The position numbers and the translations under genes are program-made. A stretch of DNA of 64,000 nucleotides, from contig JAUNBK010000010.1 of the NCBI GenBank assembly GCA_030527105.1, positions 1 to 64,000 on the forward strand, in the 5' to 3' direction. The notes below the pieces were generated by a model. The model ran no database searches and was not told the DNA's origin. It saw nothing but the letters and a program-made list of their open reading frames with translations. The stretch comes from Planctomycetia bacterium. Lineage in GTDB: Bacteria > Planctomycetota > Planctomycetia > Pirellulales > Thermoguttaceae. Shown piece by piece: positions 1 through 64,000 of the stretch (within the stretch, counting starts at the first letter, position 1; every line of letters starts with the position of its first letter).

Positions 1-567
1 AACAGAAGGAGACGCAGGGGGGGGAACGGGCGGCGTCGGTGGGCATATAGTGGACGAAGAGGACGACGCGTGAGAGGACGAGGCTTGAGAAGTGAACAAT
101 TGCAAGGACGACAACCCAAAGACCGAGGAGTCCGAAGGCTGAGCGTCGGTAGGAGTCGAGGCGGCGTGGAGCGAGGATTGCGAGGCTTTCTCGTCCGTCT
201 TCGTTTTGCCCGCCTTTTTGCGATATTTAAGGACGACTTCTCGCAATCGTACCAATTCTTCGACCGGGAGTGTCGCCTCGCGCGCCAAGTCCATGTACCC
301 CAAAATCGACATCCAATCCTCCGTCGCATGGGTGCTTATGACACGATAGTCCGTCCAGATATTGCGAATTTCCTCCAACGTGTCGCTCTGCAATTTTCCC
401 CCCACAGCGTCCAACGCGGCGCAACACTCCTTCGCGCGGCGCGTTATTTCTTGGCAAGCGTAGGTGTATGCCCGAGCCAAACGCTCCAGATCCTCGTGCG
501 AGGCTTGCATCGCTTGCGCTCGAACGTGCTGAATGGCATTCGCCAGACTCTCGTATTGACTCATCAT
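1..567 (-). CDS. Hypothetical protein, 3' end beyond the window
   Basis: I do not recognise this protein. The frame is open from an ATG at 567 to the window edge (189 codons visible). The start is supported by an AAGGAG five bases upstream and by a 4-base ATGA overlap with the stop of the helicase gene, so the two are probably translationally coupled. The first ~115 residues look helical and charged, with the motif DYRVIST and many Glu/Arg/Ala, perhaps a coiled coil. The remainder is low-complexity, rich in Ser, Ala and then Pro. No signal peptide or membrane segment is seen. It may be a helicase-linked cytoplasmic protein, but no function can be given. Confidence 0.7.
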   Translation of the reverse strand, partial: MMSQYESLANAIQHVRAQAMQASHEDLERLARAYTYACQEITRRAKECCAALDAVGGKLQSDTLEEIRNIWTDYRVISTHATEDWMSILGYMDLAREATLPVEELVRLREVVLKYRKKAGKTKTDEKASQSSLHAASTPTDAQPSDSSVFGLSSLQLFTSQASSSHASSSSSTICPPTPPVPPPASPSV

Positions 568-2549
568 CTGACTCCTTGTAAAATTTTAAGATAATTTGGA
601 TTGTCTGCCCGACCCGTCATTTCGTACAAAAATCTGCTTGGGATGGTTTCTCTCATTTGTCCCCACTTCATTCGAGCGCACGCCATCGAAAGGGTGAGCC
701 GAAATTTTGCGCGCGTCATTCCGACGTAGCAAAGTCGCCGCTCTTCCGCCACCTCCTCGGGCATTTCGTTGACGCACGATTTTTTGTGCGGCAAGAAACC
801 TTCTTCCATTCCCACCATGTACACTTCCGGAAATTCCAACCCTTTTGCCGCATGAAGCGTCATAAGTACCACCGCATTTTTCTGGAGCTGCTCCTCTTTG
901 TTGTCCGACTCCGATTCCCAATCCGCGAGCGAGAGTTGATGAACAAAATCTCCCAATTTGGGTTGGCTCTCTTTCGCAACAAACGACTCAGCCGAGCGGA
1001 TGAATTCCTCGACGATATTCCACCGCATCTCTTGATCCGCCTCTCTCTCGTTGAGACGAGCGACCTCCGTGCGATATTGAATCATTTCGATCATCTCGCG
1101 AATCAAGACATCAATCGGACGAGTCCTCGCGTTTGCTCGAAGAGCACCGAGGAGTTGCCGAAACGCGTTGATTGAAGCAAGCACCTTCGGCGAGATTTTC
1201 ACGTCGTTCTCGAGTGCGTGCGCGTCCGCCAGAATATCCCAAAGTGGACGCCTTTGCGCCACAGCAGCCTCGACACATCGAATCATCGTCGTTTGTCCAA
1301 TCCCACGCGGCGGCGTGTTGATCACGCGCAAAAGAGAGACCTCATCCTGCGGATTCAATATCACGCGCAAGTACGCGAGAATATCCCGAATCTCCTTGCG
1401 ATCGAAAAACGACTGCGTTCCGACAATATTATAGGGGACGCGCTGGCGTTGGAACTCCATCTCGAACAATCGCGACTGCTCGTTCGTTCGAAACAGCACG
1501 GCAATCTCGTTTGGTTTTCGAATCCTCAGCTGAATTCGATTCCGAATCTCCGTCACGATTCGCGTCGCTTCGTCGTCCGCGTCTCGACATTGCAAGATTC
1601 GCGGCGTCTCGCCAGAGAGCGTGGCGCGGAGGGTTTTGGGGTGCCTCGTTCGATTGAACGCAACGAGACGATTCGCCCACTGAATGATTTCGTTCGTCGA
1701 TCGGTAGTTGATCTCCAAGCGCACCACTTTTGCGTCGGGCCAGTCCTTTTGAAAGCGCAAGATGTGCGTGACTTCCGCCCCGCGCCACGCATAAATGGAT
1801 TGGTCGTCGTCCCCCACCACACACAAATTTCGATGCTCCTGCGCGAGCGTCTGAATGATGCGATATTGGCACTGGTTCGTGTCTTGATACTCGTCGACAA
1901 GGATGTGGTCGAAACGTTCTCTCTCCGCCTTTCGCGCCTCGGGGAAATCTCGAAAAAGGTCCTCCACAAGAAGCAGAATGTCGTCAAAATCGACCGCTCC
2001 ACTCGCTTTGAGTGCCGTTTGATATCTCCCATAGAGCGCAGCGGCCAAATGTTCGCGATCATTCTCGGCAAAACGATACGCGTTGTCGGGACGAATCGCC
2101 AGCGTCTTCCATCGAGAGATAATACTGACGAAATCGCTCGGACGCAGCGAGGCGGCATTCGTCGAAAAGTCTTTCAGGACGCGTTTCGCCAAACTCTCCT
2201 GATCCGCACGATCATAAATGGCGAACATCTCGGGATAGCCCAAAAAGGCGCAATTTCTGCGCAAGATGCGGACGCAGAGGGAGTGGAACGTCGAAATCTC
2301 GGGCACGGGCACGTTTCGTGGCGGCTTTTGATTTGGATACAAAATCGCCATAACACGCTCGCGCATCTCCGCCGCCGCTTTGTTCGTGAACGTGACGGCA
2401 AGGATTCGATCGGGCGCTATGCCGTTTCGAATAAGCTCCGCAATCCGGAGCGTCACGACTCGAGTTTTCCCCGATCCCGCCCCCGCAAGCACCAAAAGCG
2501 GTCGGCTGAGCGTGTGGACGGCTTCATTTTGCGCTGAATTTAACCCCAT
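564..2549 (-). CDS. pcrA: ATP-dependent 3'-5' DNA helicase, UvrD/PcrA/Rep family
   Basis: Superfamily 1A helicase of 661 residues that unwinds DNA in repair and replication restart. Motifs appear in order: Walker A AGAGSGKT (residues ~21-28), motif II DEYQDTN, motif III with GDDDQSIYAWRGA, motif IV FRTNEQSR, motif V with TLHAAKGLEFPEV, and motif VI CYVGMTRAK. It ends about 60 residues after motif VI, so it lacks the longer tail that typical PcrA (~720 residues) uses for RNA polymerase binding. The N-terminus begins directly at the Q-motif (LNSAQNEAV), as in the family. The stop codon overlaps the start of the downstream hypothetical gene. UvrD, PcrA and Rep cannot be separated from sequence alone. 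Confidence 0.93.
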   Translation of the reverse strand: MGLNSAQNEAVHTLSRPLLVLAGAGSGKTRVVTLRIAELIRNGIAPDRILAVTFTNKAAAEMRERVMAILYPNQKPPRNVPVPEISTFHSLCVRILRRNCAFLGYPEMFAIYDRADQESLAKRVLKDFSTNAASLRPSDFVSIISRWKTLAIRPDNAYRFAENDREHLAAALYGRYQTALKASGAVDFDDILLLVEDLFRDFPEARKAERERFDHILVDEYQDTNQCQYRIIQTLAQEHRNLCVVGDDDQSIYAWRGAEVTHILRFQKDWPDAKVVRLEINYRSTNEIIQWANRLVAFNRTRHPKTLRATLSGETPRILQCRDADDEATRIVTEIRNRIQLRIRKPNEIAVLFRTNEQSRLFEMEFQRQRVPYNIVGTQSFFDRKEIRDILAYLRVILNPQDEVSLLRVINTPPRGIGQTTMIRCVEAAVAQRRPLWDILADAHALENDVKISPKVLASINAFRQLLGALRANARTRPIDVLIREMIEMIQYRTEVARLNEREADQEMRWNIVEEFIRSAESFVAKESQPKLGDFVHQLSLADWESESDNKEEQLQKNAVVLMTLHAAKGLEFPEVYMVGMEEGFLPHKKSCVNEMPEEVAEERRLCYVGMTRAKFRLTLSMACARMKWGQMRETIPSRFLYEMTGRADNPNYLKILQGVR

Positions 2550-2651
2550 TGGAATCTTTCGTTCGTCTCCCTAATGTTTATCGTTCTCGCATTGATGCAC
2601 CAATAATCTCAAACGCACCAACAACCTCAAACAACCTCAACGCCGTCGAGT

Positions 2652-4112
2652 TCAAAAGCGGAAGAACTCCTTCGCGTTGTGATAACTCACCTCCGACACG
2701 AGCGCGCCGAGGAGTTTTTCGTCGTTCGGGAGCAGACCTTTTTTCACGTCGTTTGCGAGCAAATTGCACAGGATTCGGCGAAAATATTCGTGTCTGGGGT
2801 ACGAAAGGAACGAACGACTGTCCGTGAGCATTCCGACGAAACGACGCAGAAGCCCCAAGTTTGAGAGGGTGTTCATCTGCGCCTCCATTCCGTCTTTCTG
2901 GTCGAGAAACCACCAGCCGCTGCCGAATTGGATTTTCCCCGGAACGACGCCGTCCTGGAAGTTGCCCAACATCGTTCCAACAACATGATTCCACGCAGGG
3001 TTGAGATTGTACAAAATCGTTCGTGTGAGTTTTTCCTCGCGATCCAACATATCCAAAAAGCGCGACATGGCAAGCGCTACGTCGCCGTCGCCAATGGAGT
3101 CGAACCCGGAGTCCGCTCCAAGCGCGCGAAAGTTTCGTGTGTTGTTGTTGCGCATCGCGCCGAAGTGGAACTGCTGCGTCCAGCCGAACTCGTGATTCAA
3201 GCGACAAAGCTCGTGCAGCGTCCGCCATTGGAACGCACCAATTTCCCCCTGCGTGAGTGGCTCAAGCGCAAGCGCCTTTTTCAACACCACGTCGGCAGAC
3301 TCCCTCGAAAATTCCGGCGTCAAATTCCCTCGCGAATCCAACTCGCACAGCGGGAAAAGCCCCAAGCCGTGGTCGGAGAGCCGACAGCCGTTCTCGTGGA
3401 ACCACGCGTATCGGGACTTTATGGCACCGAGAAATCCTTCATAATCGCGAATCTCCGTGTCGCAACGCTGCCCCAGCGCCTCGACCCAAGCCTTGAACAC
3501 CTCCGGCTTGTCCACCGCCAGCGCTTTGTCGGGACGCAGCGTCGGAAGGACTCGAGACGAAAACCGCCCCGCCGCATTCTCCCGCGCAATTTTGCGATGA
3601 TGCTCCAGCGTGTCGATCGGGTCGTCCGTCGTGCAGACCAATTCGACGTTCATCTGCTTCATGATTCCCCGCGCCGAGAAATTGTCTTGCGCCAACTTTG
3701 CGTTCGTTTCGTCCCAAATCGAGTCTGCCGTCTCAGGCGAAAGGAGTCGATCGTTGATTCCAAACGGGCGATTCAACTCGAGGTGCGTCCAATGATAAAG
3801 CGGATTGCGCAGCGTGTAGGGAGCGGTCTGCGCCCATTTGTCGAATTTTTCACGATCCGTCGCGTCGCCAGTGCAAAAACGTTCCGCCACGCCGTTGCTT
3901 CTCATCGCGCGCCACTTATAGTGGTCTCCATAAAGCCAAATTTGCGTGATATTGTCAAATTTTTTGTCTTGCGCCACTTCTTCTGGCGAAAGATGGCAAT
4001 GATAATCAATAATCGGAAGCGACTTGGCAAAAGTATGGTATAAATTCTCAGCCAAGGAGGTTTCGAGAAGAAAATTTTCGTGAATAAACGGCGTTTTGAG
4101 TACGTTGGACAT
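2652..4112 (-). CDS. uxaC: Uronate (glucuronate) isomerase
   Basis: Interconverts D-glucuronate with D-fructuronate and D-galacturonate with D-tagaturonate, the first step of hexuronate catabolism in the cytoplasm. The 486-residue length matches UxaC. Family signatures include DYHCHLSPEE near residue 40 (amidohydrolase-fold metal-binding HxH), WKWRAMR-like YKWRAMRSNG, and GSGWWFLDQKDGM near residue 390. I place the start at 4112, seven codons inside the longest frame, because GAGG lies 7 bases upstream. A strong sigma70-type promoter precedes it. No other uronate genes are adjacent, so it is probably a single-gene unit. A pectin or hemicellulose diet is an inference. Confidence 0.95.
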   Translation of the reverse strand: MSNVLKTPFIHENFLLETSLAENLYHTFAKSLPIIDYHCHLSPEEVAQDKKFDNITQIWLYGDHYKWRAMRSNGVAERFCTGDATDREKFDKWAQTAPYTLRNPLYHWTHLELNRPFGINDRLLSPETADSIWDETNAKLAQDNFSARGIMKQMNVELVCTTDDPIDTLEHHRKIARENAAGRFSSRVLPTLRPDKALAVDKPEVFKAWVEALGQRCDTEIRDYEGFLGAIKSRYAWFHENGCRLSDHGLGLFPLCELDSRGNLTPEFSRESADVVLKKALALEPLTQGEIGAFQWRTLHELCRLNHEFGWTQQFHFGAMRNNNTRNFRALGADSGFDSIGDGDVALAMSRFLDMLDREEKLTRTILYNLNPAWNHVVGTMLGNFQDGVVPGKIQFGSGWWFLDQKDGMEAQMNTLSNLGLLRRFVGMLTDSRSFLSYPRHEYFRRILCNLLANDVKKGLLPNDEKLLGALVSEVSYHNAKEFFRF

Positions 4113-4176
4113 TATAATCCTCACCCTGTTCAAATTTCAACAAGCGAATCACGACAGAATCGCACGAATGAACTAT

Positions 4177-4205
4177 ATCATACCCGATGGAAGAAAAGAT
4201 GTCAA
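4177..4205 (-). promoter_or_regulatory. Sigma70-type promoter of uxaC
   Basis: On the minus strand TTGACA (4205-4200) and TATGAT (4182-4177) are separated by 17 bases. The -10 lies about 65 bases upstream of the uxaC start. Confidence 0.75.
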
Positions 4206-4256
4206 GCGGGGGAAGGGGAATGTTTCTATCCGCAGGTGCCTTCAATTTTTAGTGAT

Positions 4257-4361
4257 TATAATACTTCGCGTTAAAATTTCCCGTTCCGTCCGCCGTTGGA
4301 GCTTGCGTACCCCGGCTCGCAAAGCGTCGCGCAAACGGGAATTTTAAACGACATGAGTATA
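4257..4361 (+). repeat. 105-bp dispersed intergenic repeat, copy 1 (forward)
   Basis: Begins TATAATACTTCGCGTT and ends AACGACATGAGTATA. The internal inverted repeat is AAATTTCCCGTT / AACGGGAATTTT. Between the arms is the conserved core with CCGCCGTTGGAGCT and GGCTCGCAAAGCGTCGCG. It lies between the divergently oriented end of the PEP-CTERM transcription unit and the uxaC promoter. The stretch 4113-4446 holds only the promoter, this copy and the terminator. Confidence 0.9.
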
Positions 4362-4375
4362 AAATAGACAAAAAA

Positions 4376-4420
4376 GATGGTTTGAAGCCCCCGCATTGAG
4401 AACAGGGGCTTCAAACCATC
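4376..4420 (-). terminator. Rho-independent terminator of the PEP-CTERM gene
   Basis: A perfect 16-bp stem (4376-4391 with 4405-4420, arms GATGGTTTGAAGCCCC) has a 13-base loop. On the minus strand it is followed by TTTTTTGTCTATTTT. Confidence 0.93.
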
Positions 4421-4446
4421 CGCATGAACAAACGCGAAACCACCGC

Positions 4447-7400
4447 TTACGCGCGTCGTCGAACGTGTCGTCGACCAGCGAAGAAAACGAGCGCGCTCGC
4501 CAGCCCCATCAAAAACCACGAACTCGGCTCGGGCACCGCCGCAGCCGACCTCAAAATCAAGTTACCATTCGAAAGATAAGCGCTCCAACCCAGTGCCCCT
4601 TCGATTTGTACATTCAACGCGCCGCTCCAATCGACCCCCGTTGCCACCGTGATGAGCGCATCCGTCAGGTCGTCTGGTTCATGAAAGACAAACTCGAAAA
4701 ACGCATCCTCGCCAAACGTCGTGTTGCTGCCTAATAAGTCGATAAAGTCGTGCTCCGTGTTGGAAAAAATGTCGAACGACAACCCACCGTTCTGGATGTA
4801 CGTCCCGTCCATATCCAACGACGCCGCCAGCGTGTCGGTTCCAATCGCGAGCTTCGCACCCTCGGCAACCTCAAGCGTTCCGGTGTTGGCGATTCCCTTG
4901 CCGATGCCGAACGTCCCCGAAGCGACATTGATCGTTCCCGCGTTCGTAATATCGGCACCAAAGGTATACTCGTTCGATCGGTTATAAAGGAGCGTACCAT
5001 CCGCCAAAACCGAGAGATTCCCCGTTCCGAGCGTCCCGGTGGTTCCGTCGTACTCAATGTCATTGATTTTGCCAGTGTAGCCAAGTTGAAGCGTGCCGGT
5101 CGAAACGCGCGTCTGCCCCGCATAGGTGTTGTCCCCCGTGAGGATGAGCACCCCGTTAATGGTGACCGCATCGTTTTTGTCGAGGATCGAGTTCTCATCG
5201 CCAGAAATCACACCCGCGATGAGCCCCGTCGTTGGACTATCCCCGATTCGGGCAGCGATACGCGTCTCGCCCACGATTTGGACGTTCCCCGTGATCGCAC
5301 CCATCGAGGTGTTGTCCCCGTCGGCGACAACACCCGTGTGGAAACGCAACGCGCCTCGGTTCTCGTGATGCCCCGTCCCCGACAGGATAAAGTTGTTGGC
5401 GTAGTTGCCGCGTGCGAGCGCGTCATTTGTTCCATCGTACAGCATGAGCGATGCGCCATTCGATATTTGAACGGTTGCGTTTCCGAAAGCAGTCGGACGA
5501 GTATAAACAGTTCGCCCACTCACGAAGTGAAGCGTTCCATCAAAGCCGCTCAAATTGAGGTTCGAAACGGACACATCTGTCGAGTTGCCCGCAGTGATTT
5601 CCCAAGTTCCTTCGCCCGTGATCGCCCACGACTTGTTCCGTGTGGTCGCGAGCGTGCCGCCACTTTGAATCTCGATCGACGAAGTGCCTGTGAGAGCCGC
5701 ATTCTCCGCGCTGAATTTCGCACCGCCGGCAATCGTCATCGCACCATCAAGAGAAAATCCGCTCCCTGCGACCATGGTTCCAGAGGCGATTTCGAAGAGA
5801 CCGCCGCTTTTCACGGTGAAAGCGTTCGCGACCGTGTATTCGTCCGTTCGGCAATACCGCAGCGCGGCAACGCCATCCACCGTGACCGCGCCCGTGCCGA
5901 GCGACCCGGAGGTTCCGTAGTACGTCACGCCGTAGAGGGTCGTCCCAGTTGCGGCACCAAACCCAACTTGCAGCGTGCCGGTAGAAATCTGCGTCCCACC
6001 AGAGTAGGTGTTGTCGCCCGTGAGAATCAATTTCGCGTTCCGTGGATTGGACGCGATTGTATGTGATTCATTCTTTTCGAGGGAATGCGCCCCGGAAATG
6101 ACGCCTGATATCATTCCTTGGGCAGGATTATCCCCGTAAATCGTCGAAATCCGCGCGTCTCCCGTGAGTTCCACCGAGCCGGTAATCACCGCCATGTTCG
6201 TGTCACTCGAATTCACCGGGTCGAACCGCAGCACGCCGCGATTGTCGCTAAAGGTGTTGTTCGTTCCGGAAAGTTTGAAATCAAGGTTGAGATTCCCCGT
6301 GTCGCGCAGCCAGAATTGCGCCCCGTCCGAGACGTCAAACGTCACACCAGGAAATTTCGTATTGTAACCCTGAATTTGGAAACGATGATTGCCGGTCAAT
6401 TTGATGGTTCCGGAGAAATTGCCCGAGTTGGCTAAATTCTGCACCGTTCCCGAGGTTTTGTGGATGTGCCACACGCCGTCCCCAGAGACGTCGACGGTGG
6501 TGCCGGTATTGTCCGAACCGAGCGTCATTTGGAGCGTCCCACCTTCGTTGATGGTGAAAACGCGCGACGTGCCGCCGTTGTCCGCATTAAACTCAAACAC
6601 GCCAGCCTGAACCGTGACGGTGCCACCACTTTGAAGCGTGCCCACACTCATCGTTCCGGCTCCGGACTTGACGAAGTTCTGTGTCGTCGCGCCCGCGTAG
6701 TCACCAAAAGCGGTTGCGGAGAGAGTCATTCCGTCCGAAACGTTGATTTCCGCCGCGCCTCCAGCCGTGTTGAGCCAAATATTTCCATCCACACTCAGCC
6801 CACCGACAAGGTTCGTGACCGCGTCGGTGATGATCCAATCCCCAGTCGCCTGCACGCGCCCGCCGTTGAAGGCAAAGCGATCAAGCAAAGCCGTTGAAAT
6901 CGCCGTGGAACCAACATCCACAACGCCATTCGCCTGAAGCACGACTTTCGAGCCGTCGGTCGTTTCGAAGTATTTTTCGATGGTGTCGACGGTGGTAAGA
7001 TCCACGGTGGTATTAATGTTGGACGCGCCAACCGAGACCGTGTGCCCCTCCGTCGCCGTGAGGGTTGTTTCGCCAAGGTACGTGAAACTCCCCGCAGAGG
7101 TCAAATTGTCCAAGTTGAGCGTACCACCGGCAGCAACGAGCGACCCGCCAAGCGAAACGTCGCCACCAAACCCAAGCGTGCCGGAATTGACCTCGAGCGT
7201 CCCGGTGAAACCCGTGAGACCGCCCGACAGGGTCAGCGTCCCGGTGCCGGACTGCGCAAGACGCCCGTTGCCGGAGAAAGTGTTGGAGGCTTCAATTGCG
7301 TCGCTCCGATTGAAGACGACAGCGCCGTTACTCCTTAAGCCAGTGTTGATGACGACCTCGCCCGTTCCGAGCGTCCCGGAGGTTCCGCCCGCGCCGATTT

Positions 7401-8079
7401 GGAGGACACCCTCCTCAATGGTCGTGCCACCGTATGTATTGGTTCCGGTCAAAATGAGTGTGCCGAGACCCACATGGTCATTATCGTTTCGAATCAGCGT
7501 GCCGCCGGAGATAACTCCCGAAATGGTCGCCGAAGACACTTTATTATCCCAGCGAACAGAAATCTGCGAGGAATCGACAATGTTGATGTCCCCCGTAATC
7601 GTCGACCCATTTCCGTCGAAACGAATTGCGCCACGATTATCGTATTCACCTCGACCACTGATGATGAAATCGGTTTTGACGGTTTCGTTGCCCGTGATCC
7701 AAACTTGAGCACCTCCAGAGATGTTGAACGTGGCATTCTCGGAGATATTTGCGAGAGGACGCCCTCGCCAACGCATGTTCCCACTCAGTTGAATCGTACC
7801 GGAAAAGTTATTCAGGTTTGTTTTGCCCGACCTATCGTAATCGCCGTTGCCGGTGAAGTTCCAAGTTCCCGTGCCCTCCAAGACATTCTCGATGTAGTCG
7901 GTGGAAGAGAGCGTCGCCCCCTCGTTGATGGCGATCGTCCCCGTCATGGTGGCGCTGTCGTAGGTTTCATTCCCCGTCACGGTGTAGTCCGCCGAAAGGG
8001 GTCGAGACGAGAACAAAAAAGCGACCACGACACACAGCGCGAGAAAACGACAGGCGCGGTATCTTGAGTTTCGAAACAT
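4447..8079 (-). CDS. Secreted PEP-CTERM protein with autotransporter-associated beta-strand repeats
   Basis: Large exported surface protein, 1210 residues. A signal peptide (residues ~1-30, with CRFLALCVVVAFLF and likely cleavage after LSA) is followed by parallel-beta repeat arrays. At least three copies of the beta-strand-repeat signature are visible: LILTGTNTYGGTTIEEG, LILTGDNTYSGGTQISTG and LILTGDNTYAGQTRVSTG, each followed by a TGTLGTG-type turn. The C-terminus is a PEP-CTERM sorting signal: VPEPSSW, a hydrophobic helix, then GRRHVRRRA. The start at 8079 has AAGGAG six bases upstream; the longer frame to 8178 overlaps the promoter. No exosortase gene is in the window. It is probably an adhesin or sheath protein, but ligand and role are unknown. 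Confidence 0.9.
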   Translation of the reverse strand: MFRNSRYRACRFLALCVVVAFLFSSRPLSADYTVTGNETYDSATMTGTIAINEGATLSSTDYIENVLEGTGTWNFTGNGDYDRSGKTNLNNFSGTIQLSGNMRWRGRPLANISENATFNISGGAQVWITGNETVKTDFIISGRGEYDNRGAIRFDGNGSTITGDINIVDSSQISVRWDNKVSSATISGVISGGTLIRNDNDHVGLGTLILTGTNTYGGTTIEEGVLQIGAGGTSGTLGTGEVVINTGLRSNGAVVFNRSDAIEASNTFSGNGRLAQSGTGTLTLSGGLTGFTGTLEVNSGTLGFGGDVSLGGSLVAAGGTLNLDNLTSAGSFTYLGETTLTATEGHTVSVGASNINTTVDLTTVDTIEKYFETTDGSKVVLQANGVVDVGSTAISTALLDRFAFNGGRVQATGDWIITDAVTNLVGGLSVDGNIWLNTAGGAAEINVSDGMTLSATAFGDYAGATTQNFVKSGAGTMSVGTLQSGGTVTVQAGVFEFNADNGGTSRVFTINEGGTLQMTLGSDNTGTTVDVSGDGVWHIHKTSGTVQNLANSGNFSGTIKLTGNHRFQIQGYNTKFPGVTFDVSDGAQFWLRDTGNLNLDFKLSGTNNTFSDNRGVLRFDPVNSSDTNMAVITGSVELTGDARISTIYGDNPAQGMISGVISGAHSLEKNESHTIASNPRNAKLILTGDNTYSGGTQISTGTLQVGFGAATGTTLYGVTYYGTSGSLGTGAVTVDGVAALRYCRTDEYTVANAFTVKSGGLFEIASGTMVAGSGFSLDGAMTIAGGAKFSAENAALTGTSSIEIQSGGTLATTRNKSWAITGEGTWEITAGNSTDVSVSNLNLSGFDGTLHFVSGRTVYTRPTAFGNATVQISNGASLMLYDGTNDALARGNYANNFILSGTGHHENRGALRFHTGVVADGDNTSMGAITGNVQIVGETRIAARIGDSPTTGLIAGVISGDENSILDKNDAVTINGVLILTGDNTYAGQTRVSTGTLQLGYTGKINDIEYDGTTGTLGTGNLSVLADGTLLYNRSNEYTFGADITNAGTINVASGTFGIGKGIANTGTLEVAEGAKLAIGTDTLAASLDMDGTYIQNGGLSFDIFSNTEHDFIDLLGSNTTFGEDAFFEFVFHEPDDLTDALITVATGVDWSGALNVQIEGALGWSAYLSNGNLILRSAAAVPEPSSWFLMGLASALVFFAGRRHVRRRA

Positions 8080-8150
8080 AGGAATCTCCTTGTTGGATAC
8101 TTGATAAGTTTTTGCCATTGCAACCGACACTCCACAACGACCATAGATAC

Positions 8151-8178
8151 ATTTTAACTCAAAAACCAGAGAAGTCAA
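8151..8178 (-). promoter_or_regulatory. Sigma70-type promoter of the PEP-CTERM gene
   Basis: Minus strand TTGACT (8178-8173), 16-base spacer, TAAAAT (8156-8151). The 5' leader is about 65-70 bases. Confidence 0.65.
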
Positions 8179-8312
8179 GGAAAAATCCCCGTTTAGACGT
8201 CAAAAAAGAGAAAATTATCTAAAAAAGAGAAAAAAATTTTTTCGTCCCCCCGTCTTGACAAATTCGCAAGGAAAGGGTAAACTAAAAGGACAGAGCAGTC
8301 GAGGTGAAGGAC

Positions 8313-8420
8313 TTATGGTACTTCGCGTTGGGATTTTTTGTTTTGTCCGCCATTGGAGTTCCACCCTCCCCGGCTCACAAAACGTCGCGAACCCCCGAAT
8401 TCTAACGAACGATGAGTAGA
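8313..8420 (+). repeat. 105-bp dispersed repeat, copy 2 (forward, diverged)
   Basis: Recognisable by ACTTCGCGTT, CCGCCATTGGAGTT, CGGCTCACAAAACGTCGCG and the terminal ACGATGAGTA. It fills most of the leader of the sigma54 activator gene: its right end touches the ribosome-binding site (AAGGA at about 8420-8424). The rest of 8080-8431 holds the divergent promoter and AT-rich DNA. Confidence 0.85.
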
Positions 8421-8431
8421 AGGACCCCAAA

Positions 8432-10492
8432 GTGAGCATTTCCGCCTATTTGATATTTCGAGACGAAAACCGATTCAACGAAGTGTACCGTCTAATACCG
8501 GAAAAAACTGCTACGATTGGACGCGCACCAGCGAATACGATTGTTCTCAAAGACGACCGATGCAGCCGGGCACACGCGGAAATCAACTATTACAAAAACG
8601 CCGACGCTTGGTTCGTTCGCGACCTCGGCAGTCGAAACGGAACCGTTGTAAACGGCAAAAAAATCAACCCTTCTGAAGAATATCGTCTTTTCTCTAGCGA
8701 CCTTCTCCAATTTGGCAAAACGCCACTTCTCTTTGTGCGCAGCCTCTCAGACCTCCCCTCAGGGCAACATGACAACGATCCACCGATCACGCGCATTGAC
8801 CCCTTTGAACCAAATCAAAGTCCTGAGCACTCGAGTTTCGAAAGTTCCCATGTCCTCTCCCAGAGTGGAGATGTGACAGAAGAAACGATGATCACACTGC
8901 GTCGCGACAAGACCCGGATTTTCGAGACGGTCGACCTCGAGCGCCCGAACGTAGCAAACACAACCGGTCGAAATATCCGGCGTTCGATAGCGAGCTTGTG
9001 CCGACTTGCGCTTGAAATCAATCGCAAGAGCGACCTTCGCGGCAAGTTGGAGCTTGCGCTTCAAACGCTGCTTCGCGAGCTTCCCGTGAATCATGCTGGC
9101 GTGCTTCTCTTTCCGGAGCCGTTAGAAAAGAATATTGATATTCATCAATTGGAGCCGACAGCCGCACTTGGCCCCCCCGGCACGCAGTACCAACGCGTTT
9201 CGGATTATCTTGCGCAGACCGTTCTCGAGACGCGCAACGCCGTGATTGCTCGACACGTGCGCGGGGACAGCATCCTAGGGCGTCGCAATAGCGAAGGTGT
9301 CATCGAGACGACCTCCGTCATTTGCGCGCCAATTTTCACGGATGCGAAGCGCTGGGGGCTTGTCCACGTCTATTCGACCGATTTGCAGATGGAGCCGGAC
9401 GAGCAAGATTTGGATTTCACGATTGGCGTTGCGGAGATTTTGTCCATCACGCTGGAGAATCTCAAACAACAATCCGTGCTCGCCACACGTCTCAACATCG
9501 CGCGGGACGAGAACGCGGACTTGCGCAAACGGCTTGGAGTTCAGAGCGAAATCGTTGGCTCCAGCCCCACCGTGGCGGATATCATGGAGCAAATAGTTCT
9601 TGCCGCCAACAGCCGTGCAACGGTTTTGATTCGCGGCGAGAGCGGCGTTGGAAAAGAACTTGTCGCGCGCGGCGTCCATTATTCTAGCCCTCGCAAGAAG
9701 GAGGCGTTCATCTGCCTTAATTGTGCGGCACTTGCGGAAGATCTGCTCGCCAGCGAGCTTTTCGGGCACGAAAAAGGAGCTTTCACGGGTGCGACGGATC
9801 GGAAAATCGGCAAGTTCGAGGCGGCGGACGGCGGCACGCTCATGCTCGACGAAATAGGCGAAATGAGCATGAACATCCAAGCCAAATTCCTCCGCGTCCT
9901 TGAAGGGCACCCCTTCGAGCGCGTCGGGGGGAATAAGCCGATCAAGGTCGACGTGAGGGTTATTGCCGCGACAAATAGGGATTTGGAGCAAGAAGTCCTC
10001 GCTGGTCGGTTTCGAAAAGACCTTTTCTTCCGGCTGCGCGTGGTCGAAATACTCGTCCCACCGCTTCGAGAACGACAGTCGGACGTTCCGCAGCTAGCCG
10101 AGCACTTTTTCCGACAATTCCGCAACGAAACGGGTCGAAAACTCCACGGCTTCTCGCACGAGGCAATGGAGAAATTGTGTTCCTATTCGTGGCCGGGGAA
10201 TATCCGTGAGTTGAAAAACGTAATAGAGCGTGCGGTCGTGCTTGCGCGTGGGGAACAAATCGAGCCGAACGACCTTCTCCTCTCGAATCTTTCGGCGCCG
10301 TTTGACACCCTCGCCCCACTCTCGAACGCATCTGGCGAGTCGTTTCGCCCGCTCTCCCTCGAAGACGTAGAGCTTGAGCACATCCGTCGGACGCTGGAGT
10401 ACACATCGGGCAATAAAAGCAAGGCGGCACAGCTTTTGGGCATTGAGCGCACCACCTTGGATCGAAAGATACGAAAAATAGAGAACAAATAA
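8432..10492 (+). CDS. FHA-GAF-sigma54 AAA+ transcriptional activator (Fis-type HTH)
   Basis: Enhancer-binding activator that would open sigma54 promoters by ATP hydrolysis. Domains in 686 residues: N-terminal FHA (~20-95, TIGRAPANTIVL, CSRAHAEI and NGTVVNGKKI), which binds phosphothreonine; GAF (~180-350); AAA+ (~375-610) with Walker A GESGVGKE, the sigma54-contact loop GAFTGA and Walker B GGTLMLDEIGEM; and a C-terminal Fis HTH (KAAQLLGIERTTLDRKI). Translation starts at GTG 8432 with AGAAGGA seven bases upstream. FHA input suggests control by a Ser/Thr kinase; none is encoded nearby. It ends three bases from the convergent response-regulator gene. Target genes are unknown. Confidence 0.93.
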   Translation: MSISAYLIFRDENRFNEVYRLIPEKTATIGRAPANTIVLKDDRCSRAHAEINYYKNADAWFVRDLGSRNGTVVNGKKINPSEEYRLFSSDLLQFGKTPLLFVRSLSDLPSGQHDNDPPITRIDPFEPNQSPEHSSFESSHVLSQSGDVTEETMITLRRDKTRIFETVDLERPNVANTTGRNIRRSIASLCRLALEINRKSDLRGKLELALQTLLRELPVNHAGVLLFPEPLEKNIDIHQLEPTAALGPPGTQYQRVSDYLAQTVLETRNAVIARHVRGDSILGRRNSEGVIETTSVICAPIFTDAKRWGLVHVYSTDLQMEPDEQDLDFTIGVAEILSITLENLKQQSVLATRLNIARDENADLRKRLGVQSEIVGSSPTVADIMEQIVLAANSRATVLIRGESGVGKELVARGVHYSSPRKKEAFICLNCAALAEDLLASELFGHEKGAFTGATDRKIGKFEAADGGTLMLDEIGEMSMNIQAKFLRVLEGHPFERVGGNKPIKVDVRVIAATNRDLEQEVLAGRFRKDLFFRLRVVEILVPPLRERQSDVPQLAEHFFRQFRNETGRKLHGFSHEAMEKLCSYSWPGNIRELKNVIERAVVLARGEQIEPNDLLLSNLSAPFDTLAPLSNASGESFRPLSLEDVELEHIRRTLEYTSGNKSKAAQLLGIERTTLDRKIRKIENK

Positions 10493-10495
10493 GGA

Positions 10496-11125
10496 TTAAG
10501 CGAGTCCTTTGCGCACCGCCCAAACGGCAGCCTGCGTCCGATCCTGAACGTCCAGCTTGCGAAAAATTCGGTGGAGGTGTTCTTTGACGGTCTCAATACT
10601 CACTTCCAACTGGGAGGCAATTTCCTTATTGCTAAGCCCCATTGCGAGACGCCGCAAGACCTGTTCCTCGCGCGCAGTGAGTTTCTTTCGCATGTCCAGA
10701 AACTCTTTGGAATTCTGGCTGTTCTGAATTCGCACCCACTCGGCATTCGTAGAACGATTGATTCCGTAGTAGATGTTCTGGAGCGTGCTCACGAGAAGGA
10801 CACCCGCAATATCCTTCTTGAGATAGTCCTTCACGCCGAGTCCCGAACACTCCGCCATTAAGCTGGGGTCATCTGACGACGTAAAAGCGACCATTTTGAC
10901 GATGGGATGAGCATAGCGAAATTTTCTGATGAACTCGATAGCGTTGAACTTCGTCGCAGCGGGATCGATCAACGAAATGTCCAGTTTTTTCTCTTTCGCC
11001 CACAAAATCGCGTCCTTCTCGCTGCTGGACGACCCCACCAAATGGATCGGAGAGTCTGCCAGAAGAGATCGAACACCTGCGCGCGAAACATCATGTTCGT
11101 CGATGTGAATCAATCGAATTTCCAT
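10496..11125 (-). CDS. NarL/FixJ-family response regulator
   Basis: Two-component response regulator of 209 residues. The receiver (1-120) has the acidic pair DE (IHIDEHD), the phospho-acceptor Asp in LID, Thr in AFTSS and Lys in YLKKD. The C-terminal LuxR-type HTH (~145-205) has LTAREEQVLRRLAMGLSNK, then EIASQLEVSIETVKEHLHRIF. I place the start at the second ATG (11125) because GAGGG sits six bases upstream; at the first ATG the spacing would be one base. No histidine kinase is adjacent. It lies 35 bases behind prfA on the same strand and may be read through from it. The DNA target is unknown. Confidence 0.9.
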   Translation of the reverse strand: MEIRLIHIDEHDVSRAGVRSLLADSPIHLVGSSSSEKDAILWAKEKKLDISLIDPAATKFNAIEFIRKFRYAHPIVKMVAFTSSDDPSLMAECSGLGVKDYLKKDIAGVLLVSTLQNIYYGINRSTNAEWVRIQNSQNSKEFLDMRKKLTAREEQVLRRLAMGLSNKEIASQLEVSIETVKEHLHRIFRKLDVQDRTQAAVWAVRKGLA

Positions 11126-11160
11126 AGCCATCCCTCATAAAAGTGGAGAAAAAAAGCGTA

Positions 11161-12237
11161 TTACAACTCAACCGTCCCAAACGCCATCCGCTGCTCCTGC
11201 CGCTCGTACTCGAGGAGACCATCGATAAGCGGCTCCATGTTCCCCGCAAGAATCGTGTCTAACTTATAAAGCGTGAGGTTGATTCGATGATCCGTCACGC
11301 GATTTTCCGGGAAATTGTACGTCCGAATGCGCTGGCTTCGATCGCCGGATCCGACTTTCGACTTCCGATCGTCCGAACGCTTCGTCGCCTCAATCTCACG
11401 ATAATGATCGTACAAACGCGACTTCAACACTCGAATCGCCTTGGCGAGATTCTTGTGCTGACTCTTCTCGTCTTGGCACTGCACGACGATACCCGTCGCG
11501 AGGTGGGTGAGTCGCACAGCCGATTCGGTTTTATTGACGTGCTGCCCGCCAGGACCGCTCGCGCAAAACTTATCGAGACGATAATCTTCCTGCTTCAGAT
11601 CAACCTCAACCTCCTCCGGCTCCGGCATCACAGCAACCGTCGCGGCAGAAGTGTGGATTCTCCCCTTCGCTTCGGTCTCTGGAACACGCTGGACGCGATG
11701 ACCACCGCTTTCGTATTGCAATTCACGAAAGACGCCATCGCCCTCGATTCCGAGGATAATTTCCTTGAAACCACCCAACTCGGTGGCGTTGAGATCCATC
11801 ACCTCGACTCTCCACCCTTTTTTCTCGGCATAATGCTTGTACATATCGTACAAATCTCGCGCGAAAAGAGCCGCCTCGTCGCCGCCCGTCCCGGCACGGA
11901 TTTCCAGAATGATTCTCGTTCTGTTCGCGTCCTCGCCACCGATCGTGAGATCGAGGAGTTCTTCCCACAACCTCTCACGATTCTCCTTTAGCTCGGGCAA
12001 CTCCATCTCCGCCAACTCACGCAGCTCTGGATCGCTCCCCGTGAGCATATCTTTCGCCTCAAGTATCTGGTGATTCAAGTCACGAAAACGCCGATAGCAC
12101 GTCGCCAACTTTGCAATAGAGCCGTGCTCTCTCGCCACATCCACTAGTTTTGCGGAGTTTTGGAGCACATCGGGATCGACCATTAAACGCTCAAGCTCTT
12201 CGAAGCGCTCGAGTTTTTCTTCCAGCATTTTATGCAT
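11161..12237 (-). CDS. prfA: Peptide chain release factor 1
   Basis: Class I release factor that reads UAA/UAG and triggers peptidyl-tRNA hydrolysis on the ribosome. The 358-residue length is typical of RF1. The catalytic GGQ motif lies in [17 protein letters not shown]1-type segments include [13 protein letters not shown] and [18 protein letters not shown]. The start was set at ATG 12237 (MHKMLEEKL); the longer frame opens with a TTG and has no better ribosome site. bL31 lies upstream on the same strand, a common gene order. A prmC methyltransferase gene, often adjacent, is absent. Confidence 0.96.
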
Positions 12238-12443
12238 AATAAAGTAGAATCCGCCTTCCAACGGCGCTCGGGACGCGTCGTTTTACGACCATCCGACCTT
12301 TTGCACCCCTCAACGACAAGAAAAGGGATAGGAGCCAAAACGAAAAAACGCCACGCACTCCCCGAACCACGCAAAGCCCCGCAGAGCCAAAACCCAAGGA
12401 AATCACGTGGCTTGGGAAAAACGGACGCACAGACTGCGACGAA

Positions 12444-12698
12444 CTACTCCGCAGAGGATTCCGAGGAGGTCTTCTTGGATTTTTGAAGGCTCGTGTACCC
12501 GCTCTTGGAGACCTTTGAACGGAATCTCTCAATACGACCAGCGGTATCGACATACTTGAGGCGTCCCGTATAAAATGGATGGCACGCATTGCAAATATCG
12601 ATTTTCAATTCAGGTTTCGTGCTGCGCGTGACGAAAGTATTGCCACACCCACAGGTGACTTTGGTTTCCATGTACTTTGGATGAATTTTATCTTTCAT
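12444..12698 (-). CDS. rpmE: 50S ribosomal protein bL31
   Basis: Large-subunit ribosomal protein, 84 residues. It is the zinc-binding (C+) form: CGCGNTF and [11 protein letters not shown] supply the cysteines. The N-terminus MKDKIHPKY is typical. A TATAAT box on the minus strand at about 12805-12800 may drive it. prfA follows after a 206-base gap in which I see no gene. The C-terminal tail ([15 protein letters not shown]) is a Ser/Lys-rich extension. Confidence 0.96.
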
Positions 12699-12902
12699 GA
12701 TTCTTCAATCCCTAAAAACCTCGCGACGCCGCGCACCAGGCTACCCCTCTGAGCAGCACGGCAGACGCAAAACAGACATTCCAATATATTTAGTCGACCA
12801 TTATATCACTTTTTTGTAGAAAAAACAGGGGGGGAGAGAAGTTTCCATGGCACAGAGGCACCGGGACACAGAGGCACCGGGACAAATTTCGAGAACACCC
12901 CC

Positions 12903-12930
12903 TTGCGCTTTTCGTTGCTCTTGCTACAAT
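12903..12930 (+). promoter_or_regulatory. Possible promoter of purH
   Basis: TTGCGC (12903-12908), 16-base spacer, TACAAT (12925-12930). A second candidate, TTGACG followed by TATACA at 15 bases, lies just downstream. The choice is uncertain. Confidence 0.4.
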
Positions 12931-12989
12931 GTGCAGTTGACGTATTTTGTACCCTTTTATACAGAAGGCTTTATTATAAGGCAGAAGTC

Positions 12990-14564
12990 ATGCAATCTCC
13001 CACAATTCAACGAGCAATCATCAGTGTCAGCGACAAAACGGGTCTGGACGATTTCGCTCGAGAACTCGTTTCGCTCGGCGTCGCGCTTTATAGCACCGGC
13101 GGCACTCGCACTTTTTTGGAGTCGAAAGGTATCCCTGTCCAAGACGTCTCGGCGTACACGGGTTTTCCCGAGATGATGGACGGACGTCTCAAGACGCTCC
13201 ATCCAAAGGTTTTTGGTGGTATTTTGTGCCGACACGATCGCAATGACGATATGAACGGCTTGAAGGAACACGACATTGTTTCGTTTGAATTGGTCGTTGT
13301 GAATCTTTATCCTTTCGAGGAGACGATTGCGAAGCCCGACACCACTGCGGCACAGGCAGTCGAGAAGATCGACATTGGAGGTCCCTCGCTCGTGCGTGCG
13401 GCGGCGAAAAATCACCTTTTCACCACGATTGCGACGAATCCCACTCAATTTGGAGAGATTCTTGAGTCCATGCGCCAGAATCAGGGCGCAACGACTCTCG
13501 ATCTGCGCAAAAAACTGGCGGCGGAGGCGTTCCTTCATACCGCGAAATACGACCGCGCCATCGCCAATTGGTTCGCGAAACAGCTTGGTGAGGAGGATTT
13601 CCCACCGCTCATGAGCGTCGCGTTCGAGAAGGCTGCCGAGCTGCGTTATGGGGAGAATCCTCATCAGAAAGCTGCGGTTTATCGTTCGAGCGACGCTGCC
13701 GACCGACCGAACATCGTCACGGCACGCCAACTCAATGGGAAAGAACTTTCGTACAACAACATCATGGATTTGGATGCCGCAATGGGTATCGTGCTGCGCA
13801 GCAAGGCGCCGGCGGTCTCCGTTATTAAACACAACAATCCGTGTGGCGTTGCTGAGGCGGAATCGCTCGCGACGGCGTGCGAAAAAGCCTTGGCGGGCGA
13901 CCCGCTCTCGGCTTTCGGGTCGATTCTCGGAATGAATCGCGTCTTGGACGAAGAGACCGCGAACGTTTTATGCACTCCCGGACTTTTTATCGAAGCAATT
14001 GCGGCGGAGGGGTTTGAACCAAAGGCGCTTGAGATTCTCACGTCGACGCCGAAGTGGCACAAAAACGTGCGTCTCATGGAGGTGGGCGACCTCTCCAAGC
14101 CCCAGTCCGCGTGGGCGTGGCGCGCAATTGAGGGTGGGCTGCTCGTTCAAAATGCCGACATTTTCGACGACCCGGAGGATGAGTGGCAGATTATCACGGA
14201 AGCCGCTCCGACGAAAAAGCAGATGGAGGATTTGAGATTCGCGTGGGCCATCTGCCGTTTCGTGAAATCAAACGCGATTGTCCTTTGCAAGGATCGGATG
14301 CTTCTCGGCGCGGGTGCCGGGCAGATGAGTCGTGTCGACTCCGTTGAGATTGCGATTCGCAAGGCGGGCGACCGGATCAAGGATGCCGTTCTTGCAAGCG
14401 ACGCATTTTTCCCGTTCCCCGACTCGATCGAACTCGCGCACGAAGCGGGCATTTCGGCGATCATTCAGCCCGGCGGATCGAAAAACGATCCCTTGGTCAT
14501 TGAGGCGTGCAACAAATACGGCGTCGCGATGATTTTCACGGGCAGACGCCACTTCAAACACTAA
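12990..14564 (+). CDS. purH: Bifunctional IMP cyclohydrolase / AICAR transformylase
   Basis: Catalyses the last two steps of purine synthesis: formylation of AICAR with 10-formyl-THF, then ring closure to IMP. 524 residues, usual for the family. The N-terminal MGS-like cyclohydrolase domain (1-~200) shows SVSDKTGL and MMDGRLKTLHPKVFGGIL. The AICAR transformylase domain follows, with RYGENPHQKA and the catalytic KHNNPCG. The start is ATG 12990 with an AAGG about nine bases upstream; the longer frame runs over the promoter. purD lies 1.5 kb downstream on the other strand. A terminator follows. Confidence 0.97.
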   Translation: MQSPTIQRAIISVSDKTGLDDFARELVSLGVALYSTGGTRTFLESKGIPVQDVSAYTGFPEMMDGRLKTLHPKVFGGILCRHDRNDDMNGLKEHDIVSFELVVVNLYPFEETIAKPDTTAAQAVEKIDIGGPSLVRAAAKNHLFTTIATNPTQFGEILESMRQNQGATTLDLRKKLAAEAFLHTAKYDRAIANWFAKQLGEEDFPPLMSVAFEKAAELRYGENPHQKAAVYRSSDAADRPNIVTARQLNGKELSYNNIMDLDAAMGIVLRSKAPAVSVIKHNNPCGVAEAESLATACEKALAGDPLSAFGSILGMNRVLDEETANVLCTPGLFIEAIAAEGFEPKALEILTSTPKWHKNVRLMEVGDLSKPQSAWAWRAIEGGLLVQNADIFDDPEDEWQIITEAAPTKKQMEDLRFAWAICRFVKSNAIVLCKDRMLLGAGAGQMSRVDSVEIAIRKAGDRIKDAVLASDAFFPFPDSIELAHEAGISAIIQPGGSKNDPLVIEACNKYGVAMIFTGRRHFKH

Positions 14565-14617
14565 TTTGCACAAAAAAGACGGAAGTTGGTGGCGAAAAAG
14601 AAGCGAAAAAGGAACCA

Positions 14618-14652
14618 AACTCTCCTTTTTGGGCTGAGTTGGGGAGTTTTTT
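14618..14652 (+). terminator. Rho-independent terminator of purH
   Basis: Arms AACTCTCC (14618-14625) and GGGGAGTT (14641-14648), with one G-T pair and a 15-base loop, followed by a run of T. Confidence 0.75.
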
Positions 14653-14775
14653 GACGCATTCATTCAAAAATGGTGGATCGCGTTAAAAAATGGGGAGGAT
14701 CAAGCCGATAAAGGATATGGTAGTTTGTACATGTATCGGATTTGTGTCGGAACCCAAAACGTTAGCGAGAACCCC

Positions 14776-16041
14776 ATGAAACCTTTCCTTTTTCGCCCCC
14801 AGTTTTTATTGATTTTGCCGATTCTGTCGCTTTTGTGTCTGGCGTCGTTGTGTTTGTGTGTGCAGGGTACCGCTCTTGCGCGTGACATTTATGTGCACAA
14901 CACGCAGGGAAACGACGATTTCTCGGGGTTGAACGAAAAATCTCCCGGCGAAAACGGTCCGGTTCGAACGATTCGTCGTGCGCTTCTCCTTGCGGATCGT
15001 GGCGACCGGATCATTTTGGTAAATTCTGGCGAGCCGTATCGCGAGAGTGTGCTTCTCATGGGGCGTCGCCACAGCGGGCTGCCAGGTTTTCCTTTCACGA
15101 TCGAGGGGAACGGAGCCGTTTTGGATGGCTCGACGCCCGTTCCGCCCACTTGGTGGAAGCAGGCGGGGGACGGAATTTTCCGATTCCAACCGGAGTACAC
15201 CAGCTTTCAAAATCTCTACAAAGACGGCGTCCCACTTGAGCGCGTTTCGACTGAGGGCATGGCGACGAACGATGGCGCGCCCCTCATCAAGCTCGAGGAA
15301 ATGCAGTGGTGCCTCTACGATAGGTCGATCTATTTCAAGCCGCAGCGTGGGTGGATGCCGTACGAATACAACATCTCGTGCGCGGGCGCTCAACACGGAA
15401 TCGCACTCTTTCAAGTGGACAATGTCGAGATTCGGAACCTTATCGTGCAGGGATTTCAAAACGACGGCATCATTGCGAGCAACATGGCGCGGGACGTCTA
15501 TCTGCGCAACGTGACGCTCCGAGGAAACGCGCGCGCCGGCTTGTGTGTCGGAACCGGTTCCACCGTTTGGCTCTTGGATTCCCTCCTCGGGAACAACCTT
15601 TACGCCCAAGCGCTCACGGAGGAAAACTCCTTCCTCTCCGTCTGGCGCTCGAGTTTGATCTCCAACACCGCCCCCGGCTGGGTCGACGATGCAATTGAAG
15701 AGGAAAACGGCGGCAAAAGCTCTGCCGTCTTTTTCCGAGACGGGAAAAAACTAGAGGGGGGGCTGAACGAACCTCTTCCGCCAGAAGACACGACCGCCAA
15801 GACGCCCGAAAAAGATGCGCCCGAGCAGGATGCACCCGAGAAAGATAACGCGGAGAGCGATGATTCGCCGTTTGACTCCCCGCTGGATATCAACGATGAG
15901 GGGGAAGAGACCGAGGGTGAAAAGTCTGAGGAAGAAATTGATTTCCCCGTGGACGGCGGGGAGTTTGGTATCGACTTTGGTTCCGAAGACGAGGAACCTG
16001 AACCGAAAGACGACGAGGGTGGTTTCGATTTCGAGATGTGA
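14776..16041 (+). CDS. Secreted right-handed beta-helix protein with acidic tail
   Basis: Exported protein of 421 residues; the exact enzyme family is not recognised. A signal peptide (residues ~1-34, hydrophobic LLILPILSLLCLASLCLCV) ends near ALA. Residues ~35-310 look like a parallel beta-helix of the pectate-lyase/inverting type: DIYVHNTQGNDDFSGL, PVRTIRRALLLADRGDRI, then short coil repeats (NVEIRNLIVQGF, DVYLRNVTLRGN). The last ~90 residues are extremely acidic and Pro-rich (EKDAPEQDAPEKDN and similar) and perhaps disordered. The start was chosen at MKPFLF because the longer N-terminus would mask the signal peptide. It may bind or cleave polysaccharide; no catalytic residues can be assigned. 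Confidence 0.75.
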   Translation: MKPFLFRPQFLLILPILSLLCLASLCLCVQGTALARDIYVHNTQGNDDFSGLNEKSPGENGPVRTIRRALLLADRGDRIILVNSGEPYRESVLLMGRRHSGLPGFPFTIEGNGAVLDGSTPVPPTWWKQAGDGIFRFQPEYTSFQNLYKDGVPLERVSTEGMATNDGAPLIKLEEMQWCLYDRSIYFKPQRGWMPYEYNISCAGAQHGIALFQVDNVEIRNLIVQGFQNDGIIASNMARDVYLRNVTLRGNARAGLCVGTGSTVWLLDSLLGNNLYAQALTEENSFLSVWRSSLISNTAPGWVDDAIEEENGGKSSAVFFRDGKKLEGGLNEPLPPEDTTAKTPEKDAPEQDAPEKDNAESDDSPFDSPLDINDEGEETEGEKSEEEIDFPVDGGEFGIDFGSEDEEPEPKDDEGGFDFEM

Positions 16042-16065
16042 TTTTGTGGATGTGAAAGCGATTTA

Positions 16066-16110
16066 GGAGCAGGGGCGAGCAAAAACCTCTGCTCCCCCCT
16101 TTGTTTTTTC
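16066..16110. terminator. Terminator between convergent genes
   Basis: GGAGCAGGGG (16066-16075) pairs with CCTCTGCTCC (16086-16095) with one mismatch. It is followed by CCCCTTTGTTTTTTC on the plus strand. It mainly serves the beta-helix gene; purD ends at 16114. Confidence 0.75.
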
Positions 16111-16113
16111 GTT

Positions 16114-17409
16114 CTATTTTTCTGGATTCTCACGCGCGATCGCTTTGTCGCCAATGTCGTGGCGGCACCAAGCCCCCTCCCATCGAATCTTCCGCGCCGC
16201 TTCATATGCGTTTTTCTTCGCGAGGGCGATGTTGTCCCCGAACGCCGTGACAGTGAGAACGCGTCCGCCGGCATTCACGACTTCGCCACGCTCATTCACG
16301 CGCGTGCCCGAATGAAACACCTTGACGTCGGGGAGTTTCGTCACCTCGTCCAACCCACGAATGGGGCGTCCGTACTCGGATTTCCCTGGGTATCCCTCCG
16401 ACGCGAGAACGACGCCCACTGTGGGGCGCGGATCCCACTCCAAGGGACCGATTTTGTCGAGCCGACGGTCGATTGTCGCTTCCATAATTGCCGCAAGGTC
16501 GGTCTTCAAGCGCATAAGCAGCGGTTGGCACTCGGGGTCTCCGAATCGGGTATTGAATTCCAAAACCTTCACACCTTGGCGTCCGATCATCAAACCAGCA
16601 TAAAGGACGCCAGAAAAAGGTGCCTCGAGTCGATTCATAACGTGGACGGTGCGAACAAGAATATTCTCCTCAATCCAGCCCAACGTCTGCTCATCGACGA
16701 GCGGCGCGGGACAATAGGCACCCATTCCACCAGTGTTGGGACCTCTGTCGTTGTCGTAAGCGGGCTTGTGGTCTTGGCACGGCGGGAGCGTGAGAATGGT
16801 TTTGCCATCCGTGATTGCAAGGACGCTTGCCTCTTCGCCATCCAATCGCTCTTCGATCACGAGTTTCGCACCGGCAGAGCCGAATTTGAGGTCGAATCCC
16901 ATCTCCTGAACGGCATCCAACGCTTCCTTCCGATTCGAGCAGACATAAACGCCTTTCCCCGACGCCAAGCCATCGGCTTTCACGACAAACGGCTGATCGG
17001 CACTCTCGTTGAGATAATCGATCGCGCTCTGCGGATTGTCGAACGTCGCGAACTCCGCCGTGGGTATGCACCCAAGTTTGAGGGCGTTTTTGCAAAAAAT
17101 CTTGCTCCCCTCCAATTGCGCGGCAGCTTTCGAGGGACCAAAGACGCGCAGTCCTTCCGCCCGCAGCGCGTCCACAATCCCAGCACACAACGGCTGCTCC
17201 GGTCCCACCGCCGTGAGAGCGACGTTGTTCTCCTTTGCGAAACGAATGACCTCGGCAAAGTTCAGCGGATCGATCGCGACATTTTCCGCATCAAAAAACG
17301 TTCCGACATTCCCGGGCGCGACGAAAACGCGATCAACGCTCGGACTTTGCGACAATTTCCACGCGAGCGCGTGTTCACGCCCACCGCCACCGATAACCAA
17401 TACCTTCAT
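16114..17409 (-). CDS. purD: Phosphoribosylamine--glycine ligase (GARS)
   Basis: ATP-grasp ligase joining glycine to phosphoribosylamine, the second step of purine synthesis. 431 residues, normal length. It begins with the Rossmann-like MKVLVIGGGGREHALAW, followed by VAPGNVGT. ATP-grasp features include VVKADGLASGKGV (~140) and LEFNTRFGDPECQ (~290). The ribosome site AGGAG lies seven bases before the ATG. It is transcribed alone, and a dispersed repeat sits directly upstream. Confidence 0.97.
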   Translation of the reverse strand: MKVLVIGGGGREHALAWKLSQSPSVDRVFVAPGNVGTFFDAENVAIDPLNFAEVIRFAKENNVALTAVGPEQPLCAGIVDALRAEGLRVFGPSKAAAQLEGSKIFCKNALKLGCIPTAEFATFDNPQSAIDYLNESADQPFVVKADGLASGKGVYVCSNRKEALDAVQEMGFDLKFGSAGAKLVIEERLDGEEASVLAITDGKTILTLPPCQDHKPAYDNDRGPNTGGMGAYCPAPLVDEQTLGWIEENILVRTVHVMNRLEAPFSGVLYAGLMIGRQGVKVLEFNTRFGDPECQPLLMRLKTDLAAIMEATIDRRLDKIGPLEWDPRPTVGVVLASEGYPGKSEYGRPIRGLDEVTKLPDVKVFHSGTRVNERGEVVNAGGRVLTVTAFGDNIALAKKNAYEAARKIRWEGAWCRHDIGDKAIARENPEK

Positions 17410-17431
17410 CGAAAAACTCCTGTTCGCACGT

Positions 17432-17537
17432 TATACTCATCGTCGTTTAAATTTCCCGTTTTGCGCGACGCTTTGCGAGCCGTGGTGCGTAGCTCCGACG
17501 GCGGACAGAACGGGAAATTTCAACGCGAAGTATTATA
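17432..17537 (-). repeat. 105-bp dispersed repeat, copy 3 (reverse)
   Basis: Near-consensus copy. It starts on the plus strand at TATACTCATCGTCGTTTAAA and ends AACGCGAAGTATTATA. It lies 23 bases upstream of the purD start. The following 17538-17781 is purine-rich and low-complexity (a G run near 17592-17601), with no gene. Confidence 0.92.
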
Positions 17538-17781
17538 AATATAAAGACTCTGGAGACCATTATACCATAGATTTCACGAAAAACCAGAGGGAGGGGGGGG
17601 GGACAGGACGCCGGGGTACCCTCAAAAAAAGTTTGCATTTGAGATTCTCAGTGCCTTTTCCGAGAGAATCGCAGGGGGGAGCGAGACGTTTTGGACACAC
17701 GAAAATCGAAGGAGTCCCAACGTTTGGGGAAATTTTGGGGCTGATGAATAGCTCGATCCAAAAAAAAGTGGGGGGGTTGCC

Positions 17782-17810
17782 TTGTCTTTTTGTTCCATTT
17801 GGGTTATAAT
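17782..17810 (+). promoter_or_regulatory. Sigma70-type promoter of mqnA
   Basis: TTGTCT (17782-17787), 17-base spacer, TATAAT (17805-17810). The leader is about 40 bases. Confidence 0.75.
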
Positions 17811-17855
17811 ACGCGGAGTTGGCACTTGTTCCTATATTTTTTGAAAGTATCTCTT

Positions 17856-18824
17856 ATGAACGAAAATTTGGCCGCCGAAAGGACGCTTGACGCGATCAAT
17901 AATAGCGAAAATCCGCACTTTTCACCCGCTGCGCTTCGGGTCGGCGCAGTTCAATATTTGAATGCAATCCCGCTCGTGTGGAAGTTGGGCGAGGTTGCGG
18001 ACGCGCTCAATACTTCCATTGTGCTCCAGAAAGATGTCCCGTCTCTCTTGGCACAGAAACTCGTCTGTGGCGATTATGACGTCGCGCTCATCCCGGTCGT
18101 GGAAGCGATTCGTCATCCAGAATTGGTTCAGGTCTCCGACGTGTGCATTGCGAGTGAGGGTGCCGTGGAAAGCATCCGACTCGTTGCGTTCAAACCTCTC
18201 GATGAGATTCGAAAGGTGTTGCTCGATTCCGCCTCCAGAAGCAGCTGCGCCATGCTGCAGGTGTGGCTTCAGGAGCAGAAACGCTGCGTGTGTGAGTTTG
18301 AATCGCTCCACCTGAACGAAATTCCCAACCTCGAAGTTGCGGACGCCGATTACGAAAAGGTCTCTTTCGCGAGCGAGAGCAATTGCGTCGCATTGGCACA
18401 ATATTGCGAGGCGCACGCCATCGACGCCTGCCTTCTCATTGGAGACAAAGCGCTCTCGGTTCCGCTCCACTCCGAGGCGCTCCCGTGGGTCTATGATTTG
18501 GGCAAAATGTGGACGCAGTGGGTCGGTCTTCCTTTTGTTTATGCGTCGTGGTTCGCGAGACCGGGAAGCGACGAACGGAGAATCTCTGCCATCATGAATG
18601 AAGTGCGCCGAACAAGCCAAATCGAGATGGACATCTTGATCATCAACGAGGCGATGAAACGCCGAATGGCAATTGAGGATTGCAGAGATTACCTTGTGAA
18701 GAAAATCCGATATCGACTCGGGGGACGCGAAAGGCGCGGCGCGGAAGTCTTCTGCAAAATGACGCAAAAATACGGACTGACACCGTTGGGGGCGCAGCTC
18801 TCGTTCCAAGCGAATCGGGATTGA
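17856..18824 (+). CDS. mqnA: Chorismate dehydratase, futalosine menaquinone pathway
   Basis: Converts chorismate to 3-enolpyruvylbenzoate, the first committed step of the futalosine route to menaquinone. 322 residues. The protein has the periplasmic-binding-protein-like fold of MqnA/MqnD, with RVGAVQYLNAIPLVW at ~30, GDYDVALIPVVEA, VRLDSAS-like VLLDSASRSS and IGDKAL. The start at 17856 (MNENLAAERT) follows the promoter; upstream codons would overlap the -10. About 25 unaligned residues precede the conserved fold. Other mqn genes are not in the window. MqnD is the main alternative, but the RVGAVQYLN start fits MqnA better. Confidence 0.9.
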   Translation: MNENLAAERTLDAINNSENPHFSPAALRVGAVQYLNAIPLVWKLGEVADALNTSIVLQKDVPSLLAQKLVCGDYDVALIPVVEAIRHPELVQVSDVCIASEGAVESIRLVAFKPLDEIRKVLLDSASRSSCAMLQVWLQEQKRCVCEFESLHLNEIPNLEVADADYEKVSFASESNCVALAQYCEAHAIDACLLIGDKALSVPLHSEALPWVYDLGKMWTQWVGLPFVYASWFARPGSDERRISAIMNEVRRTSQIEMDILIINEAMKRRMAIEDCRDYLVKKIRYRLGGRERRGAEVFCKMTQKYGLTPLGAQLSFQANRD

Positions 18825-18963
18825 TGCTGGCGTTTGCCCTCTTTCGTAGAATAGTAGGATTCCGCGCGGGATTTGGGGGCGACACTATCCAACCGAGCAA
18901 GTTTTTCCAAAAAAACCACCCAAAAATGGCTGCGCCCCTCCTAGACAACGGTGTGGATTTGTG

Positions 18964-18969
18964 TATAAT
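18964..18969 (+). promoter_or_regulatory. -10 box upstream of rpsU
   Basis: A perfect TATAAT about 55 bases before the bS21 start. No convincing -35 is seen at 16-18 bases. Confidence 0.45.
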
Positions 18970-19021
18970 ACACCGATTGTCGTTTGTTTAGTAGAGTAGA
19001 CCCCACGAGGAGGTGATTGTT

Positions 19022-19219
19022 GTGGTCAAATTGACGTTAAGAGAAGGTGAATCGGTTCAGGAAGCGGTGCGTCGTTTTCGTAAGCTGGTCGAGCGCAGTG
19101 GTATCAAAAAAGAAATGCGTCGTCGAGATTTTTACGAGAAGCCGAGCGAAATTAATCGTCGAATCCGCCTTCGTGCCGAGAGACGCTCGCGTCGTCTGCG
19201 CTCCAATCCTCAGATGTAA
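19022..19219 (+). CDS. rpsU: 30S ribosomal protein bS21
   Basis: Small-subunit ribosomal protein of 65 residues that helps in initiation. The sequence [20 protein letters not shown] then [17 protein letters not shown] is diagnostic, with an Arg-rich C-terminus. A near-perfect extended Shine-Dalgarno (GAGGAGGTGATT, matching the 16S 3' end) covers the upstream in-frame GTG at 19013. The real start is therefore the GTG at 19022, eight bases downstream. A terminator follows. Confidence 0.96.
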
Positions 19220-19235
19220 TTTTGGGTAGCACACA

Positions 19236-19268
19236 AAAGAGCCGCAATATAGCGGCTTTTTTCTTTTT
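19236..19268 (+). terminator. Rho-independent terminator of rpsU
   Basis: AGCCGC (19240-19245), loop AATATA, GCGGCT (19252-19257), then TTTTTCTTTTT. The flanking A and T runs can extend the stem. Confidence 0.88.
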
Positions 19269-19482
19269 CACCTCTCTCGTATGCTCGTCTGCCCATCCCC
19301 TCTTTGAATATCGGTTTTCCCGAGTGTTGCAAACCGTGGTGCGGAGCGAAAGTGAGCGAGGTTTGTGCTTTTTTACGAACTCTGGAGAAGCCAATCGAGA
19401 GATTTTCCGAAGCAAAAACCAAGCAATGCTTCGTATTTGAGGGTTTGTCGAAAAAAAATAGAAAAAGTTGCGCTCCCCCCCC
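19269..19482. other. Non-coding spacer before tRNA-Gly
   Basis: No credible gene. A 14-base segment near 19329-19342 (CCGTGGTGCGGAGC) resembles the repeat core and may be a decayed fragment of the 105-bp element. Confidence 0.5.
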
Positions 19483-19510
19483 TTGAAAAAATCTCTCTGT
19501 GCGCTATAAT
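19483..19510 (+). promoter_or_regulatory. Promoter of tRNA-Gly
   Basis: TTGAAA (19483-19488), 16-base spacer, TATAAT (19505-19510), about 50 bases before the tRNA. Confidence 0.7.
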
Positions 19511-19559
19511 GGCGTACGTTGTTTGGGTGAGAGCGGATCGATAAAACAAATAACCACTT

Positions 19560-19632
19560 GCGGGCGTAGCTCAGTTGGCAGAGCACGACGTTGCCAACGT
19601 CGTTGTCGAGGGTTCGAACCCCTTCGCCCGCT
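19560..19632 (+). tRNA. tRNA-Gly(GCC)
   Basis: A 73-base cloverleaf. Acceptor arm GCGGGCG pairs with CGCCCGC, D-arm is GCTCAGTTGGCAGAGC, and the anticodon stem ACGAC/GTCGT family closes loop TTGCCAA (anticodon GCC). The T-arm is GAGGGTTCGAACCCC. The discriminator is T and no CCA is encoded. Confidence 0.96.
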
Positions 19633-19660
19633 CTCCTTGTTTATTATTGTTGAATGTCGA

Positions 19661-19696
19661 ACAGACGGCTCTGGCTTTCGCTTGAGCCGTTTGTAA
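19661..19696 (+). terminator. Probable terminator after tRNA-Gly
   Basis: ACAGACGGCTC (19661-19671) pairs with GAGCCGTTTGT (19684-19694), with one G-T pair. The T tract is weak. Confidence 0.55.
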
Positions 19697-19804
19697 TATT
19701 ACGCTCATCGTACTGTAGAAATCCGGTTTTTACGAAGTTTCGCTCTTCCGTGGTGCGTGGCTCCAGCAGCGGACAAAATCGGAAATTCTAACGCGATGTG
19801 TTAA
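19697..19804 (-). repeat. 105-bp dispersed repeat, copy 4 (reverse, diverged)
   Basis: The reverse-orientation pattern is kept: ACGCTCATCGTA, CCGTGGTGCGTGGCTCC, GCGGACAAAATCGGAAATT and final AACGCGATGTGTT. It lies between tRNA-Gly and tig. Confidence 0.8.
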
Positions 19805-19890
19805 AACTAATTTTAGATGACTGTTTGAGATTTTCCGCATTTCGACAGTTCCAAAATCATGCAACTCCTTTGAAAGACTTGGGTACGACC

Positions 19891-21474
19891 ATGGCTGATA
19901 GTGAATTAAATCCGTCTGAAGATCTCCAAAATGCAGACATTGCGGCGGAAAATGGTGCCGAGGGCGGCGCTGAGGGTGAGGAAAAGAAATTATCTCTTGA
20001 GGTGAAAATCGACGAGCGCAGCGCTTGTGAACGGCACATCACCGTGACAATTCCGCGCGAGGACGTGGATCGTTTTCTAAACAAAGAATTTGACGAGTTG
20101 GTTCCGGTCGCTCAGGTCCCGGGTTTTCGTCCGGGTCGTGCGCCGCGCAAGCTGGTTGAGTCGCGTTTCCGTAAGGATGTGTTTGAGCGAGTCAAGAGCG
20201 CTCTTCTCATGGAGAGTATATCTCAAGTGAACGAAACGAAAGATCTCGCGCCGATTAGCGATCCGATGTTCGATTTTGAGGCGGTGGAAGTGCCTGAAGA
20301 GGGCGATTTCATCTTTGAGTACGATATTGAGGTTCGCCCCAGCTTCGATCTCCCCGATTGGCGTGGAATGAAGTTGGAGAAGCCCGTTCGTGAGTTCTCG
20401 GACGCAGACGTTGCGGATGCAGATGTTTCTTTCCGTTCTCGGAGGGGAGAGTTGAAGGAAACGGAAGAAGCCGCTGCCTCGGGCGATTATATCCATACGA
20501 AGCTCCTTATCCGCTATAATGGCGAAGTGATCAATTCGAGCGAGAAGGAGACGATTCGTCTTCGTCCATGTTTGCTCTTTAGCGACGCGACCCTCGAGAA
20601 TTTCGATGAACAGATGGCTGGCGTGAAGGCGGGCGAAACGCGCGTCCTCAAAATGACGCTCTCCGAAGAGGCTCCGAATGTTCTTCTTCGGGGCAAAGAG
20701 GTGGAGGCTGTTTTCGAAGTCCAGACTGTGTGCAAGCTCGTTTTGCCGGAGGTCGACGAGGAGTTCCTTGGTCGATATCGAATGGAATCGAAGGATCAGT
20801 ACTATGCTTTCCTTCGTTCGCAATTGGAGGCTCAGTTGACTTACCAACAAGAGCAGACGGCTCGCGAAAAAATCACTGCGAACCTTCTCGAGTCGGCTGA
20901 TTGGGAGTTGCCTCCTGCGCTTTTGGAACGCCAGGCGGAGCGCGAGTTATATCGTACGATGCTTGAGCTTCAGCGGAGTGGTTTCCCCGTTCAGAAAATC
21001 ATTGAGCACACGAATATCTTGCGTCAGAGCAGTTTGGAATCGACGAAGAAACTCCTCAAGGAGCACTTCATTTTGGAGCGCATCGCGGAGGAAGAGAATA
21101 TCGATGTCGAAGAGTCGGATTATGATGACGAGATTTCGATCATTGCCGCCCAAACGATGGAGACTCCTCGCCGGGTGCGAGCGCAGCTTGAGAAGGAGGG
21201 GCGGATGGACGTTTTGAGAAATCAAATTCTCGAGCGCAAAGTGGTTGATAAAATCCTTGCAAGTGCGGAGTTTGAGGAAACGACCTTTGAGCCTTATCCT
21301 GTAGAGATGGCGACGTTGGAATACCCCGCTGGCGGCAGTGCGAAAAGCGAAGATTCTTCCGAGACTGTAGAAGAGGGCGTTGAGGTTGTAGAAACGACAG
21401 AGACGACAGAGGCGACTGAAACGACTGAGGCGGAGAAAGAGGCGGGAGATGCTGCTCAAACGGAACAGGAGTAA
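19891..21474 (+). CDS. tig: Trigger factor (ribosome-associated chaperone / PPIase)
   Basis: Binds nascent chains at the ribosome exit tunnel. The 527 residues include a ~40-residue acidic N-terminal lead. The ribosome-binding domain carries the signature GFRPGRAP (~75). A divergent FKBP-type PPIase domain (~175-270) is followed by the helical chaperone arms. The C-terminus is a Glu/Thr-rich tail of about 45 residues (repeats of TTEATE) not found in standard trigger factors. The start was set at MADSEL (19891); the site is weak (GGGT), and a longer frame from 19798 overlaps the repeat. Two clpP genes follow, as in the common tig-clpP order, but clpX is absent. Confidence 0.93.
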   Translation: MADSELNPSEDLQNADIAAENGAEGGAEGEEKKLSLEVKIDERSACERHITVTIPREDVDRFLNKEFDELVPVAQVPGFRPGRAPRKLVESRFRKDVFERVKSALLMESISQVNETKDLAPISDPMFDFEAVEVPEEGDFIFEYDIEVRPSFDLPDWRGMKLEKPVREFSDADVADADVSFRSRRGELKETEEAAASGDYIHTKLLIRYNGEVINSSEKETIRLRPCLLFSDATLENFDEQMAGVKAGETRVLKMTLSEEAPNVLLRGKEVEAVFEVQTVCKLVLPEVDEEFLGRYRMESKDQYYAFLRSQLEAQLTYQQEQTAREKITANLLESADWELPPALLERQAERELYRTMLELQRSGFPVQKIIEHTNILRQSSLESTKKLLKEHFILERIAEEENIDVEESDYDDEISIIAAQTMETPRRVRAQLEKEGRMDVLRNQILERKVVDKILASAEFEETTFEPYPVEMATLEYPAGGSAKSEDSSETVEEGVEVVETTETTEATETTEAEKEAGDAAQTEQE

Positions 21475-21523
21475 ATTGACTTCTCCTCTATAATTAGCCG
21501 TGATATGCGCGGCTGAGTGATTC

Positions 21524-21560
21524 GCCGAATCGATTTCTTTAAGTCGATTCGGCTTTCTTT
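21524..21560 (+). terminator. Rho-independent terminator of tig
   Basis: Perfect 10-bp stem GCCGAATCGA (21524-21533) with TCGATTCGGC (21544-21553), then TTTCTTT. Confidence 0.92.
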
Positions 21561-21696
21561 ATCCCCGACTCACTTTGGTTTTTGACTTCGTTTTTATTGT
21601 GCGTGTGGAACGTTCGTGGGACTTCCCCTGCGCGTGATAAAACGGTTTATTTTAGGAAACTCAGTACAAACGACACTTTTTTAACGGCTTAAAAAT

Positions 21697-22341
21697 ATGG
21701 ACAAATTACACATCCCTTCGTCGGAGTTCAGCGTGGAGCGAAAACCTTTCGTTCCCATGAATTCGAGAGACTATCAGCGTCAGAGGCAAATGACGATTGC
21801 CGACCTTCTTCTGGAGAACAGAATCATCTTCCTTCAGGGGCAAATTTATGACGGCAACGCAAACGATCTTGTCATGCAGATGCTTTATTTGCAGAGTGAA
21901 AATCGTCGTAAGGATATCCATTTCTATATCAATTCGCCCGGCGGGAGCGTGAGTGCTACCTTGGCGATTTACGACACGATGCAGATTTTGAGTTGTCCGG
22001 TTTGTACTTATTGCGTCGGGCTTGCTGCAAGCGGCGCGGCTGTCCTTCTCGCTGGGGGCGCAAAGGGGAAGCGATTCGCTCTGAAGCACTCTAAAGTGAT
22101 GATCCACCAGCCCTATGGATCGGTCGGCGGGCAGGTCTCCGACATTGCCATCCAAGCGGACGAAATCTTGCGAACTCGAGAAGTGCTCAACAAGATTTTG
22201 GCAGAAGACACCAATAATCCGGTCGAACGACTGAGAAAAGACACGGATCGCGACCACTACATGTCCGCCGAGGAAGCGGTCGAGTACGGCGTGGTGGACA
22301 GCATCCTCTCGAAGCGCGAACTCCCAGACGAAAAACAGTAA
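21697..22341 (+). CDS. clpP: ATP-dependent Clp protease proteolytic subunit, divergent paralogue
   Basis: Serine protease subunit of the Clp machine, 214 residues. The triad appears intact: Ser in GLAASGAAVLLAGG, His in MIHQPYGSVGG, and Asp in KDTDRDHYM. The Ser segment differs from the usual ASMGA (here AASGA). A ~30-residue N-terminal extension precedes the conserved DLLLENRIIFL. It lies 15 bases upstream of a second, canonical clpP, so the two are co-transcribed and may form a mixed or two-ring tetradecamer as in other bacteria with paired ClpP. No ribosome site is obvious before the ATG. Confidence 0.93.
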   Translation: MDKLHIPSSEFSVERKPFVPMNSRDYQRQRQMTIADLLLENRIIFLQGQIYDGNANDLVMQMLYLQSENRRKDIHFYINSPGGSVSATLAIYDTMQILSCPVCTYCVGLAASGAAVLLAGGAKGKRFALKHSKVMIHQPYGSVGGQVSDIAIQADEILRTREVLNKILAEDTNNPVERLRKDTDRDHYMSAEEAVEYGVVDSILSKRELPDEKQ

Positions 22342-22356
22342 AAAAGGAGAAACGAT

Positions 22357-22947
22357 ATGAACCTCATCCCTTATGTTATCGACAAAAATGGAAGAGAAGA
22401 GCGGGCGATGGATATCTATAGCCGGCTCTTGCGCGATCGGATCATTTTTCTCGGGACGGACGTGAACGATGATTCCGCAAATTCGATTGTGGCGCAGATG
22501 CTCTTTTTGCAGAGTGAAGACGCCAAGGCGGACATCCATTTTTATATCAACTCGCCCGGAGGAAGCGTCACGTCGGGCATGGCGATTTATGATACCATGC
22601 AATTCATCACGTGTGACGTCCGCACATATTGCATTGGTCAGTGCGCCTCAATGGGGGCGTTGCTCCTCGCGTCCGGGGCGCCCGGCAAGCGGTATGCGTT
22701 GCCGAATAGTCGCATCATGATCCACCAGCCGAGTGCGGGCATGGAGGGTACGGCTGAGGAGATTCTCATTCACGCGACTGAATTCGCGAAGGTGAAAGAG
22801 AAGCTCAACACCATTTTAATCAAGCACACGGGACACTCGTATGAGAAAATCGATGCGGACACCGATCGCGACAATTTCATGTCGGCGGAGGAAGCGCGGG
22901 ACTATCATTTGGTGGATCTCGTGATTGAGTCGCCGTTGGCGGAGTAG
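22357..22947 (+). CDS. clpP: ATP-dependent Clp protease proteolytic subunit, canonical
   Basis: Second ClpP of 196 residues. Ser lies in [13 protein letters not shown], His in [11 protein letters not shown], and Asp in [10 protein letters not shown]. It has a good ribosome site (AAGGAG, seven bases). It shares the [10 protein letters not shown] and AIYDTMQ segments with its neighbour, consistent with an old tandem duplication. A weak hairpin without a T run (GCACCGCA / TGCGGTGT, about 22979-23026) follows, in the leader of ilvH. Confidence 0.96.
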
Positions 22948-23074
22948 TGTCAAAAGAAGTTGTATTTTGCGAATAAAAGCACCGCACTGGTGGAGTCTTT
23001 AAGCCCCCCCCTTGCGGTGTGCGAAATTCGTGATAAAATTATGGTTGTTTTTTATTTCTAGGAGTCACCACATC

Positions 23075-23551
23075 ATGCAGCAGCATTTGCTTTACGCATT
23101 AGTGCAAAACGTTCCCGGTGTCCTATCGCACATCTCGGGAATGCTCGCGTCGCGCGGCTATAATATCCGAAGTTTGGCGGTTGGCGAGACGCATCAATCC
23201 GATCTCTCGCGTATGACCGTTGTTGTCGACGGAGACGATCATGTTCTCGAGCAGGTTCGCAAACAGCTTGAGAAAATCGTCACTGTCGTCAAAGTTGTTG
23301 ATATCAGCGACGAGGATTATGTAGAACGCGACCTTGCTCTGATTCGGGTGCGAGCGAACGCGGACATGCGTGTGGGGGTTCGGGATTTGGTGGATATTTT
23401 TCGGGCGAAGATCGTTGACGTGGGGCAGGACTCCATTATGATTGAATTGTCCGGAAAAGAGAAAAAAATAGAAGCTTTTATTGAACTAATGCGTCCCGAC
23501 ATTTTGGAATTGGCGCGATCCGGGCGGATCGCAATGACACGAGGCAATTAG
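23075..23551 (+). CDS. ilvH: Acetolactate synthase small (regulatory) subunit
   Basis: Regulatory subunit giving valine feedback control to acetolactate synthase. 158 residues, normal size. The N-terminal ACT domain begins LLYALVQNVPGVLSHISGML and RGYNIRSLAVG. The C-terminal domain has ERDLALIRVRA and MIELSGKEKKIEAFIELM. The start is ATG 23075 with AGGAG ten bases upstream. ilvC follows after 15 bases. The catalytic subunit gene ilvB is not in the window, so it must be elsewhere or upstream regulation is split. Confidence 0.95.
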   Translation: MQQHLLYALVQNVPGVLSHISGMLASRGYNIRSLAVGETHQSDLSRMTVVVDGDDHVLEQVRKQLEKIVTVVKVVDISDEDYVERDLALIRVRANADMRVGVRDLVDIFRAKIVDVGQDSIMIELSGKEKKIEAFIELMRPDILELARSGRIAMTRGN

Positions 23552-23566
23552 TTCGGGAGGAATTTT

Positions 23567-24571
23567 ATGGCTGCGAAAATGTATTATGATAATGATGCGG
23601 ATCTTTCTTTGCTGAGCGGAAAGACCGTCGCCATTCTGGGCTATGGAAGCCAGGGACACGGGCACGCGCAGAACTTGCGTGACAGCGGCGTTAAGGTCGT
23701 TGTTGCCGAGCTTCCGGGTACCGCCAACTACGAGACCGCCGTCTCTCATGGGTTCTGCCCCGTCAGCATTCCTGAAGCGGTTGCCCAGGCGGATTTGATC
23801 ACCATTCTTCTGCCAGACGAGCTTCAGGGCGATATTTTCGCGAAGGACATTGCTCCCAACCTCAAGCCGGGCGCTTTGTTGATCGCCTCCCACGGTTTTA
23901 ACGTTCATTTCGGACAGTTCAATGTGCCGAAAGACAACAAGTTCATCATGATCGCTCCCAAGGGACCGGGTCATCTCGTCCGCGCGGAGTTTGAGAAGGG
24001 TGCTGGCGTGCCGTGTCTCATCGCGTTGGGCGAAGGCGCTGGCGACGAAGAAAAGGCCCTCGGGCTTGCTTATGCCAAGGGGATCGGCGGAACGCGCGCG
24101 GGCGTCATTGAGACAACATTTGCTGAAGAAACGGAAACTGACCTCTTCGGAGAGCAAGTCGTTTTGTGTGGCGGACTCTCGGCGCTCATCAAGGCGGGCT
24201 TCGAAACCCTGGTCGAGGCTGGCTACCAGCCCGAAATGGCGTATTTCGAGTGCGTGCACGAAGTCAAACTCATTGTCGACCTCATTTATCAGGGCGGTTT
24301 GAGCTACATGCGTTATAGCATTTCGAACACAGCTGAGTACGGCGACTACGTCACGGGCAAGCGTTTGGTCACGGAGGAGACGAAAAAAGAGATGAAGCAA
24401 ATCCTTGCCGAGATCCAGGACGGCACCTTTGCGCGAAATTGGCTCCTTGAGAACAAAGTCAAAGCCCCGCACTTCAAGGCGCTCCGTCGCATGGAGGCGC
24501 AGCACCAAGTCGAGCAGGTCGGCAAAAAACTGCGCAAGCTCATGAGTTGGATCGACGCGAAAGAAGTTTGA
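23567..24571 (+). CDS. ilvC: Ketol-acid reductoisomerase (NADP+), class I
   Basis: Second step of valine/isoleucine synthesis: isomerises and reduces acetolactate with NADPH and Mg2+. 334 residues, the short class I form. The Rossmann motif [17 protein letters not shown] lies at ~24. The Mg-binding helices hold [12 protein letters not shown] and the [13 protein letters not shown] stretch. The ribosome site GGGAGG is close to the ATG. It is in an operon with ilvH and is closed by a strong terminator. Confidence 0.97.
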
Positions 24572-24601
24572 GTTTTCGACCAAATCCGTTGATTTTCGAG
24601 A

Positions 24602-24645
24602 CGTCGCCGCTTTCTCAATTGTTCGAAGCGGCGGCGTTTTTGTTT
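24602..24645 (+). terminator. Rho-independent terminator of ilvC
   Basis: CGTCGCCGCTT (24602-24612) pairs with AAGCGGCGGCG (24626-24636), with one T-G pair, then TTTTTGTTT. Confidence 0.92.
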
Positions 24646-24699
24646 CTCGTCCTTGATTCTGTCCGCTTGCGTTCTATCCACACGCATTCACCACGCTTC

Positions 24700-25458
24700 T
24701 CAAGCGCCGAAAAGTTCCCAGAGTGTCTCCAGTCTTTCGGAAAAATGACCGACGAAAAGCATCATACCTCCGCCAAACGAGAGGAGGAGACCAAAGAGCA
24801 TAAGCAGGATGCAGATGGGGAAAATGAGCGCGAAGCCGTTCAACTGCGGGAGCGCGCGATTCGCGGCAGCCATACCTATTTGCGCGAGCAAAAGGAGCGT
24901 GAGAATGGGGAGCGCGATGTGTATCCCGAGCGAGAAGCCCTCCGAGAACATGTGCGGTACCGAGAGAAACCACGCGTCGCGCCAGGTGATTTCCCCAGGT
25001 GGGAACGTTTCGAAACTGCGTAAAACACTCTCGAGAAGCATGATGTGCGCGTTGGAGGCGAAAAGGAGAGCGACGCCCATGAGCGTAAAAAAGTGCGCGA
25101 GAATCGGCGCGGCTTCGTTCGTCATGCCCTCGTCTACGGGGAACGAAAGCCCGCAGCCGTACGCAACGACGCTCCCCGCCACGCTGAGAGCGGCAAATAA
25201 CGCCCCCGCCGTCGCTCCAAGAGTGAGTCCCAACACCAATTCGCTTGCCAAAGTCGCCCAAAAAGGAGACGCGGAAGAAGACTCAAACCCCGGGAGAAAA
25301 TAGACGCCAAATATCCATGCACAAACGAGCGCCAGCCCCGCACGATACCGCAGCGGAATCGCGACTCCCGAAAAAAGGGGCGCAATCGCGAAAAACCCTG
25401 AGAAGCGCGCGGCAACTAGGAAAAAAGGCGTCGATATGTTCGCAAACCACTCTTCCAT
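24700..25458 (-). CDS. fliR: Flagellar/type III export protein FliR (SctT family), isolated
   Basis: Membrane protein of 252 residues matching the FliR/SctT family, a component of the export gate that normally works with FliP and FliQ. About six hydrophobic segments are visible. Family-like features are PFFLVAARFSGFFAIAPLFSG at the start (quoted in parts: PFFLVAARFSG, FAIAPLFSG), IPLRYRAGLAL, and ELVLGLTLGA near residue 70, plus VDEGMTNEAAP. No other flagellar or secretion gene lies in the window. It begins 7 bases after the moxR stop, so it is co-transcribed with moxR. It may be a relic or part of a split flagellar set. Confidence 0.85.
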   Translation of the reverse strand: MEEWFANISTPFFLVAARFSGFFAIAPLFSGVAIPLRYRAGLALVCAWIFGVYFLPGFESSSASPFWATLASELVLGLTLGATAGALFAALSVAGSVVAYGCGLSFPVDEGMTNEAAPILAHFFTLMGVALLFASNAHIMLLESVLRSFETFPPGEITWRDAWFLSVPHMFSEGFSLGIHIALPILTLLLLAQIGMAAANRALPQLNGFALIFPICILLMLFGLLLSFGGGMMLFVGHFSERLETLWELFGA

Positions 25459-25465
25459 GCGCGTT

Positions 25466-26503
25466 TCAACCTTCGCTTCCTCGACGCTCCAACCGAGGGA
25501 GCGGTGGCGTTGGGACGGCTCCGACGAGACGTTTCACGATGGCATCGTTGTCCAATCCCTCCGCCTGTGCTTGAAAATTAACGCAAATGCGGTGTCGCAA
25601 AACCGGAATCGCCACCTTCCGAATGTCCTCAATCGCAACGGCAAAACGCCCATCCATCGCCGCCATTGCCTTGCCGCCTTGTATGAGAAACTGCCCGGCG
25701 CGCGGTCCAGCACCCCAATCGACAAGGTCTTTTACGAAGGGTGGCGCGGAATCGTCTTTCGGTCGAGTCGCTCGCGTGAGCGCTGCCGCATATTTTACGA
25801 TATATGGACTCACGGCAACGGAATTCACCAACTTTTGCAACGACAAAATCGCTTTCCCCGAGAGGATTTTGCGCACCTCGATTTTTTCGCTGCGCGTCGT
25901 GATGGACAAGATTTTCTCCTCCTCCGCGAGGGTGGGATAATCCATTTTGATGTTGAACATGAATCGGTCCAACTGCGCCTCAGGGAGCGGGTAGGTTCCT
26001 TCTTGCTCGATTGGGTTTTGCGTTGCAATCGTGAAAAACGGGTCAGGCAGAGCAAACGTCATTTGTCCCGCCGTCACTTCGCGTTCCTGCATCGCCTGGA
26101 GGAGTGCGGACTGCGTTTTGGGTGGCGTGCGGTTGATTTCGTCTGCCAAGAGAATGTTCGTGAAGACGGGTCCTTCGACGAAACGGAAGTTTCTCCGCCC
26201 GTTTTCGTCTTCTTCGAGCACGTTCGTCCCCGTGATATCGGACGGCATCAGGTCGGGAGTGAATTGGATTCGTTTGAATTGGATATCCAAAATGCGCGCG
26301 AGCGTGCTCACCATAAGGGTTTTCGCAAGCCCCGGCACACCCTCGAGCAGGCAGTGTCCGCGCGTGAAGACTGCCGCGATGAGTTGTTCGATCACATCGT
26401 CCTGACCAACGATGATTTTTTGGAGTTCCTCCTGCATTTGACGCCTTTGGACGGAAAATTCCTGCAAGACATCCGCAAGATTGCGAGGTTTATTCAATGA
26501 CAT
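25466..26503 (-). CDS. MoxR-family AAA+ ATPase
   Basis: Chaperone-like AAA+ ATPase of 345 residues. Walker A is GVPGLAKT (~57), Walker B LLADEINRTPPKTQSALL (~118), sensor 1 ATQNPIEQEGTYPLPEAQLD (~165). MoxR proteins usually assemble metallo- or VWA-domain partners encoded next to them. Here no VWA or DUF58 gene follows; fliR does. The start has no clear ribosome site. It probably begins a two-gene operon. Confidence 0.94.
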   Translation of the reverse strand: MSLNKPRNLADVLQEFSVQRRQMQEELQKIIVGQDDVIEQLIAAVFTRGHCLLEGVPGLAKTLMVSTLARILDIQFKRIQFTPDLMPSDITGTNVLEEDENGRRNFRFVEGPVFTNILLADEINRTPPKTQSALLQAMQEREVTAGQMTFALPDPFFTIATQNPIEQEGTYPLPEAQLDRFMFNIKMDYPTLAEEEKILSITTRSEKIEVRKILSGKAILSLQKLVNSVAVSPYIVKYAAALTRATRPKDDSAPPFVKDLVDWGAGPRAGQFLIQGGKAMAAMDGRFAVAIEDIRKVAIPVLRHRICVNFQAQAEGLDNDAIVKRLVGAVPTPPLPRLERRGSEG

Positions 26504-26565
26504 AAATGGATTCTATCGTGACTTTGTATAAAATTCGAATCAAAAACGCGATGGACGCGCACTCG

Positions 26566-26625
26566 TAAAAAACAGCACCCGAGTTGGGTTTATGTCTGCC
26601 CCTCCTGCCCGAAGGAGAGAGGGGC
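26566..26625 (-). terminator. Probable terminator of the Nramp-like gene
   Basis: Minus strand: TGCCCCTC and GAGGGGCA form an 8-bp stem. A smaller ACCC/GGGT hairpin follows, then GCTGTTTTTT. Confidence 0.6.
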
Positions 26626-26639
26626 AAAAGTGTGTCTCA

Positions 26640-28484
26640 TCACGAAGCGGGAGTTTCCTCTGGCGCGGCTTCTGGTGTCGCTTCCGTCGGAGCAACCTCG
26701 ACTTGCGCGTTGGCATTCTCGGCATCCTCAACGGCGGCACCCTCAGCGGGTGCGTTCGCGTCGACAGTCGGCGCGTCGGCATCCGTGGTTTCGACCGGAG
26801 CGGCTGTGGGTTTGTTCAACGCCTGCAGTGGTTTGATCACTCGATCATTAATCATAATTGCGGCAGAAATCACCGTAAAAATGAGCGCAACCAACAAAAT
26901 TGCATTGAAGACCCAGCGTCCCACGCCACTTCCAACGGCGTCGCCAATGTACTTGCGGTTGTTGTTCATCAAGAAGAAGATGAGGTACGCAATGGGCAAC
27001 ATCGTGAAGCAAATCGCGCTTGCGAAAACGGGGAACCAGAACGGCAGCTGAAGCATCACGCCCATCACGCCGACGGCGGGGAGGAGCGCGCAAATTCTAA
27101 ACGTCCATTTGGTGTACTTCAAGCCAAACATCTCAGGCAACGTGAATCCGCACACCACCATGTGTGTCGAGACGGCACCGCACGTCATGCCGATGAGACC
27201 AAGGTCGAAAATGACACGACCCGTCGGACCGAGCAAGTCGACGAGGACTTTCGAGGCGTCGAGAGGCTTTAAGCCGCTGCGCAACACATCGCCCTCATAA
27301 ACGCCGCCGACCGTCATTCCGATCATGATAAGCGACGTAACGAGCGCGAAGGGAAGGAACATCGACATGCCCAAGTCCCACTTCGCAAGCGTCTTATGGT
27401 GCGGTCCCCAACCTTTGGCAAGAATGGAGTAGGGATAGAGGAAGGTCATATTGATACCGACTGCCGCGCCGAGCATTCCGAGGACGAGAATCAAATTCTG
27501 CTTGTCTTTGAGGATGGGGGCTGCGTCGAGACCGAGGAAACCTCGGAACATTTTCACCCACTCGATGTTCCCCACATTGCAAACAACCACGAGCGCAAAG
27601 GAGAGAATCACGAGGCAAATCATCAAACGGAGGAAGTTTTCATAGATTTTGATACCCGTGCGACTGCTTCCGTAGCTCCAGACCGTGACGATATTAACGA
27701 GCAGGATCGCGATACCGGTGGCAATGCTCAACTTCTTCCCTTTTGCCGTAATGACGTTTTGTGGCTTGTAGGGATTGTCCACTCCCTTCTCGAGAGCGAG
27801 CTTTTGCTCATCCGCAATCTGCTGCCATTTTTCGGGCGTTTCGACATAAATCACGGCAGCGGTCTTGAATCTATCGGGAGAGGCTTCTCGCGCCAACTCG
27901 ATATTTTTCTCGGCGGCTTCGCGTGTGCTTTGGGCAGGCTCTTCCTTCTTCTGTTCGAACGCTTTCACGTAGTACGTGATGGCGCCGTCTTTCGTCGTGT
28001 GGGAGAAGAAGGAGACCTCGGTAGGCGTCCCCACCATTGCGCCCAAGTCTCTCACGGAACCAGCGGCGAGTCCGTATTGTGGAAAGTGCCAAATGACGGA
28101 GGCGGAGATCGTTCCCAACGCCCACAGGAAGACGAGAGGCCAACCAACGTATTTCGCGAACGATCGATAGGGTTTCTCCTGCGTGGTGAGAACAACGTTG
28201 CTGAGCGCCGCCATCATGCAGACGCCCAAAAACATAGCAAGAGGCTGAACCCACAATAATTTGTATCCGAACGAAGCTCCCGCAACCACGCTGGCGGCGG
28301 CGCTTCCCGCTCCGAGCGTCATTGCGCTCTGCAAAAGTCCAGGACCTGAGCGCTTCAGATATCCACCAACCTTTGGCAGGAACGGGCGTCGTTCTAATTC
28401 TTGAAGCCCTTCGATTTCTTTTTGTAGTTTCTCGGGATCCCACTTTGCGGTCATGGGAAGTCCCTGGCTGTCGTCTTTTGACAT
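26640..28484 (-). CDS. Nramp-like membrane transporter with altered metal-site motif
   Basis: Polytopic membrane protein of 614 residues, resembling the Nramp/MntH superfamily: SGPGLLQSAMTLGAGSA then VVAGASFGYKLLWV align with TM1 of MntH. The usual TM1 DPGN is GAGS here, and the TM6 segment reads CGAVSTHMVV instead of MPHN-type. A soluble insert of ~95 residues (about 125-225) splits the early helices. About 12 hydrophobic segments are visible. The C-terminal ~65 residues are Ala/Glu/Pro-rich. The start has AGGAG six bases upstream. The substrate is probably not a standard divalent metal, though this is inference. It stands alone. Confidence 0.75.
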   Translation of the reverse strand: MSKDDSQGLPMTAKWDPEKLQKEIEGLQELERRPFLPKVGGYLKRSGPGLLQSAMTLGAGSAAASVVAGASFGYKLLWVQPLAMFLGVCMMAALSNVVLTTQEKPYRSFAKYVGWPLVFLWALGTISASVIWHFPQYGLAAGSVRDLGAMVGTPTEVSFFSHTTKDGAITYYVKAFEQKKEEPAQSTREAAEKNIELAREASPDRFKTAAVIYVETPEKWQQIADEQKLALEKGVDNPYKPQNVITAKGKKLSIATGIAILLVNIVTVWSYGSSRTGIKIYENFLRLMICLVILSFALVVVCNVGNIEWVKMFRGFLGLDAAPILKDKQNLILVLGMLGAAVGINMTFLYPYSILAKGWGPHHKTLAKWDLGMSMFLPFALVTSLIMIGMTVGGVYEGDVLRSGLKPLDASKVLVDLLGPTGRVIFDLGLIGMTCGAVSTHMVVCGFTLPEMFGLKYTKWTFRICALLPAVGVMGVMLQLPFWFPVFASAICFTMLPIAYLIFFLMNNNRKYIGDAVGSGVGRWVFNAILLVALIFTVISAAIMINDRVIKPLQALNKPTAAPVETTDADAPTVDANAPAEGAAVEDAENANAQVEVAPTEATPEAAPEETPAS

Positions 28485-28779
28485 TCGTTTCTCCTAATCT
28501 TTCTGTATTAAACTGAAGCTGTTGCCCGAGGCGCTTTCCTGTTTTTGACTTGCGTGTCGACGCTCATGAGATTTCTCTTTATGCAAACCCCCATGTGTCC
28601 CCGCGAGCAAAAAGGAAGCGCATCGGGCGTCAATATCCCTTATACAACAAAACTCACTATAATGATACACCGTTTTCCCCGATATTTCAATGATGACACC
28701 AAAAAATTTTGAGAAAAAATGGAAAATTTCTTGTGGAAGGACTGGAAATTTTTCTCATTTTGGTTTATGATATAGATAT
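28485..28779. other. Non-coding region upstream of the Nramp-like gene
   Basis: AT-rich, no credible gene. TATA-like boxes near 28657-28664 may include the promoter of the minus-strand transporter gene. Two repeat copies follow. Confidence 0.5.
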
Positions 28780-28885
28780 TATAATACTTTGCGTTGAAAG
28801 TCCCCGTTCCGTCCGCCGTCGGAGCTACGCACCACGGTTCGCAAGGCGTCGCGCAAAACGGGAATCTTAAACGACGATGAGTATA
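28780..28885 (+). repeat. 105-bp dispersed repeat, copy 5 (forward, first of tandem pair)
   Basis: Starts TATAATACTTTGCGTTGAAAG, ends ACGACGATGAGTATA. Its terminal TATA is shared with the next copy. Confidence 0.92.
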
Positions 28886-28990
28886 TAATACTTTGCGTTG
28901 AAAGTCCCGGTTTTGTTCCGCCGTTGGAGTTGCACACCACAGTTCACAATGCGTCGTGACAAACGGAAATTTTAAACCGCGATGAGTACA
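28884..28990 (+). repeat. 105-bp dispersed repeat, copy 6 (forward, second of tandem pair)
   Basis: Head-to-tail with copy 5. TATAATACTTTGCGTTGAAAG recurs exactly at its left end; the core is more diverged (GTTGGAGTTGCACACCAC). It ends CGATGAGTACA. Confidence 0.9.
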
Positions 28991-29135
28991 AGGCAAATGG
29001 ACTCACGGAGCAATTGGCAGCTTCTGAGCAAATTTTCAACAAACCGACCTCCTTTGGAGTTTGACTCGAGTGGTTGTCGGAGCGTTGCGAGGAAATGCAT
29101 TTTCAACTGGAATAAACGTATAAAAAGGTAGCGTT

Positions 29136-30845
29136 ATGGCGGTGAAATGGTACACCAAGGTGGCGGGGCAGGAGATTGGTCCGCTCACGTCGCAACAATT
29201 AAAGCAAATGGCGGATGAGAAGCGTATTATGCCCACGGACCCCGTGCGTCGCGAGGGTGACGCTCAGTGGAGTCAGGCATCTAGCGTGAAGGGGCTTTTT
29301 TCCGTGCAGCCTCCTTTGGGGACGCCCGTTGGAGAGCTTCCGCAAGGAAGACCCGTCGATTCTCTTCCCTTTTCGATAGATCCTGTCGCAAAGGCACCAA
29401 CCCCTTTTACTCCCGTGGCACCTCCTGTTGTGGCACCCGTAGCAGCTCCTATTGCGGCGGAAAAACCTGCTAAAAAGAAGAAGGTGGCGGCTCCGCTCGA
29501 TCCCCCACCCGTTGCGCCGCAAGCTCCCACACCTGCAGTCGATTTGGGATTCTCTTTCACGGATGCGCCCGCGCCATCCAAGGGGAGAAAGGGTGGCGCT
29601 CAAAAGTCCGACGATAAAAAGGATTCCAACGACGACGAGAAAAAAACTCTCTCGAAGCAGGAGATTCAGAGGAGGAACTTCTTCATCCTCTTGGGTGCCG
29701 CTGGCGGTGTGATTGTGCTTGCGCTACTCGTTTTCGTTATTATTTCCTTCACGGGAGGGGAATCTTCTGAGGAAGACCCCGCGCCTGACGCCGCCACCAC
29801 CACGGCGGAAGGAACCGAGAAAGCTGAGGGGGAGGAAACTTCGCCTGACGCCGCAGAGGAAAAACCTGCCGAGGGGGCGGAACAAACTCCAGATGCCGCT
29901 CCTGCTGAGGGTGATGAGGCGGAGGACACGGAGGAGGACACGGAGGAAGAAAAGGATCCGCTCGAAGGCTACGCGAAGTTAAGCGTCGGGGTGGGAATCC
30001 AAGATGTTTTTGTCAAAGTGAAAGATGTCCAACTCACGACCTTGGCGAATTTCACCAAAAAACCAAGTTCAAACAGGGGTCAATGCCTTTTTATCACGAT
30101 CAACGTCGAAAATCGCAGCGACGAAAAGGTAATTGAGTACCCCGCATGGGGGAGGAATCCGCGGAATATCGTTATGAAAGACAGCTTGGGCAACAGCCTC
30201 AAGCCCGTCACTTCGGTACGGCTTCAGGGACAAATGACGTCGCCCGAGCAGATTTCTCGTGGTGGTGTGGAAGATATCCTCGTTTTCCCGGCACCGCCGT
30301 TAAGGGCTGAGTACGTCCTCTTGGAGCTTCCTCCGGTGGATCAATCGGTCTCCAAAGGTTTCAAATTCATCATTCGAAAGGAAGATTATTCCCCTGAGTT
30401 GACGAAGAAAGAGGGCAAGAAGGCGACAGGCGACGAAAAAGCCGAGAGTGACGACGCCCAAACTGAAGAGGACGAGGAACTCACGGACAGCGGCATTGAG
30501 CAGGGTGATTTGAAGGTGCGACGCTCTTCCGACGAGCTTTCTGCGTCCATTGATGAGGTGGCGGCAGAGATCGGGGAGTCTCCGGGTGCCGAGGCGGAGG
30601 AGGGGGCGTTTGATGATGCTCCGCCGCCACCGCCAGCAAAGCCCATGACGCCTGAGGACGAAGAGCGCGCGGCAATCGAGGCGGAAATGCGTGCCGCTGG
30701 ATGGGCGGGGAGATCCGACTCCGTCGAGGACGAACCGGACATTCAATTGGACCTCAGCCCGGAGCTTCAAGAACAAATCCGCGTCCAACAAGAGCGCGAC
30801 GAACAAAAACGAAAGGAACAACTCAAAGGGCGCACGAAGAGGTAG
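29136..30845 (+). CDS. GYF_2-domain single-pass membrane protein
   Basis: Unrecognised full-length function. The 569 residues begin with a GYF_2 domain (1-55: KWYTKVAGQEIGPLTSQQL, a protein-interaction fold common in Planctomycetes). A Pro/Ala linker follows, then a charged patch and one transmembrane helix (~190-212, FFILLGAAGGVIVLALLVFV). An acidic Glu/Ala-rich stretch (~215-280) precedes a beta-rich domain (~290-410) that may be an extracytoplasmic sandwich. The C-terminus is Glu/Asp/Pro-rich. AAAGG lies eight bases before the ATG. The sugar-isomerase-like gene follows after 14 bases, so they form an operon. Confidence 0.8.
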   Translation: MAVKWYTKVAGQEIGPLTSQQLKQMADEKRIMPTDPVRREGDAQWSQASSVKGLFSVQPPLGTPVGELPQGRPVDSLPFSIDPVAKAPTPFTPVAPPVVAPVAAPIAAEKPAKKKKVAAPLDPPPVAPQAPTPAVDLGFSFTDAPAPSKGRKGGAQKSDDKKDSNDDEKKTLSKQEIQRRNFFILLGAAGGVIVLALLVFVIISFTGGESSEEDPAPDAATTTAEGTEKAEGEETSPDAAEEKPAEGAEQTPDAAPAEGDEAEDTEEDTEEEKDPLEGYAKLSVGVGIQDVFVKVKDVQLTTLANFTKKPSSNRGQCLFITINVENRSDEKVIEYPAWGRNPRNIVMKDSLGNSLKPVTSVRLQGQMTSPEQISRGGVEDILVFPAPPLRAEYVLLELPPVDQSVSKGFKFIIRKEDYSPELTKKEGKKATGDEKAESDDAQTEEDEELTDSGIEQGDLKVRRSSDELSASIDEVAAEIGESPGAEAEEGAFDDAPPPPPAKPMTPEDEERAAIEAEMRAAGWAGRSDSVEDEPDIQLDLSPELQEQIRVQQERDEQKRKEQLKGRTKR

Positions 30846-30859
30846 CCCGAAAAATCGCT

Positions 30860-31717
30860 ATGTTCCCAGGATTTAACACCAACGGGCTGGCGCATCACCC
30901 TTTTTTCGATGCGCTTGCCCTCCTCAAGTCGTTCGACTACGCCGCCGTGGCACTTACGCTCGATCACGATCTCGTCCAGAGGGTGGGAGAGCGTTTCTTG
31001 TGGAGATTTCCCCCGGACGAAATAGCCAGTCGGCTTCGATTTCTCGGTTTGCGCTCCGTGGTCGAGACGGGGGCGCGCTTCCTTCTCGACCCCTTTCACA
31101 AACACCAGCCCAACTGGCTCGACCCTGCGCCGCATAAAAGACGTTTGCGCACCGCGTTTTATAAGAGTGCCGTCGATTTTGCTGCCGCACTCCAAAGCGA
31201 CTGCGTGTCGATTTGGTCTGGCGCTCCTCCGTTTGGAACTTCTGAGGCTGCCGACGTTCTTCTCTCTCGTTTGGTGCAGGAGTTGTGCGATTTCTTGCCA
31301 TATGCGACCCGACGCGGTGTGAAAATTGCTTTTGAGCCGGAACCGGGCATGTTCATCGATACGACGCAGAGTTTCGACCGACTTTTGGAGCGTCTTGGCA
31401 ACGCAGCACCCTCTCTTGCGGATGCGCTTTATTTGACGCTCGATGTGGGGCACCTTTGGTGTCAAAACGAGCCGTTGGCACCCACGATCGAACGATATGC
31501 GGGTCGGCTTATCAACATCCATCTCGACGACGCGCGACGCGGCAGTCACGAACACCTTCCGCTTGGCGAGGGGGAAATTCCTTTCGACGAAATTTTTTAC
31601 ACTCTCGAGAAAATCGGCTACACAAATGGAATCTACGCCGAAATCAGCCGCCACAGCCATTGCGGAGCCGAGAGCGCGGCAGAAACTCGAAGGTTTTTGA
31701 GACGATATTTCGCGTGA
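30860..31717 (+). CDS. Sugar phosphate isomerase/epimerase-like TIM barrel
   Basis: Cytoplasmic protein of 285 residues in the xylose-isomerase-like TIM-barrel (AP endonuclease 2) superfamily. Metal-site strands are visible: IAFEPEPGMF (Glu), LTLDVGHLW (Asp, His), INIHLDDARRGSHEHLPLGEGEI (quoted in part: INIHLDDA, EHLPLGEGEI) and IYAEISRHSH. The substrate cannot be told. The start at MFPGFN (30860) is preferred over a longer Arg-rich frame that overlaps the GYF_2 gene. It converges on the SNF2 gene 30 bases away without a visible terminator. Confidence 0.82.
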   Translation: MFPGFNTNGLAHHPFFDALALLKSFDYAAVALTLDHDLVQRVGERFLWRFPPDEIASRLRFLGLRSVVETGARFLLDPFHKHQPNWLDPAPHKRRLRTAFYKSAVDFAAALQSDCVSIWSGAPPFGTSEAADVLLSRLVQELCDFLPYATRRGVKIAFEPEPGMFIDTTQSFDRLLERLGNAAPSLADALYLTLDVGHLWCQNEPLAPTIERYAGRLINIHLDDARRGSHEHLPLGEGEIPFDEIFYTLEKIGYTNGIYAEISRHSHCGAESAAETRRFLRRYFA

Positions 31718-31746
31718 TGGATCGCGCGAGTTCCGACGCGCTCGAT

Positions 31747-33801
31747 CTATTGCACCGACTGGTCGCCCACCGTGGGGACGACGAGAGGCGTTGTTGCCGT
31801 GCGAGGACGCTTGAGTTTGAAGAGACCGAAAACGTCTTCCTGCGAAAGTCCAACATTGCGCCGCTCTTTCGAGCCGGAGAGGATGGTGTCGAACAGGTCT
31901 CGTTTCTCTTGGAGGATGCGATCAATGCGCTCTTCAATCGTGTTGAGCATGAGAAAACGCGTAATCGTCACCGCACCTTTGACGCCAATCCGATGAGCGC
32001 GGTTGATCGCTTGATCTTCAATCGCCGGATTCCACCAACGATCGAAGAGGAAGACATAATTGCAAAATTGCAAGTTCAGTCCGACACTTCCCGCGCCGTA
32101 GCTCATGAGAAGGACGTGGTGATCGGGGGAGTTGCGGAACTTTTCGATCACTCCGTCGCGCAGCCGATGCGGGATTTTCCCGTGGTATTCGAGCGTACCG
32201 AATCTCTCGAGCGCGCTTTTGAGACGAAATATCGTGTCCGTCCACTGGCTGAAGACGATCGCTTTTTGACCGCTTGACGCGACTTCCTCCAAGTCGGCTT
32301 CGAGTCGCTGCAATTTCGGACTGTCGCCCGTGCAAGGGTCAAAATTGCAGATTTGTTTCAAACGCAACACCAACTCGAAAACGTGCTGAATCGTGATCGA
32401 CTCGCCCATCTCCGAGAGACGCAGGGCCCCCTGCTGCTCCGCCATGGAGTAGGTCTGCTGCTGCTCAGCCGACATGTACATTCCCGCGTCGCGATAAAGA
32501 CGAGGGGGCATATCTTTGAGCACCAAATCCTTCGTTCTCCTGAGGATATAATCACTCACGGCACGTCCCAACACGTTTGGTTTCATGTCGGAATTCAAAA
32601 ACCCAGGAGAAAGAAACTCGAAAATTCCAACTAAATCGTCCGAGGAGTTCTCGATCGGCGTCCCCGTCATTGCCCAGCTTCGAGTTCTCGAGATGCTTCT
32701 CGCAGCCGAGGCGGTAGCGCTTCTTTGATTTTTAATGCGCTGTGACTCATCCAAAACGACCAAATCGAAGTGTCTTCGGATCCCTTTTTTCGGGGCGTAG
32801 AAGTTTCGATCTCTGTGGAGCAGCTCATAATTCGCAATTTTGACCGGGATGTCGGCAAGTCCCCACTGCCATTCGCGACGGACTTGGTCCCCCTCAATGA
32901 CCACGACGGGGATTTCGGGTGCCCACACTTCAAACTCGCGCTTCCAATTCGTCACGAGCGGCTTGGGACAGACGAAAAGGACGTTTCGAATCTCGCCATT
33001 TCGCAAAAGGAGCCGAACCGTCGTGATCGCTTGCATGGTTTTTCCCAACCCCATTTCGTCCGCCAAAATGGCAGCGTCGCGAGAATATAAAAACGAAACG
33101 CCTTCCCACTGGTAGGGGAACGGTTCGAAAGGGAATACGAGATTGTTGTCCGAGATAAGCTGCTCAAGCGGTGGCTGAAGCAAATATCGCAAACGATCTT
33201 CGAGCTTGATGAGGTTTTTGGGCGGCGCGAGGCGCGTCATTGAATCTGGCGGCGTCTGGCTGAGTTCCTCCCCCACGCTCTCCGATGGGATTTCGACCTC
33301 CAATTCTCCATTCTCCTCCGCGTTCGACAGAAGATTCATCTCCTCCATCGACCCTTCCATCGACACACCGTCCGGCAACAATTCCGCGTCCGGCAGCTGG
33401 TCGAGAATATTTTCCGCGCGTTCTTGGAGAGGCGATTCGTCTGTATCGACATCACTCCCAGGCGCGCTCTCGTCCCACGGAGGAATGATATCTTCTTCGG
33501 AATATGGAGCCTCGCCTTTCGTTGCTTCGAGAGCGCTGTTTGAATCCTTCGAATCCGAAGTTTTGGCGGACTTTTTTCTGTTAGGCTTGCATAATTCGTC
33601 CGGATTCCCAAAAAAGAAGCTCTCAACGCTTATGGAGGGCGGCGAAATTTTCACCGTGAGGGCCTGCGGCGGACGATTCCCAAACGCTAGAGTGCGAAGC
33701 TCTATCTTCGGCGCCCTTTGCAGCGCCGGATTCCATCCAAGCATCAATTCCTCGACCCGAGGCTTCGGAGGAACGATCGTGAGTACCTGAATTTTATCCA
33801 T
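31747..33801 (-). CDS. SNF2-family DEAD/DEAH-box helicase
   Basis: Bacterial Swi2/Snf2 ATPase of 684 residues, probably a DNA translocase remodelling protein-DNA complexes. Residues 1-200 are an acidic, poorly conserved lead. Motif I is ADEMGLGKTMQAI (~247), motif II DESQRIKN, motif III MTGTPIEN, motif V SVGLNLQ and motif VI AINRAHRIG (~620). No SWIM zinc finger is seen. The start at 33801 abuts the end of a tandem repeat pair and has no recognisable ribosome site, so an internal start is possible. Confidence 0.92.
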   Translation of the reverse strand: MDKIQVLTIVPPKPRVEELMLGWNPALQRAPKIELRTLAFGNRPPQALTVKISPPSISVESFFFGNPDELCKPNRKKSAKTSDSKDSNSALEATKGEAPYSEEDIIPPWDESAPGSDVDTDESPLQERAENILDQLPDAELLPDGVSMEGSMEEMNLLSNAEENGELEVEIPSESVGEELSQTPPDSMTRLAPPKNLIKLEDRLRYLLQPPLEQLISDNNLVFPFEPFPYQWEGVSFLYSRDAAILADEMGLGKTMQAITTVRLLLRNGEIRNVLFVCPKPLVTNWKREFEVWAPEIPVVVIEGDQVRREWQWGLADIPVKIANYELLHRDRNFYAPKKGIRRHFDLVVLDESQRIKNQRSATASAARSISRTRSWAMTGTPIENSSDDLVGIFEFLSPGFLNSDMKPNVLGRAVSDYILRRTKDLVLKDMPPRLYRDAGMYMSAEQQQTYSMAEQQGALRLSEMGESITIQHVFELVLRLKQICNFDPCTGDSPKLQRLEADLEEVASSGQKAIVFSQWTDTIFRLKSALERFGTLEYHGKIPHRLRDGVIEKFRNSPDHHVLLMSYGAGSVGLNLQFCNYVFLFDRWWNPAIEDQAINRAHRIGVKGAVTITRFLMLNTIEERIDRILQEKRDLFDTILSGSKERRNVGLSQEDVFGLFKLKRPRTATTPLVVPTVGDQSVQ

Positions 33802-33802
33802 A

Positions 33803-33898
33803 AGCGATATCGTCGTACTTTAAAATTCCCGTTTTGCGAGCCGTGGTGCGCAGTTCCAACGGCGGACGGAATGGGGAATTTCAACGCGAAGTATTATA
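33803..33898 (-). repeat. 105-bp dispersed repeat, copy 7 (reverse, internally deleted)
   Basis: Reverse copy with TTTAAAATTCCCGTTTTGCG, CCGTGGTGCGCAGTTCC and AACGCGAAGTATTATA. About 14 bases of the core (around GCGACGCTTTGCG) are missing. It is part of a tandem pair. Confidence 0.9.
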
Positions 33899-34002
33899 CA
33901 CTCAGCGTGCTTTAAAATTCTCGTTTTGCGCAACGTTTTGCGAGCCGTGGTGCGCAGCTCCAACGGCGGACGGAATGGGGAATTTCAACGCGAAGTATTA
34001 TA
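33895..34002 (-). repeat. 105-bp dispersed repeat, copy 8 (reverse, tandem with copy 7)
   Basis: Full-length copy sharing the TATA junction with copy 7. It ends AACGCGAAGTATTATA next to the tRNA-Arg terminator. Confidence 0.92.
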
Positions 34003-34009
34003 ATATTCG

Positions 34010-34043
34010 CCCAAAAGAAAAGCCCTTAAAAAATAAGGGCTTA
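34010..34043 (-). terminator. Terminator of the rpmB-tRNA-Arg transcript
   Basis: Minus strand AAGCCCTTA and TAAGGGCTT form a 9-bp stem with a T-rich loop, followed by TTCTTTT. Confidence 0.88.
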
Positions 34044-34050
34044 AAAACAG

Positions 34051-34123
34051 CACGCCTGGAGGGACTCGAACCCCCAACACTCGGTTCCGAAGACCGATGC
34101 GCTATCCATTGCGCTACAGGCGC
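34051..34123 (-). tRNA. tRNA-Arg(TCG)
   Basis: A 73-base cloverleaf on the minus strand. Acceptor GCGCCTG pairs with CAGGCGT (G-T at the end), anticodon stem TCGGT/ACCGA closes loop CTTCGGA (anticodon TCG), and the T-arm is GGGGGTTCGAGTCCC. No CCA is encoded. It follows rpmB by 33 bases. Confidence 0.95.
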
Positions 34124-34156
34124 GTCAAAGTTGGATACGAAACGTGGCACCCCGAA

Positions 34157-34423
34157 CTATTTTGCTGCGCCGCTCAACTTGAAAGGAGCCGCTTTTACAA
34201 CGCGACGAACCGCACCACTTCGGAGGCATTGAGCGCAAATCAACACAGTTTTATGCGAACCATTTTCCGTGGAAATACGCACTCTTCGAAGATTAGGTTT
34301 GAACGACCGACGAGTGATTCCCGTCACTTTCGTACCGACACCGCCGAGGTACTTCGCACGACCGCGCGTTTGGACTACGTTGCCAACCTGCTTCCCTTTT
34401 CCACAATAACTACAAATCGCCAT
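34157..34423 (-). CDS. rpmB: 50S ribosomal protein bL28
   Basis: Large-subunit ribosomal protein of 88 residues. Typical features are ITRRSFKPNLRRVRI and a zinc-type pair of CxxC motifs (CSYCGKGK at the start, CAQCLRSG near residue 65). It is co-oriented with tRNA-Arg and the shared terminator. Confidence 0.95.
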   Translation of the reverse strand: MAICSYCGKGKQVGNVVQTRGRAKYLGGVGTKVTGITRRSFKPNLRRVRISTENGSHKTVLICAQCLRSGAVRRVVKAAPFKLSGAAK

Positions 34424-35457
34424 CCGATATCACTCCTTAATTTTGTCGTTAAAACACGTCCGGCAGTCGCTGCGGGAGAAAACCCTCGCCTCCCATGTGT
34501 CGTTATTCAAAAACCAGCACCGCGCTTTATAATCGAAGAACACACCCCCCCTTGATGCAAAACCACATCGGGCGACGGCATGTGTCTCAAACAAAAACCT
34601 CTTAAACAAAGGAAGCGCCCATTATACCCTAAAAGGGGAAAATTACAAGCCCCCCCGTCAAAATTTTACTCGTCTGTATTTTTACATTTTGGGGCACATT
34701 CAAATTGGGGTGGTTAAAAGTGGTTAAAATAGGCAAAAAAGGATGTCCCTACCCGCCCGAGCCGAGAACGGAGCGAAGCGGAGTTCCAGATGAAGTGCCG
34801 ACCCAAGCAGGGAGAGAAACGCCAGCACAATTCCCTCTTTAGGGGGGAATTGTAGAAGTGGGACGGATTGGTTTTTGTGCAACATCTCGAAAAATCAAAG
34901 ATGTGAGGTGTGTTTTCGGGGCATTTTGCGAAATCCTTATCTTTACGAGACCGTATGATTATAGTTTTTTCCAAAGCATTTTAGCCCGCAATTCATAAAA
35001 ATGCCATATTGCGGAAAAATAGGTCTCTGACACATTTCACACTTTTGCACTTTTTGATTCTTTTTAGTGAAAAAAAGCGTTTTTTGGATGCTTTTTGCGA
35101 TCGAATGTTTTTCCAAAAAATGGGTTTTAGCGTAGAATTTCCGCAGCAGAGTTGATATTCGTTAATTTAATTGTTTTTGAGGTGGTTTTGAGGGTTGTTT
35201 CACACTTGTTTTTACGCACTCAAGCCGAATTGTGCGAAACGAGGACTAAAACATCGTGTTTCGCGGACAACAATCTTTGGGATGCGTGTTTTATGGTCTC
35301 GATGCCGAAATGTGATGTTTTTTCTCTGGGAAAATGCAAAAAAAGGCTCGAAATGGGTCGTTGTCTGAATTTATGATTTTGAGTGAGGGGCGAGAGGAGG
35401 ATTTTGAGCGTTTTCGCATTTGAAGACACCGTACTCCTCGTCCCCTAAACGCCCCCT
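34424..35457. other. About 1 kb without a credible gene
   Basis: No open frame here has a ribosome site or family resemblance; the two frames of 74-86 codons (34714-34974 minus, 35152-35376 plus) look random. A 9-bp hairpin (ACAATTCCC 34827-34835 with GGGAATTGT 34845-34853) sits in a more GC-rich island, 34740-34870. The rest, 34970-35450, is AT-rich with T and A runs. The region could hide a small RNA or a decayed gene. Confidence 0.6.
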
Positions 35458-35563
35458 TATAATACTTCTCATTGAAATTTCTGGTGCCGTCCGCCGTTGG
35501 AGCTACGCACCACGGCTCCCCAAACGTCGCGCAAAACGGGAATTTTAAACGACGATGAGTATA
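35458..35563 (+). repeat. 105-bp dispersed repeat, copy 9 (forward)
   Basis: Near-consensus: TATAATACTTCTCATTGAAA at the left end, CCGCCGTTGGAGCTACGCAC in the core, ACGACGATGAGTATA at the right end. It lies 45 bases beyond the 3' end of the Fe-ADH gene. Confidence 0.93.
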
Positions 35564-35608
35564 GATTCCCGGTTTTCACAAAGTGGCGACCGCGTCACTC
35601 CCACGGTC

Positions 35609-36823
35609 TTATTTTTCCATCGGCGTCAACGATCTCTCATATATCTTCGCGATGAGTTCCGTCGTCGCTTCGACGGGCGACACCGAGAGAAGAACAGGGA
35701 GAGAAGGCGTCGTTTGCGTGAGTTCCGTGAGCTGTGCGATGCTCTCTTGCGTGAAACCTTCGTCCGCCAACTTGTGGTCTGCGCCAACGCTGAAGAGCCA
35801 CTCTTCAACCGCGCGGGCTGCGTTCTCGCCTTGGCATGGATATGGTTTTAATCCCGGTGCGATAGGTGCCAAAATGTCCGCCAAAACGGCAGAGCGTGCC
35901 GCATAAATCGCCCCAACGACTGCGGGGAGAAGCATCGCAAGCCCCAAGCCGTGCGTCAGGTCCGGTTTCACGGCGCTCAGCGGATGCTCCAATGCGTGCG
36001 TGAGATGGAGGAAGCCGTTGTCGAAAGAGATTCCGCCCAAAAGTGCCGCATACGCTAAATTGTAGCGCGCGTTCAAGTCCTGCGGATTCGCAAGCGCAAT
36101 GGGAAGATTCTCGTGAACCAACGCGATCACTTCGCGTGCGAGCGTAATCGCGAACGGATTCGTGCAGGTCGTCGTTGCCGCTTCGACCACATGATTCACG
36201 GCGTCGATACTCGTGTAGAGAATATGTTTCGGTGGAAGCGTGAGCATCAACTCCGGATCGTCGATCGACCACTCGGGATAAATGCACTCGTAGGCAATCG
36301 CGGGTTTGTAATTTTTGTGAGCAACGGACGCCACCGCCACGCGGTCGCACTCGGTACCGGTGCCGTGCGTGAGATTGATCGCGACGATCGGAACGGCTTT
36401 CTCAGGCGTAAATCGGTAGCAATAGAGCGACTCGCCCGTCTCGCTGGGGTATTCGAGCAAAATCGCCACGCTTTTCGCCACATCAATCGGACTTCCGCCT
36501 CCGATTCCGACCACCGCCTGCGCGCCGAACTCACGCGCCATTTGCGTCGCCTCGTCGATGGAGTCCGTCGTGGGATTGGGAATCACTCGATCATAATGGA
36601 CGAATTGGATGCCGTTTTTCTCCAGAGCGTCCACAGTGGGTTCCCACGCGCCGGAGCCTTTATACGCCCCTTTCGAGGTGAGAATCATGACTCTATCGAC
36701 GCCGCGCCCTTTGAGCGTTGCGGCAATGTCGTTCATTTTTTGAATGGCGCCGCACCCGAAATAAACGAGCGATCGAGCACGGATTTCTTGAACCGTGCGA
36801 ATGTCAAGATAATTTTCGAACAT
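35609..36823 (-). CDS. Iron-containing alcohol dehydrogenase
   Basis: Group III NAD(P)-dependent alcohol dehydrogenase of 404 residues. Nucleotide-binding GIGGGSPIDVAKS lies at ~105. The metal ligands are in IDAVNH, HALEHPL and LTHGLGLAML. The start has AAGGAG seven bases upstream. Substrate (butanol, propanediol, lactaldehyde or other) cannot be assigned. It is a single-gene unit with its own promoter. Confidence 0.92.
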   Translation of the reverse strand: MFENYLDIRTVQEIRARSLVYFGCGAIQKMNDIAATLKGRGVDRVMILTSKGAYKGSGAWEPTVDALEKNGIQFVHYDRVIPNPTTDSIDEATQMAREFGAQAVVGIGGGSPIDVAKSVAILLEYPSETGESLYCYRFTPEKAVPIVAINLTHGTGTECDRVAVASVAHKNYKPAIAYECIYPEWSIDDPELMLTLPPKHILYTSIDAVNHVVEAATTTCTNPFAITLAREVIALVHENLPIALANPQDLNARYNLAYAALLGGISFDNGFLHLTHALEHPLSAVKPDLTHGLGLAMLLPAVVGAIYAARSAVLADILAPIAPGLKPYPCQGENAARAVEEWLFSVGADHKLADEGFTQESIAQLTELTQTTPSLPVLLSVSPVEATTELIAKIYERSLTPMEK

Positions 36824-36929
36824 TGTTTTACTCCTTGAAAAAAGACTCTATTGCCTTGCCTCCCCCTTCGTTCTCGATGGCTCGAGAAATCGACGATCCG
36901 ACGAGGAAGGATGTCCACGTCACCCCCTC

Positions 36930-36957
36930 ATTATATCATGGTGCCACCTTTTGTAAA
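36930..36957 (-). promoter_or_regulatory. Promoter of the Fe-ADH gene
   Basis: Minus strand TTTACA (36957-36952), 16-base spacer, TATAAT (36935-36930). The leader is about 100 bases. The remaining spacer to 37085 shows nothing else. Confidence 0.65.
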
Positions 36958-37085
36958 TACGCCCCTCAAAAATTCCCCTTTATAAGCACCAACTTTTTTT
37001 GATCGCACCCCCTTGTATTCTTGTCTTGCATGGCATAAAATGATCGCATCGATACGAGTTTGTCGATTTTATACTCGTCGATCTT

Positions 37086-37190
37086 TGTAATACTTCGCGT
37101 TAGGAATCCCTTTTCGCCCGCCGTTAGAGCTGCGCACCACGGCTCGCAAAGCGTCGCATAAAACGGGAATTTTATAGGAGAACGAGTATA
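37086..37190 (+). repeat. 105-bp dispersed repeat, copy 10 (forward)
   Basis: TGTAATACTTCGCGTTAGGAA, then CCGCCGTTAGAGCTGCGCAC, ending GAACGAGTATA. It lies in the leader region of the HEAT/DUF1080 gene, about 70 bases before its start. Confidence 0.92.
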
Positions 37191-37258
37191 GAATCTCGAA
37201 CAGTGTGCGTTTGGCAAGCTCTCGCTTTCCTTGGAATACAAATTCAAGAGGTAATTTT

Positions 37259-39520
37259 ATGAGACCCACCTTCCTCGCCATTTTTTTATGTCTTCTCCTC
37301 AGTCCGCTTGCCGACCAAAGGGCGCAATCGGACGAAATCTTCGATCAGGCGGAAATTTCGTTCAACGCCCTCAAGTCGGGCGACACGGACGCGATTCCGC
37401 AGCTTGCCGAGATGCTTCTCGATGAGCGTTTGTGTACCACGGCGTGTACGACGCTTGCGAATTTGCCGAACGAGGCGGGTCGCCCTTCTCTTCGCGAGGC
37501 GCTTGATCGGGCAATTTTGGATCCCAGCACGAACGAAAGATCGCTCCAGCAGCTTGTTCTCACGCTTGGCAACCTCCGGGACGCACCCTCGACCGATGCG
37601 CTCGTGAAGATTGTTGAGTCCGATAGCGGTTCCGACAGCGCGTCGACGTTGAAAAACTTGGCGCTTGTATCATTGGGGAAAATTGCCAACGAGAAGGCGA
37701 TCGCGACGATTTGTGCTCGTCTTGATTCTCCCGAAGCGTGCGAGGCGCTCTTTTTTGCCGCTCGACAACTCACGCAGGAGGGGAGAAACGAGGATGCCGT
37801 TCGACTTTATCAACGCGCACGAAACGCGCAGCTTCCGAGGAAGTACGTCCTCATGGCAACGTACAACGAAATCCTTTTGACGGAGGATGTTGCGCTCTTT
37901 CTCACACTTCTCAAGAGCGACGACCTCGAAGCGCTGCGGTTTGCGAAGACGATTTTGACACACAGACCGAGCGCGAAGTTGCTCCGGGCGGCACTCGACG
38001 CGGCGCGAGACTTAGACGCCGCGACACAAATCGCCATTGTCGAGACTGTGGGCGTTGCAGGCAATCGCGAAATCGTCCCCACACTCCTCACGATGCTCGA
38101 ATCGGCTCCCGACGCGCTCCAACCAACGATTCTCGACGCTCTTGGCAAGCTGCAAGACGCGCGGTGTCTCGATGCTTTTGCGAGGAATCTCTCTGCCGAA
38201 GCTCCTTTGCGCCAAGCAGCGGCTGCGGGCTTGAAGCGACTTCCGCTCGAGGACGCGAAGGTGCGAAGTGCTTTGGAGGAGACGTTGCGCGGGCTGCTGC
38301 GTGCCGAGGATGAAACGCTTGCGCTCGTGGCGGCAGAGATCGCGTCGGAGAGGAATTTGACGAATCTTCTCCCGGAAATTAAGAAGTGGACGCACACTGC
38401 GCCAGAAGAGACGGCACTCGCGGCGTTTCGATTTTATGTGTCGCTGCTTCCGCCAATACCCGCGACGCTGGGGGAGATTTTGAAGGAGTACCCCGAAGTG
38501 TGTGCAACGCACGTCGAGGCAATGGCCCCATTGTGTGCGCGAATGAGCGACAAGCCCGCCGCGCTTGGGCTCCTCCAAAAGCACTTTGCGCAGGCGCCGC
38601 TTCCGCTTGTGGAATATGCGACGAATATGGGTGGTCCGGCAGCGTCCCGACTTTTGGGTGAGTTGGCGCTGCGGGACAACGACGCACTGAGCGACGCCGC
38701 CACACAAGCGCTCGGCAAGTGGGCGACCGTCGATGCCGCGCCCGTTTTGCTTCGTCTTGCCAAAACGCACCCGGTGGAGAAATATAGAGTCCGCACGCTT
38801 CGAGGCTGCATCCGCATCGTTCGGCAATTGGGGCTGTCTCCTCTCGTCAAGAAGCAATTGTGCCACGCCGCCGCTGCCTGCGCGACTCGAGACGAAGAGC
38901 GCAAAATGATTCAGCCCCTTTTGGACGAGTCGCTCAGATTGTTCCCCGAGAGGTCGTTGTTCGACGGGCAGACTCTTGCGGGTTGGGAGGGACGCCAGGA
39001 TGTGTTTCGCGTGGAAGAGGGCGCAATTGTCGGCGGCTCCTTCGAAAAAGGGCTTGATCGAAACGAATTCCTCACGTCGATAGAACAATTTGACAACTTC
39101 TACCTTCGGCTTGAGTGCAAAATCCTCGGCGACGGCGGCAACGCAGGTGTCCAATTCCGCTCCTCGAGAGTTCTGAACAACCACGAAATGATCGGATACC
39201 AAGCAGATATGACGAGCGACGGAGCCTATTGGGGCTGTCTCTACGACGAATCGCGACGAAGAAGGATGCTCCAAATGCCTGACGCTCAATTGAGAAAAGC
39301 GATGTGGATTCCAAACGATTGGAACACATACGAAATCGTTTGCGAGGGGAAAACCGTGCGGCTTTATCTCAACGGCGTGCAGATGGTAGAGTATTTGGAG
39401 CTGGACGACAGCATCCCGCGGATGGGTGTTTTGGGGCTTCAAATTCACTCCGGCGGTCCGTCGCAATCGTATTATCGCAATATCTTTATAACGACACGAT
39501 CGGGCGACGACTCGCAATAA
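37259..39520 (+). CDS. Secreted HEAT-repeat protein with C-terminal DUF1080 domain
   Basis: Exported protein of 753 residues. A signal peptide (1-~26, TFLAIFLCLLLSPLA) precedes a long helical HEAT-like region (~30-540) with repeated 30-40-residue units such as ALVKIVESDSG...LALVSLGKI. Residues ~560-753 are a DUF1080 (3-keto-disaccharide hydrolase / LamG-like) domain: LFDGQTLAGW, GGNAGVQFRSSR, GYQADMT, NDWNTYEIVCEG and GLQIHSGG. The start at 37259 has AGAGG eight bases upstream. DUF1080 proteins are abundant in Planctomycetes and act on or bind sugars; the exact substrate is unknown. Confidence 0.88.
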   Translation: MRPTFLAIFLCLLLSPLADQRAQSDEIFDQAEISFNALKSGDTDAIPQLAEMLLDERLCTTACTTLANLPNEAGRPSLREALDRAILDPSTNERSLQQLVLTLGNLRDAPSTDALVKIVESDSGSDSASTLKNLALVSLGKIANEKAIATICARLDSPEACEALFFAARQLTQEGRNEDAVRLYQRARNAQLPRKYVLMATYNEILLTEDVALFLTLLKSDDLEALRFAKTILTHRPSAKLLRAALDAARDLDAATQIAIVETVGVAGNREIVPTLLTMLESAPDALQPTILDALGKLQDARCLDAFARNLSAEAPLRQAAAAGLKRLPLEDAKVRSALEETLRGLLRAEDETLALVAAEIASERNLTNLLPEIKKWTHTAPEETALAAFRFYVSLLPPIPATLGEILKEYPEVCATHVEAMAPLCARMSDKPAALGLLQKHFAQAPLPLVEYATNMGGPAASRLLGELALRDNDALSDAATQALGKWATVDAAPVLLRLAKTHPVEKYRVRTLRGCIRIVRQLGLSPLVKKQLCHAAAACATRDEERKMIQPLLDESLRLFPERSLFDGQTLAGWEGRQDVFRVEEGAIVGGSFEKGLDRNEFLTSIEQFDNFYLRLECKILGDGGNAGVQFRSSRVLNNHEMIGYQADMTSDGAYWGCLYDESRRRRMLQMPDAQLRKAMWIPNDWNTYEIVCEGKTVRLYLNGVQMVEYLELDDSIPRMGVLGLQIHSGGPSQSYYRNIFITTRSGDDSQ

Positions 39521-39603
39521 TCCGCGAGATGAGCAAAACCAATGAGAGCGTGAGTCGGGGCGGCACCCTCTTTCTCGCCCTCGTGAGAAGCCTCACTCCT
39601 GGT

Positions 39604-39707
39604 TTTATGAGACTTCTCGCTGGAAATTCAGATTCCGCCGTTGTAGCTTACGCACCACGGTTCCCGAAACTTCATGAAAACCGAAATTTTGAAGAAGGGC
39701 GAGTACA
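39604..39707 (+). repeat. 105-bp dispersed repeat, copy 11 (forward, diverged)
   Basis: A worn copy: ACTTCTCGCTGGAAATTC, CCGCCGTTGTAGCTTACGCA, CCACGGTTCCCGAAACTTC, ending GAGTACA. Two further GAGTATA-like ends follow (to 39738), suggesting nested debris. Confidence 0.75.
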
Positions 39708-39743
39708 AAGCACGCCGAGTATAAAGCCTGATGAGTATATCAA

Positions 39744-40736
39744 TCAACGCGCGCGCCAAAATTGCTCAGTATCCAAATTTTCTCGCTGAATGAACTCCGC
39801 AGCGTCGCGGAGAAATCGTTTGGCGTCGAGTGGGTAGCCTGCCGTGGGTGCAAGATTCGGGACTCGCGCACGCCACCATGCGTTGAAGTGGCTCATCGAC
39901 AATTCGCGCAAATACTTGCACGTCATTGATGCAAGTGCCGCCGGGAGATACGCTTCCCCCTTCGTTTGAAACGAAATGGAGAACTCTCTGTGCGACGTGC
40001 ATTGAACGTACTCGCTCTTCTCACGCCCCTCCGTCGTCGCGAAAAACGGCGCTCCGGGGAAAGATTCCATCAAAATCGGGAGATAAAAATTCCGCCCTCC
40101 ATGCTTGTCGCACACGGCAACGATTTTCGCCCCAGATTTGTCGGGAGGTTTCGATTCGAGTTTCGACACAAGTTTTGCCACAAGATCGAGCGTGAGCGTC
40201 GAAAGGAACGCGCCTTTGGATCCGAGTCGGAAGGTTTCGTGATTGAAGAGCGGGGGGAAAACGACGCTCGCTTCTATGTCGCACAAAACGACGCCGACAG
40301 AGAGCATTTTCTCACGCAGCCGCGCCCCCAATCGACGGCAGTGTTGCGCGTCGGCATCGATTGGCAGCGTGTCGGAGGAGAAACGTTCCCAAGGGGCAAG
40401 CGTCTGAAGGTCGAGAGAGGCGCCCGCGAGACGACGATAAAGCGCTTCCTCGTTGGGGAAGTTGTAGTTTTCGTCCCGCGCGTCGGCGGCGTATAAAGCG
40501 GGGAAAAGTCCCTCCTCCAATGGTCGAAACGTCCCTTTTTTGTGGACTTTTTTCGAATCGGCAAGAAAAATCTCCCCCACACGCGCGTCGGGGGCGACAA
40601 CGGGTGCGAGGGCTTCGTATAATTCGTTCGGACAAAGGGCGTCCTCCTCCACGCGCCACAGCGTCGAGGCAATGACGAGAGGACCAAGGTTGGGACCATA
40701 GCCCGCCTCGTCGGTTCCTATTAGATAATAAGGCAT
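39744..40736 (-). CDS. RNase HII-like protein, divergent
   Basis: A 330-residue protein with the RNase HII/HIII fold signature at its N-terminus: IGTDEAGYGPNLGPLVIA contains the catalytic Asp-Glu pair, and LADSKKVHKKG matches the DSK motif. Further acidic residues occur in VLCDIEASVVF and VCDKHGGRNFYL. It is longer and more divergent than standard RnhB (~200 residues), with extra segments between motifs. It may cleave RNA in RNA-DNA hybrids, or be a Planctomycete paralogue of unknown task. It is preceded by the nucleoside-hydrolase-like gene (20-base gap), so they are probably co-transcribed. Confidence 0.72.
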   Translation of the reverse strand: MPYYLIGTDEAGYGPNLGPLVIASTLWRVEEDALCPNELYEALAPVVAPDARVGEIFLADSKKVHKKGTFRPLEEGLFPALYAADARDENYNFPNEEALYRRLAGASLDLQTLAPWERFSSDTLPIDADAQHCRRLGARLREKMLSVGVVLCDIEASVVFPPLFNHETFRLGSKGAFLSTLTLDLVAKLVSKLESKPPDKSGAKIVAVCDKHGGRNFYLPILMESFPGAPFFATTEGREKSEYVQCTSHREFSISFQTKGEAYLPAALASMTCKYLRELSMSHFNAWWRARVPNLAPTAGYPLDAKRFLRDAAEFIQRENLDTEQFWRAR

Positions 40737-40756
40737 CGGTGTAATCGTTTGGGGGG

Positions 40757-41695
40757 TTATATTCGTCCGAGGGATTTGAGGAACTTCAAAATTTCTTCAC
40801 GAATGTTCGAAGCAAAAATGTCGGTTGCGACGTCAATATTTGCGTTCCATTTTGGGAGGATGCGTCGGTCGAAGACGCTCATTCCGCGCGTCAGTTCCCC
40901 ATCCGTCTCGACGTCCCCGGGGAGCATTTTCGACAAAAACATCTCTGGGCGAAGGAGTGAGAGCAGCCCGACGACGCCAGGCACCAGCATTCCCTCAATC
41001 CCAAGGTACTGTCGGTGGAGGTAGAGCGAGTGAGGAATCACGTCGCGGAGAAAATCCCCCAGCCGGGTTCCTTCGGGAGGGAGAATCTTGACAACGTCGT
41101 AATCGATGAGGATTTTGTTCGTGACGTCAAGCGGAATGAGCGTTTTGGCGGCACGGCAACGAAAAATCTGCCGGGCGGCGTGCGCGTCGCGATAAAAATT
41201 AAACTCCGCAACCGGCGTCGCGTTCCCGGGTTCGAGAATACTTCCCCCGACGATAATCAACCGGTGTGTGAGCGTACAAAGATCTTTCTCCCGCGCAAAA
41301 GCACGCGCAATATTGGTGAGAGGTCCCAACGCGACGATCGTCACTTCGTTCGGATGAGAACGAATTATGTCCGAGATGATTTTCTCCGCAGGATGAACGG
41401 AAAAATAATCCGCCGTCGGCATATGAAGGGCGCTCATTCCCTGCGCGTTCCAAAAATTTCGATGCGTAGGCTGCGGCGTGGGAGAGAGTTCGGAGCCTAC
41501 TCCCAAACGTGGAAGTCGGGGCGGGTCGAGAGATTCGATAATCGCCTGAACCGTCCGGAGTGCTGCTTGCGGAGCCGAGTGTCCACCGCACACCGTGAGA
41601 CCCAACAAATCTATTTCCGCGTTGTACAGAGCAAAGTACAACGCGAGGATATCCGCGATACCCGGATCAACATCAAGGATAATTTTTCGTGCCAT
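40757..41695 (-). CDS. Nucleoside hydrolase-like protein with altered active site
   Basis: A 312-residue member of the IunH/RihA fold family, which hydrolyses nucleosides to base and ribose. The N-terminal signature reads DVDPGIADILAL, where enzymes have DxDPGxDDA, so the first Asp of the pair is Ala. GPLTNIA and VGGSI, conserved around the Ca2+ site, are kept, as is the ETDGELTRG segment. The late His-Asp pair expected before LLRPEMF reads Pro-Gly (PGVVGLLSLL). It may be inactive or act on another substrate. The start at MARKII has AGGA 11 bases upstream. Confidence 0.8.
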   Translation of the reverse strand: MARKIILDVDPGIADILALYFALYNAEIDLLGLTVCGGHSAPQAALRTVQAIIESLDPPRLPRLGVGSELSPTPQPTHRNFWNAQGMSALHMPTADYFSVHPAEKIISDIIRSHPNEVTIVALGPLTNIARAFAREKDLCTLTHRLIIVGGSILEPGNATPVAEFNFYRDAHAARQIFRCRAAKTLIPLDVTNKILIDYDVVKILPPEGTRLGDFLRDVIPHSLYLHRQYLGIEGMLVPGVVGLLSLLRPEMFLSKMLPGDVETDGELTRGMSVFDRRILPKWNANIDVATDIFASNIREEILKFLKSLGRI

Positions 41696-41781
41696 GATCT
41701 TCTGTTCCTGCAAAAGTGAAAAGGCTCCAGCGGTGGACGGCGTGAAATCTCACACAAAGTCACAATAAATTATACCAACGC

Positions 41782-42660
41782 TCAAAATTCGATCTGTTCC
41801 AAAAAACGGAGGCTCTGGGGGATTTGCTCTTGAAATCTCGGCGACTCGTCCTCAATGAAATAGTACTCAACACCCGCCTCTTGTGCGGCTTTGAGGATGG
41901 CGGGGTAGTCCGCCTGACCAGAACCGAGAGTCACGTCGTTTTCGACCGAAGTGTGCCCGGAGAGATTCCCCTCCACGCCACCGCGCAGGTCTTTGAGATG
42001 AAAAAGTTTCCAACGATTGGGGTATTTCTTCAAAAGCGCGACAGGATCCTGATTCGGGAAAATAGTCCAGAGGACATCCATCTCGAACGAAACAAAATCG
42101 GGATTGGTTTCTTCCATCAGAAGGTCGAAGAGAGTTTTCCCATCCTTCCACGGTTGAAATTCGAATCCGTGGTTGTGAAACACGAAAGTGAGCCCCTCTT
42201 TCGCCATGCGCTCTCCCGCACGATTAAAGACGGCAGCGGCACGCCGAGCGTCGGCTTCGTCAAACGGCGCTTTGTGCGGAATCCACGCGACGCCCGCGAA
42301 TTTGTTGCCGAGGATTTTCGACTCCTCAATCACGAAATCGATCCCCGCGTCTGACTCGAATGTGGAGAAGTCATAATTCTTGGCACAGATGATTAAGCCG
42401 TATTTATCCGCAAGCGCGCGGTATTCTTTCACGTCGACGTTGTAGAGCTTCGAGGCTTCAATATAGCGAAACCCCATCTCGGCAGCGAGTTTCATGCCTG
42501 CTTCCACATCGTGCTCGCAAATGCTGCGGAGGGAATACATTTGCAATCCGACGGGACCTTTAAAACACGCGCTCGTTCCACACTCGTTGGTTTCGAGAGC
42601 AAAAAGCGACACGCTCGCCACACAAAATACACACCAAAACACGAAAATAACGCGCTTCAT
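41782..42660 (-). CDS. Exported sugar phosphate isomerase/epimerase-like TIM barrel
   Basis: A 292-residue xylose-isomerase-like TIM-barrel protein with a signal peptide (1-~21, FVFWCVFCVASVSLFA). Barrel strands carry likely metal ligands: FVFHNHGFEF, VSFEMDVLW, LFHLKDLRGG and YYFIEDESP. Such exported forms are typical of Planctomycetes and Bacteroidetes and probably process sugars in the periplasm. GAGGAG lies nine bases before the ATG. It stands alone on this strand, with the RND gene divergent. Confidence 0.87.
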   Translation of the reverse strand: MKRVIFVFWCVFCVASVSLFALETNECGTSACFKGPVGLQMYSLRSICEHDVEAGMKLAAEMGFRYIEASKLYNVDVKEYRALADKYGLIICAKNYDFSTFESDAGIDFVIEESKILGNKFAGVAWIPHKAPFDEADARRAAAVFNRAGERMAKEGLTFVFHNHGFEFQPWKDGKTLFDLLMEETNPDFVSFEMDVLWTIFPNQDPVALLKKYPNRWKLFHLKDLRGGVEGNLSGHTSVENDVTLGSGQADYPAILKAAQEAGVEYYFIEDESPRFQEQIPQSLRFLEQIEF

Positions 42661-42834
42661 ACCGGAGACTCCTCGGGAAAAAGTGGGGGGACAACTCTTG
42701 TTTTAACGAATTGTTTTAATCGAAACGACCTCTCCATTGTAACACAATTTGGGATTCGTGACAAGGTGGAAATTGACACAAAACGTAAAATAGAAAAAAA
42801 AGTGCCGTTCCACGAGACCCACGGAGTCATGATA

Positions 42835-45800
42835 ATGTCACCTGCGGCGTTTTGCCTTCATCATCGAACAATCACGCTGAGCCTCACGCTGCTTGCGGTG
42901 TGTTGGGGTGTGTATGCCTACCAGAATTTGGGACGCCTTTCTTATCCGGACTTCACGATTAAGACCGCCATGGTGACGACGCAATACCCCGGCGCGACGC
43001 CAAAAGAAGTCGAAGAACAAGTGACGGAGGTGGTCGAAGAGATCATCCAGTCGATGAGCGAAGTGGAAAAGATCACGTCGAACTCCCAAGCGGGTGTATC
43101 GTACGTGACGGTGGAAATGCTCCCCACGCTCAAGTCTCGCGACCTGCCTCAAATTTGGGACGTACTTCGAAAAAAGCTGCGGGACGGCGTGTCGAGACTC
43201 CCCCAAGGCTGCGCCACGCCAAAAGTGACGGACGACTTTGGCGACGTTTATGGGATTTATTACGCTCTCACGTGTGCGGATTCCTACCTCTCGGACGAAA
43301 CGCAGCTGCGCATCCTGAAGGAACACGGACGCTGGCTCAAGAAGGAACTTTTGAACATCCACGAGGTGCGTGACATCGCAAAAATCGACTTCTACGGCGT
43401 GCAGCAAGAGGTGATTTATCTCGAAATACCCCAATCGACACTCTCATCGAGTGGGATTTCGCCTCAACGAATCATGGAGGAACTTGCGAATCAAAATCTG
43501 GTCGTCTCCTCTGGCAAAGTCCGCATTGGAGATGATTATGTTCGAATCACGCCGACGGGGGAATTTCAATCGCTCGAAAATATTCTCGATATTATCGTCT
43601 CGGACAGCGTTGGAGAGAGCGTGATTACGCTGCGAGATATCGTGGAGAGCGACGAAATTCGACGCGAGACGTTGGAGCCACCACCGACGCTCTTTCGTTT
43701 CAATGGGAAGCCCGCTATCGCCATGGGAATTTCGACGCGCGCGGGGGGAAACGTCGTTTTTATGGGCGAGGATATCGAGAAAATTCTCGCCAGGCTCAAA
43801 GAAAGCCGATGGCCGGACAATTTGGAGATCGATATTATCTCCAACCAGGCGCAGAGCGTCACGGAAGCGGTCGACGCCTTTCTCATCAACGTCTACGAGT
43901 CCGTGGCGATTGTCGTCGTTCTCCTCATGATCTTCATGGGTTGGCGCAGCGGATTGATTATTGGCGTGGTGTTGCTCCTCACGATCCTCGCGACGTTTAT
44001 CGTGATGTATCTCGCGGGCATCACGCTCCAAATAATCTCCCTCGGGGCGCTCATCATTGCGCTTGGAATGCTCGTTGACAACGCCATCGTGGTGCTGGAG
44101 GAGACTTTAATTGCCGTGCGACGTGGGAAAGATCGCGAGAGCGCGGCAGCCGAGGCGGCAACCAAAAATCAGCTCCCTCTTTTGGGTGCGACGTTCATCG
44201 CGATTCTCGCTTTTGCAGCAATTGGTTTCGCGCCAGACAACATTGGGGAATTTTGCGCGTCGCTCTTCCAAGTGCTCGCAATCTCGCTTCTCTTGAGTTG
44301 GGTCACGGCCGTCACGATTCTCCCACTTTTGTGCGTCTGGTTTCTCCCGAAGAGCCAAGAAAACGAGAGTGCAACGGGGCTGTACGATGCGCGCTTCTAT
44401 CGTTATTATCGAGCGCTCGCGGAATGGGGATTGAATCATCGTGCCGTGGTGCTTCTCGGTGCGACGCTCCTTCTCGCGGCGGCAGGGTGGGGATTCACGA
44501 AAATTCCCGAGTCGTTTTTCGGAAATTCAACGCGAAATCAGTTTTTCATCGACTACTGGCGCGCAGAGGGAACCGCAATCGAAGTGACGGATGCCGACAC
44601 GAAAAAAATCGAGGAATTCCTCCTCACGCTCCCCGGCGTCGTTAACACAAGCTCCTTCATCGGCTCCGGCTCCCTCCGCTACATCTTGTCATACGAACAT
44701 CGAGACCCCAACTCGTGTTTTTCACAAATTCTCGTCACGACGGAGAATTATGAGCAAATTCCACAACTTGCGGAGGAGACGCGGATTTTTCTGCGCCAAA
44801 ACTTCCCGGACGCGATGCCGCAAGTGCGATTCTTCCGCGAGGGACCTTCGGTCTCGTACGCGATTGAGCTTGAGTTTCGTGGAGAAAACACACGCGAGTT
44901 GCATCGCTTGGCGGAAGAGGCGAAGACTTTTTTTGCGCAGCAACCCGCCACAATCGAGCTGCGCGACAATTGGCGGCAGCGCGTGAAAGTCCTCCGTCCC
45001 GAGATTAGCGACGCAGTGGCGAAACGCACTGGCATTACGCGCGCCTCCGTCTCTCAGGCGATTCAGGCGGCGCTCCTGGGAAACACCGTCGGGTTCTTTC
45101 GCGTTGGGGAAGACGTGATTCCAATCGTGTGGCGGCTCCCAGAAAACGAACGCGCTGACGTCGAAAACCTGGGCGAAATCCAAATCTACAGCACCGCTCT
45201 CAAACACTTCATTCGCCTCGACCAAGTCTCATCGGGGACGAAGGTCATGTACGAATACCCAATAATACGCCGGGTGGATCGGAAGCCAGCTGTGACGGTT
45301 CAATGCAATGCGAGCGGCGAGCCGGCGTCCGTTTTGAGGAATCGCATCGCGTCGGCACTCAAGCGCGAAGCGTTCTCGCTCCCGCCCGGGTGCGAAATGA
45401 CGTGGCGAGGCGAATTTGAGGCGTCTAACAAAGGAAAAGACCCCCTAATGCGCGTTTTCCCTCTCTGCTTCTTGGGCATGTTTTTGATTTGCGTCGCGAT
45501 GTACGATTCGTTTCGGCAACCGACTATGATTTTTTTGACGATCCCATTCTCGGTGGCGGGCGTGACGGCGGCGCTCCTTCTCGCGGAGAAATCGTTCGAG
45601 TTCCTTTGTATCCCCGGTTTTTTGGGTCTCACGGGCATGTTGATCAAAAATGGGATCGTTCTCGTCACGGACACCGACGCGGCAGTCCAGCGTGGCGAGT
45701 CGATACGCGACGCAGTTCTCGACACAGCAACAAGTCGTCTCCGCCCCGTTGCGCTCGCATCGGGCACGACAGTTCTGGGCGTTGCGCCCCTGCTTGTCGA

Positions 45801-45915
45801 CCCGTTTTATGGAGCGCTCGCCGCGACAATCTCGGGCGGATTGTGCGCCGCAACCGTTCTCACGCTCTTCCTGCTTCCCGTTTTTTACGAAATGCTGGCG
45901 GCGCGACAACGCTGA
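42835..45915 (+). CDS. RND-family efflux permease (AcrB/MexB type)
   Basis: Inner-membrane proton-driven transporter of 1026 residues, usual for the family. TM1 is near residues 12-32, followed by the large periplasmic porter domain (YPGATPKEVEEQVTEVVEE), TM2-6, a second porter loop and TM7-12. The TM4 region has LGMLVDNAIVVLEE with the proton-relay Asp (DN rather than DD). The second half carries GLTGMLIKNGIVLV. I chose ATG 42835 because GGAG is eight bases upstream; the ATG at 42829 is too close. No membrane-fusion or outer-membrane channel gene is adjacent, so partners must be elsewhere. Confidence 0.93.
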   Translation: MSPAAFCLHHRTITLSLTLLAVCWGVYAYQNLGRLSYPDFTIKTAMVTTQYPGATPKEVEEQVTEVVEEIIQSMSEVEKITSNSQAGVSYVTVEMLPTLKSRDLPQIWDVLRKKLRDGVSRLPQGCATPKVTDDFGDVYGIYYALTCADSYLSDETQLRILKEHGRWLKKELLNIHEVRDIAKIDFYGVQQEVIYLEIPQSTLSSSGISPQRIMEELANQNLVVSSGKVRIGDDYVRITPTGEFQSLENILDIIVSDSVGESVITLRDIVESDEIRRETLEPPPTLFRFNGKPAIAMGISTRAGGNVVFMGEDIEKILARLKESRWPDNLEIDIISNQAQSVTEAVDAFLINVYESVAIVVVLLMIFMGWRSGLIIGVVLLLTILATFIVMYLAGITLQIISLGALIIALGMLVDNAIVVLEETLIAVRRGKDRESAAAEAATKNQLPLLGATFIAILAFAAIGFAPDNIGEFCASLFQVLAISLLLSWVTAVTILPLLCVWFLPKSQENESATGLYDARFYRYYRALAEWGLNHRAVVLLGATLLLAAAGWGFTKIPESFFGNSTRNQFFIDYWRAEGTAIEVTDADTKKIEEFLLTLPGVVNTSSFIGSGSLRYILSYEHRDPNSCFSQILVTTENYEQIPQLAEETRIFLRQNFPDAMPQVRFFREGPSVSYAIELEFRGENTRELHRLAEEAKTFFAQQPATIELRDNWRQRVKVLRPEISDAVAKRTGITRASVSQAIQAALLGNTVGFFRVGEDVIPIVWRLPENERADVENLGEIQIYSTALKHFIRLDQVSSGTKVMYEYPIIRRVDRKPAVTVQCNASGEPASVLRNRIASALKREAFSLPPGCEMTWRGEFEASNKGKDPLMRVFPLCFLGMFLICVAMYDSFRQPTMIFLTIPFSVAGVTAALLLAEKSFEFLCIPGFLGLTGMLIKNGIVLVTDTDAAVQRGESIRDAVLDTATSRLRPVALASGTTVLGVAPLLVDPFYGALAATISGGLCAATVLTLFLLPVFYEMLAARQR

Positions 45916-45940
45916 GTTGGGCGCAACTCGAACAGCGCGG

Positions 45941-48109
45941 CTACTCGCTTGTCTGTGGGTTTTGCTCGGGAGTAGTCGCGAAGATGAGCGCCCTTCTTGC
46001 CCTCGCTTGCGCCCACATGGGACCGAAAGAGACAGCATCGTACCACTGAATCGCCGCGTCGAAATCGCCCTCCATCTCCCTGGCGCGCCCACAAGCGACT
46101 TGCGCGGCGGCGAGAAGGGAGGAATCCGTCGGATTGGGAATCACGAACGTTTCGAAGTACGTTGCGGCAGAGCGTGCGTTGCGCACCATGAGCGAAATGT
46201 TCCCCATTGCGAAACTCGCGTCCGTGCGATACGCGCGATAGGTCTCCATCCTCTGCGGAGAGAGAGGATTTTCCGCTCTCCCCATTTTCTCCAAATCGCC
46301 ATCCGACAAACGCGCACTTTGGTAGAAGCCCGTGGCGCTCAATTTGCCCGTGAGAATCCCACTCAGGTAGAGAATCCGCCCGCGCCAAAGGAAGACGCCC
46401 TGCCCTGCCGTGTCTTGTGAAAAGGGACGCAATATCTCTTCCTCCGCCGCCTCGACATTCGAAAGGAGCGCGCGATAAAGAACTATCTGAATGGGGTACG
46501 TCCAATAATTTATCGACGAGAACGCCTTCGTCTCTTCAAGCTGACGGATGAAGTGAGTCGGATTGTACGCCAGACGCACGTGGTTCTCTGCCGAGAGTGC
46601 GTTTTGAAGCACCACCATGCGCAACTTGCAGTGCCATGGAGAGGTCTCCACCAACGCGATGGTACTCGCGATTTGCTCCTTCGAAACTTCATGGGTTAGC
46701 CCTGCGGACTTCCAAAATTGGTTGAGTAATTCGGGTCTTTCGCGCACGTCCGACCATCTGGCGGGCGTCACACACACGCCGACGCCAGCTTCGCGACGCA
46801 CGGAAGCCGGGACCGCCGCGCCCAACTCAGGGTCGAAGAGATATATCTCCCCCTGAGAGAGAAAACCAAGCAACAATCTGGCGGACGGCGGTTGGTTCGC
46901 GTTGGATTCTGCGGTCGAAAGGTCGGTCGTTGGGAGTAGGAGGAGGAAAAAGCTCAAATTCTGATGTCGAGCGAGGAGAATCGTGAGCCACGCGCGCTCC
47001 TGCATCGTCGCTTTCCCCGAGAGGAGAATTTCCACCGGAAGACGCGGCGTCGGCAGATTTTCGTCCACGCCCTCTTCCGCACAAAGAGTCGTATTCATCG
47101 CAACCCAATCGAAAATTGCCGAGGCTCTTTGGAGTTCGTCCGCATATTGCGTCACGTTGTTGGGAATCCCAGAGACGTCGTTTCGACTCGCGGTCGCAAG
47201 ATTTTCCGTCCTTGGCGAGATGTCTGGCACGCCTTGCGCCCATCGCGACACGTTCCGCAGCAAGATGTGTTCAAGCAAAATGTACGAGTCGCTCAGGCAT
47301 GCAAATCGAAGCGAGCCAAAGAGATCCGTGCTTTGGCTCGGAGTGAATTTCATGCGTTGGGAGCCGATGATAATGTCGAGGCGTCGAAACGTGACGTAGA
47401 GACGATTCAAAAAGACCAACTCACTCAGCTGAATGGAGGCTCTTTCGCTCCAATTTTTGATCTCCGGGGCGCAGTGTTTCATGAACTCACGCAGCAAGAG
47501 CAACTCCTGAAGCGACTCGTCTGGAATCGCTTTGACTCCCGCGTCCAGCGCATTGGCGAGCGAAACGAGCGCCTTCTTCTGATTGTCGGACATTGATTGT
47601 CGAAAAGCCATCCCCAACTCGTTCACAACTTGATCGGGAGACGTCGCGCCTTTTTCTTGCATCAGACGATACATAAGCCGAGACGCGTCGTTAATGCTGG
47701 GCAAGAATGCGTCCATCGCCTCCTCCGTTGCTTCGAGCGTGGGGAGGAGTGTGTCGAGAATCTTGATGTGGGTCGCCATGCAGGCTGGCGGAGTCCAATC
47801 CGGTCGCGCCTCCTCACGAAGCCACGAGTCGAGACGCTCCACCACCTTGTCGTACACGGAGTACAGCTCCCCCGGACTCGAGGAATCCATCAGCCGCTGT
47901 AGCTCGGCAAGCGACGTTTGAAGCAACTTGTCTCGCCAACGCGGATCGTTCGTCTGCTTGACGACTTCGGACGAAACGCCTCCTCCCGACGTAAGAGCAA
48001 CGGCATCTGAGCGTTTTTCGCTACCGTTTTTTTCGGAATTCGACGCGCCGCACCCTACTAAAAAAGCGACCAAAAGCGCACCAATCGAAAACGCAAGCGA
48101 TTTTTTCAT
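45941..48109 (-). CDS. Putative lipoprotein, unknown function
   Basis: A 722-residue lipoprotein. The N-terminus MKKSLAFSIGALLVAFLVGCG has lipobox LVGC (only 21 residues in; cut shown as LLVAFLVGC). The body is mostly alpha-helical and not recognised. The last ~100 residues resemble tetratricopeptide-like helices (SAATYFETFVI, ACGRAREMEGDFDAAIQWY). The start at 48109 follows GGGG at eight bases. It is third in a murB-ftsQ-lipoprotein operon (19-base gap), suggesting an envelope role. Its tail converges on the RND gene. Confidence 0.75.
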   Translation of the reverse strand: MKKSLAFSIGALLVAFLVGCGASNSEKNGSEKRSDAVALTSGGGVSSEVVKQTNDPRWRDKLLQTSLAELQRLMDSSSPGELYSVYDKVVERLDSWLREEARPDWTPPACMATHIKILDTLLPTLEATEEAMDAFLPSINDASRLMYRLMQEKGATSPDQVVNELGMAFRQSMSDNQKKALVSLANALDAGVKAIPDESLQELLLLREFMKHCAPEIKNWSERASIQLSELVFLNRLYVTFRRLDIIIGSQRMKFTPSQSTDLFGSLRFACLSDSYILLEHILLRNVSRWAQGVPDISPRTENLATASRNDVSGIPNNVTQYADELQRASAIFDWVAMNTTLCAEEGVDENLPTPRLPVEILLSGKATMQERAWLTILLARHQNLSFFLLLLPTTDLSTAESNANQPPSARLLLGFLSQGEIYLFDPELGAAVPASVRREAGVGVCVTPARWSDVRERPELLNQFWKSAGLTHEVSKEQIASTIALVETSPWHCKLRMVVLQNALSAENHVRLAYNPTHFIRQLEETKAFSSINYWTYPIQIVLYRALLSNVEAAEEEILRPFSQDTAGQGVFLWRGRILYLSGILTGKLSATGFYQSARLSDGDLEKMGRAENPLSPQRMETYRAYRTDASFAMGNISLMVRNARSAATYFETFVIPNPTDSSLLAAAQVACGRAREMEGDFDAAIQWYDAVSFGPMWAQARARRALIFATTPEQNPQTSE

Positions 48110-48128
48110 TTTTTGTACCCCATTGCGA

Positions 48129-49073
48129 TTATTGAGTTTTGCGCCGGAACGAAACGTTTTGTGGCGCGTCTGGAGAATTGAGAGAGCCATTTTGCTGAAG
48201 CTCAAGGAGGCGTTTGATTTTATGCTCGCTAGGAATCTCGTGCGGGCTTGAGGAATCGGCAGCGCCCCACGCGATACAGGAGCCATTTTGGGTGTAGAGT
48301 TTGAATTCGAGAGCCGCCCCCGCCCCCGTTTCGACGGTCTCAAGATGAATTTCGCGCAGATTGAGGGGCGCCCAATTTGAACCAATGTCTCTCAGAAGTT
48401 GAAGCACTTTCTCAACGCGCGGATCGTCCCATTTTACGCCAGCGACGCGGCAGAGTGGGAGCGTTTCAAAACCAAAAACCAACGGGTACTTGGGAATCGA
48501 ATTTTGAGGGAAATCGATCGAAGGAAGAATCACGCCGTCGTTCGCGACCGGGAGGATTTTATTGTCGGAGAAAACCGCGATAAAGCCCGGCTGGCGAAGC
48601 TCCACCACAATCTTCATGTACGGAGGATAGAATTTCTCGATGGAACAAACCCTCTTCACCCACGGATGCTCCTGAAACGTCTCGCGCATATGAGGAATTA
48701 AGCGCTCGTCGACCAAGAGAAACTCCGAAATCTTGTGTTTTTTCTCCAGACGCTCCACAACTTCTTGACGTAGATCCATCTCAACGTCGATCGGGAGCGT
48801 GCGCGAAACGCCATCGTCGGACTGGTAGAATATCTCTATATTCTCCGCCTGAATGGTGTTTTTGCTCAAAATCGCGGATTTGTGGAGCTTAAAAAGGACG
48901 ACCATGCAAACGAGAAAGAGAAGAGCAATGACGCCGCACGTCGCCGCGACTCCCACCCCGGGAGTGATCTCGGCAACGCACGCTGTCGCGATCTCTTCGT
49001 ACGAAATTTCGTCTTCCGAATCTCGATTTTCACGCAGCGTGCGAATCGTGTTTTTGCGAATCTGCCTCGGCAT
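48129..49073 (-). CDS. ftsQ: FtsQ/DivIB-like cell division protein
   Basis: A 314-residue single-pass membrane protein. The cytosolic part (1-~45) leads into one helix (~45-65, VIALLFLVCMVVLF), then a POTRA-like domain (~70-150: LPIDVEMDLRQEV, HPWVKRVCSIEKFYPPYMKI, VVELRQPGFIAVF) and an FtsQ-type beta domain. The order murB-ftsQ matches classic division/cell-wall clusters. Start ATG 49073 overlaps the murB stop (TGATG), with GGAAG seven bases upstream. Sequence identity to FtsQ is low, so the call rests on fold cues and neighbours. No ftsA or ftsZ follows. Confidence 0.72.
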   Translation of the reverse strand: MPRQIRKNTIRTLRENRDSEDEISYEEIATACVAEITPGVGVAATCGVIALLFLVCMVVLFKLHKSAILSKNTIQAENIEIFYQSDDGVSRTLPIDVEMDLRQEVVERLEKKHKISEFLLVDERLIPHMRETFQEHPWVKRVCSIEKFYPPYMKIVVELRQPGFIAVFSDNKILPVANDGVILPSIDFPQNSIPKYPLVFGFETLPLCRVAGVKWDDPRVEKVLQLLRDIGSNWAPLNLREIHLETVETGAGAALEFKLYTQNGSCIAWGAADSSSPHEIPSEHKIKRLLELQQNGSLNSPDAPQNVSFRRKTQ

Positions 49074-49957
49074 CACCACACTTCCAATTCAAGCTCTAAT
49101 TCGAGACCAGTTTTCTCAAAAACGGCATCCCTCACGAACTCGATGAGTTGGAGCACATCCTCAACGGAACACTCCGGGTCGGCAACGATAAAATTCGCGT
49201 GTCTCAGAGAGACGACCGCCCCTCCGATACGCTTCCCTTTTAAGCCGACGGACTCGATGATTTCGCTCGCGTTGTCGGCAGCGAGATTGGAGTTTTTGAA
49301 AATTCTGCCAGAACATTGGTGCCCCATGGGTTGAGCCGCTTTCGCAATGATCCACTGCTTGAGCATCTGCTGGCTCAACTCCTCGCGCGCCTCAGGATGC
49401 AGCTCAAACTCGGCACGAATAATGACACAATCATCCAGAGGACTTTCGCGATAGCCGAAGAAGAGATCCGCCCCCTCGCGCGTCGTCACTTCTCCATTTA
49501 GGGAGAGAATGGCGGCGGACTTGAGGAAGCGCCCGATGTCGGTGCTATTTGCGCTCACGTTCCCATGGAGAGCGGCACCAACGGAACCCGGGATGCCGAC
49601 CAAGCCCTCCAGACCACCGAGTCCCGCGCTGACGGCAGTGGTGATCAATCTGCTCAGAGGGACGTTTCCGCTCACGCGAACGAGATTTCCCTCGATGGCA
49701 ATCTCATAAGGGAGATTCTCGAACGCACGAATGACCAACCCCCGCACTCCTTCGTCTCTGACGAGGATATTGGATCCTCCCCCCATAAGCCTCCACGGAA
49801 TCGCCGCCTCGGCAGCCCTTTTGACCAATGCCGCAAGGGAGTCCCACGAACGGGGTTCCGCCAAAAAATCCGCACTCCCGCCCAATTGAAACCACGTATA
49901 AACACCCAACGGCGCATTCTTTTGAACGATATCGCCAAAATCATTAAATAAGGTCAT
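49073..49957 (-). CDS. murB: UDP-N-acetylenolpyruvoylglucosamine reductase
   Basis: FAD enzyme that reduces UDP-GlcNAc-enolpyruvate to UDP-MurNAc with NADPH, for peptidoglycan. 294 residues. The FAD-binding motif LMGGGSNILVRD lies near residue 58, GIPGSVGAALHGN near 120, and the substrate site CSGRIFKNS near 220. AGGA lies six bases before ATG. It is first of the murB-ftsQ-lipoprotein set and overlaps ftsQ by one base. Confidence 0.95.
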   Translation of the reverse strand: MTLFNDFGDIVQKNAPLGVYTWFQLGGSADFLAEPRSWDSLAALVKRAAEAAIPWRLMGGGSNILVRDEGVRGLVIRAFENLPYEIAIEGNLVRVSGNVPLSRLITTAVSAGLGGLEGLVGIPGSVGAALHGNVSANSTDIGRFLKSAAILSLNGEVTTREGADLFFGYRESPLDDCVIIRAEFELHPEAREELSQQMLKQWIIAKAAQPMGHQCSGRIFKNSNLAADNASEIIESVGLKGKRIGGAVVSLRHANFIVADPECSVEDVLQLIEFVRDAVFEKTGLELELELEVW

Positions 49958-49999
49958 GAGACGTCCTGTCGTCTAAAATCATCGAACACAATCAACAAC

Positions 50000-50105
50000 T
50001 ATACCCGTTTTCCTTTAAAATTCTCGTTTTACTTAACGCTTTGCGAGCCGTGGTGCGTAGCTCCAACGGCGGACGGAACGGGAAATTTCAACGCGAAGTA
50101 ATATA
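50000..50105 (-). repeat. 105-bp dispersed repeat, copy 12 (reverse)
   Basis: Reverse copy: TTTAAAATTCTCGTTTTAC, GCCGTGGTGCGTAGCTCCAA, CGGCGGACGGAACGGGAAAT, ending AACGCGAAGTAATATA. It lies between murB and the TlpA-like gene, 42 bases upstream of the murB start. Confidence 0.92.
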
Positions 50106-50156
50106 TATCTATTTTACCCTAAAAACGGCGTATTTCAAGCCCCTTTTGGGAAAAAA

Positions 50157-51068
50157 TCACTTTTTTCTTCCCACGGCGAGAATTCTCTCGATAATCGCGT
50201 CCGTGAGTTCAAATCCTGGCTGGTTCGGCATCCCCTCCCACACCACGCCACCGTATTGAGGCTCAAGGAGCACGGCGTGAGGAATCCCAAACACTCCCAA
50301 TGCGTTGGCGGCTCGGCGCTGCGTGTCGATCCCCACAAAGTAACGAAGATCCGACCCCCTAAAATCCCCAACGAGATTGTCTATCGACTCGCGATCCGTC
50401 TCAAAAATCGAAACGATGACTAACTCGTCGCCAAAGCGCTCGTGCCAATGGTTCAATTCCCTTATCTCGCGCCGACACGCAGGGCACCACGAAGCCGAAA
50501 AATCGATCAGGACGTATTTTCCCTCAAAACTCGGCACGGAACCATACCACTCCTCGACACGAGCGAAGGAACGAATGCGCTCCGCCGCACTCAAACGCTC
50601 CGTCTCGTCGTTCTCAGGAAGGATTTTTCCCTCTTCGTCCAGAAGAGGCACCGGGATAAAGAGCCACGAGTCCGCCCAAAGGTTTTTGGACATCGGACGC
50701 TGCGGGTGAAAGAGCGTCGCGGACGTCGCCCCCTGCGGCATCTCAACGGGCGAAACCTCCACGGAATTTGGCGTTGCGTTGCCACCAACCACCGACGGCA
50801 TCGACAACGGACCAACAAGCGTTGGTTCCAACTCGTTTCCCACAGCGGGTTTTTCCACAGAGTATTTTCCTACAGAGCATTTTTCCTCTGCGTGAGATGG
50901 CGTGGAAAATACGACCAAAAGCATAAAACACGCTCCCAAAGCCAAGCACGAACGCAAGCTCGATCCGTTCTGACGCTCCAATGAATTTGAGTTTTCACCA
51001 AATAAAACAGAACTTCTAACGCGAAGCCTCAGAAATGTGAGTCTTTTCCAAATGTGAAAATTTTCCAT
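50157..51068 (-). CDS. TlpA-like thioredoxin-fold protein
   Basis: Exported thiol-disulfide protein of 303 residues. A long signal/anchor (1-~60, LALGACFMLLVVFST) and a low-complexity Val/Pro linker lead to a thioredoxin-fold domain (~165-300). The active site is WCPAC in DFSASWCPACRRE. The cis-Pro loop is in GVFGIPHAVLLE. The start ATG 51068 has AAAGGAG seven bases upstream. Its role is probably in periplasmic redox; the partner is unknown. Confidence 0.85.
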   Translation of the reverse strand: MENFHIWKRLTFLRLRVRSSVLFGENSNSLERQNGSSLRSCLALGACFMLLVVFSTPSHAEEKCSVGKYSVEKPAVGNELEPTLVGPLSMPSVVGGNATPNSVEVSPVEMPQGATSATLFHPQRPMSKNLWADSWLFIPVPLLDEEGKILPENDETERLSAAERIRSFARVEEWYGSVPSFEGKYVLIDFSASWCPACRREIRELNHWHERFGDELVIVSIFETDRESIDNLVGDFRGSDLRYFVGIDTQRRAANALGVFGIPHAVLLEPQYGGVVWEGMPNQPGFELTDAIIERILAVGRKK

Positions 51069-51324
51069 AAAACGCTCCTTTTTCCCTCTCTTCATCGAGA
51101 GCCTCTATTGCTATTTTTCTCGTAGAGTCATATAATATTCCCGAAAGTCCAAACATCTTTCGACCGACAAAGAGATTATACCAAGCGGTCGGACAAAAGT
51201 CAAGAGATGGGAAGAGTTGCCCGCGTATTTCTCGCAAATATTTTGGACGAAATAAACCGAATAAACCATGTGCACGACGCAGCATGGGCAAAAACCAGAG
51301 GCTTCAACGGCATGCGGCAACTTT
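51069..51324. other. Spacer upstream of cysK
   Basis: No gene seen. The plus-strand frame from 51207 has no support. A TATAAT on the minus strand near 51135-51130 may serve the TlpA-like gene. A truncated repeat follows at 51325. Confidence 0.45.
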
Positions 51325-51378
51325 TTATAATACTTCACTTCGCGCGGCTTTACCAAGGTCTGCCGTTGGGCACACGCA
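51325..51378 (+). repeat. Truncated copy of the 105-bp repeat (left half)
   Basis: Starts TTATAATACTTCACTTCGCG and reaches CTGCCGTTGGGCACACGCAC, equivalent to the left end and core; the right half is missing. It lies 26 bases before cysK. Confidence 0.6.
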
Positions 51379-51403
51379 CACAAAAAAATAGGAAGATACG
51401 AGG

Positions 51404-52342
51404 ATGGAGAAAATAGCCAAAAATCTCACCGAACTCATTGGCGCAACGCCTTTGGTGAGAATCAACGCGCTCAACGAAGGCGAGGCGGAAGTCCTTGCGA
51501 AGGTCGAATTTTTCAATCCAGGAGGGAGTGTCAAAGATCGCGTCGGCGCAGAAATGATCGAAGCAGCAGAACGTGAGGGACTCTTGAAACCCGGAGGGCT
51601 TATTATTGAACCCACAAGCGGAAACACCGGGATTGGTCTCGCGTTGTGTGCCGCGATTAAAGGATATCGATTGATTCTCACGATGCCCGAGACGATGAGC
51701 GTGGAGCGTCGAAAACTTCTCCAAGCATATGGCGCGCAGGTCGTCCTCACGCCCGGGTCGGAGGGGATGAATGGTGCCATCAAAAAGGCAATTGAATTGA
51801 GAGATCAAAACCCCGGGGCATTTATTCCGCAGCAATTCGAAAACCCCGCAAATCCCGAGGCGCATAGGAAATCGACCGCGTTGGAGATTTGGCGCGACAC
51901 CGACGGACGCGTGGACGCCTTTGTCGCGGGCGTCGGAACCGGCGGAACGCTAATGGGCGTCGGCTCTGTGCTCAAAGAGAAAAATCCTGCGCTCAAATTG
52001 GTCGCCGTTGAACCAGACACAAGCCCCGTTTTGTCTGGAGGAACGGCGGGGGCGCATAAGATTCAAGGGATTGGCGCCGGGTTTGTTCCTTCGATCCTCG
52101 ATGTAGGAATTATCGACGAGATTCTCCTTGCGACTTCCGAAGATGCCGCACGAGTGGCACGTGACGCAGCTCGAAAAGAGGGACTCTTCATTGGAATCTC
52201 CTCGGGAGCCGCCTTGTGGGCAGGGTTGAAGCTCAGCCGTCGCGCAGAGTTCGCGGGGAAAAGGATTGTCGTCCTTCTCCCCGATGGCGGAGATCGATAC
52301 CTTTCAACGTGGCTATTCGATATTTATAATACTTCTCGTTGA
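51404..52342 (+). CDS. cysK: Cysteine synthase A (O-acetylserine sulfhydrylase)
   Basis: PLP enzyme making cysteine from O-acetylserine and sulfide. 312 residues. The PLP lysine lies in [11 protein letters not shown] (~43), substrate loop TSGNTGIG (~70), phosphate loop GTGGTLMG (~178) and SSGAA near 265. AGGAAG lies eight bases before ATG. The last six codons and the stop (from 52325) lie inside a 105-bp repeat: the family core ends at YLSTWLF, and DIYNTSR is repeat-encoded. Confidence 0.97.
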
Positions 52343-52430
52343 AATTTCCGGTGCCGTCCGCCGTTGGAGCTACGCACCACGGCTCGCAAAGCATCGCGTA
52401 AAACGGGAATTTTAAAGGAGAACGAGTATA
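52325..52430 (+). repeat. 105-bp dispersed repeat, copy 13 (forward), overlapping cysK
   Basis: TATAATACTTCTCGTTGAAA at the left end, CCGCCGTTGGAGCTACGCAC in the core, GAACGAGTATA at the right end. It overlaps the 3' end of cysK by 18 bases and supplies its TGA stop (52340-52342). Confidence 0.94.
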
Positions 52431-52437
52431 AGCCTCG

Positions 52438-54459
52438 TTATAATAAAATCACCCACACGGGCGCGATGGGCGCGAGTTCCACGGACAAACGCCCCTCGCT
52501 CAACGTGGCTCTTGAGGAACCCAATGACGACTCCGGCGACAAGCGCGCTCCGCTCGGCACATCGAACGCCACGGACTGCGGCTCTCGCGTCGAATTCACG
52601 AGCAAGAGATACGTTTTCCCATCTTTGCTATAACACCGAGTCGCCACGGTCGAAGACTCTTCTGGAACCGGCATAATGCGCATTGGTTCCTCAATTGAGA
52701 GCAGAATCGGAATCCTCGACGCGACCTCCTCGGCGATTTTCGTCACGTCCGCCCAACGCTTCTCGAATTTCGCCATCTTTGTGTTCTCGTCGTCGCCGGG
52801 AGCCGCATCGTCGCGGAACAAATCGTAGTAGCTATAGCACACGATTCCGTTGGCGCCGCCAGCGATATTCATCCAAATCATCGCTCGCATTTCGTCGTAG
52901 GTGGGCGTGTGAGAGTTCTTCTGGTCGGCAGCGCTTTTTCGATAATTCGCCCAATTAAATATCTGGGGCACCTGCCACGTTGCGTGCCGATGGAAGACCG
53001 CCTCGTTCGTCATTCGGCTCCACTCCCACGCAAGCGAAATGGGCTTGTTCGGTAGCGGGTACGGGTCCGTCCCTACCACATCGAAAGTCGAAATATACGA
53101 GCGAATTTCGTTGATTTGATAAAGCACCACCCACGTGGGACGACCAGGGTCGAGCGACTCGACGAGATCCCGATGCCCAGCGAGTTCGCGAAGCATCGTG
53201 AGAGGCAATTCGTCGTTGATGTACCACGCGATAATTCCGGGATGATCCTTCATCTCGTTGATTTTTTGGATCGTTTTCTCGCGTCCCTCCTCGTCCGTTT
53301 TCACGGCAAGACCTTCGTACAAATCCTTAACGCTATATATCGTTCGAATTCCATGCGCGTAGAGCAAGTCCAACGACTCGCGCGAAATCTGGTGGTAGGG
53401 CATGATGCAATTGAACGCCGACTTCTCCAAGCGCTCGACGTCCTCAGGTTTCACGGCGCCAAAATAAAGCCCCAGTGGAAAAAATGGCTCGCCGTCGAGA
53501 ATTAATCGATTGTGTTTGTCGATATACGATTTTCGCTCAGGGAATTCACTCAGACGCGTGATCGTGAGAGACACCGTCTCCTTCTTGCGCGTGTCGGGGC
53601 GCAACACCTCGCACGTCGCAACGTATTTGCCACACGCGAGGGATTCCGCGTTGAGTGAGAATTCAATCGAGTCGGTGCCGAATGCCGAGGGTTCCACGAA
53701 AATCGGCGTAGGAAGGGACTCGCCCGAGACACGCAGCGTGATGGAGTTGCGCACGTCGGAAAGAGCGTACATCGGGGCGATGCCGACGAGGATTTTCATG
53801 GTTCCGCCGGTTGTTTGGTGACGATAGTGGTCCGTGGTCATTGCGGAGACGCAGGGGATGAAGAATGGGCGAATTTCTATGTCGTCGAACCATGCCGTCC
53901 CAGTTGCTCCACGAGTTCCGTAGCATGTGAGATGGATATTTCGGGCGTTTTTAGGAGGCGTCACGAAACAACGCACTTGCGTCCAATCTGCGGTTCCCGA
54001 GATGCCTCGAGAGTAGTCTCCACCAAGCCATTTCCCATTTTCGTCGCTCCACTCGACGCAGAATGCCGCCTTTCCTCCGCAGACGTTTTGCGTTTTCACC
54101 CAGACAAAAATTTCATACGCTCGCCCGGGTTCGAGAGCAAGCGGGAGGGACGAAAGGTGGTATCGCTCCGCGTCGGCATTTTGCCATCGAAAGGACGCGG
54201 CGCCCGACTTTGAGACGGAATTGTCCCACGCATACGTGTCGGCGGGTGCCCTCCATCCGCCCGGCAGACCTTTTATATGCGTCTCGAACGACGGATCGGA
54301 AACGATTTTTAGAGACTCTTGAGTCGACTGTTCGTCGGATTCTTGCGCCAAAACGGGGATATACCCCCACCCGATGCCGAGAATCGCAACTAGCGAGGCA
54401 ATTCGCAACGCAAATATTGGGGGGAGGCTTCTTTTTCTACATTCGTCCTTGTGCAACAT
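52438..54459 (-). CDS. Secreted glycosidase-like TIM-barrel protein with CBM-like domain
   Basis: Exported protein of 673 residues; exact glycoside-hydrolase family not recognised. A signal peptide (1-~38) is followed by a jelly-roll CBM4/9-like domain (~45-200: DPSFETHIKGLPGGW, SKSGAASFRW, GTAWFDDIEI). A beta linker (~200-305) precedes a TIM barrel (~310-590: LILDGEPFFPLGLYFG, IIAWYINDELPL, VVGTDPYPLP, GIVCYSYYDLF). The Glu in INDEL is a candidate acid. A C-terminal beta domain follows. ATG 54459 has AAGGAG five bases upstream. It is last in a likely resB-fmt operon (45-base gap). Confidence 0.78.
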   Translation of the reverse strand: MLHKDECRKRSLPPIFALRIASLVAILGIGWGYIPVLAQESDEQSTQESLKIVSDPSFETHIKGLPGGWRAPADTYAWDNSVSKSGAASFRWQNADAERYHLSSLPLALEPGRAYEIFVWVKTQNVCGGKAAFCVEWSDENGKWLGGDYSRGISGTADWTQVRCFVTPPKNARNIHLTCYGTRGATGTAWFDDIEIRPFFIPCVSAMTTDHYRHQTTGGTMKILVGIAPMYALSDVRNSITLRVSGESLPTPIFVEPSAFGTDSIEFSLNAESLACGKYVATCEVLRPDTRKKETVSLTITRLSEFPERKSYIDKHNRLILDGEPFFPLGLYFGAVKPEDVERLEKSAFNCIMPYHQISRESLDLLYAHGIRTIYSVKDLYEGLAVKTDEEGREKTIQKINEMKDHPGIIAWYINDELPLTMLRELAGHRDLVESLDPGRPTWVVLYQINEIRSYISTFDVVGTDPYPLPNKPISLAWEWSRMTNEAVFHRHATWQVPQIFNWANYRKSAADQKNSHTPTYDEMRAMIWMNIAGGANGIVCYSYYDLFRDDAAPGDDENTKMAKFEKRWADVTKIAEEVASRIPILLSIEEPMRIMPVPEESSTVATRCYSKDGKTYLLLVNSTREPQSVAFDVPSGARLSPESSLGSSRATLSEGRLSVELAPIAPVWVILL

Positions 54460-54504
54460 ACACACTCCTTTTTTGAGGGGGGAAAATCATAATAAAAAAC
54501 GACA

Positions 54505-55506
54505 TTATTTGTTCGTTGGAGGATCCGAGTCGCCCAAGATCGTGCCGAGCGTGAGGGGGTAGCCACGGAGGAATTCGGCGGCGGACATCGGTTTTTTGTT
54601 GGCGGGTTGGAGGTCGGAGATGCGCAAAATCCCGGAGCCGGTCGCGACATCCACGACGCTGTCGGCACGCAGCACCGTGCCCGGTCGGGTTCCTTCGGGG
54701 AGTGAATACCCTGCGCTCGCTGCGTCAATTGCTTGGGGAATCGGGAGGAGAATCAACTCAAGCGGCGGCTTCTTCTCCGACCTGCGCCACGTGGTTCGCG
54801 TCCGGGGCCATGGTTCGAACGCTCGGACTTGGTTGCGAATCTCAACGGCAGAACGATTCCAATCGACAAAACTCATCTCCTTGCGGAGTTTGGGCGCGCC
54901 CGAGGCGTCGAGGGGATTTTGTGGCACCGACTTGTGGATTTGATTTTCGTCTAGCTCCAAGGCACGAATGGCGTTGAGGACGGGCTGGACGCCGATTTTT
55001 GAGAGTTCGTACTCAAGATCCGCTGCCGTCCAAGCGTCGTCAATCGGGAGTTCCAACGTCTCCATCACGGGTCCCGCATCGACCTCCGGCGTCACGTGAA
55101 GCACAGAGATTCCAGAGACCTTGTCGCCATTATAGACCGCCCACTGAACGGGCGCGGCACCACGATAGCGCGGAAGGAGCGAGCCGTGGAGATTCACCCC
55201 GCCCAATCGAGTTGATTTGATTCCGTCCGGCGAGAGGATTTGTCCATAATCGCAAATGAAGAAGATATCCGCCTCCAGCGCGCGAATGGTCTCGACCGCC
55301 TCGGGAGCCTTAATTTTGGGGAATCGATAAATCGGGACGCCAAACTCCTCTGCGAGCAGCGCCACCTTTGGGTCGGGGAGCGGATTCCCACCCCTGTTGT
55401 ATCGCACGGGGCGCGTGATCAGCCCGAGGATTTCATGATTCGAACGCAGCAACGCTTCCACTGCGGGGACGCCAAAGTCCCCGGTCTCCATGATGATAAT
55501 ACGCAT
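54505..55506 (-). CDS. fmt: Methionyl-tRNA formyltransferase
   Basis: Formylates initiator Met-tRNA using 10-formyl-THF. 333 residues. Catalytic Asn/His are in GVNLHGSLLPRYRGAAPVQW and Asp in VTPEVDAGPVMETL. The C-terminal OB-like domain is kept. The family's usual N-terminal MGTP-type start is here METGDFGVP. It starts 5 bases after the resB-like stop. def, its usual partner, is not adjacent. Confidence 0.95.
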   Translation of the reverse strand: MRIIIMETGDFGVPAVEALLRSNHEILGLITRPVRYNRGGNPLPDPKVALLAEEFGVPIYRFPKIKAPEAVETIRALEADIFFICDYGQILSPDGIKSTRLGGVNLHGSLLPRYRGAAPVQWAVYNGDKVSGISVLHVTPEVDAGPVMETLELPIDDAWTAADLEYELSKIGVQPVLNAIRALELDENQIHKSVPQNPLDASGAPKLRKEMSFVDWNRSAVEIRNQVRAFEPWPRTRTTWRRSEKKPPLELILLPIPQAIDAASAGYSLPEGTRPGTVLRADSVVDVATGSGILRISDLQPANKKPMSAAEFLRGYPLTLGTILGDSDPPTNK

Positions 55507-55511
55507 TTTCT

Positions 55512-56903
55512 CTACTCACTTTGATTCTGGTTTGGATTCCCACTTTGACTCTTTCGGGCGAAAAAATAGGTTTTCATGGAGTACATGATTCCCACCCCCG
55601 CCGTGATAAAGAGGCACCCGAGGTACAACAATCCGCGACCGGGGGAATAACTCACGCTGAACCACGAAATATATATGTGGTCTCGAGGGAAATTCCCCCC
55701 CGTCAGTTTCCTAAATATCGGATCCGCAAACGAAAAAGGTCCTCGAAAAGAAGATTGAAAGACGCGATACACTCGCCCCGTTTTTGTATCCGCAAAATCA
55801 ACCGGCTGATTCAGAAGAACTCGGATATCCTCTTGAACCACCTTGGTGGGGTCGTCCACGTCGAGGAGCGTCACGTCGCTTGAATAGTGCGACGGCGTTG
55901 AAGTCCCGGGATCGAGACGCCGATTAAAACGATCCAAACGCAGACGAAAACCTAAGTCAATCGTGTCGGCACAAAAAGCGACGCGCACGCTTCGATCTTT
56001 CCCCGGGAGCGTGAAAATTTCGTGCAATTCCGCATTCGGAGCTTTGCTCATCGGGTCGGGCACAAACGCTTCAAGCCACCCCTCAAACTTGTTTCCATCG
56101 CAAGTGAGACGGATTTTTACGAAATGCAGCCCCTCTTCCCTGCTGCTTCCGTGCTTTTTGTCGCGCAACTCCTCAAGAGAGAGCGGCTCAATCACGAATC
56201 CTTCCACGTCGGGCTTCTCTTCCGCGGACTTTGGAGGGCGAAGCCTCGCGCTGGTGCAATAATCGAGCACTTCAAGCGTCAGATTCTCCTGCGCCAAAAC
56301 GACCGGTTTTTTTCGCGAAGTTGCGGGGAGACTCCACGGAAAAACAGGGAGACGCTCCGCCTCCGTGGGGGGGGGGCTTGGTTGCGTCTCGTCGGGCTGA
56401 TGGGAATAATGCCGCCACGAGAAAGGTCCCGGGACGAAAGGTTTCTCCCACGATTGGGCGATTTCGCCCGAGTTGGAGAGGATTTCGATACGAAAGTGGA
56501 GGGATTTTTTCACCGCGACGGCTGAGTTTTCCCCCTCCGCCAGTCCGAGCGTTCCTTCCTCGCCGTATCGAAACGTGATAAAGCACCCGAGCATCAAAAC
56601 GAGGATGCCGAGGTGCGTGACGAGGAATCCGAGGTGTCGTTTTTTCCACGGCAGACGCGTGAGGGCGCTTGCGAGGACGCTCAGCCCTAAGAGTCCGTTG
56701 AGCGCCATAAACCACCACGTTTTGTAGATCGCGAACCCTGCCGCCTCGCCGCCGTACTGGCTGTCCACAAACGTCGCCCAGCCGAGCACAACAGCAAGGA
56801 TGAGGATAAGCCCAACCGCGAAATACATCGAGCCGATCGGCTTCAGCGGCATTTTCCATATTGATTCATTCGAAATATTTTGACTTTCAGGATTAAATGA
56901 CAT
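55512..56903 (-). CDS. ResB/Ccs1-like cytochrome c biogenesis protein
   Basis: A 463-residue membrane protein of the ResB family, which delivers reduced apocytochrome or haem in System II maturation. Three N-terminal helices are visible (~28-45, ~62-80, ~92-110; for example AVGLILILAVVLGWA), then a large exported domain (~115-420), and a final helix (~425-445, GLLYLGCLFITAGVGI). No CcsA/ResC gene is adjacent. Family identity is moderate. The start may be at MSFNPES or ~17 residues later; no ribosome site is clear. It is first of the resB-fmt-glycosidase operon. Confidence 0.8.
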   Translation of the reverse strand: MSFNPESQNISNESIWKMPLKPIGSMYFAVGLILILAVVLGWATFVDSQYGGEAAGFAIYKTWWFMALNGLLGLSVLASALTRLPWKKRHLGFLVTHLGILVLMLGCFITFRYGEEGTLGLAEGENSAVAVKKSLHFRIEILSNSGEIAQSWEKPFVPGPFSWRHYSHQPDETQPSPPPTEAERLPVFPWSLPATSRKKPVVLAQENLTLEVLDYCTSARLRPPKSAEEKPDVEGFVIEPLSLEELRDKKHGSSREEGLHFVKIRLTCDGNKFEGWLEAFVPDPMSKAPNAELHEIFTLPGKDRSVRVAFCADTIDLGFRLRLDRFNRRLDPGTSTPSHYSSDVTLLDVDDPTKVVQEDIRVLLNQPVDFADTKTGRVYRVFQSSFRGPFSFADPIFRKLTGGNFPRDHIYISWFSVSYSPGRGLLYLGCLFITAGVGIMYSMKTYFFARKSQSGNPNQNQSE

Positions 56904-56916
56904 TCTATCTTATACT

Positions 56917-56995
56917 CGTCGTACGTTCTCGTACTTTCAAATTCAGTTTTCACGGCGCGTCTCCCAGATCGAGAGGCACCACACGCCGCACGCCT
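56917..56995 (-). repeat. Possible decayed copy of the 105-bp repeat
   Basis: TATACTCGTCGTACG at the left end matches the reverse-copy terminus; CAAATTCAGTTTTC may be the inner arm. The remainder does not match, so this is weak. Confidence 0.3.
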
Positions 56996-57104
56996 CATTC
57001 TACCATGGATGAATCGCGGTGTCAAGCAACCCGAAACGCTCGTTCGAGGTTTTTAGGAGATTTTTCCCAAAATTTCTCAGGCGGGTGTTGACCCCCGCTG
57101 GTTT

Positions 57105-57780
57105 TTATGTTACAAAAGGTGGTAGAGGTTTTTTATACTCAATCGCATTTATAATTCCGTTTTTGCGCCGAGAATTTGAAATTTCCCGGTGATTAACGTA
57201 CGCAGGTCGGGCAAATACCGTTTCGGCGTCGAAAAAATCCGGAAAATATTGATTATATAGTACTTTTTTCTTGAAAAATCGCCATAATCGCACGAGCGGA
57301 TTAAGGGTTGGTGAGTATGCGGGCAAAAAATGAAGGCGAATGTTGGTTTTGATTAAGAATTCGCGCAAAAGTTTGGAATGATAATATCTTGCATTGTCTA
57401 CGAATACATGGATGGTTGCTTTTGAATCGTCGCAGGAAATGTAACGCAAGTTGCCAGCGTGTCGATGTTTATGACACCATTAATATTGATATGTTGATGT
57501 GAACAATTCGATTTTAGTTCCCGCTCTTCGCCCCGACGAATCCAGCTGTATGTTTTTATCAAATTTCGTCCACGTTTAGGCACAAATTTTCGTTCAGCCA
57601 AGTCGACAACCCCTCTTCTGTATCGAAGTCAGACGCGCTACGCGACCACGATACAGCCTTTGTTTTATGGCATCAACGCCACCTGATTCCCACGTTTGAA
57701 AATGGCTGCGGACGGTTTTTTTCATCCATCATCAGAACCTCCGCCACGTCGCCGACAGACCAGCCACACCCGAGCAGAAA
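57105..57780 (-). pseudogene. IS630-family transposase remnant
   Basis: Read on the minus strand, pieces of an IS630 transposase follow in order but in different frames. An HTH region near 57780-57640 (LLGCGWSVGDVAEVL, then HFQTWESGGVDAIKQRLYRG), LSTWLNENL near 57600, GVINIDTLATCVTFPATIQ near 57460, and the DDE C-terminus 57449-57105 (VDNARYYHSKLLREFL, HFLPAYSPTLNP, LWRFFKKKVLYN). At least three frameshifts and an internal deletion are present. The usual catalytic Glu after NP (NPIERLW) is replaced (NPLVRLW). It ends against the giant RHS frame. No terminal inverted repeats were delimited. Confidence 0.88.
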
Positions 57781-57784
57781 AACG

Positions 57785-60700
57785 GATTGGTATGTTGGAA
57801 TTATCGTCGATCCGAATAACGTTGCGGGAAGTTACAAAGTTTATTCAGACAGCATCACCATCAACCCCGCGATGACTTTCCTGGACAGCAGCGGAACACA
57901 AACCGATCGTGCGTTGAATTTTGGTTCTGTTGTGGATGATGGAAAGAAAATCGACGAAACGTCTAACAATTCGACTCGTGAGCATACGATTACCTTAAGC
58001 AACCGTTCCCAGTACGACATGTACATCTGGCAGAATGGGATTACCTTGAGTAACGGGCAGCATTTCCGAGTGAAGTCTGTTGTCGATTCATCGCAAAGTT
58101 CGCCGGTCAGTCTTGCGTCAGGACCTCTTAAGTTGGCGAAGAATAATGGAAATACGGTAACGCTGACAGTTCTTTTCGATCCTTCGGGAGAGCTTGGCGT
58201 TTTATCCGATCAAATAACGGTTGAAACGGGGTTCACCTACTCCAACGGTATCACATACAATTACGGCAACTTGCATTTCAATCTGTCGGGAACCGCCACG
58301 CCGTTGGCGCAGCTTTCGGTCAACACCGCGTCGGGAGATGCGACCAACCCGCAATTGGAATTTACCGAAACCGCTTTTGATGCATCCAAAACATCGACAC
58401 GGACGTTTACGCTGACCAATCCCGGTAGCGGGGCGATGACGATTAACGCCAGTGGAATCTCGGTTCCGGCGAACTCCGGTTTTAGCGTTACATCGGTTGT
58501 GAGTTCCACGCAGGGGAATATAACGACCGCGTTGAAATCCTCTGCCAAAACCATCGCGACCTACGGAGCGGAAACCTGGACGGTCACGGTCGTATTTTAT
58601 CCAGAGGAATCCAAGTATTATCAAGACGCGCTGACGATTGCGTATATTGACAAGAACGTTGCAAATTCGACGACCAAAACGAAGCAAGTGGCGCTTTTGG
58701 GATACGGAAAAACGGCGGGGAATATCCAATTCGCGGATTCAGCGATCCAATCCACTCAACGCATTTCTTTTGGAAACGTTCATGCGGACGGTACGGGGAA
58801 GGAATCCGAAGTCCGAGAGATTCAATTTTCAAATCCGGGCGAAATCCCATTGGTCGTGGAGAAAAACGGCATTTCTTTGGTAACAGGGACGCAGTATAAA
58901 ATACAGTCGATAACAAGTTCGACGTTTGGAACGGTCGATTTATCGCTCGGTGCCGCGACGATAAAAGAGAATGGTGAGGAAGTTTGGACGATCAAGTTGG
59001 TGTTCGATCCATCTTCTTCGGGAACGTTGACGGACACGTTAAACATTCGGACGAACAGCGCTTCCAATCCGACAACCTCGTTTGCATTGACGGGAACCGG
59101 ACTGAATCAGGCAGAATTACGGATTCAATCTGACGACGCACTTGCGGTTTCGCCAGTCGTTTTTTCGGACACGCTTGCGGATGGCACTGGCGGAAAAACC
59201 AATCTCAAAGAGTTCGTTCTGACCAACCCGGGCACCCAAACGCTGAGGGTGAACGCCAACGGGATCTCCATGGTAACTGGCGCGGCTTTCAAGGTGAAAT
59301 CCGTCGTCTCTTCCACGCAAGGGGACATTACCAACAGTCTGAAATCGTCGAGTAAAACGATTGCCGCGAAAGGTGCCGAAACCTGGACGGTCACGGTGGA
59401 GTTCGATCCCGCGACGACCGGCAGTTATTCCGACACGCTGAAATTTTCGACCAACGATCCGGTCTCTGCGCTGCGCACGTTTACGCTTCAGGGTACCGCC
59501 GTTCTGCCGACGATAGAACTTGTAGGAGTCTCCGCTCCCATGAACGTTTCGGCACGTGACGCATTCACGATAACATGGAACGATTCTTATTCGGGTGGAA
59601 ATGCGGATATTTCTCTGTTTTACGACACAGACACAAACGTTTCCAACGGAATGACGGAAATCAAGACCGGGATTCACGAAGATGGCGTCTCCAATCGTTA
59701 TGTGTGGATGGTGCCCGACGATTTGATTGGCGAAACGATCTATCTGTATGCCAAAATCGAAGACGGGAATTATTCCGTTGATTCCTATTCTGTCGGAACG
59801 CTCACCGTTGGTAAGGCAGGGGAATATCGACTTCTCTCTGCGCCTGTCACCACGGAGGAAAACTACACGCTGGAGTTTGAATTCAACGGAACGACATGGA
59901 GCGGTCAATACCTGCTACAGGAAGGTTCCAACACGCTCTCCTATTCTGTTCCGATAAACAGCAACGAGTTCAAGACGTTTGCGTTTGACGTTACCCGAGT
60001 TTCCTCTTTGATGACCAGCGAACGGTCTGAGTACGACGATTTGGGACGATTGACTTCGGTCGTGGACACTTCCGGCACCGTGACGCGATGCGAATACGAC
60101 ATTCTCAACCAGTTGACTAAAATCGTTTACGATTCCGGCGAAACGGTAGAGTTTACGTACAATGCGATCGGTAACGTGACATCGATGAAAGATGATTCCG
60201 GCTGGCAATTTTATCGTTACGACGACCTGCAGCGGCTGATCAGCGTGACGTTTTCGGAGGATGAAAATCAGGATGCTTCCGACAAGACGATTGCGTACGA
60301 GTACAATCTTGCTGACGAACTAATGAAAATCACGTATCCGTCCGGCAAAACCGTTTCGTACACCTACGACACCGCAGGAAGGGTTTCAACGGTTAGAGAT
60401 TCTTCGGGAACCACGACTTACGCCTATAACGCGACGACCGGGTTGATTGCTTCCATTACCCGACCGAACGGGACACGCACGAAATACACGTTCGACGACA
60501 ACTTCCTTCTGACGACGATTCGGCACGAAAAAACGTCGAATTCCTCGCTGATCGAGCAGATTTCCTACGTGAGTGATGCGGCAGGACGAACGACGCAGGC
60601 AACGTTCCAGACCGCGACCGGAACCCGTGCGGAAGGGTACACTTACAACGAATTCGGGCAACTGGCAAAAGTTGTCTATTCGGAAGACGATGGCACAATC

Positions 60701-63700
60701 GAATCGACGGACAGAACGGTCGTTTACACGTATAATACCGTTGGAAGTCGAACGAGAATGACCGACGACCCAGACGGGAGCGGCTCGCAGGTGGCGGTGG
60801 TGACGAATTACGTTTACGGCGCGGGAAATCGGCTGGAAAAAACGACCAACGCTGCCGGAACGGTCCTGACACAGTATTATTACGACGCGCAGGGGAATCT
60901 CGTCATGGAAGTTTCCGACGACCAGACGATTCGCTATTTTTACGACGCACGTGGTCTGATGATTGGTTATTCGGACGGTGAAACGGTTGTTTCGTACGAA
61001 TACGACGCTGCTGGACGACGGACGGCCAAAATCGTCAATGGCGAACGCACGGAATACGTCAACGACATTTCCGCCTCGATCTACCAGGTTCTCGAAGAGT
61101 ATACCGACGACGGTTCCATTTCCGCTCAGTACACCTACGGTTCCGAACGTCTTTCCTCCACGACCGACACGACGCTATACTACCTAACCGACCAGCTCGG
61201 CTCCGTCCGCACCGTCACGAACGCCTCCGGCGCCACCCTAGGTTCAATCACCTACGACGCTTTCGGCACCATCCTTTCCGACCCCTCGAACCTCGTTTCC
61301 CTCGGCGGTTTCGGCTATGCTGGCGAAAACCTCGACGCCGAAACCGGTCAAATCTACCTCCGCGCCCGCTACATGAACCCGGAACTCGGACGATTTACCC
61401 AAAAAGACCCGCTGGGGTTTGTGGATAGCTTCGATACGTTTGTGTATTGCGCAGGGGAGCCGGTGAATAAAGTGGATCCGAGTGGATACTATTATACCGG
61501 AAATTATAGTCGTTCCGATTTTATGCGAGTTTATTGTGGAAGTTCTTCTGGGAAGTATGATGTTGCATGTGGATATTCACCTGAAAGAGAAATGCAACGA
61601 ACACTTTCCAATTTTGAAACCTTTCAAAAAAATGTAAACTTAATCACAAAAGCTTTTAAGGACACACTTAGTGCTGATAATACTGGTTTTTTGGCAGTTA
61701 AAGCTTGGGAAGCCATAAAATCGTACGATAAGTATCAGGACGGAGACATGAGTGGCTATTACGAGATGTCTACCATTAGTAATTATGATAAATTTGTGAA
61801 TGACCATTATCTTCCTTCCTTAAATCTCAGAGTAATAAATGGAAGTGTAGTTAAAAATTTGGATGGTACAATAATGATGTATGACGTTGTTGACAAAAAT
61901 ATGGATGGCTCTGTTTCTACAGGACTTGCTGCCAATATAATTTCACCTACACAAGGTCTAAGCGCGTACTCTAACACCATCTTCAACAACACGCTACCAT
62001 CATATAACGCGGACATAAACACATTTAATGCCAGCAATTGGATAAATCCATTTAACACGCCCTTGTTGTCGCAAATGGATAATTCCATTCCAGGGGCAAT
62101 TAATAACTACATCGGTGATCTTGGCGGCGTCTGCCTTGACAAGGCGGCGGAGTTGATCGGGACGAATCTTTCGGACATTCAGGGAGCCGTGTTCGACCCA
62201 ACAACCGGACAACTGATTTTTATCGGCGAGAAGAACAAATCTTCCACACAGGGCGTGAATACGGATATGCTGTTTACCGCAATTAAACAGGTTTATAGCT
62301 CTGAAGTACCAACTTATGTTACCATTGATCCTCCCGGCAAACTCATCTATACAGACGAATTCATCCCAGGAGTGTCTGGGAAGAATACTATTACCAATGG
62401 TTCCTACTCGCAAATGGTTCTCCAACACACTCCTTTTCATTATTCAGAAGATGAAGGGTTTACATTGAACCTTTCTATTAATGGAACTTTAGTAAAATTT
62501 AATATCGACAGCTACAATCATAAGGTGGATGGAGTTTGGGATTACGCAGTACTTCAGGCTGGAAATTCTACTTTGCCAAATGGACTTGAAATCTATATTA
62601 ATTATTCTGGCGGAACTGGAAACGGAGTCGAAGTATATACTTACTATGTGATTACGATTGTCAATAACACCGGTAAAAACATTACAGTAGATAATGCGTA
62701 CCTTGTTTCCGATCTACAGCACCGAAAATTAAGCACTTGTGCAGAAAACACAATGCTTGGCTGGGTGATGTATGAAGCCGATCGTGTTATGAAATGTTTG
62801 GTTATAGGAAAAGACATATATACCGATGCAACATACGATAGCAGTAGTTCGCAGCTTCCAAATGGCTACAGAAACTTAGTAGAAATTAGTATCGCGAATG
62901 TACGTAACGCAGTGGAGCAAGGATTGATAAATCCAAAGGCATCGACATTTGACTACGATGAATTGCGTTTTTGGTTTACACCAGGCACCGTTTCGATGGA
63001 ACAGTATTCAGAAAATGGGATGATGTCCATGCTTTTCAATGAAGCTTCTGTTCTTCTAAATTCAGAAAATTCCTTAAATGGAATAAGCGATCCTGAGGCT
63101 CAGGAGTTTTGTGAATTTTTTAACGCGCATTATGATGAGTTTGCACAAATTGAATTTCCGGTTTCCGACCCCGATGATCCTACTGGTAAAAATATTATTA
63201 ACGTAAAAATTTTTGCCTTGCTCCAAGAGGCCTTGAAGGCAGTTTCTTTGGCGGAGTTCTTTAAACAAAATGACATTCCGCTGGATACGTGGTGGTTGAA
63301 TGGCTATACACCCCAAGAGGTCTACATACAAAAAGTTATCCCAACAATATCTACATACGATAGTATTTCAGGAAGAAAAATTAACGTTAATAATAATGGT
63401 ATTATCTCATGGTATGATTGGACGTATTATTATAGTATTTTTGGAGGTGTTCAATTTAAGGTAAATAACACAACCATTCCTGATAAAGTTATCCGTTCTG
63501 TTGTGGATCGAATCATGACACAGAAACCTGAAGAGCACTCAACTTCATGGTCGTTGGGTTCCACTGATCTGGGAAATCTCAATGTGGTTTCGATGAATTT
63601 AGCGGCGCAACGCCAATCTTCCAATGTTACATTTACTACTTCCGATCTACAATATGATACACCAGGCGATAATTCTCTTTCCTTTACCCGCTTCTATAAC

Positions 63701-64000
63701 AGTGGTTGCCTGCAAGATAACGGTATGGGAAAAGGCTGGAGCTTTGTCATGTCGGAATTGCAATTTCAGCGTCCTGAATATATCGACGAAATGAGGATTC
63801 TAACCGATACAGAAGGAAATCCTATTACTATTTTTGCCGATTATGGCACAGGTTTCGTAGAGGGAGAAGTGCGTTTTGTGGATTACGCCACAGGAAATAT
63901 GCTAAATTTTTACTCCTCCCTGGACATAAGGGCAACTTTTGACAAAAACAACGTTCTTTCCCTCGTTGCGGCAGGATTGAATTCTGATCAAGTTCCTACA
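57785..64000 (+). CDS. Giant RHS/YD-repeat surface protein, 5' end disrupted and 3' end beyond window
   Basis: One uninterrupted frame of 2072 codons to the window edge. Order: choice-of-anchor-D/ASH (HYDIN-like) beta domains (57785-~59510; recurring SVVSSTQG, AETWTVTV, FDPATTGSYSDTL); an Ig-like domain (~59510-59820); YD repeats from ~60032 (YDDLGRLTSVVD, YDAAGRRTAKI); and the RHS core (YYLTDQLGSVRTV ... YLRARYMNPELGRF, ending DPSGY at 61489). The frame then continues 837 codons: an unrecognised AT-rich part, and from ~63640 a second RHS N-cap (DLQYDTPGDNSLSFTRFYN, GMGKGWSF). No start with ribosome site or signal peptide is visible; the first ATG is 57872, and the frame is open upstream into the IS630 remnant. 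It is probably 5'-truncated by that insertion. Confidence 0.9.

Follow-up and report, generated by a model that had tools for sequence, protein, structure and literature searches.

Head-to-tail copies of a putative IS630-type MITE share a TA dinucleotide in a Planctomycetia genome

Results

Two copies of a short repeat lie in tandem between divergent genes

The window, that is the whole 64,000-nucleotide stretch analyzed here, is contig C36 of genome G000 (4.1 Mb, 210 contigs). At 28780-28990 on the plus strand, between two divergent genes, it carries two head-to-tail copies of a short repeat. This arrangement, first proposed by a sequence-only reading, was borne out by the reading of the junction and by an HMM of the repeat. 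The HMM recognizes 13 copies in the window, including two tandem pairs, which are listed here together with an IS630-family remnant.

4257..4359, plus strand: single copy (HMM 94.5 bits)
8314..8418, plus strand: decayed single copy (HMM 64.6 bits)
17433..17537, minus strand: single copy, source of the 109-base query (HMM 111.8 bits)
19704..19803, minus strand: decayed single copy (HMM 64.3 bits)
28780..28885, plus strand: upstream (A) copy of the first dimer, TA at each end included (HMM 102.1 bits)
28884..28885, plus strand: TA common to both copies of the first dimer (same geometry in 19 sampled pairs)
28884..28990, plus strand: downstream (B) copy of the first dimer, its right-hand TA reading CA (HMM 80.8 bits)
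33810..33898, minus strand: downstream (B) copy of the second dimer, with 12 internal model positions missing and a decayed right end (HMM 81.4 bits)
33897..33898, minus strand: TA common to both copies of the second dimer (junction reading)
33897..34002, minus strand: upstream (A) copy of the second dimer (HMM 106.3 bits)
35458..35562, plus strand: single copy (HMM 108.7 bits)
37088..37189, plus strand: single copy (HMM 89.1 bits)
39606..39705, plus strand: decayed single copy (HMM 62.8 bits)
50001..50105, minus strand: single copy (HMM 104.8 bits)
52325..52429, plus strand: single copy (HMM 117.1 bits)
57133..57788, minus strand: IS630-family remnant, with a DDE_3 match at 57237-57434, a MITE-like right end at about 57135-57172 and an unrecognized left part

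The first junction reads GAG-TA-TA-TAATAC. The two copies had been claimed to share a whole TATA; what they share is a TA of 2 bp, since the last TATA of copy A (28882-28885) and the first TATA of copy B (28884-28887) are offset. Likewise, the same arrangement had been announced in the opposite orientation further along the window. Two tandem copies are indeed found there, at about 33810-34002 on the minus strand, again with a shared TA and not a shared TATA (GAGTG-TA-TAATAC on that strand). The pair at 33.8-34.0 kb consists of close relatives. In the first dimer, a comparison of rare variants places B as the top match of A, but A only fourth for B, and the sister relation of the two 28.8-kb copies is not secure.

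The two genes flanking the first dimer are also side by side in the stretches from G002, G004, G005, and G007, and no element recognized by the HMM lies between the divergent pair in any of these four. We aligned the intergenic regions of G002, G004, and G007 with the window minus the dimer, leaving out G005 because its intergenic region is much longer. This orthologous comparison showed that the site is empty in these three genomes of the same genus. The sequences outside the dimer show no duplicated flanks, which the earlier reading had expected from an ordinary duplication. The insertion point directly follows a TATGAT (window 28766-28771) that is common to G002, G004, and G007, so that at least one repeat locus stands just downstream of a motif common to related genomes. 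This motif is possibly a promoter -10 element, in which case the transcript leader of the gene at 29136 would carry both copies.

The protein encoded next to the first dimer has five relatives in the genome collection, one in a Planctomycetia MAG (76% identity) and the others in an Aeoliella strain and three Thermoguttaceae or Thermogutta MAGs (51-55%). Beside the dimer, two weak matches at 28685-28749 suggested a snoRNA-type Rfam identity, which was rejected as they fall far below gathering. For the second dimer, seven stretches upstream of its neighboring gene in relatives contain no tRNA and give no clear synteny. One of them (L202), which in G005 precedes the relative of the window gene at 31747-33801, shows at about 260-390 of the stretch an apparent short TATACTC...GTATA element with a different interior and a weak HMM match (E 0.038).

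The repeat is present in hundreds of copies with inverted ends and TA at its borders

When up to 3 mismatches are allowed, a core 23-mer of the repeat occurs 508 times in the 4.1-Mb genome, 254 on each strand, and its reversed control 0 times. We then scanned a sample of 1,203,338 bp of G000 with the HMM. The 373 raw hits correspond to 304 copies, 200 of them full, once weaker overlapping hits are dropped, chiefly those on the opposite strand of the same near-palindromic copy. Only 52 of these 304 copies lie mostly within ORFs of at least 200 aa; such ORFs make up 83% of the 1.2-Mb sample. The element accounts for a large repeat set in the annotation of this genome. Four contigs of G000 (C81, C129, C158, and C180) start within or beside element copies, from which we conclude that the repeat probably breaks the assembly at some contig ends. 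Searches of plasmids and of phages gave no match. A literature search limited to titles and the starts of abstracts did not bring this planctomycete family to notice, which does not imply that it is unpublished.

The unit is about 105 bp long, with a body running from TAATAC to GAGTA. Its consensus begins with TATAATACTTCGCG and ends, counting the next base, with GAGTATA. Imperfect inverted arms are visible in the consensus, in its fold and in the aligned ends, that is, the element has terminal inverted repeats. Judging from its length, it is presumably non-coding. In a first sample of 131 full copies, TATA is present at the left end in 109 and at the right end in 98; among the 101 single full copies of this sample, 85 have a T at position -1 and 93 an A as second base of the right-hand TA. 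In a larger sample with 154 single full copies, 126 carry TA as their right-hand dinucleotide, and the preferred target is approximately TTT-TA-AAA. Being short, dispersed and present in 304 copies in 1.2 Mb, the repeat has the general features of a MITE.

Other short-repeat systems (REP/RAYT, an IS200/IS605-type palindrome, or a structured RNA) could be brought to mind by the consensus, which folds as a single strand into one long imperfect hairpin, and by one Y1_Tnp match in G000. However, the recognized copies nearest to this match are about 2.9 kb and 5.5 kb away, and we found no Y1 transposase gene flanked by the repeat in G000. The folding of the four dimer copies of the window is also unexceptional compared to shuffled sequences (z -0.27 to -1.69), and no Rfam family reaches its gathering score on the repeat, two tRNAs being the only window matches at that level. 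As the ends are inverted repeats with, mostly, a TA on both sides, an origin from one of these systems is highly improbable.

Joined flanks reveal some empty counterparts within the genome

We joined the flanks of 134 near-full copies, counting TA once, and found that 45 match elsewhere across the joint. Many of these matches are trivial, one of the two flanks being a tandem copy in its own right. Others are more informative: in the case of L116:16031, the joined sequence reconstitutes, without any gap, the right arm of another copy, and for L112:8168 it matches L117 with the TA intact. The joined flanks of L112:8168 also match L137, there with small gaps and the TA not kept; the TA is likewise not kept in the match of L135:8769 to L109. 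Taken with the TATA ends of most full copies and the TA in the tandem junctions, this indicates a duplication of the TA target by the MITE, although some of the proposed empty sites do not keep the TA. Together with the TA beside most copies and with the IS630 remnants described below, whose ends are similar, these counterparts sustain the earlier proposal of a TA-type target choice.

The same genome contains decayed IS630-family copies with matching ends

The PF13358 (DDE_3) domain has 16 matches in G000, all of them partial or interrupted and three at or near contig ends (L146, L148, and L152). No intact transposase was found among these 16. The ORFs of L154 contain winged-helix and DDE_3 domains, and L150 is a near-complete IS copy of about 1.02 kb. 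A MITE-like right end is present downstream of 11 of the 15 printed DDE_3 loci. It is absent from L156, L157, and L161, and at L159 it is split by a MITE, which is inserted in the right end of the IS630 copy at the TA of TTTTAAATGCG (TTT-TA-AATGCG). Elsewhere, MITEs stand at the right ends of IS copies with a 2-bp TA junction (L154) or a 0-bp junction (L146 and L147).

We compared the first 28 bases of MITE and IS ends within G000. The similarity was reached by 0 of 500 shuffles in 14 of the 18 comparisons, and by 1, 2, 16, and 18 of 500 in the remaining four. Comparisons with or within G005 gave mixed results. An IS630 element with matching ends is therefore present in the same genome as the repeat. 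The MITE does not appear to be a plain internal deletion of the IS, as no convincing match to the MITE core was found in the IS copies. Near the IS630 remnant of the window, at 56904-56950, lies an end-like sequence, TATACTCGTCGTACG, possibly the decayed end of another element.

Copies occur in related genomes, with a core alike in G000 and G005

Among seven other genomes of the genus, the core 23-mer (up to 3 mismatches) has 24 matches in G005, 6 in G004 and 0-2 in each of the other five. Two genomes of other genera gave one match (G027) and none (G026, with one hit of the reversed control). DDE_3 follows a similar distribution, with 7 matches in G004, 6 in G005 and none found in G001, G002, G003, G006, and G007; G004 and G005 are thus both the relatives with most element matches and the sole DDE_3-positive ones of the seven. 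In G007, a single weak match to the element and two to its core (up to 3 mismatches) occur without any DDE_3 match. The 109-base query matches 6 of 60 genomes, with several matches in G000, G004, and G005 and a single short, weak one each in G007, G030, and G054. The six matches of G004 to this query are on four contigs of only 3.1-6.2 kb and may reflect misbinning. Across 396 genomes of the order, the core 23-mer with up to 2 mismatches is found in 22, including 4 of the genus; the reversed control also hits several genomes. Outside the genus there are 1 or 2 hits per genome, with 1-2 mismatches.

The core of a MITE is usually its less constrained part. Between the consensus sequences of G000 and G005, core positions 34-61 are identical at 27 of 28 positions, compared to 18 of 35 in the left arm and 29 of 45 in the right arm; as the G005 copies were found through a pattern inside the core, which favors conserved cores, this contrast is partly built in. 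Of the 24 matched places in G005, 17 were fetched; with the divergent L087, L091, and L095 excluded beforehand, 14 copies went into the G005 consensus. We also observed in the G005 loci L078-L105 a second type of arm around the same 28-nt core.

Tandem junctions carry TA at a fixed spacing

In G000, 28 pairs of adjacent copies are arranged head to tail, and the junction motif indicates a shared TA in 20 of them. In the 1.2-Mb sample, the bodies of 19 neighboring same-strand pairs are exactly 2 bp apart, although uniform placement predicts 0.04 pairs at one spacing. The spacer is TA in 19 of 19, which supports the suggestion that one element inserts into the end of another. A gap of 0 bp is found in 3 same-strand and 3 opposite-strand pairs.

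The dimers could also come from ordinary tandem duplication, by slippage or unequal recombination between ends, with the TA or TATA as microhomology only. The earlier reading had named replication slippage as an alternative, and it probably occurs too: two of the three same-strand 0-bp pairs belong to an array (G000:C102:60939-61244) of three near-identical tandem copies with a period of 101, which share TATA and are 0.99-1.00 identical. This array is probably a slippage product. Slippage should, however, make use of the 4-bp TATA homology and leave TATA between near-identical units, as in C102, and not the 2-bp TA that is seen in 19 same-strand pairs as opposed to 3 at 0 bp. The C68 pair has a TATA junction, yet its partners are only 0.71 alike. 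The type of junction, TA or TATA, may serve to tell insertion from slippage by sequence alone.

We next compared these pairs to a target-preference model with independent sites, which is a rough guide and overpredicts the internal site. At the left end of a resident copy, it predicts 9.6 insertions in the same orientation and 4.0 inverted; at the other sites, it predicts 1.1 at the right end and 3.1 inverted at the second TA. The three inverted 0-bp pairs agree with the latter value. By contrast, no inverted pair at a 2-bp gap was found in the 1.2-Mb sample where the model gives 4.0, and for the internal site 140 are predicted against 4 recognized pairs (gap -13 or -14). The model is not quantitative.

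Partners are often, though not always, close relatives

Of the 20 TA-shared pairs, 19 show a difference between partners in distance to the consensus, and in 15 of these it is the upstream (A) copy that lies nearer to it (sign test p 0.019; Wilcoxon 0.023). Upstream copies are also nearer to the consensus than 160 single full copies (p 0.027), whereas downstream copies do not differ from them (p 0.78). This agrees with a newer copy having inserted at the left end of a resident one.

The likeness of partners in the 15 full pairs is 0.907, compared to 0.858 for shuffled partners (permutation p 1e-4). Seven of the 15 are reciprocal, each member ranking within the five nearest of the other out of 204 (205 copies), which indicates that some pairs are probably sister copies, and 8 of 15 fall within the top 5% of all pairs for shared rare variants. 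Neither the similarity nor the reciprocal pairs are predicted by simple independent insertion. Since close kinship links the partners in about half of the full pairs, the arrival of unrelated copies is only part of the story. In the C185, C91, and C122 pairs, on the other hand, the partners are not close relatives. The tandem pairs thus seem to have two origins, some as independent insertions and others as sister-like pairs. Non-adjacent neighbors within 0.3-3 kb show no excess kinship (mean distance 0.160 vs 0.159; 101 pairs) and are no more alike than copies on other contigs, so that general local hopping is unsupported.

Tandem duplication would account for the close partners in about half of the full pairs, for the C102 array and for the lack of kinship beyond adjacent copies. 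It does not account for the partners that are not closely related, nor for the preference for TA, and we consider it unlikely. Sister-like pairs keep the TA junction, instead of the TATA of the C102 array, and this surplus of sister-like pairs with a transposition-type junction is the unusual feature of the family.

Such pairs would also be expected if the transposase linked two sister copies, right end to left end, through a TA spacer, making (element)2 dimers as in IS30. Exactly TA stands between the bodies of sister-like pairs; insertion gives the same product, and re-insertion beside a sister copy is equally compatible with the data. In the portions of the two reports that bear on this point, IS30 is described as forming tandem dimers by joining the inverted repeats of two copies (PMC9333248), while ISY100, of the IS630 family, is described as cut-and-paste with TA duplication (PMC2170065). 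End-joining appears quite unlikely. We give similarly little credit to a joint reading in which an IS630-type transposase joins sister ends through TA, paired ends are the preferred substrates and the 28-nt apical core is functional. If it were true, the arms would track the resident transposase and the core would serve a separate function.

Discussion

The repeat is best read as a new MITE family of the IS630 kind. We consider it highly likely that it is a non-autonomous IS630/Tc1-mariner-type MITE, presumably mobilized in trans and inserting at TA beside resident copies. In this scheme, a MITE of about 105 bp flanked by duplicated TA would be moved by an IS630-family transposase, which would recognize its imperfect inverted ends and prefer targets like TTT-TA-AAA. 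This preference is satisfied by TTT-TA-TAATAC, the left end of a resident copy, so a second copy could enter its TA in the same orientation. The product would be TA-[copy A]-TA-[copy B]-TA, in which the copies have just a TA in common, copy A probably being the later arrival. For the sister-like pairs, a copy may re-insert beside its own sister after replication.

With hundreds of copies, some of them in tandem, this genome documents the natural multiplication of TA-targeting mini-transposons. Its surplus of sister-like pairs would allow local re-insertion or end-joining by an IS630 system to be put to the test.

Several known elements can be compared with this family. Correia elements use TA targets. 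The planctomycete element resembles them as a short dispersed element between inverted repeats, a likeness of description and not of sequence. According to the lines that PMC3049150 devotes to them, the Correia elements of Neisseria are short, dispersed and composite, with 26-bp inverted repeats and internal sequences of up to 156 bp, whereas the planctomycete element has one conserved core. ISY100, an IS630/Tc1-mariner element, is reported in the relevant part of PMC2170065 to insert into TA with TA duplication. ISY100 encodes an active transposase, for which the 105-bp element has no room, and the partner IS copies found here are decayed.

The head-to-tail dimers themselves recall IS30. IS30 belongs to a different transposase family and its dimers have a 2-bp spacer. 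The likeness lies in two head-to-tail copies with joined inverted repeats, as outlined in a section of PMC9333248, whereas the planctomycete dimers consist of a MITE whose ends are of IS630 type, and plain insertion may be enough to explain them. Finally, RUP, the repeat unit of pneumococcus, is described in the corresponding passage of PMC3049150 as a simple unit of about 107 bp, with a high copy number and ends like those of an IS630 element of its host, and with no mention of dimers. It resembles the planctomycete repeat in size, copy number and IS630-like ends, compared by description and not by sequence, and differs in belonging to another bacterium, where that passage counts 110 RUP in one strain, against the 508 core matches found here.
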